DNA from: Protonemura montana
Taxonomy: Eukaryota; Arthropoda; Insecta; Plecoptera; Nemouridae
Assembly (NCBI GenBank): GCA_947568835.1
Contig: OX387607.1
Coordinates: forward strand, 8,875,201-8,939,200
Reading direction: 5' to 3'
DNA: 64,000 nucleotides
Shown here: one piece after another, positions 1-64,000 of the stretch
Layout: each line of letters begins with the position of its first letter
Position numbering within the stretch: the first letter of the stretch is position 1
The notes under the pieces: model-generated
Databases searched by the model: none
Told to the model about the DNA's origin: nothing
What the model saw: the letters and a program-made list of their open reading frames with translations, nothing else
Made by a program: the position numbers and the translations under genes

Positions 1-522
1 CTTTAGAAGTGTCGTGTTTCGTGTCAAAACCTGTCGTTGTATCGCGCATATATTATAACACTTCAAGCTTTAATGGCTTTTGTAACGAGGTTGATAAAGA
101 ATCTTTTCAAAACTATCACTGAAACTTTATCTTGCCGAGATCACATCATTGTAAAAGCAAATTTTAATTAAATGAGGACAATGTTTTGCTATTGAAAACA
201 TGAACGAACTCGCGTCGCCAAGGTTTTTGCTGGTTGCCTTTAACGACGTCTCTTCTGTACGATTTGTGTTGCTTTCTGTTAGTTTTTCTTGGCAACGCCT
301 CGAGCTGAACTGTGTCACGACGGGGATATCGTCTAGCAATGGGCCCTTTCGATCGAGATAACGAGCTCATTAACTGACGAGAGGATGATCTTTCGACTCG
401 CGAATCGTAGTTTACGTCCCGTTTCTTGAAACCCGGCACCCGAGAATCAGACGTTGCTGCTCGCCTATATCCAATGTCAAGTTCCAAGAAAATCTGTAAA
501 AAAATGGTTTGATTTCATTTTA
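1..522. other. No gene recognised
   Basis: Mixed-composition DNA. A frame of about 107 codons is open on the minus strand at 164-487, and a shorter one overlaps it. The translation is rich in Arg and Ser, has no recognisable domain, and a frame this long is expected by chance. I see no repeat copy here. Confidence 0.6.
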
Positions 523-640
523 TTGTTGGGTTTATAGATTTAGTCAAGAGTCCCAGCACCAGTGTAAAGTTCTGCGAAGCAGACGAGGAGGCAAAAGTTG
601 GTAACGGTGGGTGCCACCCGATGGCGTATGCAGCCGTTAA
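523..640 (+). repeat. Family B dispersed repeat, copy 1
   Basis: This segment shares an extended match with 30937-31045. Both begin TTGGGTTTA, then carry TCTGC-AAGCAGACGA, GGCAAAA, GGTAA-GGT-GG, a central CACCCGATGGCG and end GC-GCCGT before an AT-rich stretch. Two diverged copies 30 kb apart in the same orientation show that it is a repeat. I see no open frame, no terminal inverted repeat and no pol III box, so its class is unknown. It could be the tail of a SINE or the end of a longer element. Confidence 0.7.
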
Positions 641-884
641 TTTAAACACAATTATTTAAATAAGAAATTACTCTTCAAAATAAGGATAACGTGTATTATT
701 ATGTGAAATCAAGGGAATTCTCAACCTCGAGCTTAATAATAATAATAATGATAGTATATAATATGATATAATGTAATATGATATAATACTATGTATGGTA
801 AGATAATTGTATAATAGTGGTATTAAATAAGACATTCATCCGTCATTCTCATCAAATGCAGTAAAATACCCTAAAAAATGATGT
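641..884. repeat. AT-rich tract with ATA/ATATGATATA simple repeats
   Basis: AT-rich sequence. Positions 733-788 are made of (TAA)n followed by repeated ATATGATATAATGTA-like words, a degenerate microsatellite. No gene is seen. Confidence 0.6.
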
Positions 885-966
885 GTCCAAGTAGCTCTAT
901 GCGTTAGAGCAACACCCGCGATAGGTGGAGACCTGAATTCGTGTCCCCGTCTGGGCATCAATTGTT
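885..966 (+). repeat. tRNA-like block, probable head of a tRNA-derived SINE
   Basis: The segment contains TAGCTCTATGCGTTAGAGC, which folds as a tRNA D arm and overlaps a pol III A box. Next comes CACC-CGCGATA-GGTG, a 4-bp stem with a 7-nt loop in the anticodon-arm position. The loop lacks the invariant U33. After that GGAGAC and GTCCCC pair (5 of 6) around a loop containing TTCG, the T-arm position. No clear acceptor stem closes the structure, so it is not a functional tRNA gene. A decayed tRNA-derived SINE head is the likeliest reading. No second copy was seen in the window. Confidence 0.5.
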
Positions 967-3579
967 AAGAGAGTAGCGTTCTGAATGATAAAATACGTAT
1001 ATCATTGATTGAGGTGAGCATCAATTAAGGTTATTTTAGTGAAATCTTAGGTTAAAAGCGAGTAGTCTGCGAGAAATAACGCAAAACGGTGGCACATTCC
1101 TGCAGCAAGTAAAATTTTCGTCAGTACAGTTTCTTTAATTATAAATATGTTTATTGGTAGTTTTTTTCGTTAGGCTTAGACAGTTAAGCAAAGCAATTTT
1201 ACAACTCAATGTTTCTCCAAGACAAATTACATAAATGTATGAGACCTCATTTAAAAAAAAAAAAAAATCCATCAAATCTGTGATGTTCTGACTTGAATGT
1301 CACTACAAATCTAAAACTAAATTGATGTTCAATTACCGAACGCGATGGAATTCTCTTCGACACTTTTTTTTTCTCGAATTCGTTTTCGCGATTGAGTGGC
1401 AGGCACCTTCCCTTCATGTCAGTCGTCGGTCTGCTTGAGATCTCCGTCTACCTAGTTTATTCTTCTCTCTAGGCAGCTGAAGAAAACCACCAAGAGTCGG
1501 CTAAGATCGGCTAAGAAATGACGGCTCGCTCAATCAAAGTGCAGATAGCACGTCTGGTAATGGACTGACCCAGTTCCACTCGGTTTTTGATGAAGTGAGC
1601 AATGACTGAGAGCATTTCTATCGAGATCAAAAACTCAGTCGTCTCGCGCTGATTTCACGTGTACCAGTTTACTTATACAATATAGAGACACGTACATGAG
1701 TAACAGCTAGTTAATCAAACGCGAAAAGAGAAATGATAGTCGAAAGATACAAGTTTTACAGCACGTTAAGGGAAATGATTTACCGGAAATGGATTCACAC
1801 GAGCGTGCAATAGATATACAAGTGCTAATGCGATTTTATAAACTCGATACGGGAAAGAAGTGGCACACCCTTACGGATGGAAACTGTATAAGTAATTTAA
1901 ATAATTTACTTTCTCGTGGAGTCAGGCTTGCGTATGCGTACACAGTATGGATTCGTTAATGAAAATAGCTAAACATGTTTTTGTTTACTCTGTGAACATT
2001 GAAACTGTAATTCAACGAGAGGAGAATGAGGGCAGGCATTGCAAAAGCAACTCATTGTCTGCTGAAGTCGAGTTTAAATGAAAACTCTGCCTGGCTCGTG
2101 GGAGACTATGGGCACGGTTCAAGTGCCTTGCCGCTTTGCAGCTTTGTAACGTGGCTTTTGTAAATAATATACCGTTATTAATTCCGTGCAATAATAAACA
2201 AATTCTCTTCTTGCGCAATTGTTTTATTGCTTTATAGCACGACTACATACGGTGCGGTTGAAATCACGAAACAGAACACAATGCATTTCTTTCCTGTTCT
2301 ACGAAGTTTAGTTGAAGTTTCGTTGGTTCGAAGTTGTCTATCCCTACGATTCTTAGTTGTTGATGAAATAAAACACAAGTCTAATTTCAAATAAGAGCAA
2401 TGCGTATTAGAGTCAAGAACATAAATCACGGGCCATTTCCAGAGTACATAGCTCCAATTTCCGCTGTAAAACCTTCAATCCGTTGACCAAACAGTCCTAT
2501 GGTCTCTCAAATATCCAAAGAACCCGATGGTCGAAGACTTGGACATGACAGCGACGTGCAAGTTATTGGGACACAGAGATTGACGAGGCGATTGGCAAGA
2601 TTCCTGGAGTGCCGGATGCTCAAGAGCTGTCAAATAACTCCGTCTTCCCGAAGGAATTGCTTGCCAGGATCAGCAGACAGGAGACATTCTCAATGGCCAG
2701 GCTGACGCTACTGATCTTTTCGAGAGGCATTGGGTATTTGGGTCAATGGCTGACGTAGCAGAGGATATTGTTCTTTCTATGCACACGACCGGATTGAGTT
2801 TGCAGGCACCTGGTGTTTGAACTACTTCCTCTGGATATCAAGAGTGTTTTTTTGTTTCACCGTATTTTTACATCATTTACCGCTCTGTGCTACTTTTGGA
2901 AGTGACATCTGGTTATGACAGAATAGAAATGCACCAATCTTTGGCGTGTGAATCAATATTCTGTGTAGTCAACTGCCAAGGAGAACTACACAAAAAAGCC
3001 AGTATGAACGTTCAATACATAATAAGCAATGGTGTTACGATATTTATGTTAAATTCCACACTGCGGACACATTCTTTTGCAGAAGACTCGGCTCATCAAT
3101 CTTGCTTGAGGCCGCTCACACATTCAACACTCTCAAGCATATTAAATATTAAGTTGGAGAGCTGAGTTGGTGCTTTAAGAAAACTCTTTGGAACAACGCT
3201 GTTTTCTTTTATCGCCATGGCGCCATATCAATACCATGAAAGATCAAAACAATTTAGTGTTACCTATTGTCTGATTCTTTCGATTGCAACTGACCATTAA
3301 AAACTAAAAGTGGACAAACCTTGAACTGTTCTTATTTTTCTCTACTCTATCTTCAGTGGCGTACGGTACTTCGAAAACATGCACTTGTTCTGCTAAATTG
3401 AACCAAGGAGTTAACGTTTTATTTTTGAGGGAGTAGAATAGCTTCAAATAATCTTTAAAACGTTTTATTTTAGGCGAAATGAGCTTTTTATTCACTGGTT
3501 GACTAACGGTGATTTTGCACTCAATGTTTTTTTGCCAGTTTTGAATTTTCATTTTAAACGTGGCTTTTCAATCATTGTT
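967..3579. other. Non-coding, nothing recognised
   Basis: AT-rich DNA with a poly-A run near 1252-1267 and a somewhat GC-richer part at 1380-1640. No open frame exceeds about 92 codons and none resembles a known protein. I see no copy of families A, B or C. Confidence 0.55.
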
Positions 3580-3622
3580 GGTGGAGGAGCCGTGATTGCT
3601 CTGCGGGCTGCGTCCAGGAGGT
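3580..3622 (+). repeat. Family C short dispersed repeat, copy 1
   Basis: GGTGGAGGAGCCGTG is followed by TGCTCTGCGGGCTGCGTC-AGG. The same ordered pair of blocks recurs five more times in the window, at 28837, 28882, 29086, and inverted at 41648 and 45839. The central TCTGCGGGCTGCGT is the most conserved part. The function and parent element are not known. Confidence 0.75.
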
Positions 3623-5570
3623 CATTACCACCGAATCGAACGCCTTCATTCAAAAGTAAAAAATAGGATCCCGTTGACTCATTGATTCACTTAGAAGATG
3701 CCAGCCGAAGACGTCAGCCAGGGGTAGGCAAATGAAGCGAGTGCCAAATTGATAAAATCCAAAACTAAATAACAAGCCGGGTAAAAAATGTTGCAATTTA
3801 TGGATGGTGGGTCGTAAGCGAATCCCTAAATTTCCCTTTCCTTCATAGAAATATTGCCAAACGCGTCTCGAAAATGATTTCGCTCCGTGAAAATCCAGCC
3901 ACGAGAGGGCGTGCAGGGAAATCTGAAGAATTAGACTATGGATTTCCCACAAATCTTGCCAGCCAGTGTAGCACATGGGATGGCGAGCCCTTGAGCACGG
4001 TGGGTTGAGGCGCGGAAGGGAAAGGGGCTCACAGAAGCCAGCTGTGACGTCCGAATCAAACATAACCTCAATGTGAGCGGCAATCGGATATGCCACGTGA
4101 CAGGACGCGTTCTGACAAAGTCAACATCGGGCACTCAACCGTTCGGGGTGTGCTTCGTGCTGACAGTGACGATTGGTGCTGTGTTTTCCGTGAGGGGGGC
4201 GTTTTGACAGAGATGTTGATAGGATTGTTTGAGAAGAGAAGTTGTTTATAGAACAGTAAGCATTGCCAGCGAGATTGCAGCAAAATTATTTTTTTAAATT
4301 ACTAATGATTCTGACAATGCCAAGATTATTTCATTTTGAGCTTCTAGTGAGAGGCAAAATGTACCTTACGAAAGTGCTGTCAAAAATGTGTTCAATGTTT
4401 CTTTACAAGAATTCCATTTTTTCTAGGTATGCCAGATAGACAAATTTAGTACTAGTAGTTCGCTCGCTGCGTAAGCAGCCAATATGAGCGACATGAGAAG
4501 GTTATATAGCAGTAATTTCCGTGAAATTGGGACGAAGCCCCCCAAGCTATGCTCGAATTTAATTTGAAATTATTCAAACTGTTTTTTTTTTTAAACAATA
4601 ACAACCACATGATTACAAATAAACAACGTGAATATAAGTGAATTTTTGTCAAAGAACATAACAAAAGTAAACAATAATTATAGCATTCCCATATTCTTTA
4701 GTTCTCTGTGTCAAACCAAACTAAGACACTTTTAGCTTCGCATCTGCTCTGCGGTGCAAAATAAAATGTGATTTATCACTTTCCATCCCACATTTTACAA
4801 TTTGTAATAGATCCTCGAAGAAAGGGGTACGCACAGCCGTGTGATACGTTGATTTAATTTCGAATTCAATAGAAAATTGCGCGCGACGCGGACGAGACGT
4901 GGCGCACGTCACATTCATAATGATATTGAATTCAGACAACGTTTCCTTCGGAATTTCCGTAAGCCGCAACCAAATCTCGGGCAACGGCACATCGCAAATG
5001 TTTGTCTGCGTCGACAGAAGATCCGGGGACGAGCCTTATTTAAATATTAGACAAATCTAACGTACGTCCCTATTTGAGAATTGGCAGAGAAAAATGAAAA
5101 CGTCTCGTCTCACAGCGATTTCCCTTAAAAAAAGAGCTTGCAGGAAAAGAAAGGGGCTTGGCTTATTACGTTATCTTGAACTGAGCCGGAAGACGATACG
5201 GATTTTGCTTTTTGAAACAAGTGGGTATATACCCTGCATTCTTTAATTACATGCGAATTTCGTCCACCCGCATGACCTTTGAAGAAAATCACTAACGATC
5301 TCCAAAGGCTAAGCCTAATTAAATGAGATGGTATTATAAAAAGATTTAAAACTCTTAAGAAGAAATTTATATTCATTTTCATTATTAAATTACTATTTTG
5401 TGGGACATAGAGCACACCAGTCGTAGATTGCAGTGTAAATTTAAGACGGGCAAAGGCCAAAGGACTTTTGTTATCACCGGCAATAAATTAAAATAGTCAT
5501 GAGATTAAAATCCAGTCAACGTCAGCACGAACGTTTCGTGAATTCACATCGCATTTTCACGTCGCCGCGC
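3623..5570. other. Non-coding, one chance-length open frame
   Basis: A minus-strand frame of about 148 codons is open at 3650-4096 over moderately GC-rich DNA. Its translation has no motif I recognise, and other frames overlap it on the same strand, so I do not call a gene. The GC-richer part at about 3880-4200 could be a conserved element. A minus-strand frame of about 111 codons at 5125-5460 is likewise unsupported. Confidence 0.5.
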
Positions 5571-6540
5571 GGTTCGACCGGCAGATTTCGCCGGCGCGAA
5601 CCCTAATGATTCGCATGGCAAAAGCAGCTTACGGAAATTGGCGAGTGGTTTTCCAGAGACGCGGCCTCCAATCCGACATAGATCCACGCGGGCGTGCGCG
5701 AAGGAGAGACGTCAGCTGTAGGACGTAAGCTTCAAAAGGAACGAGATTCGGATCTGAGAAAGATTTCCTCTCGTTGAATGTTGAGAGCGTTGGCTGGTGT
5801 ACGATGTATGCACGATGGATAAGGATGGTGGGCGTGGAAGGGGTCTGTGGGGGTGAGACCGATGGAGCTACTTGAATCTTGAATCTGTGCAATTTGTCTT
5901 CCGAGTGGGGTTGGGATCAAGACAGAGAGCGACGTGGATGAGATATTATTATCGTCCGTGTATTTCCAAGTTTTTAAGTAGAAAATCGAGTTTTGCATAT
6001 AAATACTGTTTTTGGAATTGGAGCGTGCATGTTTGCTTATTTTAGAATCGTGCCGTTCTGGAAATTAATTTAGCAAAATAGAGAACTACGGTTTCGGCTG
6101 CGTTGTCTTCTATTGTGGCGTTAGGAATGAGAAAGTGTGTTGAGAATATCTTGCATTTGACAATTTAGTCAATCCGCTTGAAAGAAATGCGTGACGTTTT
6201 TAATATGATCACAATTTGTGTCATAGAGGTCACCGCTTACCGAAAGAAGCAAAAAAATCATCGAGCTGAAATAACTTCACCCCAATCTAAACACCGAGCC
6301 TAAAACAATGTCTCAAGCACACTTCCATATTACTTCATCAACTTACTCAACTGGAATTTTTTTTGTTGGTCACCAAAACTTTTTTCCTCACGTCTCGGTC
6401 GTTATCCGAGAAAAGTGCTGCTGTTGCGGCAGTTTAAGCCACGGACGAGTTAGCTAGCCACACAACAACAAAAAAACAGACAAACAACGCACGCCAAAGC
6501 ACTGTTTCGCGAATCTATTAACTATAGAGTCTACCATGTT
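5571..6540. other. GC-richer island followed by AT-rich DNA, no gene seen
   Basis: The part at 5571-5860 is GC-rich with several short minus-strand open frames, none protein-like. It could be a regulatory island. The rest is AT-rich without recognisable repeats. Confidence 0.4.
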
Positions 6541-6544
6541 TCTC

Positions 6545-6552
6545 TGACGTCA
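6545..6552. promoter_or_regulatory. CRE palindrome TGACGTCA
   Basis: A perfect consensus cAMP-response element, the 8-bp palindrome bound by CREB/ATF bZIP dimers. It is one of five in the window (also 13871, 20182, 26586 and 33165). Occupancy cannot be judged from sequence. Confidence 0.4.
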
Positions 6553-7294
6553 CTTAGTGAAGCAGATTGCTGTTTATCCAGACAGATTGATGGTAATGAT
6601 ACAGCCAATTTTCCAGTCCACATCGCCAGAGGTCTACAAGCCGAATAAATCACAGCAATTTAACAACAATAATAACAATAATAACAACGCGGCAAAAGCA
6701 GGAGCAGCATCTTCCATGGGCGATGATGAATGAGTGGTGATGATTGATGGCAAAAAGGGGTAATGTCCTTTCACCCGCGCGCTGTATATTATGTCGATTA
6801 CCAGAACACGTTCATCAATCACAAGTGAATCAGGTCGGTTTCTTGTGATACAAACCACGTGGTCCCACCGCTGCCGCCAATGTAGTGGCAGGAGAAGCCT
6901 GTATGGAAAGGGTGACGGGGGAGGGTTGCATCTAGTTTGGAAGGGACTCGGGAATTTGGATTGCACACGGTAAGAAGTGTTTTCTTGTCGTAGTTCACGG
7001 CGGTATTGTCCGGGGATAACAATAACTAAATTGAAAATTATTAACCATTGAATAGATACTTGATCTTCTTGTCTGTTTAAATTGTGTATCCAGTGACCTT
7101 TTTAGCTAAGATAATGCCAAAACTTGACAACACGAATAGTAAGTTATTATGATCGTTTAATTAATATGCTAAATTTGAGATCACGTGTACAGGAAAAAAC
7201 TCTGTGAGCGCTTCTTTACGCGACAGTTTTTACTATTTTGAACAGCGATTGTGTACAATAATATGAGAGTAAATTGAAGTGGTATTTTTCTAAT
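6553..7294. other. No gene recognised
   Basis: A GC-richer stretch at 6770-7010 with short overlapping open frames on both strands, flanked by AT-rich DNA. A run of AAC/AAT trinucleotides lies at about 6660-6690. No domain is recognisable. Confidence 0.5.
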
Positions 7295-7695
7295 CGTGAT
7301 ATCCCATATGGCCCTGTGGCATGAGTCCAACGAAGTCGGTGAATAAGTGGATGGTGATTAATGAGGAAGATGATGAACCTAACATAGCCTTCAATAAAGG
7401 AGGGAAAATTCGGTGCCGGCACGTAGCCTAATTCTGTCAAAGAGCTCCAAGAGGACCACCGGCTTAACGTCCCTTCCGAAGGACGGTAAAACGCGAACTA
7501 TAAGACTCCTCCACAAATCCATGGTGCCGAGAGGTTGAAAAGTAAAGCGAATGAAGTTGCTGTACTAACTTGCATCCCTCCAACCTCGCTCCCAAACAGA
7601 ACTGGCCATGTGTATGATGTTCATCCATCTAAAACACGACCCACTTTGGTGATCTCACGAGATCCGGTGTTTCCAACGCGCCAAATCATTCAGTG
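7295..7695 (-). mobile_element. 5S rRNA-derived SINE (family A), near full length
   Basis: Read on the minus strand, the element starts near 7695 with a GGTTTGG-like word and CGGATCTCGTGAGATCACC. This matches the 5S rRNA segment leading into the internal control region, although the A-box part is damaged here. The body carries ACCGTCCTTCGGAAGGGACG and TTAAGCCGGTGGTCC, then AGG-TACGTGCCGGCACC. The distal tail near 7300 has diverged and lacks the TCAA repeats. The 5S-derived head places it in the SINE3 class. Such elements have no protein of their own and depend on a partner LINE. Confidence 0.85.
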
Positions 7696-9479
7696 GAAGA
7701 CTTCGTTGTAAGTCGAGTTAATTGCAGAAATAATCAGCGACTATTTTAAAATAAGTAATCGCTCATACTGCTCGTCGTTAATTTTCTTCAAAGCACGAGC
7801 GCAGTTTGTGTTTTTCCCCTCGTACAGAGGAAACCGCAATGCAATTTGGAGTGTAGAGTCCGCACAGTAATTTGTCCACAAGACGTTCCTCGTAGTGCGC
7901 CAATAAGTCGCGGCGTCGACCTCTCTGCGACGGAGAGCCTCGGAGAGCAAGGAGACAGTATGATTGATGGGACTCCGCTACCCGACGAAGAATGTCGTCC
8001 CCGGCTCGGAAAAGTTATGTTTGAGTGTTGACATCGTGTCTGAATTTGTTCGCCCTAACTTACACAACTCATCCGTGGGGAGAGGTAAAAAAAAAACGAA
8101 AAGAAAGTAGGATGACGGGAAAGAAGTAACGCGTTCCTCCTTGAGGAGCCATTTCGCTGTTTTCTTTGCAACATCAAAGTAACTTGTAGCATTGTTAAGG
8201 CAGCTAGACAGGACATTTATGATCGAGTCCATATGTCCTGACTGAATTCTTTCGCAGGAAGCTTACGTGAAGTTTTGCGTAAACGGCTCACCGGGGAGGA
8301 TTGCGATATTGGAGCGCTGGCAAGAAATGCGATCTTCAAGAGTATTTTTTGTGCTTTGAATAAGGTGAGTTTCTGCATCCAAACCGGTTCATGTTCATTC
8401 AATATTTTAATAACTTCACAAGGGTGCGATAGCAATTAAAACATTGACGGTTGATTACTCCATATGAAAGGTATTTTTATTACCAAGTGTATGATTAGAT
8501 TTGCAGAATGTAGTACAAAATACACGAACATTTTCGATTGTGGTAAATTAATTTGTACCCGCGTGTGGAATGGAATGTTTTGAAAGGTGGTTATGCAAAT
8601 TTGCTCGCTATTTGAGTGCACTGAAATATTATTAAATGCAATGCATTCACACCATTACCGTGGTTGAAAAAGCGTCAAGGGTGTGGTGAAACTTAGCGTT
8701 GGACTTATTTCATAATAAAATAAAAACCCGCCACCACATAAGTTCACCGGTACATTTCTAACACTAATTTTATGTTTTCTGAATTGCTTTGAGAGCGGAT
8801 GAATAACTTAAAACTCTTTTTGGATTTTTCTAAAGGTTTTTGAAAGATCTGACGATAATTCTTCGCTGAAAACCCGTTTGTAAGTGTTTTCTTGACTGAC
8901 GAAAATCTTTCTTGATCTTGAATTTCAAAATCAAAATAAAGTCTGATCTCATTTCTCGACTTTCTTTTTGGCTAAAAGTTCGTTTGAGGTTTTTAAGACT
9001 TCTTTTAAAAACTACCAAATGTTATAAGGGTCTACAAAATCTCCTTTGTGGCCAGTCTTTCCAATACACTTATAACTAATAGAGTTTTACCCAATCCTAG
9101 GTGCGTTGACGTTAAGCGTAGTATTTTTTCTTGTGCTAGGATACAGGTAAATTCAAAAACGCTAAGAGAGCAGAAGGAAAATAGGCTCGGAAATGTAACT
9201 TATATCAAGAAAAAAAAAAAAAAAATTGTCGCTATATTTATGTTGTACGCTTATGTAATGTCAATGTAATGTTATGTTATGTATGCTTATCAAATGTGTA
9301 AAAAAGAAATATTTATTGAAATTTCTACCTCTTTAATCATAAATAAAAATAAAGTGAATAAGAAAAAGCAAATTTTACCGTGCCATGTTGTTAACGTACC
9401 CAAGGTAACTTTAAATTTTCGTCAGCACTAAGGTAAAACCAAAATCTCTGCGTTCCAAAACATTTTGTTCGTAATTTCT
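7696..9479. other. Non-coding; one mildly protein-like minus-strand frame
   Basis: A minus-strand frame at 7741-7950, bounded upstream by a TAG near 7975, translates to about 69 residues of ordinary amino-acid mix. It matches no family I know, and the opposite strand is open too, so it is recorded only as a weak candidate. The rest is AT-rich. A 16-nt poly-A lies at 9210-9225. Confidence 0.45.
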
Positions 9480-9823
9480 TAGCCTCGTTAGGTCAGCGGC
9501 AAGCCATTAAGAATACTTAGTGCACTACCCGGCCAGCCACTTCAGCTCAGCAGCGGTAGCTTGTAGCTGATCCTAGCCTGTGAGAGTTTCGAAGTAGCCG
9601 CTTTGCAAAACCGCGACCCAACACTTTCAGAGACTCGTGTCTATGTGCTCAGCAAGCGAGGCGCGATGGCGTAGTCTGTCCACGTGAACACTTCCAACGC
9701 AGCGTCGGTCTCATGCAAGACTTTGTTTGAATACACCACGGCACGACGTCGCGACGCCGACACGAAGTAGAGACTTGCCGAAGACGAAAAGCCGGTTATG
9801 GAATTTGGTTATGGTACAGTGAA
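9480..9823 (+). other. Candidate first exon (GC-rich leader plus short coding start)
   Basis: A GC-rich block in AT-rich surroundings ends at a strong donor, GAA|GTAAGT (intron start 9824). An ATG at 9799, with a purine at -3 and G at +4, opens a frame of eight codons (MEFGYGTV) that runs into the donor in phase 2. The frame is closed upstream by a TAG 30 bases before the ATG. This is the layout of a 5' UTR with a start codon close to the first splice site. There is no recognisable promoter, and the peptide is too short to identify. It may equally be a conserved non-coding island. Confidence 0.25.
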
Positions 9824-10240
9824 GTAAGTTCCGTGTGCACATGGAGGTTTTTGTGCGGTTTTCCTACTGCACACAATGCACATGACGGATATATATATAT
9901 ATGGAGTACATCTTCAAGAGTATTTTCAAGATCCTAGAGAGGAATTGACTGGAATGTGAAAGTAAGATAATAAGTCAGGCAGTAGGTTTCTGTGTGGAAT
10001 ACTGTTCGTGCAAAGCTCGTGGATAAATGAGACTAACGGGCTTTTGGAAGAATTTATGCACCAAAATTTATGACACAATATGACACTCATTTGTAGAAAT
10101 GTTTGTAGTATGAAAAGTAAGTGGAAAATGGTGTCATGTACGTGTGTCAAAGAAGCGACTTAAGTTCTCACAAAAGTGTTGCCCACTGGATGTGATATTC
10201 TTGAGAAAGTCGAAAATAAACTGAACTGTCAAATAAACTA
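9824..10240. other. No gene recognised; short (AT)n
   Basis: An (AT)n microsatellite occupies 9889-9902. The remaining sequence has no recognisable element and would be intronic if the 9480-9823 block is an exon. Confidence 0.5.
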
Positions 10241-10635
10241 TGGCACAGTTTTGAAAATAGACTTGTGGCTTTGGTCTGATGGCGTCGTAGAATTAGTGCG
10301 TGGTAATGAGAGTGATGATGAACCTTATCTAGTGTAGATTGGAGAAGGGAAAACCCGGTGCTAAAATTTAGCCTTGGGAACATCATCGAGTGGACCATTG
10401 GCCTAGCGTACCTTCCGAAAGTGCTAGAATAGAATTATTCGACAAATCAATGCTGTCAAGAGGTTGATAAGCAAGGAGTAAACTTTCTTCAATCCCTTCA
10501 ACCTCTCTCCAAAAGAAAACTGATCATGAGTACATTGGTCACTCATCCAACACATGACCCAACGCAGTGCTGCTTAACTTCAGCGATCTCACGAGAACCG
10601 GTGTTTTTAACACGCCAAACCGCTCGATAAAGTGT
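10241..10635 (-). mobile_element. 5S rRNA-derived SINE (family A), near full length, diverged
   Basis: The minus-strand reading begins near 10635 with CGGTTTGGCGTG, then CACCGGTTCTCGTGAGATCG and GAAGTTAAGCAGCACTGCG. This preserves the 5S internal control region. The body retains the CAACCTCT word and a weakened core. The tail is cut short of the TCAA repeat. Divergence from the copy at 38279-38720 is clear by eye, so this is an old insertion. Confidence 0.85.
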
Positions 10636-11189
10636 GACCAAAAAGAGGCTTCCCAATCCAGGCCAAATTCCCCTTTTTCTGAGTCTTATCCCATTTCCCT
10701 TCCTCTATTTGTTTCGCTATGGCGTCTTGTTTACAGGTATTATTCTGATTGCTCATAAAGCAGTCCTTTCCTCTTGCTTATACAGAATTGCTCCTGAAGG
10801 ATGCTCTCACACAAACAGGATACTTTCTCAGTTTCAAACTCCCGGAATTATCCCAGCACGCCTTTCACATCGAGTGTGTTATATTTCCCGCCTAACGGAA
10901 GCTAATGCCATTGTTGGTCGCTAGCACTTGCCGTTCTTGGGAGGTGTTCGCAGGAGACAACTCCCATTGAAAGTGGCGTTTCGCAGCAAGTTTAGCGCAA
11001 GTATAATAATGCTTGCAAGCCTGCGAACAGCATAATAGAGGCCGACGTGAAGCTAACGGCGAGAAGTAAAGCTTGACGACACTATGTTCATACACTTGGT
11101 TGTCGATGCGAATTTTGTATCAGTATGAAATCGCTGAACATATTTTATTTTAACTTACCAATTGTTTATTGATTGATTAGGGAGGTTTA
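10636..11189. other. No gene recognised
   Basis: A plus-strand frame of 96 codons at 10634-10924 and a minus-strand frame of 67 codons at 10892-11095 show no domain. A GC-richer patch lies at about 10900-11070. Nothing else is seen. Confidence 0.5.
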
Positions 11190-11565
11190 AAAACAACCTG
11201 TTTTGACAATGGTTTTGACAATGGCACTGATTTAATGGTGTCGACGGAAAAGCGGATGATGATGAACCTAATCTAGCCTAGAAGGGAGAAGAGAAAACCC
11301 GTGGTTCCGGCACGTAGCCAACTCGAACCAAAGATCACCAAGGAGACAATTCGAGAAAAACAGGATTCCTGCACAAATACATGCTGTTGAGATAACTATC
11401 AGTAATGAAATTGAGCTGTTGTACTAAGTTTCATCCCTCCAATCTTCTCCTGAACAGAACTGGTAATGTGCTTGATGGTCACCCATATAATATCTGACCC
11501 AGCGCAGTGTTGCCAAACTCGGTGATCTCACGAGAACCGGTGTGACCAAAACGTTAAACACGCCG
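11190..11565 (-). mobile_element. 5S rRNA-derived SINE (family A) with internal deletion
   Basis: The head is well kept: CCGGTTCTCGTGAGATCACC, GAGTTTGGCAACACTGCGCT, then TATGGGTGACCATCA. These correspond to the 5S A box, intermediate element and C box. The CCTTCGG...GACGTTAAGCC core seen in other copies is missing or scrambled between about 11345 and 11365. The body downstream resumes with TACGTGCCGGAACC and CTTCTAGGCTAGATTAGG. The tail has a small duplication of TTTTGACAATG near 11201-11225. Confidence 0.85.
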
Positions 11566-13866
11566 GTAATTGTTTTTTTTTTAAATTAATTAAAACGGTC
11601 AAATAAATAGTAACAAGCAAATGTTGTTAGTAAATAGGTTAAAGGTCAATGAGAAACATTTTGAGCAACAAAAACTTGCCCTGGGGAAAATCTCCTTGAA
11701 AAATAAATGTTACCTCTAAAAATAGTCCACGAATTTAGGTGACACATTGGCAAAGAAAATCTAGCAACTTTTTTCCAGCAAACTTCAGATACAGCGACCA
11801 ACTTTTGTCCGACTCTCTTCTGCCCAAAGTTTTTTCCAATTACAGGGTTGATCAGTTTTAAAATTTTAAACAAAATTGCGGCAGATCTTCATAGATAAAA
11901 AGTTTATAGAATACGTTAAACTTTAACCGATTCTGTATATTTGATTGAAAGTTGTTTCATAAGAGCTTTCAACGAATATTAGATTATCAAAAATGTTTTT
12001 ACGAGCTAGGCACAAATGAGACAACTTCAAATAAAACATTATATTCAAACCAATCGCAAACCCCTCTACTCCGTGCACCTTAATACAATTTTTTCCGGTA
12101 GAGGCAGCACTGGTCGTCTTGGGGTGCCATGCGGGCCGACTGTCATTAAAAAAAATACACATATAATATATATATATATATATATATAATTCAAAGCCGC
12201 TAATGTCCACCATTTCTATTTTACTCTAAAGCTTTTGTCGTTCCTAGATTTTGTTTTCAAGCTATTATCGGAATTTTTCTAGCAGCTACAACAATATTGG
12301 GAATTATTGAGCAAATGTAAATATTATTTTAAAATTCCACCACTATTGTCATAACTAATTGAATTAATGAGTAAAATTTAGCTACGTTCAGGGCAGTGCC
12401 TTCGGTTAGTAAATTCTCTCGCGGGCTAGACTGTATATTTTATAACCACTAAAATCTCAAAATAGAAAAATGCAAACTACCTGTCAGTAATACATCAGCC
12501 TTGCTATATAACAAAAAAATCTATCAACAACCCTTATCCATTTACCTGCCACCCTCCTCCCAACCTGTCCAACACATCCTATTAAAGATTAATGCAAATA
12601 TCGATACCATTTTCGACTGCCGCAAGGCGCTGAAAGCAATTCACCCTGTGCTCACTTCCGGTGGACGGCCATGTGATTCTAAGGCTCGGTAACGCGACTC
12701 TTCCAACCACAAAGTCCACAGCGTTGGAGACGTTGCCAGCGCCGTCGGCGTTGGCCTGCACAGTGCTGGACGCTGGAGCCACTAAGTTTCGGTTTGGATG
12801 AGCTAGCCTCCTGGGATTGACCTTATTTCACATGAAATGATATTGAGTTTGGAATGGGTTTTCCAGGGAATGACCGTAGAGAAACAAAGTCTATGTCCTG
12901 AGGAACGATGAGTGGGTACAGTAATTTATACCATGTACAAAGTTTGCCTCGAATAACCTAGTTGAAGTATTTTTCCCATTCAAGCTACGTTTTGTTCTCG
13001 TGCCACGGTAACGACTAGCGTGGGTTGTGCTTGCTGCAATCTCTATTGAAAAACCAATGAAAAACCATTTCTATAACGTAACTGAGTGTTCGCAGACCAT
13101 CTTGATCTTACATTTGTAAATAAAATGAAGCCAGAAAATTTGGTTGCCATAGTTTCCGCTTATCAACGTAATATATATTTTTTTAATTCTTGTCTTAAGT
13201 GCGAAGGTTCATGTACAATATTTCAGCCGAGTTTTTACGCTATTAGAGTTCTTTGAGCTGAAGAGTAGATCATGGTTATGTTGATTTATAAGTATTAAGA
13301 TGCAGGATCCACGAAGCAGAGTTAAGCTTGATCCCCATTTGGTTGGGGGTCAAGTCACTTTCATCATGTTTACAACACATCCACATTTGGAAACATCTTC
13401 TGTTATTATTCTTTTAATGACCATCTTAAAGGTCCAAGGTTAAACTTAAGATCTGTTGTCGATCCAGCCCAAGACAAGTTCTTATACACTTTACCTTTAA
13501 ATAGTAAGAAATAAATGCCTTTTTACTTACACTTTAAAATTTGTATTTTTTATAAATATATTTTTATTTGTTTCCACGTCAAAAATACTATATGATACTC
13601 TATGATACTATATTGGTGGGTAAAAATATTTTCACAAACCACACTCCTCACCATATATAGATGAAAATCGTCATCTATTTCTAATTCAGAACTCAGAAAA
13701 ACACCTGTGGTCAAACTTAGACATCAATTAAAGCATTTCGCTCCCTTTTCTCGCAATGCCTCGACATTCACTTTATCTTATTTACACCGGTCATCACTCA
13801 TCTACCCTCCAAGTCACGTGTCACCGAGCCCCTCCTCCCCGGACCCGTGTAAAGACGGTCCTTTCT
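11566..13866. other. Non-coding; (AT)n microsatellite and AT-rich DNA
   Basis: An (AT)n tract occupies 12161-12189. A GC-richer patch at 12600-12790 has overlapping short open frames on both strands and no domain. A repeated word (ATACTATATGATACTCTATGA-like) lies around 13585-13615. Nothing else is seen. Confidence 0.5.
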
Positions 13867-13882
13867 CCCGTGACGTCACGGG
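13867..13882. promoter_or_regulatory. Perfect 16-bp palindrome with a central CRE
   Basis: CCCGTGACGTCACGGG is identical to its reverse complement over all 16 bases and centres on TGACGTCA. bZIP factors of the CREB/ATF class bind such dyads as dimers. The DNA around it is GC-rich for this window. Function is inferred from motif only. Confidence 0.5.
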
Positions 13883-16800
13883 TATATTGATTCTTGACGG
13901 CATGCCTTAGACGCCCAACTCTGTTCCAAAAGCACGAAGAACACACATACCGGCTTCGGCACTTACAAACGCACAAATTTCACAATCTGGCTACTGGAGC
14001 GTTGCTCTTATATCATTACAATGATTATAATCGGCGCACATCTCGGCACTGGGTGCGTCTAATTGGGCTAATTGCGCTCGGCGGTTGCCGACAATAGGGA
14101 AGAAGATGGTGAGCTGACAGCGACGAAACATTGTAACAGGTTCTGGAGGTTGTCGACGCAAAGGGAGGATGCATTCCAGAGAACTCTGCTTGTCAGGTGA
14201 ACGGATGATTGTTTGGGAAGTGCATTCCGTGGTGGCAGACCACGTACTCTCGCTTTAGCGTGGAGAACCGGAAAGGGTGAACCATATGGTGACTTAAGAT
14301 ACATTTTAAAGGTGTACTTTTAAAAAATTACAACTCCAAGCATATTAATTACCTATATGCATGCTAATGTTGTTAGTAAATCTCGAGGTCATCAATAGTT
14401 TTCACCCAGTAATTTTAAAAGACCAGTCACAAAAAGCGAAGACCAGCAAAGCTAAGTCATTTTATATTTTACATATAATCTTGCTATTTAGTCAAACATG
14501 CTTTATGCTGCATACATGGTCAAGTCATTTTCTTGGGCTAAACCACGTTAAACGATTGTGCATTGTATTTATTTGTTCCTGATTTATGACAAGGACCTTC
14601 TCGTCTTTGAAGCTAATTTGTTGGTCGCTACATAAGACCACTGCAGTAAATTACGCCACTGCAAGACAAAAAGCCGTTAGACTACCCCACTGCACCGGGC
14701 AAGCACGAGCTAAGCTATCGATTCACGAGCCAGGAAACGTACTGGCCGCGGAGACAAAAAGACTGCCGAGATACAGAATGTCTCAGCTTTCTGGAATGTA
14801 AAGAGAGGCTGGTAGCAAGCGATGCCCGAATTAGAGACGCACTGGACTGACGCCTTCCCCCGGGCGTCACTGCACCCTTGGCTTGGGTGGTTGTTTCGCC
14901 ATGGCGGCACCGGAACAGAGCTGGCTTTCTCACGAGGTTTGGTTCTCAATTAGTTTGCTGGTAATTAGTTGACGTTGTTAAGCGTGGTTATTTTTAGAAT
15001 TACATAAATGTAAAAAATGCGCGATTTCATTTTAAGAGCGCATCTTCCTTGCGTTCGAGACTCCCAAGGTTCATTTTCTGGAGACCGGTTGTCTTGGTCG
15101 TGGTTTTCAGATATTTTCCACAACAATTCCAGGTTAATGATGGGATATTGTCTTCACTACAAAGGCATGGTATGTTCTTACCTATATATTTTCAGATTAC
15201 CGACCCTTTTTTTATAGGACCTGGAGCTTGAGCGGCTTTCCGGAAAAGAAATACACATGGCAAGAAAATCTTTAAGATCATTCTTAGATATGAAAATGAA
15301 TGTACTTGCTGACGTTATGGTCATTTCAACCTTCAGTGGTACCATTATAATGTTGTTTTGACTCATATCTGCCTGTATCTCCTTAGCTCAAGTTACAAAA
15401 ACAAACTTAAATTAGCAGTTAAAATTGTGAGCGAATCATCTATGTTTGGTTTGATTTTCGGTCCACTACTGATTTATATTTAGTGTTAAAAAACCCAGTT
15501 TCAGTTAGTCGTAGTGCCTTGGCTAAAATTTCTGACTTGAACTAAAATTCGGCTGAAGATTTGTTTCCTCTTGAGTTTGCCCAAAAAATACCTCAAAAAT
15601 GTTTGACAGTGTTTCTATTTAAATCTGCTTACCAGCATTTTTGACATGCACTTGATTGTTTTGTGGTAAACGCGATTTTGAAACGATCACTTCTTCGCTT
15701 TGTGTAGATGGCAGTTGAACGTTCGGTGAGCTTTTCATTCAAACACGACGGAAAATCGCGGCGAAAAACTGCAAGCCCCGCAAAGACGACTGAACGAATT
15801 TCCATAAGTTTCCATCGATTTTCCTCTTTTTGTTTATACCATATGGCGGTTAAGTCATATCGCGGTCAACATGTCCAACAGCTAGCGAGCAACTATTCAA
15901 AATGTTTGGCTGCTTTATAAAACGGAATCGCATTAGCTGCACAAGCAGCGTGTTTTTGCATCTCATTTTGGGAACGTCGTGTAAATGTTTGACCATGAAT
16001 AATGCATTTACTGGAGTAGTCAAAGAAGTTTGGCCCGAATTATTATTTCACCCTCGAGGATGACGAAATGTGCTCGATGCTATGATCGTGAGCAGACGAG
16101 AGGTCTCAATTAGCTAGACATACCGTCCACCTCACTTCCATCTCTGTGATATCAGGATACACAGGCAGTGGTGGAACTTCGATACAGGGACCCATCTGCA
16201 ATACTTTATAGGTCATATTACCCACTATCTCTGTCTTTCACCCCGCCACATATATATTTTTTTAATGAAGCAGTAGCATTGAAGAATAAGTGCATCGCAC
16301 GAAGTAATATTTATGGGCTCACCAATGTTGGGCTCTTTAAAAATGTAAAAGATTCAAAGAGTTATATTGATCAGTTGAAAATAGGTTTGAGAGATGTGTA
16401 AAAGCCTCGCTTTAGTGATACGAAAAGAAAACCCATTTAAAAACAAACCATTTTTAGATTTAAAACCAGCTAAGCGAGTTGGTCTATACAGAGAGCAAAG
16501 ACACTCACAGAAATAGAGAAACTTGTCTCAAAGCTCAAGTCTGATGTCTTTTTATACCACCACTCGATGGAAAATGTCAATTAATTATAAAATAGCCACT
16601 TAAAAGTATGAATTGTCTCACATTTTGATGACAAAGCAGTGAATTCTTAACTGTCAACATTCTAGTACATTTTTCACTCGTCGAATAATGCCTTGACTAG
16701 AATTCTCAACAGGGTCCCCTTAGCTGGCGACTGGGCCTGTGACTTGCGGGAATCTGGTTCCACCACTGAATCCTTGCCACTCGACGAGTAATCTACTTTA

Positions 16801-17149
16801 ATTTGACGGGAATGCATATTTTATTTTTAATCAACCGTGCGCTCGCCCAAGTTTTTGGAAACCTCGCCTCGCGTATTCCGGGCCCCAGAGCACATGCCTG
16901 TCGAAGTCACCCGTCAAACTCGATATTTCAACCACAGACCCGTGCGAAGATAAATGCGTTGTGCGTGTGGCGGGTTTTGGTGCGAAACATGCGTGAAACG
17001 TGTGGAATAGAGCCTTGGGCTTTTGGCTAGACATGTGTTACGCGCAGATCCACTTGAAGACCGGAGTTTTCTGGTAGGGTTTTGTGTGAAAGAAGGATTG
17101 ACACGCTTGATCATAAAGGCTTTGAAAAAAATCAAGCAGTGTAACCCAC
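13883..17149. other. Non-coding, scattered short open frames
   Basis: GC-richer patches at 14030-14290 and 14690-14930 alternate with AT-rich DNA. Open frames reach 98 codons at most and look random, often overlapping on both strands. No repeat copy or splice-bounded coding block was identified. Confidence 0.5.
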
Positions 17150-17591
17150 CGACCGGTATAGGTGTGTTCAAAACACCGGTTCTCGTGAGATCACTGAAGT
17201 TAAACAACACTGAACTGCATCAGGTATTGGATGGGTACACTTCATATGCATGACCAGTTCTGTTTGGGAGAGAGGTTGCAGGGATTTAAGTTAGTTCAGC
17301 AACTTTATTCGCCTTGCGTATCAACCTCTCGACAGCATGGATTTGTGGAGGAATACCGTTGTTTGCGTTGTACCATACTTTGCAAAGGAAGGAAAGCCGG
17401 TGGTCTTTTTGGTGCCCTTCGACAGGAGTACGCTACGTGCCGGAAATGGGTGTTCATATCCTTTCTAGGCTAGTAAAGGTTCATCAGAGTTGTCGTTATG
17501 ACCCACGCATACACCGGCGCCATCATACTAGTGTCACAGGTACCGTTATCAAACATTGCGTCGTGAAGCCCCACAAATCAATAAATCAAAC
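17150..17591 (+). mobile_element. 5S rRNA-derived SINE (family A), full length
   Basis: The head runs ACACCGGTTCTCGTGAGATC, ACTGAAGTTAAACAACACTG, then AGGTATTGGATGGGTACAC. In order, these match the 5S rRNA region that contains the A box, intermediate element and C box. Next come a CAACCTCTCGACAGCATGG middle, TGTGGAGGAATACCGTTG and a degraded core. The end is CCCCACAAATCAATAAATCAAAC, a TCAA-type tail. About 440 bp, both ends present. Short open frames across it are incidental. Confidence 0.92.
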
Positions 17592-20181
17592 TAACCTTTG
17601 TTTAAGTGCAATTATAATTTCCAATAGTATGCTTAATGAGCGTGACCATTAGTTTGTAATTACGGTCGGATAGCATACTATAGAACTGCACTATAAAGAC
17701 ACACCCATAAATCCATTCGCAATGATCAATTTTTTATTTTGTGGATCTCTTTTACATAGCCATGTTTTAATTGCTTTCTTTCGTTGTTTTTACGAGCAAA
17801 AGTAATGAGTTCTGTAAAATTCAAAGCGACCTTTTTTTAGCCATAGGTAATATTGCTTGAAAGCGAATTCAAATTATTTTCCATATTTGCAAGTTAAATT
17901 TATATTTTTTCTTTGCGTGATTGAAACATAACTAGGTACTTGTAGTACCAAACCGCGCTAGAGAAACGAGATATTAAATGCATTCCGCTATGACACAACA
18001 ATCTACACAAAGTAATTCAGTAATTTCCACATCATTTCTTAGTCAAAGAAAAACAGCAATTTCCCATGCTTTAACGAGTTTCAACTACCAAACCACCCTA
18101 CAACAACTAATCTGTCGGTAACACCTAATCTCTCGGTCTTGGCTCATCGTCTGCCACGGACACAGTAGACGATGTCTCAGGTAGCTTAAATTGAAATCCA
18201 TTCTCTATCCCGACTTGATGGAGAAGCGTACAAAAAAATACTGCAGCTGGCTAGATTCTCATTAAAACTTTGACCCAGTCTTTCAACGCGCGCGAGAATT
18301 GTAATTGGCTTCGTCAACGAAACCGTGCGTGCGCAACTCCACGTTGCTGTTGGCGACCAGTCGGGGTGGAAAACTGTGAGTTTCCTCTTCGTGGGCAGCC
18401 GACTGGATTTGGGGCAACTGACAGTCACTTTAGTAGTTGGTTGGGTGGGTTTTTGTGGTCACATGCCACTTTAGATGGCGACCGATTTGTCTTCAAGGAA
18501 ACTCGAGGTACACTTTTTTTGTTGTTGCTGTCATTTTGCGTCGAGTTGGTGTAAGTAAATGGAATACTAATTAAAGCGTAGAGTAAAGAGCGTAACAGTA
18601 AAGGAAAAAAAACATTAATTTTTTTTCAGACACAATGTTGCAGATAGGTATATGTTGTGGACAAAATAGCAACATCATCTAGATCAAAAATTTAAATTAA
18701 ACGTAAGCTAGTTACCAGTTTTTCACATCCGTAAGCCTACTTCATTTCCCCAAATCCTCATAACAGACACAAGAAAAAAAACTTAACAGCTCATCATCGC
18801 AACTCAAAAACCCAATTTCCAAAAGCAATTACATCACCCTCCGTTGCATCCGACGAAACTTTGAATTAAGAGGCATGTAATTCCCATACCTCCTGCACGA
18901 GATGCAATACAGAGGTTTGGATAGGGTGACAGGGAGGAGGTGATATTCTCTGACAGGCTGTCACGGCGACCTCGGCTAGCGATCCTGTTACGTAGCCGGT
19001 GTCAGATGACATCACGCAAGATGTCCCAAGGGAGCCAGGGGTCCACCGCGCGTAACATGCGGCCATTTCTTGGTTGGATGGCGTCTCTTGGTTTGTGAAA
19101 CGAGCTCACGTAGAATGAGATGGGACCCAGTGTACGGCGTGTGGGGGTGATAATCTTCTATATGTTCTTGTTATGTATTCGGTAACTCTAGATTCACGAG
19201 TTCTGACTTCGATTTCAGTTTCCGACCATTACCGACCATTGAAGTGAGCAATAAAGCATTTAGCTTGTTTTTTTATAAAGTGCTCTGATTGGTGTTATGG
19301 ATGGCTATCTTGATTTGCACTGGTATGCGAATTTTTTTAAATCTATTTGCATACCTGGTTCTATTTGATCTTTTAGTAGCGGACAGATCAAATCAGAAAC
19401 ACGCTTAATATTCCTGAAAAACGAGTAGATACATAAGTGCAACGATGGAAAACTGATACTCTACTGATTTTCGTCGCGGTCGTCAAGAAAAAATTGTTTT
19501 TTATGTTCAGAAAAAAAGTTTTGGAATAGTCCAGCATCTTTAGTGGTTGGCACTGGTTTAAGTGAAAGAAGTACGTAAAGAACACATAGAAGAAACTGCT
19601 TGAACTTTGTTCTTCGGCGATTGTAGGCATGAAAGCGTGTAGGTACATTCGAGTGATGTTTCAAACACTTTGCCACAGTTTGGTGTATATTTAAAAAAAA
19701 AAAAACGTGAACACTTGTGGTTGGAGTGAGGAAAGAAACGACTAGTGATGGCGTTTTGAATCCATCACTTTATTTTTATTTATTTTTATTTCTCTATTTA
19801 TTTATTTGATTTCCACAGAAGCACATTGTAATTGAAATAAAAGTACCACAAAATAACAGTTGACAACCGCAAAATAGTCACATTTTAATGAAATAACTTA
19901 CAAACAGAAACCGGTGATTCATCTACTTGAATATTCACTATCGTAGCTGGATTAAACTGTTAAATAAAATCACCGCATGGCGTTGAGAATGGTTGTTCTT
20001 GTTTACAGCAGACAAGCAGGTAATCTGAGAACACAGGGTAATTGACGATAATCCACTCGAGCCGTCTCTCAGCTGTCACTTTGACAGTTGCCTGACATTA
20101 CATCAGCACGTGGTCTCACCGGTCTCACCGCCATCTAAATGACACCGAAAGGCTGACTAGCCACTGACAGCTACCGTAACA
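17592..20181. other. Non-coding; TTTA-rich microsatellite
   Basis: A (TTTA)n-like tract occupies 19769-19808. Two patches at 18260-18430 and 18880-19070 are GC-richer. Short open frames are not protein-like. A second partial CRE-like word (TGACATCA) lies near 19007. Confidence 0.5.
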
Positions 20182-20189
20182 TGACGTCA
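20182..20189. promoter_or_regulatory. CRE palindrome TGACGTCA
   Basis: A perfect CREB/ATF consensus site, flanked by several related half-site words (TGTCACTTT, CATGACAGG) within 120 bp. Motif evidence only. Confidence 0.35.
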
Positions 20190-22051
20190 CTTTATGTCAC
20201 TTTCCATGACAGGTCGCTTGTCTCGTTTGTGCTGGAATCTAATTTAACAAACGCTATAAGACAGGAAAGAAAACCCTGAATTATTTCCAGCAAAAAGTGG
20301 TTTCGGGCTAACATTAAACCGTTTTAAACTGGAGAAAAATGCATTTTATTTTCTTCAAATGCACTTTTTAAACGCTTTGCAAGCAGATCGTGTTGGGGTT
20401 AAGAAAAGCTCCACAGCAAAGAAACCTAGAGACAATTATTAACATTTTTGACTAACTGTAGGACTTGTTTGAAAAAATTACAAATTTTTTTTAGCTTTCA
20501 CCTAATTTTTTTCAAATAAGAGTACAAAATGAATGTGTCCTTGAGTTTTTGACAAATTTTTAAGAAGTAAGCAAACAAGGGCGACGTTGAAAATCGAAAA
20601 TAATTTGTATTCTCCAACAGAAAATTACCAGCACCTAAGCGTGGCATGTGCCTGTTCGCTTGATAAAACTGTAATAGTTATGTAAGAAAACACCCCACAT
20701 AATTTTTCAAGATAAATACTCGAAGATTGCATGTCCAAAATGCGTATCGCTTGAAGCCAACGATAAGTTGGTCCACAAGCACTAATGCCAGAACCACACG
20801 ACGACGCCACGAAAACGAGCTCGCGACACGCAAATTGGCTCAGAATTCTCTCTGAAAAGTCAATACAACTTTTGATTACGATACCAAAAGAAAATATTGA
20901 TTAACTACGAACTATAAATATAAATTTTACAAAGGGCCAATTAAAAGGTAAACGTTTTAATGGCACGCCGCATGAAGTTGCCGGCCGAAAGTTACGAGTA
21001 TTGTTGACAGCGATGTCGGGATCGGTGATCGACGACAAGACTTATGAGATTGGGAGGGTGAACCGGCCACTTTGCCGAACGTGGGCAAACCATCGGTAAA
21101 CAAAGCGATGCCGCACAGAATTATTGAACGCAATCGCACAAACGCATAATCTCATTAAAGTTTATATACAGCCAATTAAAAGAAGACCTCCCGTCGAGTT
21201 GTTGAATTGTAGTCGTACGAAATGAAACCCCGGGACCGGCTTGTTTATTGTCGCATTTTGGGGTGAGTCGACGTCCCACCTTTCCATCCCCCGTCCCCAT
21301 CGACCTCTAATGAATGCTTTGCCCAGAGACGGGGTATTAAAACTTTTCATTGCGTTACGCACAATGCCTACTATATATATATAATAATGCGTGCACAACC
21401 CCGTTATTATGGCCTTGTTCTGGAGAGAGGCCAAAGCGGCATGTTCCGTTTTCTACCCGCGCATTACAACTCCATTTGTAAAAGTTTGACAGCTATTAGT
21501 CTTGTTTGTGTTTCGCTGCTCCGCTAATTCGTCCGATGAACTCGCGACAGTGCTGCTACCTAGCGGATGGCCTCGACAACGGCTGCGTCTTAATCTATGT
21601 AAAACGCATTCTGATGGAAGCGACTCGCAAGAACCATTACCTGTGCGTCCCCCCTCCCATCCTAGACCCACTAGACTGTTTCCAGCACCCCCTGAAGGTG
21701 GCTGATTACTCACTTTCAGGCAGGCGCTTTAATGTGTTTCTGCGTGAAGAGGTAATCGAGTTTACATTAATCACGAATAATGAAAAATGTCTTCGCGCTT
21801 AAGGTGGCGTTGCGGCCTCGAACGAGAAAGAGAGGTAGAAAGGGAGAGTAAAAAAAGGAAAACCGAAGAGAGCGATTTTTCCTGCTCATATAACAGCGTG
21901 TTTTATGTAAATCGGGGTGACAGCCGCCGACGCCGACGTCGTTCCGAAGTGTTTGCATTTGAATAAGTGAGGCGAGAGCATCCTCAAGCGATTAGAAAAA
22001 GAAAAAGCGCACGGATTTCTTTGATGAACTATAAAATGAAGTAATACCACA
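20190..22051. other. Non-coding, GC-richer islands
   Basis: The part at 20950-21300 is GC-richer, and 21480-21720 has overlapping open frames on both strands (up to 98 codons), none recognisable. A short (AT)n lies near 21372. Nothing else is seen. Confidence 0.5.
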
Positions 22052-22089
<38 letters not shown>

Positions 22090-22090
22090 G
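22052..22090. repeat. (GTC)n microsatellite
   Basis: About ten GTC units, ending in CGCCGCCGCG. A minus-strand frame reads through it as a poly-Thr stretch, which is simply the repeat in translation. Confidence 0.9.
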
Positions 22091-22321
22091 AAACCTATGA
22101 AGTAGCAGATCATTATGAGTGACTCCCCTTAGGGGCACACGAAGTTCGAGCATGGCCCAGTGCACCGCGACCTAGTCGACGATTAGTTTGCGAAACAACC
22201 GCAGCGCCACGAGTCGCACGTCAAGTCGTTTCGAAACTTTCGAAACAGTTTCAATAGAAACATTGTTTGCATTTTCATTTAGCATCAACCGCAACGAGCA
22301 AGAAAGATCTATATGCCTATA

Positions 22322-22347
22322 TGTGTCTGTGTGTGTGTGTGTGTGTG
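22322..22347. repeat. (TG)n microsatellite
   Basis: A (TG) dinucleotide run with one interruption (C) near its start. Confidence 0.9.
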
Positions 22348-22519
22348 CCGCGTAAAAGGGAGACTTAATTTCGAGAAGCATATCTTTTATCTCTCGAAGA
22401 TTGCATTCTGCTTCAATTATCAAAAGCCGTATCCAGGCCAAGTGTGCCGTCTTTCATTGTAGAACAAAAGTGCCAGCGAGCATCTTTCTGTTTGCCCGCG
22501 TGAAAACTTAGAGCAGAGC

Positions 22520-22700
22520 TAATGGAAAGCAAAAATTACAATGTCGCCGGTGCGGAGCCTCGAGCCACGAATAGCCGAATTCGTTAATTAAAGTTCGGCC
22601 CATTTCCAAGTTGATTAATGGAAACTTAAATTCGCCGGCCCTCGCTGCGTGACGAGAAATGGTTAATGATGGCGAACGATAGAAGCGACGGCTGAAGATT
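22520..22700. other. GC-rich island, conserved-element-like
   Basis: A block with evenly mixed composition contains AATTCGTTAATTAAAG, TTGATTAATGG and TTAATGATGG homeodomain-type cores set among GC-rich words. It has no open frame of note and no repeat similarity. The look is that of a conserved non-coding element, which needs an alignment to confirm. Confidence 0.3.
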
Positions 22701-25063
22701 ATGCTAGAATATTTTTAGAAACTCGTTGACTAAAAGAAGAAAAAGACACTAAGCGTTTACAAAATTATAACAACAAGGTAACCGTGTATCGGTGTACAAA
22801 GATTTGTATGCAGAACAGATACGAGAACATGCTATTGAACACATGCACCATATGTAGCTAGAAGTAATTTAGTCTGCCATTTGCATCGGTAGGTGGTGCT
22901 CGGATCACGGCTGCGACAAGGCGATCATGGCGCATAAATTAGAAGTAGATTCTAAATCGAATCCACCGGCTGCAGCATCGTGCAAATTACGACGGCGTCC
23001 AAGCTGACACTAGACGTCGTCGCCGCCGGTACGCTTGTCAGACACGACGTCGCGATTGTCCGCAAGACGCGCAAGAAACGTGTCCCTCGAAAGCGGACAA
23101 CGTTCCCTGCTTTTTTCTTTACCTTGCCCGGTCAAGAAGATCGTCGTGTAGCTTCATCAATTTAGCCGTGCCCTTCTGCAATTCGCCGAATTTGAAGTTG
23201 TTTTGCTTGACTTAGCGATAGAGAGCGCTGTGTGCAGTGGTGCTAACCAAGCTACAATGTAACTAGAGATCCACGGGCTAACACCGCAAAATGTGTCATG
23301 TTAACGTTAAGTTTTTAACTTACATATCTAATCCGGCAGCTTTGAAACTTCATGCAGTAACAACGCTCTCCACCTTGTTTTCGTCGTCCAAAAGTTGCAC
23401 TAAAAGGGAGGGAGTTGGGGGTGGTGTAATTAAACTTGCTTGACTATATGAGCATTAGCAACAGAGAATGAGCTGAAACTTTAAAATTACCATTTTGCTT
23501 CTATTCCTCCATTATATTCCTCACTCCAAGTACGTCCTGTATATCTTCTCTTACCTATACATAGGTATCACTTTAGACCAACTTTGAAACATAGGAAAAT
23601 GACTCTTGTGTATTAAACGTAAAATGGCGTCGCGTTATGCGCTATTTCAAAGTCGACGCGTTTATAAATAACGCACAGCAGTAAATGTTCACCGTTTTCA
23701 CAGGGAAATGTGTTTATATTTTGTTAAATTTTACGCGCTAAAATTTCCGTTCAATATTAACGCAAATACCACACAACAATTCGGAAACAAAAACAAGTGT
23801 TAAGAAAAAAAAGCCCTCTCGCGTATCGAAAATCAAGTCAGAACTGCGGAAAATACGGCCGCAGAAATGTTGGAAACACAAGCATATGATTATTTTCACT
23901 CCAAAACATTTACCCGACCAATATATATCGGGCCCGCAGCACAGCCCCATCTATATCCAGTCGCGACGCGCTATTAACCTGGCTACGCCTGGATCCTTCT
24001 ATTTCGCTTTCCCTCTTATAGCGTCGTCTCTGTCGTCCCGTAACAGCGTAGGGAATTGTTTCGGATTCCCCCCCAACACAGAGTCGTCGAGGCATACTCT
24101 CATCGGCATCCATGTTGGAAAAGAAAGAGGCTCGTGCTGTCCGAAGAGTGGTCTGAATCAGTGCACTTGGGTGTTCGAATTAGAGCCAAGTACAGTGCTA
24201 CGTTGTGCGAGTTAGAGAAGAGCGAGAACTAAGTACTGCGACCAATAATTGGACGCTTTCAAAGTGGGTGGAGCTATAAGACCTTTGCAAAACAATCAAA
24301 AGTGGTAGCCCCGTATTTATAGGAATTTTCACATCTGACTTTACAACTTTCAAGAAACAAACGCGTATTCTTTTTATATTTCTTTTGCAGTGCCAATTTT
24401 TCTTATCTAAGCTATTTCTGAGCTTACCAAGATGTTAAAATCACAAATAATTTCGCCGATTCCTTATGGATGTCACCTTAAACTTCTTCGTAACTTATTT
24501 TTAATCTGGGGATTCAGAAATGTCAAATACAGAATTATAGACAAGTACGCATTCGGAAAAAGAGCTATACTTAAAAAATGTGCGACCGCATCGGAATACC
24601 TCCCAATTTCTGGTCGGGTATTCTACACGTATCTACTCACACAAATTCACGGCAAAAAGACCACATACCAAAAAACTGCTAAAATTTAGTAACCTTAGAT
24701 ATTTGATTTAAAAATTGATCTAAAAACACCCACTCTTCGGTTACCATTGCCCTTCTTTTCGAACAACGCAGCATCATGGCCACCCGCTCCAGAGATTCGC
24801 TCCCAGCTCTGGGCTTTGTCTCGTCAGCGCTGCCTGGATGCTGTCAGATGTTTTAATTAGGTTATGTTTGCGTCTTCGTACTTTCTTTGCCGCGCTGATT
24901 GATCGCAAACAAAAGTAGAATTGAGTCGACAGCTGGCACCGAAGTAGAGATCGATTAAATTCCCTGGGAGGTTATTGGTGCTCTTCACTCTGTCAGCACG
25001 GTTAAAACTAAAGAATTTTATAATAATTTAGTTTCTGTGAGGAAATGAGCGAACGTGAGTTTG
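22701..25063. other. Non-coding, GC-rich island at 22960-23110
   Basis: The island at 22960-23110 is rich in GACGTCG and CGTCGTCGCC words. The plus-strand frame there (61 codons) is Arg/Lys/Thr rich and not recognisable. A further GC-rich stretch lies at 23930-24110. The frame at 24432-24689 (85 codons) is AT-driven and unsupported. Confidence 0.45.
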
Positions 25064-25396
25064 ACCGAATGGTTTGGCTAGTTGGGAACACCGATATTCC
25101 TGAGATCACCGAAGGTAAGAGTCAGGCATTGGTTGGGTGACCATCATACGTGATGATCAGTTTTATTCTTGAAATTAAAGTTAGTACCTACAACTTGGTT
25201 ATCATCCTCGTGACAGCAATAGGCTTGTGGAGGAATCCTGTTGTTCGAGTTATACCGTCCTTCGGGAGGTCCATTTGGTGAACTTTGAAAGGAGTAAACA
25301 ACTTGCCATTACTACGTTAATCCATCTTCCTTCTAGACTAGGTTTAATTCATCATCACCCACTCATTCACCAACGCCAATATAATGATTAAAAGAC
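25064..25396 (+). mobile_element. 5S rRNA-derived SINE (family A), diverged
   Basis: The head is eroded but readable: TGAGATCACCGAAGGTAAG, CAGGCATTGGTTGGGTGACC, ATCATACGTGATGATCAG. The body keeps TTGTGGAGGAATCCTGTTG, ACCGTCCTTCGGGAGG and CTTCTAGACTAGGTTTAATT, then the CATCATCACCCACTCATTCA stretch. The final CGTTAAACACC and TCAA tail are lost. The GACGTTAAGCCGG part of the core is deleted. Confidence 0.85.
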
Positions 25397-26583
25397 AAGA
25401 AATAAAATGTAGCCATAGCTACAATTAGCATGTTTCGGTGACCATGCTTTTGAGAGAGATCTTTTGAGAGAAAAAAAGCGGCACATCCAGTCGAATAGAG
25501 ACGTTCAGAGAAGTAGGAAGGTCTTCCTTTTTTGAACATCAATAGGTTTAAAACAAATAAATTGATACCCGTTCAGAAAATAACAGCAACTATTATTATT
25601 ATTAAATCAATGCCACAGGACTAGTTGTAGTTTTAACTAAACACAATAAATCAATTAGCTGTCAGTGAATTCGTCGAGTTATTGAACTGAAATCGTAGAG
25701 TATCGAAGTGGATATGCGTACACTTTTCGAGAAGAGAATCAAAACTGGCACACAACTCTCGCTGAAACTCACTCGGTAAACAATTGCAGTTGCCAAACAT
25801 AGTCTAGCTCCATGAACTCTTTTGAAATGATTTTCGAGCAGGACCGTATTATAAGCGAAGGGTCCTTACAGTTCTGCTAAACTATTCCAGTTTTCCCTCG
25901 CCTGGGAAACTTAAACCACATTCTGACGAGTCCAACTATTTCCGAAAACCATTTTGGCACCGCGTCCTCGATCGTCGACAGATTTTCATCTCAACAACTT
26001 ACCCAGTTAGCAACTTGTCAGAGTCAACAAGTAAAATTGTGAAGCAACGTTCGCCCACCCGTCGAGCTCGAGTGCTGATTGGACGCACGGTGCGTGTAAC
26101 ATTTCACCGCGCGCGTGTCAAAACGCACGCCCAAAGTGTCGACTAATTGTGCGTATCTCCGCGTTGTGGATTGAGCGTGGCTTCGCACAATCCGCAAGCG
26201 GCGACGATAATACCGTTAATAACTTTTGGTGAAACATACGAGTGCGAAAAGTTGGGCGGCTTGTCGTACTTTAAGTGCATAAAGAGCAACCGAACTTGTT
26301 CCTCGGCAGATGAAACTTTTGGGACAATAAAACAGTAACTCATTCCGCGAGTTCGCTCGAAAGAGAGAGAGAGGCAGCGAAGAAACTGTATAGTTTCAGT
26401 TAACTTAGACAGAGAAAGAGGATGCGTTACTTAAAGGGGATGGGGAATGAGTTTCCATTTTGGGGCTAGAGACATGAGCGATGATGAATACGTCATCGCC
26501 CTTTAACGTGTACCCCTTGAGGGCGCATACCTATTTGCACTGCTGGACGATTCGCGAAATGCGCTGTCGATGGATACCTTGAC
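25397..26583. other. Non-coding; GC-rich island at 26040-26340
   Basis: The 26040-26340 block is GC-rich and dense in CpG words (CCGCGCGCG, CACGGTGCGTG). It is open on both strands for about 63 to 66 codons with no recognisable product. It is a candidate regulatory or conserved element. Confidence 0.4.
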
Positions 26584-26595
26584 CGTGACGTCACG
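26584..26595. promoter_or_regulatory. 12-bp palindrome with CRE core
   Basis: CGTGACGTCACG is a perfect palindrome around TGACGTCA, close in sequence to the 16-bp palindrome at 13867-13882. Confidence 0.4.
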
Positions 26596-28836
26596 CCACT
26601 CACCTGCGAAAGGGGAAAAGAGAATTCGTCAAACGTAGAAAAGAGACAGAAATAGAAGAGAGATAACCAAATTAGTGTAAAAATTGAAACACAGGATTCG
26701 CAAATTTTTCTTTTCTGTTGTTTTGGGCATTCATTAAGACCAGCTTTCCGTTATTTTGAACTTCATTTCTAATTCTAACTTCAACTTCAACTAGTTGAAG
26801 AGGTAGTAGAAACACTTGTCATGGCGACTTTCAATCACGTGAAGTGAAATTCAGATGTTTATAATGGTTTATTAGAACCATCAATGTTAAAGCCATCCCG
26901 AGCCATTTTTACCATACGAGCCACGTTCATACTGATGTCTTTCAAATTGATAGTTCTGATGAAACAAAGACTGCGTTGAACAACGGTCTAACGTACCTAC
27001 ACATAATGCAACTGGCATTTATCTACAGTCTATATTTATTTTAGATTGACAAAAAAAAATACGCTGAAAACTCTTGATTCCGCAATCTGCAGTGAGTTCT
27101 GAAAAAGTGTCCAACAACACCAAAAAAATTAAATTCTAAGTAAAGTAGTTTTTGTGATGAGCATAATTTAAAGTCATGAGTTTCATACGATGCGTGTACC
27201 CGCGTTGGTACTGCAAAGCCCCGTTCATTTTGTTATTTGCGGCATCTAGAAATTGTATGCAACATTTAATGAAGTACTTTGCGCATTTCATATATTCTTG
27301 AAGGCAACCATAGAAAAAAGTCAGAACGTAGGCGCAATACAGCCACGAAAAAAAAACGCTTACATCATGTTTTCATAATACCTATAGGCAAGTAACTGAA
27401 CAAAGAAAATATCGTTTTCTTCCCAGGCTTTAGATTTTTGGTGAAGACATACCAAGCTTTTGGTCGCCAGTTTATGAGGTCGTCCCTCAACGTCTCTAGC
27501 AAAGTACAGCGTACAAACAAAGTGAGCCGCAGAAGAAAACAAATAAGGAGTCGCCGAGGAGGAGGAGGGAAGAGAGGCCGGAGGCATGGGAACGTCTCCA
27601 GCACTTACCACGACAAGTTCAGCGCCCAGGGCGAGGGTCGCCCTTAAACCCAAGCACACTCCTCAAAGACATAGCCCTCCCCCAAAACAAAATGCAAGTG
27701 TAACTTTGTCTAAACCGACAATTTGTGGTTTTATATATTTTTATCAAGCAATGCAAACGCTGCGGCGTTTTGTAGGACGTTTATTTATTCATACGCGCAG
27801 TTCACACGACGCGTATACAACGTGTATTAAAATAACGAAGCTGTTTCTGACAAATTCGCCGCGTTGGCGTAACGATGTGTCAAGAAACAAAAAACCGTAA
27901 CGACACCGTGCGTCAGTTTCACCACCCTCCACCCCCTAGAAACCGCACGCGCATCCATTCCGCAGCACTAAAGCGTAAAGAGTAAAAGTGTGTAACCTAA
28001 CCTCATTCCGTGAAGTTTTGGAAGGCTCAAAGAGAAAGGTTACCGCAGCAAAGTTCGTTGGTGTGTATGTGTGCGTGTGTGGTGTTTTTGGTTCTCATCT
28101 ATGGTGGACTTTGTTGTTGGGGTGATATCACTTTTTTTGTGATTCATTTGCCTGTCGCCTGGAGTCGGGTCTAAAGGGGGATTATTGACGGGAAATCAGT
28201 GAAGTGGTCTTTTAGTAGATTAAATAATTGATTGGTTACTTCAATATATTTAGATTCGAGCTGAAAAAAGTGTTTTAAGTACAACGAAAGTAATCGTTTT
28301 GAATCCTTATGAGTATATTTTGCAAAGAAAATAATATAATTTGCCCGTTTTATTGGTGTAGTGCAATCAACATATTATAGCAGCTTCGTGAATGTATACT
28401 TTTATAAACAGGTCACTTGGGGGAAATTTCGAGCTCAGTTCAGTTGCAGTTACATGCAATAAGCGCCAATAAACAAATTAAGTAACTAAATTTAACTGCA
28501 TTTGGCAGAATACGGTGTCGGTCGTTGCGAAAGTTAGTGTCAAACTAATAGAAACTTGCATGGGGATTGCCTGCAAATGAATGACTGAGCGATAATACCT
28601 CGTTACTTAACTTTCGCACACAGTAGCCGAAAGGAAATAAAACTCAAACTTTAAAACAGCCAAATGCCTGAATAGACATAAATACATTTTTTTTTGGCAA
28701 AGCAAAGATAAGTGCGTTTTAGCAAACGTACAACGTATAAGTAAAAATAACGTATAAAACTTTTATTTAAAAACGTGTTTCTCATTATTTTAAAACCATT
28801 CAAAGCAATTTAAACCCATTTCCAAACTTTGTTTAA
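26596..28836. other. Non-coding, nothing recognised
   Basis: AT-rich DNA with a GC-richer patch at 27440-27680, where frames are open on both strands (99 and 104 codons) without recognisable motifs. A weak (TG)n lies at about 28060-28085. Confidence 0.5.
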
Positions 28837-28877
28837 TGGAGGAGCCGATTTTGCTCTGCGGGCTGCATCTAGGGGTT
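28837..28877 (+). repeat. Family C short repeat, copy 2
   Basis: ATGGAGGAGCCG is followed by TTTGCTCTGCGGGCTGC and TCTAGGGG. It lies directly head-to-tail with copy 3, only a few bases apart. Confidence 0.8.
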
Positions 28878-28881
28878 AGTG

Positions 28882-28926
28882 CGTGGAGGAGCCGTGTTTG
28901 TTCTGCGGGCTGCGTCTAGGGGCTCG
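28882..28926 (+). repeat. Family C short repeat, copy 3
   Basis: GTGGAGGAGCCGTGT is followed by GTTCTGCGGGCTGCGTC and TAGGGGCTC. Together with copy 2 it forms a two-unit tandem with a period of about 47 bp, the only tandem arrangement of this family in the window. Confidence 0.8.
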
Positions 28927-29085
28927 AGTTAAAATTAGCAGGTAATAACATTTAATTAAAGTTCGCGTGATCATGAAGATGAGAGACGAAAGTCTCGCAG
29001 TCTAAAATTAAATACTCACTCAATCTCTCGCTAACTTCCTTTGTGTACTTTACCTTGATTGTGATTCTAAAATGATTTCGTTTCT

Positions 29086-29128
29086 AAGAAGAGCCAAATT
29101 CGCCCTGTGGGGTGCGTCAAGGAGCTCT
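29086..29128 (+). repeat. Family C short repeat, copy 4 (diverged)
   Basis: AAGAAGAGCCAAATTCGCC, then CTGTGGGGTGCGTCAAGGAGC aligns block by block with copies 1 to 3 but with several substitutions. It sits 160 bp after copy 3. Confidence 0.6.
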
Positions 29129-29227
29129 ATAATGAACCGTATCAGAGCCAAGTGCCTCAGAATTGCAGCTTCTGATTTAGTAGTATCATGCTTGTAACAA
29201 GGTAATGCTTTGTGAACGTGCAGGTAT

Positions 29228-29280
29228 ATGAAACTTCAATGATCTCACGAAAACCTATGTCTCTAAACATTCGATGAAAA
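29228..29280 (-). mobile_element. Fragment of the 5S-derived SINE head (family A)
   Basis: On the minus strand TCATCGAATGTTTAGAGACA, TAGGTTTTCGTGAGATCATT and GAAGTTTCA correspond to the first 50 or so bases of the other copies. Nothing downstream matches, so it is a head-only remnant. Confidence 0.6.
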
Positions 29281-30936
29281 GTAACGTTCTTTAATTTCTT
29301 GCATTGCCTTGTTTCGAATTTACAAACAGCTAATTTGTTTTCGTTTTGTTTTAAACTTAGTCATGCTTGTCACACCTATACCTTCCTACCCTAGAAGATT
29401 TTAACAGAAACACGGCCCAACTAACGCTCATCACTACCAATTCAACCACATAATTACGTTCAAATTTAATGTCACCATCAGCTCTCTTGTCGTCAGCAGT
29501 GTTGCCAACTAAAACAGCAATTACTCCACTATCGATGATCGCACACCGATGAAAATTACGCCAAAGCAAACATCGTTGCCGATTTGCATTACTGGAAGGT
29601 GGGGTTGCCGGGGCGAGTGGCACAAGAACGGGGTCATTCATAATTGGTTTGTGTTCTCTATGATAATGCGATTCAAACAGTGCTGCTGCAGTACGGTTTC
29701 CTCTTTCACTCTCGCCCATGCGTGGATAATATGCTATATATCTCTCTCTCTCTCTCTCAAGCTTCCATTATTGTAGCTGGTTACGGGCATGAAGCAGAGT
29801 GTTCTTCTTGCAGAGATGTAGCTATGAAGCTACCACTTTGGATAAAATATTATAAGCATTGAGGATGCTGGGTGTGAGGTAGGGTATTTGCTATTTGGTG
29901 CGGGCTAAAATGCGTAAGCTGTTTTGATATCAAATTTAACTGCATCAAATATCGCAAGTTGAACAAAAAGTAGCAAAGATAAGATGGAGTAGGTTAGGGA
30001 GGGACCTGTGCTTCCTAGATGGATAAATAGTAAGTTCCCGACAATTATATTAGCTGTTAGTCGTATGACCCTGTATTGCTTAGAAAACACTTTATTTATT
30101 CATTGCCAGATTTAACTTTTAATTAAATACTTCAGCTAGTTTATATTATTCATTAAAAAGCAATAAAATCAAATTAAATGTACCTAACGAGATTAACCTG
30201 TATGTATTGTATCCAAAGAACAAACTGGAGACCCCACTATTGAATAGATTTCGATGCAGTATAGGAGCACTAGAATCAGAGAGACTGAGAGTTTTACAGT
30301 TTTATAGCTCTTCTCTATGGAGATTTGTCAAATTCATCAAATACACTAAAATAACTCAACGGAAAGTGCAAAAATTCTTAGTGCATTGCCCACAAAAGGT
30401 GGTTCGAAAAAGGAGACAATTTTTGAGAAGGTTTCATGTAAAACATGACGTCTTTAAGTATTCGGTGACAGTAAGCAGCTATCGTGCTGTAAATATCTGG
30501 CAAACAAGCATGTGGTTTCTACCTTGCTATTTTACCCAAGCAATTATTTCGGGTAACGAGAAATAAAAAAGCAAATGCACATTTTCCATTGCGTTTGGTG
30601 TGCTTTTAGCGAGAAATCTTGTCAGACTGCAGTATCACGTGCTATTGTTTGCGATATCTGGCGTATAATGCTGAATTCCGAAACAGCGCAATACCAACTT
30701 CACTAGGAATAGGTTAGTGAATTGAATAATGGAACGAAGTGTTCTCCACATTAAATTTCAATTAGTGAAATGGCTCTAAACATAATCCTCAAGTCTCCGA
30801 GTCCTAGCCTTCCCGTAGACTTATTTTCAACTATCAATTAATCTAGATATAATCAGCTCACATTCTTATGATCACGATTTTGGTGTTAAGAAACTCTGTA
30901 AATAAAATGAAAATAGGATATTGATCAAAATAATCA
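29281..30936. other. Non-coding; (TC)n microsatellite
   Basis: A (TC)9 run occupies 29741-29758. A GC-richer stretch at 29490-29720 is open on the minus strand for 120 codons and on the plus strand for 75, with no recognisable domain. The plus-strand frame of 119 codons at 30207-30566 is AT-driven, basic and unsupported. Confidence 0.45.
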
Positions 30937-31045
30937 TTGGGTTTACAGGAGAGGACTAGCGTCAACGTAAATTTTTCTGCTAAGCAGACGATCCGGCAAA
31001 ATGTGGTAATGGTAGGCGTCACCCGATGGCGCTTGCGGCCGTCCT
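30937..31045 (+). repeat. Family B dispersed repeat, copy 2
   Basis: It aligns with 523-640 from TTGGGTTTA through TCTGCTAAGCAGACGA, GGCAAAATGTGGTAATGG and CACCCGATGGCG to GCGGCCGT. A minus-strand frame crosses it by chance. Confidence 0.7.
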
Positions 31046-33164
31046 TTAAAAAAACCATTACAATGAAATGATTACGACACAAAATATCAATACATCAATC
31101 GTTTATGTTGGCATTGAGTCAGATTAGTTTTGCGTCAAACAGTTTCAAATGCGAGATAAAACGAAATAAAAATTCTAAACACTCAAAACGACGGCGGATC
31201 CATCTAGTAGCATCCTTAATTTTTGTTGGTAAAGTAGTCATTAGACGGCAATTTTTCGTGATAATACCTCAATGATAGAACCAAATTTAGAACACATTTA
31301 CAATGAAATACATAATTAATGGCTTAACATAGGCTTTAGACGCGCAATTACAAGGATTGCCCATCGTTTGATAAACCGTTGATTGTGAATAGAGGCTATA
31401 AAGTCTAACATTGCGTAGCTTGGCATGGAGTTGTCGTAAAACCATTTGCCTGGTCTGCCATATACTATTTAATATATACTAGACTAGTATGGTAATAATA
31501 CCATGACGGGGTTAGCTTGAATTTGACATGGCCAGGTTTTGACAACATGCCATGTGGAATAATTGTCCCACTTGTTTACCTATTGTTGTACAACGCTGAC
31601 ATGATAGTCCCCAATTTAATCATTTGTGTTTATTATTTCAACAACTTCACTCCCAATTCCCGCTTAGTCGTGGTTTTATACCCATATATATATGTTATAA
31701 CTGCTGGTATTAATTTATTGCGATTGTAAAAGTAACAATGCCAATCAAGGCATTATTTTTGTGTTACGAGAACTATTTGGAAACAAAAATACTGTGCATC
31801 ATTACAAAACTTAACAAGAATACAACGGGAAAAAGAAATGATTGTTTGCAGAATTTTAAGAAAGATAACCTATTTTATTCAAATCTTACTTTACTGGTTA
31901 GAAAAATTAAGTTGTTTATTTACTTTGTACACAATTTTTTTTTCTTTTTGCCTCTTTTGACTTGAATATCTTAAAACGATTTTCTATAAAGTCTTTTAGA
32001 ACTCCTTGTAAATATAACGAACTTGTCTTCGTACTTCAGTACAAATAATTCAGCACATTTTGCGAAAGCACGACTCATTCTAATAGCAGAATCATGACAG
32101 CATATCACCAAATCCAGGAGATAAATCAAATTACGAGCTGTGACGTTGGATTACGTGGAGCAAAGGCATCAGACAGAACTATGATGTGTTGTCCGATCCA
32201 GAGATGATGGTTATTTTGTCAGCAGCCCCGAGCGGTGAGCGCGATCGATCTCGTCCGTCCACCGGACATCGTGGTACGCCCGAGCTTGTCTCGAAAAGCG
32301 ACGGACTAGAGTTCCACAAGGGAGTTTCACAATTTAGCTTTCCACTCTAGATCGGATATACCTACCTAGGTAGTAACTATGTTATTGCTTTGTACGGTGG
32401 GCCTATTTCATGTGTGAAATATAATATCACGTGCACTCTAAATCAAGCGATTTGTTTTAAAATACCTCTTTCTTGTACTTCGCTTTAAATGGCAAGACTC
32501 TTTTTCGAAAATGGTTCGTTTGAACTTATTCAGCCACTTACTCGGGGGTCTAAAAGCTTGAGTGCTGAGAGTAAAGAGTCGAAACGAAATTAAGGGCATG
32601 GATAGGAAGTGAAAAATTACAATTTTCAGGAACATTTCTCTCACAATTTCATCACACTCGAAAGACGTGGTTTTATGAGTACGAGTGGAAAAGTGTAATG
32701 GAGGTTTTTGTTTCTTGATTTCCCTAACAGTGAAACAAAACAAAACAAAACTTGCAGTCGATATCTACAAAATATTCTGGCATACCAGTTAGATTTAAAA
32801 ATAAACAAAAAAAAATTAAAACACAATTATCGCTAAAATCTGGTTTCTAAAGCAGCGAGACATTCAATTAACAAAAAAAAACTTTACTAGAGTCAATTAT
32901 TAGAAAGTTAAAGCGTATTTTACTGGCTGCCCCAGTGCGACCTAGGTGTGCACCGGGGGCGATCTGCGTTCTGCGCGTGACTCTACCCCAGTGCAACTTC
33001 TACATGTTCGAGCTCGCTCTCGGGTCACTTCCAGTGTACCAGTGTACCTACATTTCTTTCCCCTAAAATTACGATGGTGTAATTGGAAAAAGAATGCACT
33101 AACAGCTAGTGATCACATGCTAAGGAAAGGCCCTCACTCGAAGCCGGTGCACACCCGCAGTGCA
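31046..33164. other. Non-coding; GC-rich island at 32215-32340
   Basis: Mostly AT-rich. The island at 32215-32340 contains GCGCGATCGATCTCG and CCGTCCACCGGACATCG. The first GC-rich part of the 32930-33060 block follows. No protein-like frame was found. The largest frame is 101 codons at 32438-32743(-), AT-driven. Confidence 0.45.
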
Positions 33165-33172
33165 TGACGTCA
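33165..33172. promoter_or_regulatory. CRE palindrome TGACGTCA
   Basis: A perfect CREB/ATF consensus in GC-richer DNA. About 15 bp downstream lies ACCCGC-6 nt-GCGGGT, a short perfect inverted repeat. Confidence 0.35.
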
Positions 33173-34282
33173 TTGAGCTAGTTTCAAACCCGCACAGGCG
33201 CGGGTCAATTTCAAGCCTGATAGTATCTAAATAAGTACACGAAATCAGTAACGAAGGGGCTAGAATTCAATTTGTCTTCAATCCACAAAATTAAGAATTG
33301 CGTTACTTGCTTGACAAAAGTTCCGTAAAGTTTTCGCGTGCGGTTTCTTAGCTCGTACCTAATGAACGGGTGCTTCACTTTCGTCGTCATGTGGTAATCA
33401 AAAGGTAGACCTGACCTCCACCATGAGCTCAAGGCCGTTACGAATTCGAAGATTGCATTCGAAGTTTGGCCGTGCACCAATTACATGCAAAAAAAGTGTG
33501 GTTTGGGCAACAAACAGAAGAAAAACTTAACACCACTTCATGTTTTTTTCAGATTTGTCTCAAGTTTGTCTTAAAACTTAAACTTAAACTTATTTCGTTA
33601 TTCGAAATATTTAACTTTGCACGTACTACTATAGCGCTAATGTTAAACTGTTCTTGCAAAAAAATAACTGCCAGATCGCTACTTTGCGACAAAAACTGAG
33701 AAGCTACTACCTAAGTGAAGTCGTTGTCGTTTCGAGTGTTAAGAACTTTAATTTTTTTATTTCTCGCAGATTACTCACACTTGATACTAATTTACTATCA
33801 ATTCACCTTTGTTACCTCAATAATTGATAAATATATATCGAAATTTGAAAAGTTATTATTTTCTTGTAAAGGTTTGTTAAAAAGGACGCCCGCTGGCACG
33901 ATCAGGTGGTATTCACCCTGTCCACATGTTGCCGGTTCGTCTCCTAAGAAAAATATATACAATAACGCTGAACCTCTTACTAAACATTTAAACTCAACGC
34001 TTGATATGTAGTTCTATGAAAATATAGATGCCAAGAAATGTTTAACATTTCAAACGATTAAAAAAAAACCTAGCCAAATAGCCAATACAGTCTCGTTTCC
34101 TCTACAACTCGAGTAAGCAATCATTTCTGCGGATTCCCTAAGCTGTATCATAGCTTTGAACCATAATCTCAGCAGTACCAGACGTAAGATGCCTACACAA
34201 GACAGCCAAGTATCACCCGAGACCACCGTATCACTCATCACAGCGCATGTCAACTGAAATGCGCACCAGTCTAGCATGTTTC
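33173..34282. other. Non-coding, nothing recognised
   Basis: AT-rich DNA with unsupported open frames of up to 98 codons. Confidence 0.5.
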
Positions 34283-34347
34283 CTCAGGATTAGGCCACAA
34301 TCGTGTCCTGTAGGGTGTTGATATGTCCGCCGACCAATAATCCTGAG
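34283..34347. promoter_or_regulatory. Inverted pair of GGATTA sites
   Basis: CTCAGGATTA at 34283-34292 and its exact reverse complement TAATCCTGAG at 34338-34347 are separated by 45 bp. GGATTA/TAATCC is the core recognised by K50 homeodomains of the bicoid/Otx class. This may be a regulatory dyad or the residue of a small inverted repeat element. Nothing else supports either. Confidence 0.35.
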
Positions 34348-35696
34348 TGAGTCTGCAATAACATAGCAAATCACGCCTAGGATTCGAAATCAGCAAAGCC
34401 GCTTAGGTCGATCGAAGGGGAGTACTTTGAAAAGGGATCCTTTCGTATATCAATATCTGTTTTTGGACTTAGCTGGCGTCGTTTAACGTTGCCCGTTGTA
34501 CTTTCGGGATGGTGCAGGGAGGTGTCAGCAGTCGAGCGGTAGGCTGTCTAACAAATTGAATGAAATAGGCGAGACATGGTTGTTAGAGCAAATGGGGTTT
34601 CGTGGCGCTACAACTCTTCTCTGCGTCTTGACGTTGGAGTTTAAAGAGCGTGCGTTCGATAAAGTGTGTAGGACTTACAGAAAGTATTCGCTAAGTTATC
34701 TTTCTTTGGGTGTACTTTCGGCATTGTGCTGAAATAAAAATAAAACAAAATGGTGACGAAAAAAGGGGTAGGAAACTCTTTTATTGACCAAATACATTTT
34801 CTGTATGAATATTAACGAACTCTGGTTCTCCAGAAGGAAACTCTTTGGTCTTCTAGTTAGAGACATGTGATTTGCACCATTAGAATGACTACACAACCAA
34901 ATAAATTTGTTTTCTTAATTTGGATTCTTTTAATTGGAATGATTTTAAGCTTGAGAGTCGTTAATATGATTTCAGCCGGCATTTCTGAAGCGGAAAGCCA
35001 ACTGGTGAAAATGTTATTAAAATATTCGAAAATTGAAAATAACAATTTGAAGAACCTACTTAAATGGCATATTCAGTAAACAAAACTCTGATCAATCATC
35101 TAATTGGCTTAAGAATCAGGAAAAACAGCTTTGCCCCTCTCAATACGGCAATATTCAATAACTGTTGCCGGAAACATTTATGTCGAAACTTTTCGTGCAG
35201 AACGGAATTGTCGATTCATAATACGGCCACCGTATGTTCCCTTTCGGCACGTTTTGCCTCAATCGAGCTCGCTTTGTAAGATCTCATCGTTCCAAAAGCC
35301 ATGCTCGTTCTTAGTTCCATGGTATTAGAGATTTGAGCAGTTCACAGTCCAAACGGGAGAAAGTTTACTAATTACTAAAACTTAGTCTCAATAAAATAAC
35401 CAGACCTTCTGACATTTTCATAAATATCTTAGTTGAGTGAAAAACAAGCGTTCAAGGCAATGCTTGTCCGTTTCTCAGTGATTCCTTCACATAATTACTA
35501 AGGCTTTACTTTGCTGGAAGCTTTCTGTGCCAGGTCCTACCAATTTATATCTATTTTAGTTGAGAAGTTAAATTGAGCAGATTAACCCCATGTATAAAGT
35601 TAAGCAATGTTGTAATAAAAAAGCACAGCTTGAATATTAAATTTTAAAATATGATAAAATATTGTGGAATAAATCGTAAGATATTTGACACACCCT
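34348..35696. other. Non-coding, nothing recognised
   Basis: AT-rich with unsupported open frames of up to 78 codons. Confidence 0.5.
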
Positions 35697-35902
35697 ATGG
35701 AAAGGACGTTAAGCCGGTGGTCCCCTTGGTGCTCTTTGACAGGAGTAGGCTACGTGCCAGCACCGAGTTTCCCCTTCTCCCTTCTAGGCTAGTTTAGATT
35801 CATCATCATCCACTCATTCAACCGACGCCATTAGATCAGTGCCGCATGACCAGGTGTCAAAACAGTGCGTCGTTAAACACCACAAATCAATCAATCAATC
35901 AA
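35697..35902 (+). mobile_element. 5'-truncated 5S-derived SINE (family A)
   Basis: Only the 3' half is present, but it is well preserved. It starts at GGAAAGGACGTTAAGCCGG and continues through GGCTACGTGCCAGCACCGAG, CTTCTAGGCTAGTTTAGATT and CATCATCATCCACTCATTCA. It ends GTCGTTAAACACCACAAATC and three TCAA units. 5' truncation with an intact 3' end is what incomplete LINE-driven reverse transcription produces. This is one of the best copies for defining the tail. Confidence 0.92.
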
Positions 35903-37015
35903 GATAAAGTTCCCACCGTTTCACCGTCGCAGGCTTCTCAGCGATTCCATTGAAACTTTCATACCTCCAAAGGATGAAAAGTCAACGTGCACATCATCCC
36001 AAAGGACCCAGCACTCTCCCAGCAGCATGGTTAAAGAAGGCTCTCGGCTGCTTCCACCCTCAAGCCCCAAAGCAAGAAACACTTATCCCCGATCGAGCAA
36101 CAGTTACAGTCGCCTTCATGTAAGTCCCAACACTCTCTCCATCTCGCCGGCTCTTGCCTCCTTTCGATGGCGGGCCTAGGTGATAAAGCAGGAGCCCGGA
36201 AAACATCTCTTTTGATTTGCCAGAAGGAGCTGTAAAGACGACCGTCTTGAATAACGCCCCATAACGCCTTGCCTCGTGGCCGATCGGAATATGTTCTTGC
36301 TCACTGGAGGCTGAAGCATCGGTCGTCTCGGCTTGGTTATGGCCCATAAAGCATTTGCTGGGACGTTGGAAGAGATAGAAGGGCTGTTATTTAAGATGTT
36401 ATCGAGATTGTTTGGTTTTATCGTGGTGTTGCTGTACTAATCCTATGCGCGCGGGACTCAATTGAAGTATCAATTAGATGCTAGGCTTGCTCTTTGAGAG
36501 GGCTGTTCACGTTTTAGAGGAAATCGATTTTTTTTTATAAACAAAGCTGTTTTTTTTTTTTTTAGTGTGCTGTTTTTGTTATAAATTGATATTGAGGAAA
36601 TTGGTACGTTAAAGATTTTGCCATTTGAAATTTTATAGCTGATGCGTTTTTACGAAGAATTCGAGATAAAAGTTTTGAAATGTTAAATGGGTTTGCGTAT
36701 AAAAAAAAGGCAAATAGTTTAATGGTATTTGCTGATATTTATCACAATGGGAAATGATACACTTAATTTATACAATCTGTATCGCAATAACTTTCCAAGC
36801 TGCGATTGAAATTTTGACGATGAATCGCCAGACTACAATCTGGGTCAGGGTAGATAAAATTAAAGAAATGACGCATCACACTCAAAACCATTTACAAAAT
36901 AACTTAAATTCAAGTAGAGGAATACTTGCCACACCACTCGGGAGCTATTCGCTTGCGGAATAATTAAACTGCAGAGACAAAATCTGGTGCCGACTTTCAA
37001 CCAGCAAGACTGAAA
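35903..37015. other. Non-coding; GC-richer part at 35930-36350
   Basis: A minus-strand frame of 95 codons spans 36060-36347 in GC-richer DNA. Its product has no recognisable domain. A 14-nt poly-T lies near 36550. Nothing else is seen. Confidence 0.45.
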
Positions 37016-37606
37016 TCATTTTCGTTTTATAGCCACGCGATCAACAGCTCTTGGTCCGCCACAAGTCGCAAACTGCTTGCCTGTCATTTCCAACGGCAAT
37101 CGAACTACCACGGCAAGCACCCATCGTACCAGACCTTGGAAGCAAGCCCAGACGGGAGATTTAAGTATTTTGTTTTCGGCAAAAGGCATTTGCCATTTCC
37201 TGTGCACCAATGAAAGCGAAACCCTCCACGTTATCAAGCTGGAAAGTTTATACACGGTGTCAGCTCCGTGACTTCGTCGCATCTTTACGACAAAACCACC
37301 TCCCTCGTGATCCACCAGAGAATTAACACACACACAGGAGAGATCGGAAGGAACCGTTTCGAAGAACAGAGTTTTATTTTTACTGTTGTCATAAGAAGTT
37401 TGTTGTCTCTGAAGCTTTACCGGGAAAAATATTGCTCTGAAAAGAAAATGTCTGGGACGTGGAGGAAAAACTCGTTGATATAACAATGGGGGTTTAGGTT
37501 TATGAGCGATGCTAAAGAAAATAATAAAGCAAATAGTTGAACAGTAAACACTGCGGGGTGTGGGGAGGGGGTCATCATTACTTGGGTTGACGGAGAAGCA
37601 GTTCAC
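37016..37606 (-). other. Longest open frame in the window, unsupported
   Basis: About 196 codons are open on the minus strand. The N-terminal half is rich in Pro, Phe and Ser. The C-terminal half (roughly residues 100 to 196) is of more ordinary composition. I recognise no domain, signal peptide or catalytic motif. The opposite strand is open too over 37077-37483, which suggests low stop density rather than coding. One such frame is close to chance expectation in 64 kb. If coding, it would more likely be an exon than a whole gene. Confidence 0.15.
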
Positions 37607-38278
37607 GCTGTCTTATTTTAATCTTGCAGTCTTAGACGGCGTTCGTCAACAGCGAAGATGCCATTAGAACGTAGATAACGGAAGCACACTTTTGAGTTTT
37701 TACTGCTCAAAAAGAAACTATCTGGGTAGTGACATTCCATTACCTTTGTTTCTAGGTTTTAACTGCATCATCTCCATTAGTATTACGACAGAGCTATGTA
37801 AAAATAAGTCCCGTCGGAGTATTTCATAACGTCAAACGCAACTTTTATTCAAACATGCGTAGAGCTTTTGATGAAAATAAAACAACGACTACACACATGA
37901 AAAGGTAATAGTCATACATGAAAATGGTTCTAAAATGTAGCAGAAACAGCAGTGACAATGTACTGAAGCATATGATAATACCCACATAGTATCACGCATT
38001 AGTTTCGTGATGATTACGGGCATGAATTTTAACACCAGCATGCGTGTGTATGTGTGTGATATGCATAACTGTGTGGATGGAATGCTGGCACGGCGAAATA
38101 ATTACTCTCGCGTCGACCGCCATGTTAATATGATTCTGTGTCGAAACGGGTGGACGACGCCCACACCGCGGACGCTTTTCATGCCGATGGCGTCGGGAAA
38201 TCGTGACGAAAGGGTACTGAAATGCGCTTCAAATAGTTGGTAGGTTGGATATTTTCTCATTTTTAGCTAAACGATTTC
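37607..38278. other. No gene recognised
   Basis: AT-rich. A short (TG)-rich stretch lies at about 38040-38060, and a GC-richer patch at 38100-38210. Confidence 0.5.
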
Positions 38279-38720
38279 TTGGTTGATTTGTGGTGTTTAA
38301 CGAGGCACTGTTTTAAAGACTGGCCCTACGGCACTGGTCTAAAGGCGTCGGTGAATGAGTGGATGATGATGAGAATGATAATGAACCTAACATAGCCTAG
38401 AAGGGAGGAGGGGAAACCCGGTGCCGGCACGTAGCCTACTCCTGTCGAAGAACACCAAGAGGACCGCCGGCTTAACGTTCCTTTCGAAGGACGGTACAAC
38501 TCAAACAGTAGGATTCCTCCACAAACCCATGCTGTCGAGAGGTTGATAAGCAAGGCGAGTGAAGTTGCTGTACTAACTTTCATCCCTCCAACCTCTCTCC
38601 CGAACAGAACTGGTCATGTGTATGATGGTCGCCCACACAATTCCTGACTCAGCGCAGTGTTGCTTAACTGCGGTGATCTCATGAGAACTGGTGTTTCCAA
38701 CACACCAAACCGTTCGGTAA
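38279..38720 (-). mobile_element. 5S rRNA-derived SINE (family A), full length reference copy
   Basis: Read on the minus strand, it runs from CGAACGGTTTGGTGTGTTGG through CACCAGTTCTCATGAGATCA and CCGCAGTTAAGCAACACTG, then GTGTGGGCGACCATCATACA. The middle has CAACCTCTCGACAGCATGGG. The body has ACCGTCCTTCGAAAGGAACG, TTAAGCCGGCGGTCC and GTGCCGGCACCGGGTTTCCC. The tail is CGTTAAACACCACAAATCAA. All sections are present, so it is a good reference for the family. No coding capacity. Confidence 0.94.
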
Positions 38721-39804
38721 CGATTTCTTGCTGGGGAGATGTTCCTCCAAAAGCACACTGATATTTACAACAAGAAAAATTTGTTTCACTGATTTATGTA
38801 AGGCTTCGTAATGCTACACAAATATTAGTAACGAAACTTCAATTTCAAGGAATTGAAAAAATACACATTTAATGCGTTTTTTTTTTTGCTTGCGGAAAGA
38901 CCTCGTGATCGCATTTGACAAATTAAATCAGATAACCCAAATAAGTTTTCTCCATTTGATTGGCATCCCGGTATAGACAAACGACTTTCATTGCGTTATT
39001 TTGCCTACAAATAAAAAATAAATAAATAGCCACAAATGTTTTTGAGACTCGGCATACAAGTCCATGTTATCGATTTATATCTTCAACTTAATTACTTACT
39101 CATTACAACCATCGTGTCTTGATGAGTGTGCAAGCAGCTCAAGTTGTACGGTTTATTATTGCACTTTGAATCTGTATACAAAATGCAGAAAAAGCCAATA
39201 AAAAGTTAGATTACTTTGCAAGCGAGTCCACCATTTCCTGGCTGGAACGAAATTTCATCAATCCACGCAGTGTTCCATAATGGCAGCCTCAAAATGTTCC
39301 GCATTCGACGTTCGGGCGCGACATGAATAATTCACAGATTTTATAATATTTAACCTAGATATTCGCGTAACGAATCAATCATGCGGTGGGCTAAAAACAA
39401 AATTGCAGCACCGGCAGCCGATTCGATCCCGTGCTACATACCTATATAAACATATATATGTATATATGTATTTATGAATGATATGTCACTTGTTTTCACA
39501 TTCCATAATCGACGTTGATCAAAATGTCAATAGCAAAAAGGCAAAAAGAAAACATTATTCGGTGTGTGTAATTTCATAAAACTTGCAAAACTTCAGGGCA
39601 ATGGTGGGCAGTCAATGCGCATTGGATTTCAAAGCGAACTGGAATGACATGAAAATAAATGAGGTTAATCTGTGATAAATAAAACGCAAACACAGGTCAT
39701 GCACAAACGGTTACTTTTTTTCCACTGTCCGAGTCTGGTATTGGATCCATCCAATACTAGTTTCGGTGCAATGTAAAAAAATAAAAACGGTTAAAAGGCA
39801 TTTA
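38721..39804. other. Non-coding; ATATGT simple repeat
   Basis: An (ATATGT)-like tract lies at about 39450-39470. The rest is AT-rich without recognisable elements. Confidence 0.5.
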
Positions 39805-40166
39805 TCAGGTAATCATTGCACACATTACCGGTTCTGTTAGGGAGACAGGTTGGACTTACGGTGAGACGAAAGTTATTGCAGAAACTTTTTGTCTTCCTCA
39901 TCAACTTCCTTGTGGAGATATCCTTTTGTTAGCGTTTTACCGTCCTTCGGAAGAGACGTTAATCCGGTAGTTCTCTTGGTTGTTTTTGATACGGCTACGT
40001 GACGACACTGACTTTCTCCTTCTAACTTCTAGGCTAGGTAAGGTTAATTATCGTCCTCCAGTCACTCATCGACGACTTAAGACCAGTGCCGTAGACAAAA
40101 GTTGTCAAAGTTGTCTTAGTTGTCAAGCCAGTGCGACGTTTAATACCTCAAATCAATCAATCAAGC
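39805..40166 (+). mobile_element. 5S-derived SINE (family A) lacking most of the head
   Basis: The match begins inside the 5S-like head (TCAGGTAATCATTGCACACA) and continues through GGTTCTGTTAGGGAGACAGG and TTGTGGAGATATCC. The core is well kept (ACCGTCCTTCGGAAGAGACG, TTAATCCGGTAG). The end is GCGACGTTTAATACCTCAAA and TCAATCAATCAA. The tail contains a local duplication of AGTTGTC units near 40100-40130. A 100-codon open frame over it is incidental. Confidence 0.88.
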
Positions 40167-41199
40167 CAAAGAAGGGACGTAATGATCAAGGTCGTATGAA
40201 ACTCTTAAAAGAAAAAGTTGTTCGCATCGCTTGTGCTCTAAAATTCAAATGTAACGCAGTCAAAATCAAACCATATCTATGATACACCACAGATAACCAA
40301 AATATTGTTCTTAGCTACATCAAAATACAGATCATTCGGATACTTTTAACATAGATACATTAGAAACTGTTTGTGTCTATTTAAACCCGTTTAGGTGTCA
40401 CGTTTGGTGAGTTACCCAAAGCAGTGAGCGTCTACGCTTTGAAAATGCCGCAAGGGCATTGAGCCTAAAAGCATAAGAGCTCATTAGACATAAACCCACC
40501 AGTCGTTGAAAACGCTGTCCCACTCCCACCATCGCAGAGAGTCTCCACGCTTCGCTATGAAGATACTCAATGTAGTGAAATCGTTTCAACGTCCACGTTT
40601 ACCGTGTCATGCGATCTGGGATATGGTAATAAGTAGATTAGCAAGATTTCAGACAAATTAACAACAATCATGGTAAGTAGGGGTTATATAGGTCATGGGA
40701 TATCGGCATAGCGGGTTTGATGAAACCCGAAGACCTTTTACTATTTATCAGGCTGTTATCGTTGAAAGCTGAAGCTAGCAGACCAACTTTATCACATAAC
40801 TACAAGTAGAGTGCTGTTGGTTTATTTGACAGTTGGATTTTAAATTTTAAACCGACCGAGTTTCCTCGGAAAAATATCAATAAAAAACCTAGTTCGAAGG
40901 AGAGACTCTCTTTTTAAAACAGTTTTAAATATTCGAACTCGTTTTTCACAAAATAATGAAATAAAACTGATAAATTTGATCGCTTTTATCGCTTAATCTC
41001 TTTCAAAGTACAAACACCTAGATTACACATTAAAAAAAATCGAACGCTTCGGTAATATTCACATTTGCAGGTCTCATTTGAATTCAAAATAGTAAACTAA
41101 TTGAAGTATGTAGTAGCTATACTATTAATACAGCTTATTTGAGCGTTTCAACGAAGCAAATAAAAAAAATTGTTAACGAAAAATGTCCCCGGTTAGTTG
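40167..41199. other. Non-coding, nothing recognised
   Basis: AT-rich with no open frame of note and no repeat copy. Confidence 0.5.
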
Positions 41200-41420
41200 G
41201 TTGCATAATTGCATTGCAATGACGCAGTTGCGTGGCCAGCATGCAGAATGCGCTGCTAGCGGTGATTGATGGGTGCGCTCATCAATCACTCTTTCAATGA
41301 ACGCAACGCGCAATTTCAAACTCATTAAGTCTTTTGTCACCGCGTCAGTGACGCCGTCCTAGGGCCGTGTCGCCGGCGCTAGGTGGCGGGAGGTAGTGAA
41401 ACCTCGGGGGATGGTGAAAA
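41200..41420. promoter_or_regulatory. Conserved-element-like island with inverted Exd/Pbx-type sites
   Basis: A GC-richer island in AT-rich flanks. TGATTGATG (41263-41271) and CATCAATCA (41280-41288) form a perfect 9-bp inverted repeat with an 8-nt spacer. TGATTGAT is the classic Exd/Pbx-type homeodomain site. Upstream lie GCATAATTGCATTGCAATGA and GACGCAGTTGCG. The island has no long open frame. The dyad could bind a pair of TALE/Hox complexes or form a small hairpin. Confidence 0.4.
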
Positions 41421-41647
41421 GTAGGGGAGTGAACGAATCTCTATGGCCTAGACCTGGTTTAACAATAGGCTTAGTTGAAAAGACTGATTACTCCAGCTCT
41501 TTGTGTAAATTAAATAACAAGAAAGCAATTATCTAATTGATACATAGATTTTACTTTTAACTCGACGAAAGCAACTAAACGTAAAATTATCACTGATATA
41601 ACATTTTTATGATTTGTGTTATTTTTATACGTAAAATTTAAATGTTG
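41421..41647. other. AT-rich spacer
   Basis: Nothing recognised. Confidence 0.5.
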
Positions 41648-41692
41648 CCCCTAAACGCAGCCCGCAGAGCAATATTACTTGGCACCTCCACC
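41648..41692 (-). repeat. Family C short repeat, copy 5
   Basis: On the minus strand GGTGGAGGTGCCAAGT precedes TTGCTCTGCGGGCTGCG and TTTAGGGGC. It is very close to the inferred family consensus. Confidence 0.8.
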
Positions 41693-43180
41693 TTAATAAA
41701 AATATATGTAAGTACTGGCAGAGCGTTAGCAAATTGGCCAGGGTTATTTATAATTAATTTGAATAGGGCTTGCCCGATAAGCAATAACGTACACTATACA
41801 AAGACATTTTACCAGTGATGCAGCGTTTTCTTAAGTATCGATAGTTTATTCGGAAACACAAGAACGAGCTCGATTTTATCTCAGAATATAGCTTCTTAAG
41901 TGAATTTTCAGTGATAAGATTACATGACAATGTTTCAAAAAACACTGTGTCATACTTAATTATTTTCAGGTTCCAGAGAGAGAGAGAGTATCATACGAGT
42001 GACCCTAGGGGTCCACAGTTCTATTTAATAATGCGTATAACATGTTCAATTATGTAAAAATATCTCGTGATGAGGTCTGAAAAGACGTGTCACAACCAAA
42101 TTAAGTTAGATTACCAAAAAAAAAAAAAAAAAAGACATCTGAACGCCCACTGAGAACATGCGCACCGGCACCTCCGCCCAAGAAGACAGTCCGATTGTCA
42201 TTCGATTTCACACACGTGGTTCCCGGGGCTATTAGCTTCAAGCCCTGCCGGCGACATCCAATAAAAACTTGCTGCAAACGCCGCGGCGCGAAAGTTGAAA
42301 TTGTGCTAAGTGATAAAGTTGTCGGTATATGGCATCACGTTTTGATCGTGCCTACCCGGCCCCCCTCCAGCCAGCCCTGGAGGACAAAGTTGCAAAGAGG
42401 AGTGTTTCGCGAAGTGGTCTGTGCAACGTTCAGTTTTTGAGGTTTCACCGAAATGCGTTCGAAGTCTAGACGTTCGGAAAGCCGCAATCTTGCAGCTATG
42501 GGTTTTGACAAAAAAAAACAAGGCTGTCATCAAACGAGCCGAATTTTCGGTTGATGTAACTTTGTAATTACTCGTTAAAAGCGACGGTGCATGTGCCCGT
42601 CAATCAGCTTTCGCTCAACAAGCAATCAACAATTTGTTTTCTGGCTCTGATGTTAGCTGAAATCGATTTCATTTACACCATTTTAGTCCGTGAACGTCCT
42701 TAAGTCTAACTCAAAGGTACAAATAATAACAATTATGTATAGCCATTTAATACCATAATATGCCTACCCTAACGCGCACTAAATTTAAATGTACTTAATA
42801 TTTATTATTGTGAGTGTTTCGGTTTTTTAAAGATTTTTTTACACAAGCATCCACAAATGACTCAAACATTTTAGTAAAAATAACTAATAACAATAAAAAA
42901 TTAACCTAAACTTGAACAGACGTTACATCAGCAAAAGGAAACTTTCAGGTAGACGATTTGTGTTCTAGCAAAGTTTTACTTTAATCACATCATAGATTTT
43001 CATTTTAAAACGTGACAGAAGTAATAAAATCGTCTTTATTAATTTTTCATACTTGCATTAACATTCAAAATAAACTCTAAGACTACGTAGACTTGAGTCT
43101 AAAAACTATCATTACACTAAAACATTTCGCAAGCGTGCCAAACTGAACCAACCCTTTACAGACATCGCGTTAATCACATC
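41693..43180. other. Non-coding; 19-nt poly-A and short GA repeat
   Basis: A (GA)n of about 13 bases lies near 41977 and a 19-nt poly-A at 42116-42134. The GC-richer stretch at 42150-42450 has an 81-codon plus-strand frame with no recognisable domain. Confidence 0.45.
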
Positions 43181-43600
43181 TCAATGAGCACACTATTTTG
43201 CCATGGACCGAACGGAAAGAGCAACTTCGGTTAATAATCAGACATCAATTCGGGATCCCCATCGGCAAGCTGTCAATAGCGTCCCGGGGCCGGGGTCGTG
43301 TGGCAAGCGAGAAAATTAGTTATCAGAAATCCATCATTGAACCACGAGCGTTCGCGGGGTCTGGATCGAGCCGGGAAGACTGCAACCCCGAAGTAATTGA
43401 AACAGTCGAGAAGGAAATCTGAGTTGGCTGAACAGAGAGAGAGAGAAAATCGCCCGACGCTTGGATTATAGACCACGATGTGAGCGTGAGAGAGAGATGG
43501 GGATGGGGATTTAGCGATGCGTACTGGGAAGCCGGAAGCCGCGTTTCGGCCGACGGCGTAGATGAATGGTGATGGAGTCTGTATCGGACAGAATTGTTGT
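43181..43600. other. GC-rich island, conserved-element-like
   Basis: GC-rich block with open frames on both strands (74 codons plus, 110 codons minus) and no recognisable product. A (GA)n stretch near 43434-43447 and a second near 43488 interrupt it. The both-strand openness reflects composition. It is a candidate conserved non-coding element. Confidence 0.3.
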
Positions 43601-45263
43601 GTCAACTACTCAAACAAATGGCAACGGGATTAATGTGGCTCATCAATTGCAAGCGTCCAGTGGTGTCGTGCGTTTGTGCATTTTGATGAATACCGTTCGA
43701 TTGTGGTGGTCGGTCGACATGCACGGATTTGCTTCGGCGAATGGTTCATTGATTTTTAAATGAGCGCGTATGGGAGATTACTTTTTTTTGTTGTGTTTTA
43801 GTTGCAACGTCTTCTCTAGAGCCGTGACATGACGTAGGTTACAAACATGAATAATATGTGGGGCGCAGTTGTACGTAGCATGCTAATAAAGCAAAGATGT
43901 GGGATAAAAGAAGTTTACATTTAGACTATAAAGAAGACGAGGGGCATGACTTGCTTACCGCAAAGAGTAACATGCTTGGCTAGACAAGATAAAGATACTA
44001 AAGCTTGAAATAAGTCAAGAGTATAGTTCGGTTACAGGTGCATGAATATTGTAGCAGTAATTTTTCGAAGCAATAGTTTGAGAAGAATCGATTAAGTTAA
44101 CCAAGCGTGTGAAATCTTGACCTTAATCCATAGAGGCTCTCCAATAGATCTCTGGTTTTTAATGAAAAACTTTGAAGCTTTTCATCAAGCACCCAAAGGC
44201 ATAAATTTCCTCGCCAAACAATTCAGCCATGCTAATGCTCATACCATCAATAAACAGCTCTAAGAAAATACACTAAAAACATATTACGACTGTAAACTAT
44301 TTTTTATCGCTCTAAGAAAACCGCCTCTGAACCGGCAAAGGAAGGAAATAACAAATTGAAGGCGTACTATTGATGTCCACACGTGCATTGCCAAGGCAAT
44401 TACTATTCCGTCCACGCGCAGCGCTAGCATCGTTGTTCCACGCGGCTAATTGAGTAATCACACTGTTTTTCACATCGACGTATCGCACTGCTCGCGGTCT
44501 TTGCGAGAACTAAATCACACGAACCACTACAGTAAACAACCTAGCCGAGATTCTGGCCGTCTAAGCTCTTTTCCTTTGCCCGGTCTTTCATCTTCATTTC
44601 ATTCACTTCCGTTCTCTACCGAGCAAACGGCTTCCTCTCTGCTTAACTAAGATGCCTTGACATGCTGCTGGCTTCTCTTTTGGAGGACTCGCGTCCGGTT
44701 AGCGCGGGCGTAGATAGATGTAACGACCTCTTTAATAAGTTTGAAAGAACTCGCCATTGACTGCAACTTTAACTTTATTGTATCCTTAAAACCGAAACTT
44801 ACTTCTACAGCCAAAATTGTTGCATTTTTTTATCCTCTTAGGTAAATTGTAACAAAAAAATTATTTAAAAGAAAATCAATAATACAACTTGAAGATAAAT
44901 AAATAAAACTGTTAAAGAATGAAATTAAATGAAAAAAGTACCCATACTACAAGAAAATAAAAATAAGGTAGCAAGTTTAAGAAGGAAAATCCTAGAAATA
45001 GTTATAGAAGATAGTTCAGATAAAAAGTGTTTTTTTTTTCTGTCACCTGTCTTCAACATGCAAATTACAGTTTTTTTTTTTTTTTTTAACAATTTATAAA
45101 CTGAAGAATTGATAAATAATGGGTAAAATTACTTTTTGATGACATTTCGGCTGTTTTTTTGATAAACACTAGTGACTGTTTTTTGATACGGGGAAATGTG
45201 TTCTTATCAACAGACTGAAAGACCACGTAGATCATGTGAAAAGTCGATGTAGATCTTCTATTA
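43601..45263. other. Non-coding; 17-nt poly-T
   Basis: AT-rich with a (T)17 at 45071-45087. A GC-richer patch at 44395-44640 carries no recognisable product. Confidence 0.5.
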
Positions 45264-45461
45264 CTACCTGTTTTCATTCGTAAAAGCGACAAAGAGCAAG
45301 GCATCCCGAGGCACCTTAAACTCGCTGTCATCCACGGTGACCGTCGCGATTTGACCCGCACTGCCTTCGCCCGATAACCCGAGGTCGTCCAATCGCTCCC
45401 AGGTGACTACCACCATCCAAGCCCTGAGCTGTGCTGGGATTTCGCAGGATAACGCAGGGCA
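45264..45461 (-). other. Candidate exon or exon relic
   Basis: The minus strand is open from just after a TGA (45462-45464) to a TAG (45264-45266). It reads about 65 codons of ordinary protein-like composition, with visibly higher GC at third positions than the surroundings. The last 50 codons, from an ATG at 45414-45416, include WERLDDLGLSGEGSAGQ and end FTNENR. The TAG lies inside CAG|GTAGTA, a plausible donor, so the stop would be intronic. Upstream the same frame stays protein-like back to a pyrimidine-rich CTTACACTTCAG near 45575, but with stops at TAG and TGA between. It is thus either a short exon with an internal acceptor or a decayed exon. I do not recognise the protein. Part of this DNA also resembles the 5S rRNA C-box region, an alternative explanation. 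Confidence 0.25.
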
Positions 45462-45464
45462 TCA

Positions 45465-45838
45465 CATCTATCTCTCGCCAGAGATATCCGAGATTAAATT
45501 GCACTCTATTGATAGTCGAGCTGATGGCAGGTCACTGATATGTTCTAAGGAATGGTACCAAAGGTTTTTTTTCTGAAGTGTAAGGTATGGACAAAGACAC
45601 TTTTTATGTGGACAAAGAAAGGTTTCTTTTCACCGAGCTCTGAATACTTATGGACAGACATAAAATTCCTTTGAGATACGCAGTTCTTAGAAGATTTGTT
45701 CTTGAGGTGCTTTCAGTCTCTACCTAGTGTCACCACAACACAGTGTCATAGACTGCCTTTGGTAATTAGGAGTTCATTGTCCACAGCACAGAGATTTTTG
45801 TGATATGAACTGGTCAAAATGGTGGGTAAAAATCCTTG
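45465..45838. other. Flank of the candidate exon, nothing else seen
   Basis: Contains the possible upstream acceptor and AT-rich DNA. No repeat copy is recognised. Confidence 0.4.
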
Positions 45839-45884
45839 AGCCCCTGAATGCATCCCGCAGAGCAGAAAACCTGGCACTTCCACC
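45839..45884 (-). repeat. Family C short repeat, copy 6
   Basis: On the minus strand GGTGGAAGTGCCAGGT precedes CTGCTCTGCGGGATGCAT and TCAGGGGCTC. The two-block arrangement is the same as in copy 5. Confidence 0.8.
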
Positions 45885-47999
45885 AAAATAGAAAAACAAT
45901 CACAATATTAAAAAAAGTAGCAGGACAGCAGACTTCGATTTGTTTTATGACTAGGAGGAACGTTACAAACCAAATGGCGCAACTTGCTATGGAAAAGAGT
46001 CATCCCTTATCGTTGACTCTTGCCCCCAACACAACAACCCCCTTCCCCACAACCTAATAAGCCATCAACAACACCCCCTTCCACCGAATATGACCAAGAC
46101 ATTGGCTAATTCACAAACCATACATCATCCTAAACATCTTCTCACATCTCACCCAACTGCTTTAGCGTTGTGCAAGGTGATTATGCAAAACAGGTGTTTT
46201 CGTGTCCTCTCCGAAGCAGCGCTGAAACTCAAGCATCGGTCGCGTGTGCGACGTCCCTTCGCCCGACAAACATCGGCAAACCCGATTAGCGTACATGCAC
46301 CAGTTTCCGGTGAATTATGCATGTTAATCGCCCCCAATGCTCGTGCGAGCAACGCTGGTAAACGATATCTTAAACTATACCCTGAGGCGCGCACGAGAAG
46401 ACTAGATGTACTCTCTTTTAGGCTGCTTTAACGCGAAAACTGCGCGGAAAGACTAAGGAACTTAACGAATATTTAATTCAGAGTTATTTTCAGCGGTTCG
46501 TTAATGCCAGGAACTACGTGGTTTTTAGCGTGTTAGCGTTAGTAGCACTTTGAGTCCAATGGGGCGCCATCGTCGCCACCCGGGCCACTGTCTTTTAATA
46601 AGGAACTTGCGTTTTAAATAAGGACACCAAGCAGGGCCGTCTAAAAGCGGCTAATTGTCACCGTGCAGGCCGGTTACGAGATTTTCTGGTGTTTTCTCAA
46701 TAACCGATCTATCCCGTTGGTCAAAAGTAAAACAAGGTGACGTCCAAAAATTTTAACCAATATTAGGTACAACAGTTACGAAATATCCATGATTCACTGT
46801 TTCAATTAAATTCAATGTTAACTGAATCGTAGCAAAAGTATCAGTAGCTACTTTAGTCCACTCAAGCGAAAGAACTCCATTTCCCAGCTAACACTGCCTT
46901 CTGTTCGAGTTCCTATATACCGTCTCGACGTTCAAAAAAAATCACCGGTGGCAGCGCCCCCTATTCGCTGAAACCATTGTTCAACGGTAAAAAAAAAACT
47001 GCCACACTAGAGTCTGCACCTAAGTGATTGATTAGTTAATAAATGGCAATATGGGAATTTGGTGACGCTTGCCACACACAATTTGCATAGCACGGCCTTT
47101 ATTCGAACACGTCCCTGAGCCCAAAGCTAACCTACGATCGTCAGAGCTACCATCGACAGAGTAATAAACGAGGAGAAAGAAATCCGGATGTCGTCGTTGG
47201 ACGGGCGACAAGGCAATGAATGGCGATCATCGACTCGTTTATCATCGGTGCCTGTATTATGGAACGGGATGGGCGATGCATGTGAAACGTTGGGTTTCAG
47301 AGTTTTTGCATAGGGATGCGATTGAGTATGAAGTTGTGCTGTGGTAAAAGTCTCAACTTACCAACTGTGGAGATTTGAATCGATAACAATTGGAAACTGA
47401 TAAGAATGTTGACAATGAGTGATGGTAATTGTGTAAGATTTTGGACAGACAATGTTTCGATGTGATTTGTACGACGTTTATAGTTTGGTACGTGAGCGAG
47501 ATAAGAAAGTGTTGGTATTTTAGCCGGCCTCTGGTGGTCAGGAAGGTGATTTTTAAGTGATCTAAAAAAAATCTAATAGATTTTCTCTTGAGCAATTCTG
47601 TTAAAATGTGGCAAAAACTGGAATGATGTTTTGATGGTTTTAAAAGAAGTTAGTTTCAACAAAGGGACCTGGTTAAAGCTTTAGGTTCTTTGATACGTTT
47701 AGCCATTTCAATTGGATTAGCTAGATGTATTAGAATCAACTATTGATTTTTAAAAGGAATCCTAATTTCAACTGTAAATGAATACGAACATCTAAATCAG
47801 GTTAGTCTGGCTACAATTTTAAATTATAAATAAACTTGATGAATAAAAAAAAAACAAACGCGACATGGTACATGCTAGACTTTAGATAGACGCAGCTTTT
47901 TCAAGGTAATTCAGACGCTAGACATAAAAGTGAGCTGTACATGGTGAAATTATTTCCAGCTAATTACCAAGTAACAATGAATCGAGCGAGCACACGGGC
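45885..47999. other. Non-coding; GC-richer island at 46180-46440
   Basis: The island includes GAATTATGCATGTTAATCG, a POU/homeodomain-like word, and is open on both strands (113 plus, 81 minus) with no recognisable product. A second GC-rich patch lies at 46560-46690. The rest is AT-rich. Confidence 0.45.
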
Positions 48000-48185
48000 G
48001 TAGTCGCTTAGCGAGATAGAAATGTTCATTTTGTCGCTAGGTAATCATCCGACATGTCCCCGGTCGCGTCACGGCGATGCAAGCTCGCGTGAAAATCACC
48101 GCGCGGAAACTCGATTAGCCGGAAAAATTAAAACGAGTCTGCGAACGGCGGCGACAGCCGGGCCTTGATTAGCTGTCGAGTGAAA
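48000..48185. other. GC-rich island, conserved-element-like
   Basis: A compact block with CGGTCGCGTCACGGCGATG, GATTAGCCGG and GGGCCTTGATTAGCTG words and no open frame. It stands out sharply from the AT-rich flanks. It could be an enhancer-type conserved element. Confidence 0.3.
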
Positions 48186-48956
48186 TTACATGGAAAAAAA
48201 AGGTTGATTGTTTAGGATATAGATTGTGACACAAACGTGACAGCAGTAAGTTTGCCATTCACTCGTTTCATGTTTCTTTTTCGATCAATGCTAATGTTTT
48301 TCCTTTGCAACTTTAAATAAATTTTTTCTCAAAATTAGTCACTTGTTTTCCGGTGGTTTCTGAAACAAAACAATTTTTTTTCGTTTGAAACTCATTCGGT
48401 GATATATTATTTTTATTGCATGTGATAAAGCGGAATTCACAGAGAGAATTTAGTACCGAAACGAATGTAATCAAAATTAAATCTGTTTAAAAGCGCAGTA
48501 AATTCAAAAGCAAGAAACTGTACTAGTAAAGCTACTACGTTTCAGCGCGACATACCGTTCAGTTACCTTTGCAAGCAGACTCAAAGCGAGACGCGTTGTG
48601 TCATTAAACTGCTAAATATTAGCACGAGATACCGGCAACTCAAGCGAACGCTCAAAGAAATCCAGTAACGCAATAATATTGTCATCAAACTATCGAACGC
48701 ACTACGAAATATATGAAAAAAGTCCCCGGGCCTCGAAAATCCAGGGAACGTCGCTATGAAAATAAAAGTCAACATACCCCGCGATCAACATCCTTTGCCA
48801 CGAAATTGAACTGCTCTTTTGATATTCTCCGCGGCTGACAAATACACCGCATCAGACGGAGCCAGTTATTGACACTGATCGCTCGAGCAGATCCGCTCAC
48901 CCGCTCCTTGCGTTCCAGCCGCGACGTTCCCGCCAGAAATCGCGACAAAGTGAAGG
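48186..48956. other. AT-rich spacer grading into GC-richer DNA
   Basis: No gene or repeat recognised. Short minus-strand open frames only. Confidence 0.5.
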
Positions 48957-49311
48957 AAAACGCACTCCATTTACCCGTCTCCACGCTTGATCATCGCCTC
49001 CAAGCCTGGGAATCTTTCGGTGCACAGTAGCTGGTATATAGAGTGCTCCCCCATCCTTCCTGCAGTCCATCCAGGACCGACTAGGAGCCTGGATCGCCCC
49101 ATGTTTCGATCCCAAGAGGTGAAAGCTGGCTCTATTTTTCTGTCTCCACGCTTGATCATCGTCTTCAAGCGACAGGAATCGTTCGTTGTCTTGAAGCTGC
49201 CAACGAGTGTATCTCTTAATTCCTACAGGACCACTTAGGAGCCTGGATATCACCAAGGTTCGCTTCTAAGAGCTGAAAACGCACTCCACTTCGCCGCCTC
49301 CACGCGCCATG
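48957..49311. repeat. Tandem repeat of about 160 bp, two and a half units
   Basis: AAAACGCACTCCA at 48957 and at 49277, and GTCTCCACGCTTGATCATCG at 48977 and 49142, with GCCTCCACGC at 49296, give periods of 165 and 154 bp. CTAGGAGCCTGGAT also recurs with TTAGGAGCCTGGAT within units. Units differ by many substitutions and small indels, so the array is old. A 119-codon minus-strand frame covers it but follows the repeat rather than any known protein. Confidence 0.8.
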
Positions 49312-51680
49312 TCCAGCATTGAATAGACTTCGTTTATACCAGTTCAACTCTTCGCACTTCATTTCGATGATTGGTTTCATGATTTTTAATCAGAGAATCG
49401 TTCAAGGCCAAATTGCAGGCATGCCTTTAACCATTAAATGATTATTTTTAGCAGGTTTCTGCGAGTACTTCTACCAGGTGCAGAGCTAGTCATCTTCTAG
49501 CATTTAAATGTTGCAAGAGATTCACTGTGGGTACGTACGAGATAGAAACCCACATGCGCAGGGGAACCCTCTGGATGGCGCCCTAGAAGAGAAAGGCTGG
49601 CAAAGTCTTTCTTGAGCGTTCATAGTGTTCTAGTAACATTTCCGGTTCATGGTTGTGTTTAGCTTTTTGTGCTCAGAAAATACCAACATAAATATCAAAA
49701 GACAGTCAAATTCTGTGCCATGTTTAGTCTCAAACTTTTAGAAATAATTCACTGACCAATAAAACGCGTCATTTGACCACAATATGTCATGATAAATGCA
49801 GACTAGGGTTCATAATATTGCTTAAAGTAGTGTCAGTTTAATGTTACGCTTTAATCATTGCAAATTTGATTAAAAAAATCACTCACTTCGATGACTGGAA
49901 GAGATTGGCGAAGCGGAAAGTGGTAGAGAAAGTGGTCTGTCTTTTCGAATTGTCCATCTCTTCAAGTCACTCGGTGGTTATTCGTGTATGGTAGAAGCGA
50001 CTTGTGGTACTCTTTATTGCCCGATATTAGCATGTCACTCACCAAAATGCTATTGTTTATTGTTATGTTAAACATACATGTTATTATGACAGTAAGGTTT
50101 TTTAAGTCTCTAGGTCAGATAACAAATAGTGTAGGTGGTATGATTTCAGCCCATTCGGTGTGAATAGAAGATTAGTAAATTTATAGTTGTGCTGTCCCGA
50201 AGCACACTATTTCACCGCTATTGAAATAGCGGACTTGAAAATACAAATATCTGGCTGCTGGTTTGCCAAATTTTTGTTTTTAAAACTTTTCTTCATTGTA
50301 TTTTCGCCAATTTTAACAAATATCATTTTTACCTTCGATCACTTAAAATGCCATACAACGGCGGGCATTTTACATTCAAAATCCTTCAAAAACCTTTTTA
50401 AAATCATAGTTTGAACAAGTAAAAAAATAAAATTAAAAAATATCGCAAGTTTTTTGAATGGTGCAAATCACCTGTGTTCATACATTTGGAAATACAATTT
50501 TTTTTCCAAAAAGCTAGTTTATATCAATGACAGAGATTTCAATCCTCATTACTAAATCGCTGTCGACTGGTATATATATCCCCAATCTCCACATTAAGCT
50601 AGATTGTTACGATTGTTAGATTGTTAAGTTAAATCTTCATCAGTGTAACAAGCAAGAACGGCGTGAGTTTCCATGTCTGTAGATTCATACGCTATAATTT
50701 ATTTATTTCTCGGTAATACCTTGCTAGCAATCTCAAACCAACCCTTTGATGCGAGGTATTCTACTGAAGAGGACAAAGCACTGCTGCAATCATTTTGCAG
50801 CACGACTTCTCAGCATAATACTGTTCACATCGGTATTAAGCATCTAACAAAGCATCTCGCAATCTTTACCAGTGTTCGCAGTGTGAGTATTTCAACTACA
50901 CGCGAGACTTGGAATTCAAAACTATGGACGTGTCAAACCAGACTGGATATTGTTGTATTTAATCATCGAAACATCGTCTGAAATCGTTTGAAGTAGGCAC
51001 TATTGTTGCGTAAACGACACCGAACTACTGTTTGCCATTGAGCCAGAGAACACACGCCAGCAAAGCCCGACAACAATCGAGTCCATAACGAGGAAACTAG
51101 GTCCATAACAAATATTTTACACGGAAACTTACGCAAATTTCCGCGAAATTTCTTACTTTCTGAGCTAAAGGCAATCAGCAGGTGAGCATTTGGCAAAATC
51201 CATCGAGTTTTTAACCAGAAACCAGGCAAAATCTTGCCTGTAAGCAATATTAAACGAAATTACAAATTGGTGGTGTGCTGAGGCTTTAAATGGGGGTTTG
51301 ACTGATAAATCCCACCGCTGGCGGCCAATTGTACATGACCTTGAAAAAAATACCCACAGCTTTGCAGCTCGACAAGTATGATTCTCAATATGAATCTACA
51401 TTACAATAAAGAGATGCAAGTATTTTCAATCTATTGCATGACGTTTTCGTTGGTTGACGATGGAAAATACAAAATTAAAGTCGAATGCTGGGTCTGCCAA
51501 TTGTGGTTGTCCGTCAAATAGGCTAAAAATCTTCTAAGACATTTGAATTAGAATGATTTCACAAAAGGTATTCCTGTTTTATGGGTACACCTACTCAAAT
51601 ATTTACTCGCGCTATCGCTATTCGCTATTGCACCTAATCCCTGGACACTACGTAACGATACGAACCAAACGCGATAAAAC
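49312..51680. other. Non-coding, nothing recognised
   Basis: AT-rich. Open frames reach 102 codons (50673-50981, plus) without recognisable features. No repeat copy is seen. Confidence 0.5.
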
Positions 51681-52030
51681 CAATTGAATCACTCTGCACG
51701 CCAAGATGTCTACACGTCGCCAAGGAAATCCTCACCAATTGTAGCCGCGACATTGCGACCAGCTCCACTACTCGCACTTCGCATGTCACGCCGCGAGGGA
51801 CCGCGATCGCGACGCTCAACTCCGGCGCCCGACGGCGGCGGCTGCGAGCTCGAGATCGATGGAGCACCGAATACCGGTGCTACTAGCCGGGCAAAACACG
51901 TCGTCGCGTTGAGGGAATAAAACCCCGTGTAAGTGAGAAGTAAACAAGAGGTTTTTGTTACGGTGTGCACTGGGCCCCATTAGTTGGATTAGATTTGTTC
52001 TTCGGGAGGTATATACGTGAGCGTCGGCCA
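51681..52030. other. GC-rich island with donor-like site
   Basis: A strongly GC-rich, CpG-dense block (CCGCGATCGCGACG, GCGCCCGACGGCGGCGGC) is open on several frames of both strands. A consensus-like donor GTAAGTGAG follows at 51929 on the plus strand. Composition explains the open frames. A 5' exon or promoter-type island is possible but unsupported by any recognisable peptide. Confidence 0.25.
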
Positions 52031-53279
52031 TAGTGGATGTCGAATCTCATGACTATTGCTAGAACACATACACACATACACACGGGTCCAGGACGCTTTT
52101 AGGGGCACAAACAAGGGCTTGGTGTTTTTTGTTTGTTAACAGACTCTCAATGGGAGGTCGGGGAAAAAAACGCCGATATAAGCAACTGTACGGGATATAA
52201 AATAAAATGCAATATCTTACAGAAGTTCTGTTAGTAAATTGGAACGAAATGTAATTTAAATAATGTAATTTTCTTTTATAACGAGTTTGTTTTCGTATTT
52301 TTTTTTTTTTTTTTACCTTTTAAAGAACATTGTGGTAAGAACCCACATTTACATCTCGGTGAATAACAAGCCATATTTATCAGCAAATATTACTTTGGCG
52401 CGATGGGAAATAAACAACGTTCTATTCCAGAAGAACAGCCAGCGTCTACGTCATCCGCATAAAACTAGCTTAATACTTTTATATCCACATTAAAATTACC
52501 AAACAACGTCGCATCATTCTATTTTTTAACGTGCACGTTTTACGAAATTAACAAATATTAATGTGTATTATAAGAGCTAGCGCATACACTCATATATAGC
52601 AAACACAATGCACGTTGTTTTGCTATACGAGTGCACAATCATTTGCAATTTGCCGAGCACACATATTCTGCAGCTGCCTGGCCGGTGTGCATAAATCAAG
52701 TGGATCAACTAGACGAGGGCGTTACTAGGTCAGCAGACGCGACGTGGAACTGTACCGGTCGTTGCTGGGTGTGGTGGGAAAGGCGGGGGGAGGTGCATTG
52801 TTGGGGGAGCAAGCCGGAAGTGCACTCGTGCTCGCCCAGGGGCGCCGAACGGGCCGTCTCACGTGCCTCAACGGGTCACCGAACCGAGGACCACTGGGAT
52901 GGAAACAATGCCTGAGGTACGTGACGCTTCGGGGATACGTTTTATGGCTTGTTCGGCATCATGTTCAGATATTTGAGTTCGGTTGGGATCAAAGTGCGGC
53001 AAATATCGTCCGGTTTATTTAACCGTTTGTTACTTTACAACAAGCGTCTTCAATATTTTCTAATGTTAATGTCAGCTTAACTTTATGATATATACTGTAT
53101 GCAGTGGTAATTCGAAAATCGTACCAGTTTTCCGACCTTATTTTTAATTCAAGGTTGATGTACCCTGTCAAACAACCAGGTATATTGTTAGCATATACAA
53201 ACATGACAACTGCAACCGAGAGCATTGACCAATTTTCCTTCTGCATATCGGTCACACAAACTCCTTCGCGCTCATGAAA
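52031..53279. other. Non-coding; 17-nt poly-T; GC-rich patch
   Basis: A (T)17 occupies 52298-52314. A GC-rich patch at 52690-52930 is open on two plus-strand frames (94 and 92 codons), neither recognisable. The remainder is AT-rich. Confidence 0.45.
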
Positions 53280-53680
53280 GCGCGTGAAAACCCCACACCA
53301 GCAGGACGTTGGAGTGAGAAAGGGAGGGGGGGAAGGCAAGTCACTCTCCGGCAATTTATCACATCGCAAAACAGGTGTCGTCAAGACGCGCCAAATAAAT
53401 CAGCCCACAGTTCCGTCGATTCCACGTTTAATTTCCGATTCCATGGGCCAATTATGCAAATTGGAACTCGCGCGCCGCCAACACCAAACTTTGCTAAGGA
53501 CGACGACAGGATTCGTGGGGCCAAAAGAGGGGGTGGGCGGCGGGAAATCAAACGATAACGCCGCACATTTCACTCAGACAAAAACCACTAGCATCTCAAT
53601 CAGCATAGATTCGACCCGCTTTGCATTAACGCGGCGGCTTTCAAAAAACTTGTCTGGGAACGTCGTCACCTAACGCCATC
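53280..53680. other. Conserved-element-like island with an octamer motif
   Basis: The block holds CCAATTATGCAAATTGG, containing ATGCAAAT, the POU octamer, at 53453-53460, within a near-palindromic CCAATT...AATTGG frame. Three plus/minus open frames (up to 129 codons) overlap and are not protein-like. The octamer and the mixed composition suggest a regulatory element rather than an exon. Confidence 0.35.
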
Positions 53681-54430
53681 TACACCCTCTAGCCACTTGT
53701 TAAAAGTCGAAAGAGTGACAACTTATTGATTCCTCTATTAATTGCGTCAAGCTTCTCATCTCAGACGCTAGCTGCGCTGGCAAGACGAGTACGCGTCGGC
53801 CATATTGAATATCCATTAGCGCCCGTCAAGTGACAGCCATTGAATAATAAGCTGATGGGAACTAGAAAAGCTTTTTCTTTCGCCGGGTAGCGTCATAGGT
53901 TTACCTGACTTCACTGCTAAATTGTTGTGAATCAAAGCATCCCGTTCGGCGTTCCCTTTGCAGCCGCCCCTACCCCCCACGGGAGGGTGGCCTCTTCTTC
54001 GGGACAAAGACGGAGGCTCTCAGCACCACTTGGCTCAAAACGTTGCCGGTGGCGTCGTTTCGACCTGCCATCGGTGACTTTTTAAATATATTATCGGCTT
54101 TTTATACACTGAAGATTTTTCCACGCGAGTTTTTTTTCCTTGCCACTCCTTCTTGCCGATAAAAGTTCTGGGTTCTCGAGACGGCGAGGTGAGGTGGAGA
54201 TAAATTACATATTCCTTCTGTAGCGAACAAACCTATTAATCTGTGTTAGTGTTCTTAGTTCGCTGTCTTCCAATAGAGGCGCTGCGTGCGTGTGGTCTAC
54301 GATGATGTTACAGAAAGCGATGTTTTGATGTAAAGTTACGCTCCTCTCTCCCATACGAGGGAAGATGCTGTGGAGTTAAGGATCTCACAGCCATGGTATA
54401 GAATATAAAAACTTGTTTGTGCTGTACCCT
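53681..54430. other. No gene recognised
   Basis: Moderately GC-rich parts at 53910-54070 without recognisable product or repeat. Confidence 0.5.
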
Positions 54431-54539
54431 AATTTACTCCACTCCTTTAGGGCCGGGTAAAAATGAATAAACCCCTTGGTTTTTAGGCCCGGTATTACAA
54501 TTTTCTTAGCTCCTAGATAGAGTAGGAGTTAAATAAATT
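54431..54539. mobile_element. Possible small MITE-like element
   Basis: AATTTACTCCACTCCT at 54431-54446 is an imperfect inverted repeat (12 of 16) of AGGAGTTAAATAAATT at 54524-54539. Between them TTTAGGGCCGGGTA and TTTTAGGCCCGGTA form an internal near-repeat. The length is about 109 bp. No clear target-site duplication is visible, and no other copy was found in the window, so the call is tentative. Confidence 0.3.
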
Positions 54540-55184
54540 GCCTTAGCAACAACCAATCACAGGCAGTGAAAGTCAGCTGTTTCTGTGAGCTAAGAGCATA
54601 TTTGTCAGCCATATAAAAACAAACGGGGAACAATATCAATTATTTTCATTTCCATCAAAAAGCAGAACGAGAACTTCTGCAAATATTGGCTCAATGTTTC
54701 AACGTCTGAATGCTTCCAGCAAAGGTTGAATTCACGTCCGACGTAAGCAAACATTCGCTGTGGCCGAGTCCGCATAGATATTGTCCATGCTAGATTTGCA
54801 TGGACGCTACACGACAATTTTCAGTCACTAATAAGGGTCGGCCACCCACCGCACAGACGACGTTGTGGTCGAATCTGAGTCTCCTGAAAGTCGGTGAATA
54901 CCGCCGTTCTCAAGTCGGTCTGACCACGGGCTTGGTCATCTACAACCGAGACACTGCTAGAGGAAAGTTAGAGAATTTATGCATGCGACTTGATTTACGA
55001 GGGGACGCTTGGTAGGCAGCAAAGATTTCACGTGGATGGACCGCCATTAAAACAGGTATATAGAGACGTGATAACAACGATGGTAATTGGTAAGTGGAAT
55101 GGCGAAGTGATTCAGATACAAGATTAGATGGTAGTCAACGGTTGTACTCTGTTATGATGAACGTTTGGTCCTTTAAGTACCTTG
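54540..55184. other. No gene recognised
   Basis: Moderate composition with short open frames of up to 71 codons, none recognisable. Confidence 0.5.
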
Positions 55185-55225
55185 GTCGACGTTTCGTCGG
55201 GCGTTGGTACCGGCATCTTCAGGAC
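55185..55225 (-). ncRNA. Hammerhead-ribozyme-like core motif
   Basis: On the minus strand CTGAAGA (CUGANGA core, 55216-55222) is followed after 20 nt by GAAAC (55191-55195) and immediately by GTC (55188-55190), the usual cleavage triplet. GTC just before CTGAAGA pairs with GAC just after the cleavage triplet, giving a 3-bp helix I. The very short ACGT helix III is as described in hammerheads of Penelope-like retroelements. Helix II between the two core strands pairs poorly, so this copy is probably degenerate or a chance match. No reverse transcriptase is seen nearby. Confidence 0.35.
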
Positions 55226-55380
55226 TGTGCGTAAATGCTTTTCTTTCACTGTGATGTCATTACATACAAAACGTTATCCTTCTTAAGTCGACAGAAATTC
55301 TATTCGTTCATAGTCCAGCCGAAATTCTAGAAGTATTTCCAATACCGTATTGTTATGACCATGTTTTCCACAGAGTGTTT
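55226..55380. other. Spacer
   Basis: Nothing recognised. Confidence 0.5.
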
Positions 55381-55419
55381 TAACCATAACCCTAACCATA
55401 ACTATAACCATAACAACAA
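55381..55419. repeat. Degenerate TAACCA/CCCTAA repeat
   Basis: Six irregular units of TAACCATAA, CCCTAACC and TATAACC type. The complementary strand reads GGTTAGGGTTATGG, reminiscent of telomeric repeats. An interstitial remnant or an independent hexamer microsatellite are both possible. Confidence 0.55.
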
Positions 55420-57186
55420 TAAAGACCATGTTCAAGTATTACAATATCCGCATAAAAAGATAACGTGTGGCTAAGATGAAAATTTAACTTTCTGATTGCC
55501 TGGGACAATGGAGATGAGTTTTTAACTGGCAGATATCGTTTAATCGATCCAATGTAATTTTGCTTGAATTCTTAAATTTACTAACAAAATTGGCTCTCTA
55601 ATTTACTACTTAATCCTGCCCTCGCCTCAATTTCCCACCCGATCTCTATCAGACAACAACTCATGATAACCAACCTATACGCTCGTTTTTCACGTGGATA
55701 TTCGCTCGCCGTAAGCTTTGAGAGGGACTTTAGCCCCGACCAAACTGCCCCCTTGTGCTTCGCCACGGCAGCGAGTCACCTGGTTCACCAATAAACTTTG
55801 CGTCTTGCATACGGTCATAAACAGGTAATCCCGACACACGCTAATCCCTGGCGAACTTTGCGACCATCTACTATCTCGATACATCAGGCAGGGTCAAGCA
55901 GTTGGGACCTTGCTGACATACGTTTCGCCAAGGCTTGTCAGCGCCCTTTGTCTACAATAACCATTGAAATTAACAGATTTAAGTCAGAATTTCAACGCTA
56001 ATAGTAAACTATCTTCTCAAAAATATCAAGCAATCAACTAATTTATCGACTAGTAATTGCTAGTAGGTGGAGTCACCGTCGCTTATATTTCTTAGCTCCC
56101 ACCACGGATAGATTCAGTTAAGGAAAACCAGCTCTCAAAATAAAGAGTGTGGTTATATGTAAAAAAAAGTCCTTGTGTTTTGTAAATAAAACTTTACCTT
56201 ACTTCGGAAACCTTCTTCACGACATTTCCATATATTGCTGTAGGCAGTTAAAACGTATTTCCAATGTTGATAGTTTAATTTTTCCTTATCATGATGGAAG
56301 TTACTACGGCATATTTATATTTTTATAAAAAATAACATCATTTTTTCAATTCAGTAAACAAAAAGAAGGCAAAAGCATGAATCAACAGAGTAGGATTGCA
56401 TTACGTGAATGTACCTACTTGCATTACGGTACAGTGTTGTACAAAAAGCTTGCTTAAGTTTTTATAAAAAAAAAACCGAATTGACAATAACACCTGCATG
56501 GTAATTGTAAAACAGCTTTAAATGGTGCAAATTCAACATGTGGCATCTAAAACAAGTCTTTGACAAGAAACAGCGACAAGAAACCAGCGAATATATTAAT
56601 ACATCTGGATGGAAAATTCAGCTGCCTGCAGAGAACATCGTAGAGCACATTAAACTTTAGTGGCAAATGGGGAAATGTAATTTCGTCCAACAAAGGCTGC
56701 GCCCGAGGCGCTAAGGAAACCTGGAATATAGAGAAACGTTTCTTGATCTTCAAGAGGACTGCATGGGACCTAACAATAATTTAGTTATTAACTTTGAATT
56801 AACTACTAACTACAGCCAAGGGTCGCATGACAGCCGGCGACACTTCAAAAGATGCTGATATTTGAAGCGGAATTCTTGTAATCTCACTCTCATGTGATGG
56901 GTAATTTCATGTAATTTGGGAGCATCTTGGTGCTTTAGACACACGTTTCAAAGTCAAACATGAGATGATTTGTAATTATTTTGTGTTTAAATACACGTTC
57001 TGAACACGAATTTGCTTGTGAAGACGGTACTCCAGAACGGTATTTTCATCTTAAGAGAGCGTTATGTACACAAATACAAGAGAAATAAGAGAAGTTGTAG
57101 TAATTATTTATTTGATTTCGATGGCTTTGAGGTCTTTAACTACGCACAGTTTTCACAACGCGCCCCTTGGCAAATGGTGTCATTAT
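55420..57186. other. Non-coding, nothing recognised
   Basis: AT-rich with a slightly GC-richer part at 55620-55960. No recognisable product or repeat. Confidence 0.5.
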
Positions 57187-57480
57187 GTCGGTTTAGTGGA
57201 TAAGGTAGAAGATGAATGTTACCTATAAGATGCCTATAAGGGTGTAGGGGAATTTCGTTGACGGCACGCAAGCCCATGCCGTAGTCAGCCTGGATAACTA
57301 AACGTATCCAAGTTGTTGAATGATTGATAAACAAGATGATGTACGCTATTTCTAACTATATTTTAACTTCTGATTCTAACGGGAGATAAGTAGGATGGTC
57401 GCCCAGCCAGTTCCTGATCCAAGGTAATGTTGCTTAACTTCGTTGATTTTCCGAGAAGTGTTTCAACTTTCAACACGCCT
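57187..57480 (-). mobile_element. Old 5S-derived SINE copy (family A), first of a tandem pair
   Basis: The minus strand begins GGCGTGTTGAAAG and keeps CAACGAAGTTAAGCAACATT and CTGGCTGGGCGACCATCCTA, the 5S A-box and C-box region. Further on GGTTTTGATAA-type middle words are eroded. The body shows GGCATGGGCTTGCGTGCCG in the position of the GCCGGCACC block, and it ends at CTTATCCACTAAACCGAC. The CTTCGG core is deleted. It is much more diverged than the 38279-38720 copy. Confidence 0.7.
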
Positions 57481-57485
57481 TACGA

Positions 57486-57714
57486 GGATTCTGATTTACC
57501 CATTAAAGTCTACAAGAGAGGTTGAAAAATAAGGTTCCAGTAGGCACTTCTACCAAAGTCAACCAGGATTCCTCAACAGATGCACGTTAACCACTGATTT
57601 CTGTAACTCCAAATAAAACTGGAGATAAGTAGGAATAGTACCCCATCCAGTATCTGACTCAGGACAATGTTACTTAACTTCGTCGAACGTTTGAGAAGTT
57701 TTTTAAGTTCCCGC
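57486..57714 (-). mobile_element. Old 5S-derived SINE copy (family A), 3'-truncated
   Basis: The minus strand carries ACGAAGTTAAGTAACATTGT and CTGAGTCAGATACTGGATGG, again the 5S control region. TCCAGTTTTATTTGGAG and CAACCTCTCTTGTAGACTTT follow. It stops after the AATCC word that precedes the core. It abuts the previous copy head to tail within about 5 bp. The two share CTTATCTCCAGTTT/CTTATCTCCCGTT wording not seen elsewhere, so they may be a distinct subfamily or one duplicated insertion. Confidence 0.7.
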
Positions 57715-58519
57715 TTGTGGATTTTTGTGTATTGACAAACATAATATATTGAGATTATTTAATGAATACCTATAAACCCACACTTTTACGTTCTTCAATC
57801 TACATTGCGAATATCTTCGAATTTTTAGACATATCTGAAAAAAGAAACTGTTGTCATCAAGTTGAAATCGCCAAACTTCTGAATAACGAATTAGCCAATT
57901 CGGGCGGATATTAAGTTTCTTTTGATTTGATAAAAGAATAAAAGTTTAAAAAAAGACCGCTCCGAGCGAAGCAGCGAATTCGCTTGGTGTCGCTTTTCAT
58001 GAACGAGGAAAGAAAAAAAAAACAAAGAAATGCACTGACATTCATTTCGAAGCCCGCACGATTGAAAGAAAAAGCCAACGGAGTAAACTGATCAAACGGC
58101 CTTCATACCAGCTCACTTTTTGCCAATCTGTATTCGAACGAGCACGGTACAACCAGAAGGACAATTCCAAGAGCCCATTTTCCTCACAGCGGGACCGCCA
58201 GTTCGGGCAAATCACGCCAAAACACGCGATCGAGAACCTACCACCGAACGCCGCACGGCGAAAGAATTATAATTTCATGTTCGAGCAATGCTCAGAGAAA
58301 ATGTAGCAAAAACTCAATGATGAAAAGACCCGGAAAATTACGATGTTGGACACGCGCCAAAATGAAAACTTGCAAAAAGAAAATTAATTAATGGAAATGT
58401 GAAATCGGACAAAAACTATTTCGACGAGGGAAAGTTAGTCGTATCTCTCGTTTATTATTGCCCAGGCCCACGTGCTGAATGTTATAGGATATCCTACTAG
58501 TTTAAAATTGTCGCCGTCT
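57715..58519. other. Non-coding; GC-richer part at 58080-58260
   Basis: No open frame of note. The 58080-58260 part is moderately GC-rich and could be a conserved element. Confidence 0.45.
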
Positions 58520-58520
58520 G

Positions 58521-58537
58521 TTTTTTTTTTTTTTTTT
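58521..58537. repeat. 17-nt poly-T
   Basis: Uninterrupted homopolymer. Confidence 0.9.
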
Positions 58538-59480
58538 ACAACATTCCACGAGCGACGTTATAGATCTGGCAGCTTGCATTTCCCTGTGGGCCAATAGATA
58601 CCTCTCATTTTAATATTACCATCTAGCGCAGTGCAAAGCAGACAAGCGAACGTGAAAGACAGAGCCAGAGACAGAAAAGAGAAAGTTATGAAACACAAAA
58701 CCGGGGCGGGAGGCGGGGAAGACGATTTTTTTTAACAGCTCACATTGTTGCGCATGCCTCGCGTGTTTCATCGCGGCAGTCGAGTCTGTGCGTCCCCAAA
58801 CAATATGTTTGTTTATATTTATTCTTATGACACGAAGCGAGACGAAACGACGATGACCGAGTTAGACCGAGCGAGACGAGCATCTTTTTTTTATTCATTT
58901 TTATTTTCCATGCGACGCTTTATAGGGAGACTCGCGACGCTGGCTTGCAATCAAACAAAAGAGTCACTGAATACGGACCAGTTCTTTAGAACGGGAACAA
59001 TTCATACTCATTCTTCCATTGGAGAAAATACCTGAACGACAACGGTGCAGTGCGTTTTATCTATCTATACACCGAGAAAAACTTACGGGGAACCATGCCC
59101 AGAAAATATAGACGCTAGTTACTATCCAGGGTGCAGTTTAATGTAATTCTCTGTGCACAATTCTTGGTTAGGAAGTCCGAGCTGGCTGCCAACTGTGGTA
59201 TTATGTGCCCTGTATGGTAGGTCCGTGTCGGTGTGAGAGGGGAAAAAGATACTTCGTATATTTTCATTTCATGACGGGTAAGTTCGCGCCGCGAGAGCAA
59301 GTGTGCCGTTACAGGAGAAAGAAGTAATATGTTGCGATCGTAAGTCATTGCGTTCGAGAATTCATGGGGAAATGTGAATGAGATACACACAACGAGTGCC
59401 AGAGGTAGTACTTGTGATTGTTAGGCCCAAAACTGTTGCTTTTTTTTTGTCAGAGAATCAGAGTAAAGTGAGCGTTACTC
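58538..59480. other. Non-coding, nothing recognised
   Basis: Open frames of up to 96 codons with no recognisable product. Confidence 0.5.
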
Positions 59481-59520
59481 ATTATGGTATTATGGTATTA
59501 TTATTTTATGGTATTAAATT
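59481..59520. repeat. TTATGGTA simple repeat
   Basis: Irregular units of ATTATGGT/TTATTATT over 40 bp. Confidence 0.6.
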
Positions 59521-61441
59521 ATTGGTTTATTTTAGGTTACCATAAAGGTCAAGTCAAATTCGTCTTATCTTAGCACTAGTGCTCAAAAAAACAATTTTTA
59601 ACTGGGTTCTTGAATATGTGAAATACACTCAACTTTCCCACCGTTCCGAAACTATACCTCTAAGTTTATCATGGGTGAAAGCTCGACCTGACTATCTCAA
59701 AATCAAAAGAACCATCTTGTCTAGACATCTTAAAAGCATCGAACTAAAAACTAGAAGTCAATCATTCAGGAAATTAATCCATCAAATTTTTCACCCATAA
59801 AACGTCACCGAAAAATTGACCTTTTTTTTTCCAAAACGACCGTTAAAAAGCATTAAAAATACCCAGTTTTAAATTAGTTTTCTTGACGACAAGATCTGTT
59901 AGGCAGAAAACCGATTCGATTTCCTTTCTCAGTGATTGACAGCAATTTCAAGAGTAATGAACAAACCCGATTCGGTCGACGTCTGAAAGAAAACGAAATA
60001 GAGAACACCCCGTCAGACAAAATCGCCAGACCGTGATGACCATGATTTCCATAGAAACTGTGTTCAGATTCCACACACTCAGCCACCGCTCCCCAAGTCT
60101 CCCCCACCCCCACCCAAAGCGTGTCATCATTGACTTAAAAAAAAAACAATACAACACGCCTCGGAATTCAAATTTAGAAGAAACACCCCGCGCGCTCAGC
60201 CTAGGAATTTCCACAGAAATATGTGGGAAATACAGCTAGCAAGACTGGAGCAATCTACCGACGGAAAAGTCTGGAAAAGCGGAAAATCACAAGCGGCCAC
60301 GCACATGGTTGACATTGTGCGACGTCCCTCCTAATAGTTTGCTTATAACGAGACATTCCTCGGGGGTTGGCGCATTTTGCCAACGCGCCAACGCCGCGCT
60401 GCCCGCGTAAATTGAACTCGAGTGAGCACTTTTTATAGCTGGATGCGTGTGAAACAATTAATTTTAAGTAGAAAGTGCTTTCTGTCGAATAATGCAGTAA
60501 AGGGAGAAAAAGTTGTGGGAGGCTGGGGCCGGGTCACGTTAGTAAGGAATTAATTTGAGAGTTAAAGAAAGTTTGTAAAGCAAATAATTAGGGCCAGTTT
60601 AACACCGTCTAGGTAAATATGCATGATGAAAATAGATCCATCTGGATGGCTGTGACCAAAGATACTAGTATATAACCTTCGGCTGTGACTGTGATGACAA
60701 GCCGTAACTAGACGTTGTTTTTAATTTTTAAAAAAAGTGTGCATTGTTAAACAATGTGAGGTTGAAAAGATAACTGCCAGCTAAAGACTCATCTCCAAGA
60801 TCACATCCACTCAGATACTTCTTTGTTTCATCTTGATCTTCAATTGCTTACTTTAGGGGATATTATAGCTCTGACCCCAAGTCTTCGTGCACCTACGTAG
60901 TGCTTCGTAGTCACTTTATGAAAGAAAATAGATCTTGCTTAATGTCAGCATAAAACTGATAATTTATTCAATTTAGAATTATATTGGTAGGAAATAATTA
61001 CCTAATTGTTAAGCGCAAAGAAAACATTCTTAATTGTCCGCACAAATTCCTGGCTGGAATACAAAGATACCGATTCTGAAACGTCTTTATATTGAAGCAA
61101 TGAATTAAGATCCACTCGATAACGGTTTTGAAATTATTGGTGAAGACACAGCTTCAAAAAGCAATCTCCATTCTGAGACGCAAAACGCCAACAAGCTCGG
61201 AAATAATTTCAAAAACGTGAACCCAAATTAAACTGTGTTTTAAAGTACGAGAGAGTAGAAAAATGGCAAAGGCAATTTCTATCGCTTTCGCGTTCCTTTC
61301 TCCGCGGGGGAGTTGGGAAGGTGAACTGCCTTCAAAGTCGCGAAAGCGTTTGCAGTCCAAAGACCAACCCCAACCCACGATTCCCACCTCGCCTCTCGCT
61401 GCCTCCGATCGACTTATCAGAGCAACGTGTCGCGTTGCCAT
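59521..61441. other. Non-coding, nothing recognised
   Basis: GC-richer part at 60020-60420, where both strands are open for 68 to 88 codons without recognisable product. The remainder is AT-rich. Confidence 0.45.
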
Positions 61442-61459
61442 CCCCCCCCCCCCCCCCCC
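61442..61459. repeat. 18-nt poly-C
   Basis: Eighteen consecutive C residues, by far the longest G/C homopolymer in the window. It causes Pro-rich and Gly-rich runs in overlapping open frames (61154-61484), which should not be read as proteins. Confidence 0.95.
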
Positions 61460-62265
61460 GAACCCACCCAACGTTGGTAATTAATTAGTTAATTAATTCG
61501 TGAAATAGTGTCTCCTCAGCGCTTTCTTATCTAGCGCTGACGAGCAGGCAGCACGCAAATGAGCAGCGAGGCGACTAACACCCTTTGCCAGGTCTACTTT
61601 TGTGCGCTGCCAACGAGAGACCATTCTTCTGCTGCCACGTTACTAACATTTCAAACAGATTTGGTTATAATGGACGATCTCGAGCGTGGTTTTCACCAAT
61701 GTTTGGGCTTGTCACGAAGGGCAAGTCATGTTTGGCGTGATGCGTGCTCGCGATTATGCTTTTGGTGTTTTGGGCAGTGATGTGTGTGTATGGAGGTTTG
61801 TATTGGAGGTTTTGTCGCCGGTTTGGGGTTTGTCTGATACCAGATGATATGACCGACGATGTCCTCTGCACTCGCGCATTATTATTCAGGTTTGCGGTAC
61901 CCAAAAAGCAATTCGCGGTTGAAGCGAGCCAATACTGCACGCTTCGGGAATAAAGAAGTCACTCCCTGGGAAATGGAAAAAAAAAAAGTATTTGATTCAC
62001 TCCTTTTTTCTCAGTAGTAGGAACAATTTTGCACTATTGAGATGATTCTTGCATTGATGAAGAAGAGACCTTACTGGCCAAATAAAATGCATTATTATTT
62101 ATTGATTTTTCAAATGCATGATTTTACAGCAATGCCTTACTGATTTTTAGGTATCTTTGTTGTCATAAATTTCGAAGCATATCTAATTGTCCAATATTTG
62201 AGAGGTACACATTCCGGTGAATTTACGAAAACTATTTTAGGTACATTTTAGCTTATTAGATTCAA
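61460..62265. other. Non-coding, nothing recognised
   Basis: GC-richer at 61510-61950 with open frames on both strands of up to 91 codons, none recognisable. Confidence 0.5.
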
Positions 62266-62616
62266 TTGAATATATGTATGTTAATGGCGAATAAAAGTAG
62301 AATAGCTTGTCAAATCTTGAACGTGCATTTCAAACAATTCCCTTTGGGTCAACTCGCCCGGCTCAGGAATGGAAAAAATAATTCTGTTTACGTCAAGTTC
62401 GTCACAGGAGCTTTACCTCAGAGCGTGATGAAATTGGAAGAAAGAATTCCTAGCCTCGAGCCAAAACACGAGTCACACATGGTAATGAAACACTTTGACA
62501 TGGGACAAGACAGAAGATGGTTCCTCCACAGCTTCGATCTACTCAAAGTGTATACGAAATATATTGATGGTTTCTCCACGGCGTTATTTTTCCAATCAGC
62601 TTTCGGCGAAAGATGA
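62266..62616 (+). other. Open frame of about 113 codons, unsupported
   Basis: From ATG at 62278 (an upstream TTG is in frame) the plus strand is open to 62616. The predicted peptide has an ordinary amino-acid mix, basic and aromatic, without a recognisable domain, signal or membrane segment. Minus-strand openness over 62418-62654 and the absence of splice or promoter context argue against it. It is recorded because it is the most protein-like of the long plus-strand frames. Confidence 0.15.
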
Positions 62617-62733
62617 CGACATGACGCTTGTTTCGCGCCGGAGTAGAATCTCATTACGAGCTATCGCAGGATGGCACGTTCTGATTGGTTACTAAACTAG
62701 ACAGGTGGAGTCGATCGGAATTCTCATCGAGGG

Positions 62734-62769
62734 GACGTTGTTTATCCTGAGTCGCTTCTAAACAACGTC
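62734..62769. promoter_or_regulatory. Inverted pair of forkhead-like sites
   Basis: GACGTTGTTTA (62734-62744) and TAAACAACGTC (62759-62769) are perfect reverse complements across a 14-nt spacer. TTGTTTA/TAAACAA is a forkhead-type core. It could also be a hairpin of 11 bp. Confidence 0.4.
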
Positions 62770-63640
62770 TTGACGAGTTCGCGATGAGCAAATATTAACT
62801 CGTAATATAAAATGTAATCATATTATTGGAGAAAAGTGCGCCATGGCAAACAGAATATAGATATATATATTTTTTATACGTAAAGCGAGATTGAAAAGCC
62901 GTTGACTTTTCACATTACCGGAATGGATTCGAAAACTCGAGTGTGTCGCATTCGGAAGCGCGTTTAAAATAACCGACTTTTTAAAATGTAGCTTTCTCGT
63001 TCTGCTCTCGGGGTTTTCTACTAGCATTTCAAGTCTTTTCATTCGATTCAAATATTCATGAAGAACTTAGCATTTTGCATATCTTGCATTCAACTAAATA
63101 CTAAAGATGAGGAAATCAGAAGACGATCGTTGAGATGTGAAGGTGTGATAGATACGTGATGTGGAATTCTCAAGAAGCAAATTATTTGCATTTTTTTGCT
63201 TGCTGACTTTTTTTTTTCGTCATTCGTTGTGAATTTTTAATGGAAATCAATTGACAAAGCAAGAATTACAAGGACAAGCATCTTGCTTCCGAGTCTTAAA
63301 ACTAAGCAACTATTACTACACAACCAACACAAGGCGCATAGCGTTCAAGACAAACAAAAATATTTTAAATTCCCAGTGTTCCGTTTTCACGTCAAGCAAT
63401 CACAGATAATTATTTTAACAAACATGGTGAACGCTGCACAAATGATCTTGGCTGACTGACGAAGTGGGAAGTTGTAGAGTGCCCTGTTTTTAGATTATAT
63501 GTCCGCACAGGTGATCAAAAATCATTACTATCGGACTGCTTCTTTATGGAATTAATCAACGAGTAAAATTAAACATAAAATGTTGTGTCAATCTTCTATA
63601 CACATGTGATATAATTCAAAATAACCTCAAATGTAGTCGT
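62770..63640. other. AT-rich, nothing recognised
   Basis: No open frame above 77 codons and no repeat copy. Confidence 0.5.
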
Positions 63641-63710
63641 ATTTATTTGTGGTGTTTAACGACGCACTGTTTTGACATCTGGCTATGCGGGACTGGTCTA
63701 ATGGCGTCGG
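63641..63710 (-). mobile_element. Tail-only fragment of the 5S-derived SINE (family A)
   Basis: On the minus strand CCGACGCCATTAGACCAGTC, then GCCAGATGTCAAAACAGTGC and GTCGTTAAACACCACAAAT matches the extreme 3' end of the family, with the tail reduced to AAATAAAT. Only about 70 bp were retained, an extreme 5' truncation. The sequence is almost identical to the inferred consensus, so it may be one of the younger insertions. Confidence 0.88.
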
Positions 63711-64000
63711 TTTAAATGTAGTCTTGACAGCAGAGTCAAAACGTTCGTTCCATATCGCAAGATTCGTTATTCAAGACGGCCGGGACCGTTAAATTCGTTT
63801 TTTCTCTACGTTCATGCTTATGCTTTTGCTTACTACTATGTCAAATTTTGGGTTATCGACATCAGATTTTGGTAAGTGAATGGATGTTAATTGAAGTTTT
63901 TCATTCTATACTTCACGCATATCCATGTCCAATGTTAATTAATTTGTGGTTTTGAGTCAGTACATGAAAGCTCGATTAGTTCATAGATGTTGAAAACCGA
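63711..64000. other. No gene recognised
   Basis: AT-rich to the window end. Nothing seen. Confidence 0.5.

Follow-up and report, generated by a model that had tools for sequence, protein, structure and literature searches.

A 5S rRNA-headed repeat family, probably a SINE3-class retroposon, in thousands of copies in the genome of the plecopteran Protonemura montana

SINE3 elements, which begin with a head derived from 5S rRNA, are described as less abundant than SINE2 elements and as occurring in vertebrates and some insects, where they are mobilised with CR1, I and RTE elements as partners (PMC7245038). This agrees with the first-pass annotation of the locus studied here, which had called 5S-headed SINEs rarer than tRNA-headed ones. 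The vertebrate members, in zebrafish and its relatives, are transposed by LINEs of the CR1 clade (PMC7245038). The class itself is already known from insects, a beetle and moths among them, and few insect families are named in the papers cited here (PMC7245038, PMC3272025, PMC8010984). SINE3-1_TC of Tribolium castaneum is seemingly mobilised by the I clade (PMC7245038). In Lepidoptera, HaSE3, PxSE4, PxSE5 and related elements share with the element described below a 5S-derived head followed by a body; some of the lepidopteran families have a LINE-like 3' end and some are flanked by target-site duplications (PMC3272025, PMC8010984). HaSE3 differs from the present element in its RTE-type 3' end (PMC7245038, PMC3272025). 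It has been suggested that a promoter of the 5S type is weak or silent once it has been retroposed (PMC3272025, PMC8010984). A 5S-derived promoter is also found in the Ajax and Cassandra TRIMs, but these are LTR elements (PMC10886601). All of these descriptions follow the available portions of the papers cited, and our comparisons with the Tribolium, lepidopteran and vertebrate families are comparisons of descriptions rather than of sequences.

The family described here was recognised in a 64,000-nucleotide stretch of the P. montana genome (the window) and followed through the whole assembly. It is in all probability (about 93%) an insect retroposon of the SINE3 class that carries a 5S head; its 3' end would be copied by a LINE, and it would depend on both RNA polymerase III and this LINE. 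The family has a composite structure, thousands of copies on the two strands, target-site duplications, nested insertions, a young subfamily of near-identical copies and a difference in tail between young and old copies. The 5S-derived head of about 120 bases most likely acts as an internal type-1 RNA polymerase III promoter, and the transcript would consist of this head, a body unrelated to it and a 3' end recognised by a LINE-encoded reverse transcriptase. Copying at a nicked target, presumably by target-primed reverse transcription, would then give rise to the target-site duplications and the short tandem tail. The partner may perhaps be an I-type LINE bearing RNase H, as discussed below. 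The family may be either a new member of SINE3 or one already catalogued. No matching family could be recognised among the titles and abstract openings listed for SINE3 and 5S-derived SINEs, those of arthropods, crustaceans, bryozoans, Hymenoptera and beetles included, and four consensus words of 17 to 27 bases are absent from 5.39 million papers, in which such sequences are seldom printed; absence from the literature is no proof of novelty.

Copies in the window were located with a profile HMM whose training set of 45 copies was drawn from the genome (37) and from the window itself (8), so that the window matches arise partly by construction. At E<=0.01 the profile gave 14 rows on both strands, which together span 3,593 of the 64,000 nucleotides (5.6%); the reversed window gave no row. 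With the copy named in the first-pass annotation as query, BLAST found 12 further pieces at E<=1e-3, and SINE coverage by BLAST came to 4.93%. When up to three mismatches are allowed, the window contains four matches to a 27-base body word, and 100 shuffles contain none. The annotation had reported copies in both orientations making up several percent of the window, which holds on both points. Its figure of at least twelve copies or fragments is reached when separate pieces or a weak fragment are counted; the clear places number 11, to which a weak head fragment and a weak piece beside a broken copy may be added.

The copy that the annotation had placed at 17150..17591 is a full-length old copy on the forward strand (profile E 9.7e-130), and it starts at 17148 instead. 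This copy, at 17148..17591, is made up of a 5S-derived head at about 17149-17268, a body, the 3' end and a TCAATAAATCAA tail. It is 80% identical to the young consensus, and a search for an exact target-site duplication around it found none. The other full-length copy, at 38274..38718 on the reverse strand (E 6.4e-159), is at 93% identity the closest to the young consensus among the full-length copies of the window. Of four matches to the Rfam 5S model in the window at E<=1, the one in this copy (38598-38718, reverse strand; 58.5 bits, E 1.1e-09) is the only one above the gathering score of 38, while those at 10522-10628 (32.5 bits), 17149-17268 (30.5 bits) and 11447-11567 (25.7 bits) fall below it. 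Apart from 5S, the same scan (evalue mode, E<=1) gave nothing in the window except one SCARNA7 match.

The remaining copies are incomplete or more diverged. On the reverse strand, the copy at 7300..7693 lacks the 3' end (profile positions 2-407, E 2.8e-115), that at 10243..10626 lacks the end of the tail (3-414, E 2e-97), and that at 11164..11562 is diverged and nearly full, with a ATCAATCAATAA tail (6-445, E 3.8e-86). A diverged copy on the forward strand at 25064..25382 also has no 3' end (1-380, E 5.1e-70). Two 5'-truncated copies with (TCAA)n tails lie on the forward strand at 35693..35900 (228-446, E 3.9e-63) and 39797..40165 (75-445, E 3.5e-73). A third, at 63634..63712 on the reverse strand, is a 3' end only with a AATAAATA tail (366-444, E 3.1e-18) and shows 94% identity over 69 bases. 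The broken, diverged copy at 57125..57480 (reverse strand) falls into two pieces, 57125-57276 (281-433, E 1.6e-15) and 57291-57480 (12-209, E 8.2e-17), and is adjoined on the same strand by a weak body fragment at 57482..57566 (261-350, E 0.0033). Reverse-strand head sequence is found at 57609..57696 as a diverged fragment (33-119, E 2.7e-09) and possibly, as a weak match, at 29230..29266 (E 0.008). A second dispersed repeat, at 33637-33814 and 31121-31256, gives no match to the SINE profile in the window; it is likewise present in the genomic loci L070, L031, L023, L034, L004 and L022.

The checks proposed in the annotation, namely a consensus, a copy count and a measure of divergence, bear the family out. 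The consensus is 445 nt long with its tail, an element of about 430 bases plus the tail. With up to three mismatches allowed, a 27-base core of the body is matched 11,947 times in the genome (5,973 forward and 5,974 reverse) and never in the control. Since no more than 4 of the 11 clear places in the window have this core, copies and fragments together exceed this number, and scaling from the window puts them at roughly 30,000. The genome share, estimated from the SINE bases per core match, is about 2.5 to 4.3% of 258 Mb. The two rates are about 930 bases per match, from the window and six random 10-kb stretches, and about 545, from the flanks of fetched SINEs, a set biased to SINE-rich places. 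The six random stretches (60,000 bases) contain 97 SINE bases by BLAST or 120 by profile and no core match against 2.8 expected, so that either SINE density is uneven or the sample was unlucky. Pairwise divergence among 33 young copies has a median of 1.4% and a minimum of 0. Since 30 of the 33 are best matches to one young copy, the set shows that a young subfamily exists and not the average age of the family, which looks recently active. PxSE4 and PxSE5 are given as 4,415 and 1,952 copies in PMC8010984; the core matches in the present genome number 11,947 or more, though the counts were made differently. With about 12,000 copies or more that can be detected, and with young members that are nearly identical, the family would form a counter-example, in a genome of 258 Mb, to the idea of silent or weak 5S promoters. 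A copy number this high in a SINE with a 5S head, together with the change of tail, is the part that deserves a second look. The exact 24-base core is absent from the viral and prokaryote contigs searched, which says little because neither set includes insect genomes.

Host 5S rRNA genes for comparison with the head were obtained with Rfam, where the 47 that were scored and listed, from 52,711 candidates, all lie above the cut-off. Over the full length of both, the head of the young consensus aligns with the 5S gene of L039, and 85 of the 115 aligned positions are identical (74%). The alignment score is 88, and 200 shuffles reach 16 at most. Judged from this alignment, the head descends from 5S rRNA, as the annotation had claimed. 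The best-kept segments are consensus positions 17-61 and 79-92, each 93% identical to the gene. We take positions 50-60 to be box A, 67-72 the intermediate element and 80-92 the box C region; with these coordinates, the young consensus agrees with the gene at 11 of 11, 3 of 6 and 12 of 13 positions, respectively. Head positions 45-97, taken as a whole, match the gene no better than the remaining head positions do (40/53 vs 45/66, p 0.42) and give no evidence that the promoter as a whole is conserved or under selection. An internal TTTT at consensus position 268, within the body, is carried by 29 of 37 copies. It could terminate RNA polymerase III and places a question mark over transcription by this enzyme.

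Exact target-site duplications of 7 to 15 bp (median 12) flank 28 of 37 copies; the other 9 lack an exact one, several of them showing imperfect duplications by eye. The copies in L014 and L034 sit inside older copies of the same family, and in both of these cases, the two that were tried, removal of the element and one duplication yields a profile match that spans the junction. Truncation was tabulated for 71 profile matches (E<=1e-5) from 53 sources, with 5S-gene loci and duplicates left out. All 36 central copies selected by the search are complete. The 35 matches not selected in this way comprise 8 complete copies, 7 with the 5' end only, 7 with the 3' end only, 10 with neither and 3 at a locus edge. 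Two of the 3'-end-only matches are halves of interrupted copies and one is part of the broken copy, and the possible true 5' truncations are four (35693, 39797 and 63634 in the window, and L025). This small sample of 35 gives no sign of the excess of 5' truncations that LINE-type insertion typically leaves, and the case for such insertion therefore rests on the duplications, the tails, the nesting and the structure. A separate arrangement is seen at L021:732-1113 (reverse strand), where four partial heads (profile about 49-144) are spaced about 91 bases apart and connect with a longer piece of the SINE at 450-736; this tandem array apparently grew from a SINE head.

The copies might instead be dispersed 5S rRNA pseudogenes, retroposed or duplicated, as a head alignable to the full 5S gene could suggest. 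Against this, 44 complete copies (the search had selected 36 of these) have the 5S part joined to one and the same body and 3' end of about 310 bases, and young copies lie only about 1.4% apart while their consensus is just 74% identical to the gene. We consider pseudogenes highly improbable and have rejected them on the shared structure. Equally improbable is a TRIM-like or other LTR-type element that has taken up 5S sequence, for which Cassandra and Ajax, with 5S sequence in their LTRs, provide the precedent (PMC10886601, in its available part). Unlike these elements, the present consensus has no direct repeat, self-comparison at E<=1 returning only inverted matches of 9 to 10 bases; the target-site duplications vary from 7 to 15 bp, against 5 bp in Ajax (PMC10886601), and a short repeat in tandem forms the 3' end. 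These features contradict an LTR-type origin. A tRNA-derived head, as in SINE2, was likewise rejected: ARAGORN finds no tRNA in either the window or the consensus.

With a SINE3-class retroposon as the preferred reading, the next question concerns the LINE from which its 3' end may have been taken. RNase H is a mark of I-type LINEs, and the domain is present in L079 and L080, two of ten loci (L075-L084), among 150 matches listed, whose stretches downstream of the reverse transcriptase were compared with the SINE ends. The tested span after the stop was 200 bases in one comparison and 400 in the other, and the elements in L075, L081 and L084 may actually end beyond the tested bases. None of the ten stretches shares a convincing 3' end with the SINE, and with 20 comparisons made no LINE end stands out. 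It is possible, and we lean somewhat against it, that the 3' end derives from a host I-type LINE, as has been proposed for the beetle SINE3-1_TC. L080 ends in GCGCCGTTAAGCCCCA and the old SINE in GCGTCGTGAAGCCCCA, each preceded by a short complementary stem. On the other hand, the score of L080 with the old tail is also attained in 19 of 2,000 shuffles that keep the mononucleotide composition and in 38 of 1,000 that keep the dinucleotide composition; among 144 genome pieces of 400 bases taken at random, about 1% attain it, and the likeness to the young tail is weaker still (166 of 2,000 and 151 of 1,000 shuffles). L079, which is related to L080, has no match to the SINE end above chance, while other LINEs score with the young tail, namely L083 (score 29, 15 of 1,000 shuffles), whose C-terminal part has no Pfam match, and L077 (score 22, 38 of 1,000). 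An I-type LINE stays a lead because the I clade is described as the apparent mobiliser of SINE3-1_TC (PMC7245038). The LINE copies themselves are numerous and near-identical (e.g., L079 and L080), with open frames of about 1,240 to 1,260 codons uninterrupted by stops, and non-LTR retrotransposition in this host looks recent.

The tails differ with the age of the copies. Each of the 33 copies with 98% or more identity to the young consensus has an AAT-type repeat tail, that of L002 reading ATT and that of L004 being short. Thirty of them were retrieved with an AAT-tailed query; L002, L004 and L007 were retrieved with a TCAA-tailed window copy, yet are AAT-type as well. Among 19 distinct copies below 96% identity that retain the 3' end, tails read by eye are TCAA in 12, AAT in 1 (L033, at 93.1% identity) and otherwise A+T-rich in 6. 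In the window, TCAA is found in the tail of five of the six copies listed with a 3' end. The (TCAA)n tail reported for the family in the annotation is thus that of the older copies and does not extend to the youngest subfamily. Copies near 95% identity have mixed tails such as TCAATAAATAAA or AATAAATAAATCAA, so that the change of tail is graded. The words ACACCACAAATAATAATAAT and CCACAAATCAATCAATCAA have 765 and 252 exact matches in the genome and none in the control, figures that are not copy counts, as the two words are of unequal length and tails decay with age. In L070, a solitary match to the tail has no LINE-like open frame beside it and is probably a very short SINE fragment or a chance match. 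A bolder reading, which we think unlikely, is that of a highly successful insect 5S-headed SINE whose tail passed from TCAA through AATA-like mixtures to AAT, possibly as it followed or switched its LINE partner. If true, this would contradict the published idea that SINEs are at a disadvantage with type-1 (5S) promoters, and it would provide a natural series for the study of tail change and copy number. The old and young tails together would allow one to test whether a change of LINE partner accompanied the burst.

The host assembly comprises 258 Mb in 34 contigs, 11 of which appear chromosome-sized. The 7tm_6 odorant-receptor family, which is insect-specific, has 129 matches in it and is found in none of 14 control genomes, and the host histone H2B is identical at 121 of 123 residues to chain 6pwe_D, which we take to be fly histone H2B. 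Together with the TTAGG arrays described below, these findings identify the host as an insect. Several arrangements of 5S genes were seen alongside the SINE. At L042-L068 (G000:C11:70-105743), 5S genes lie three per unit and in both orientations in repeated units of about 9.5 kb; a histone 3' stem-loop is present within this array in L043, L046 and L061, together with an H2B frame in L061, and the whole is a 5S-histone linked array. In L040 (G000:C15, about 8741), 5S genes adjoin long TTAGG telomere-type arrays near the contig end. Next to the 5S gene of L039, at 1780-2100, there is a tandem array of a tRNA-like unit of about 54 bases (TAGCTCAATTGGTTAGAGC...GGGGTTCAA). Finally, a tRNA-like B box (GTTCGATTCCC) on the reverse strand of L070, within 9151-10000, possibly belongs to another, tRNA-headed repeat.
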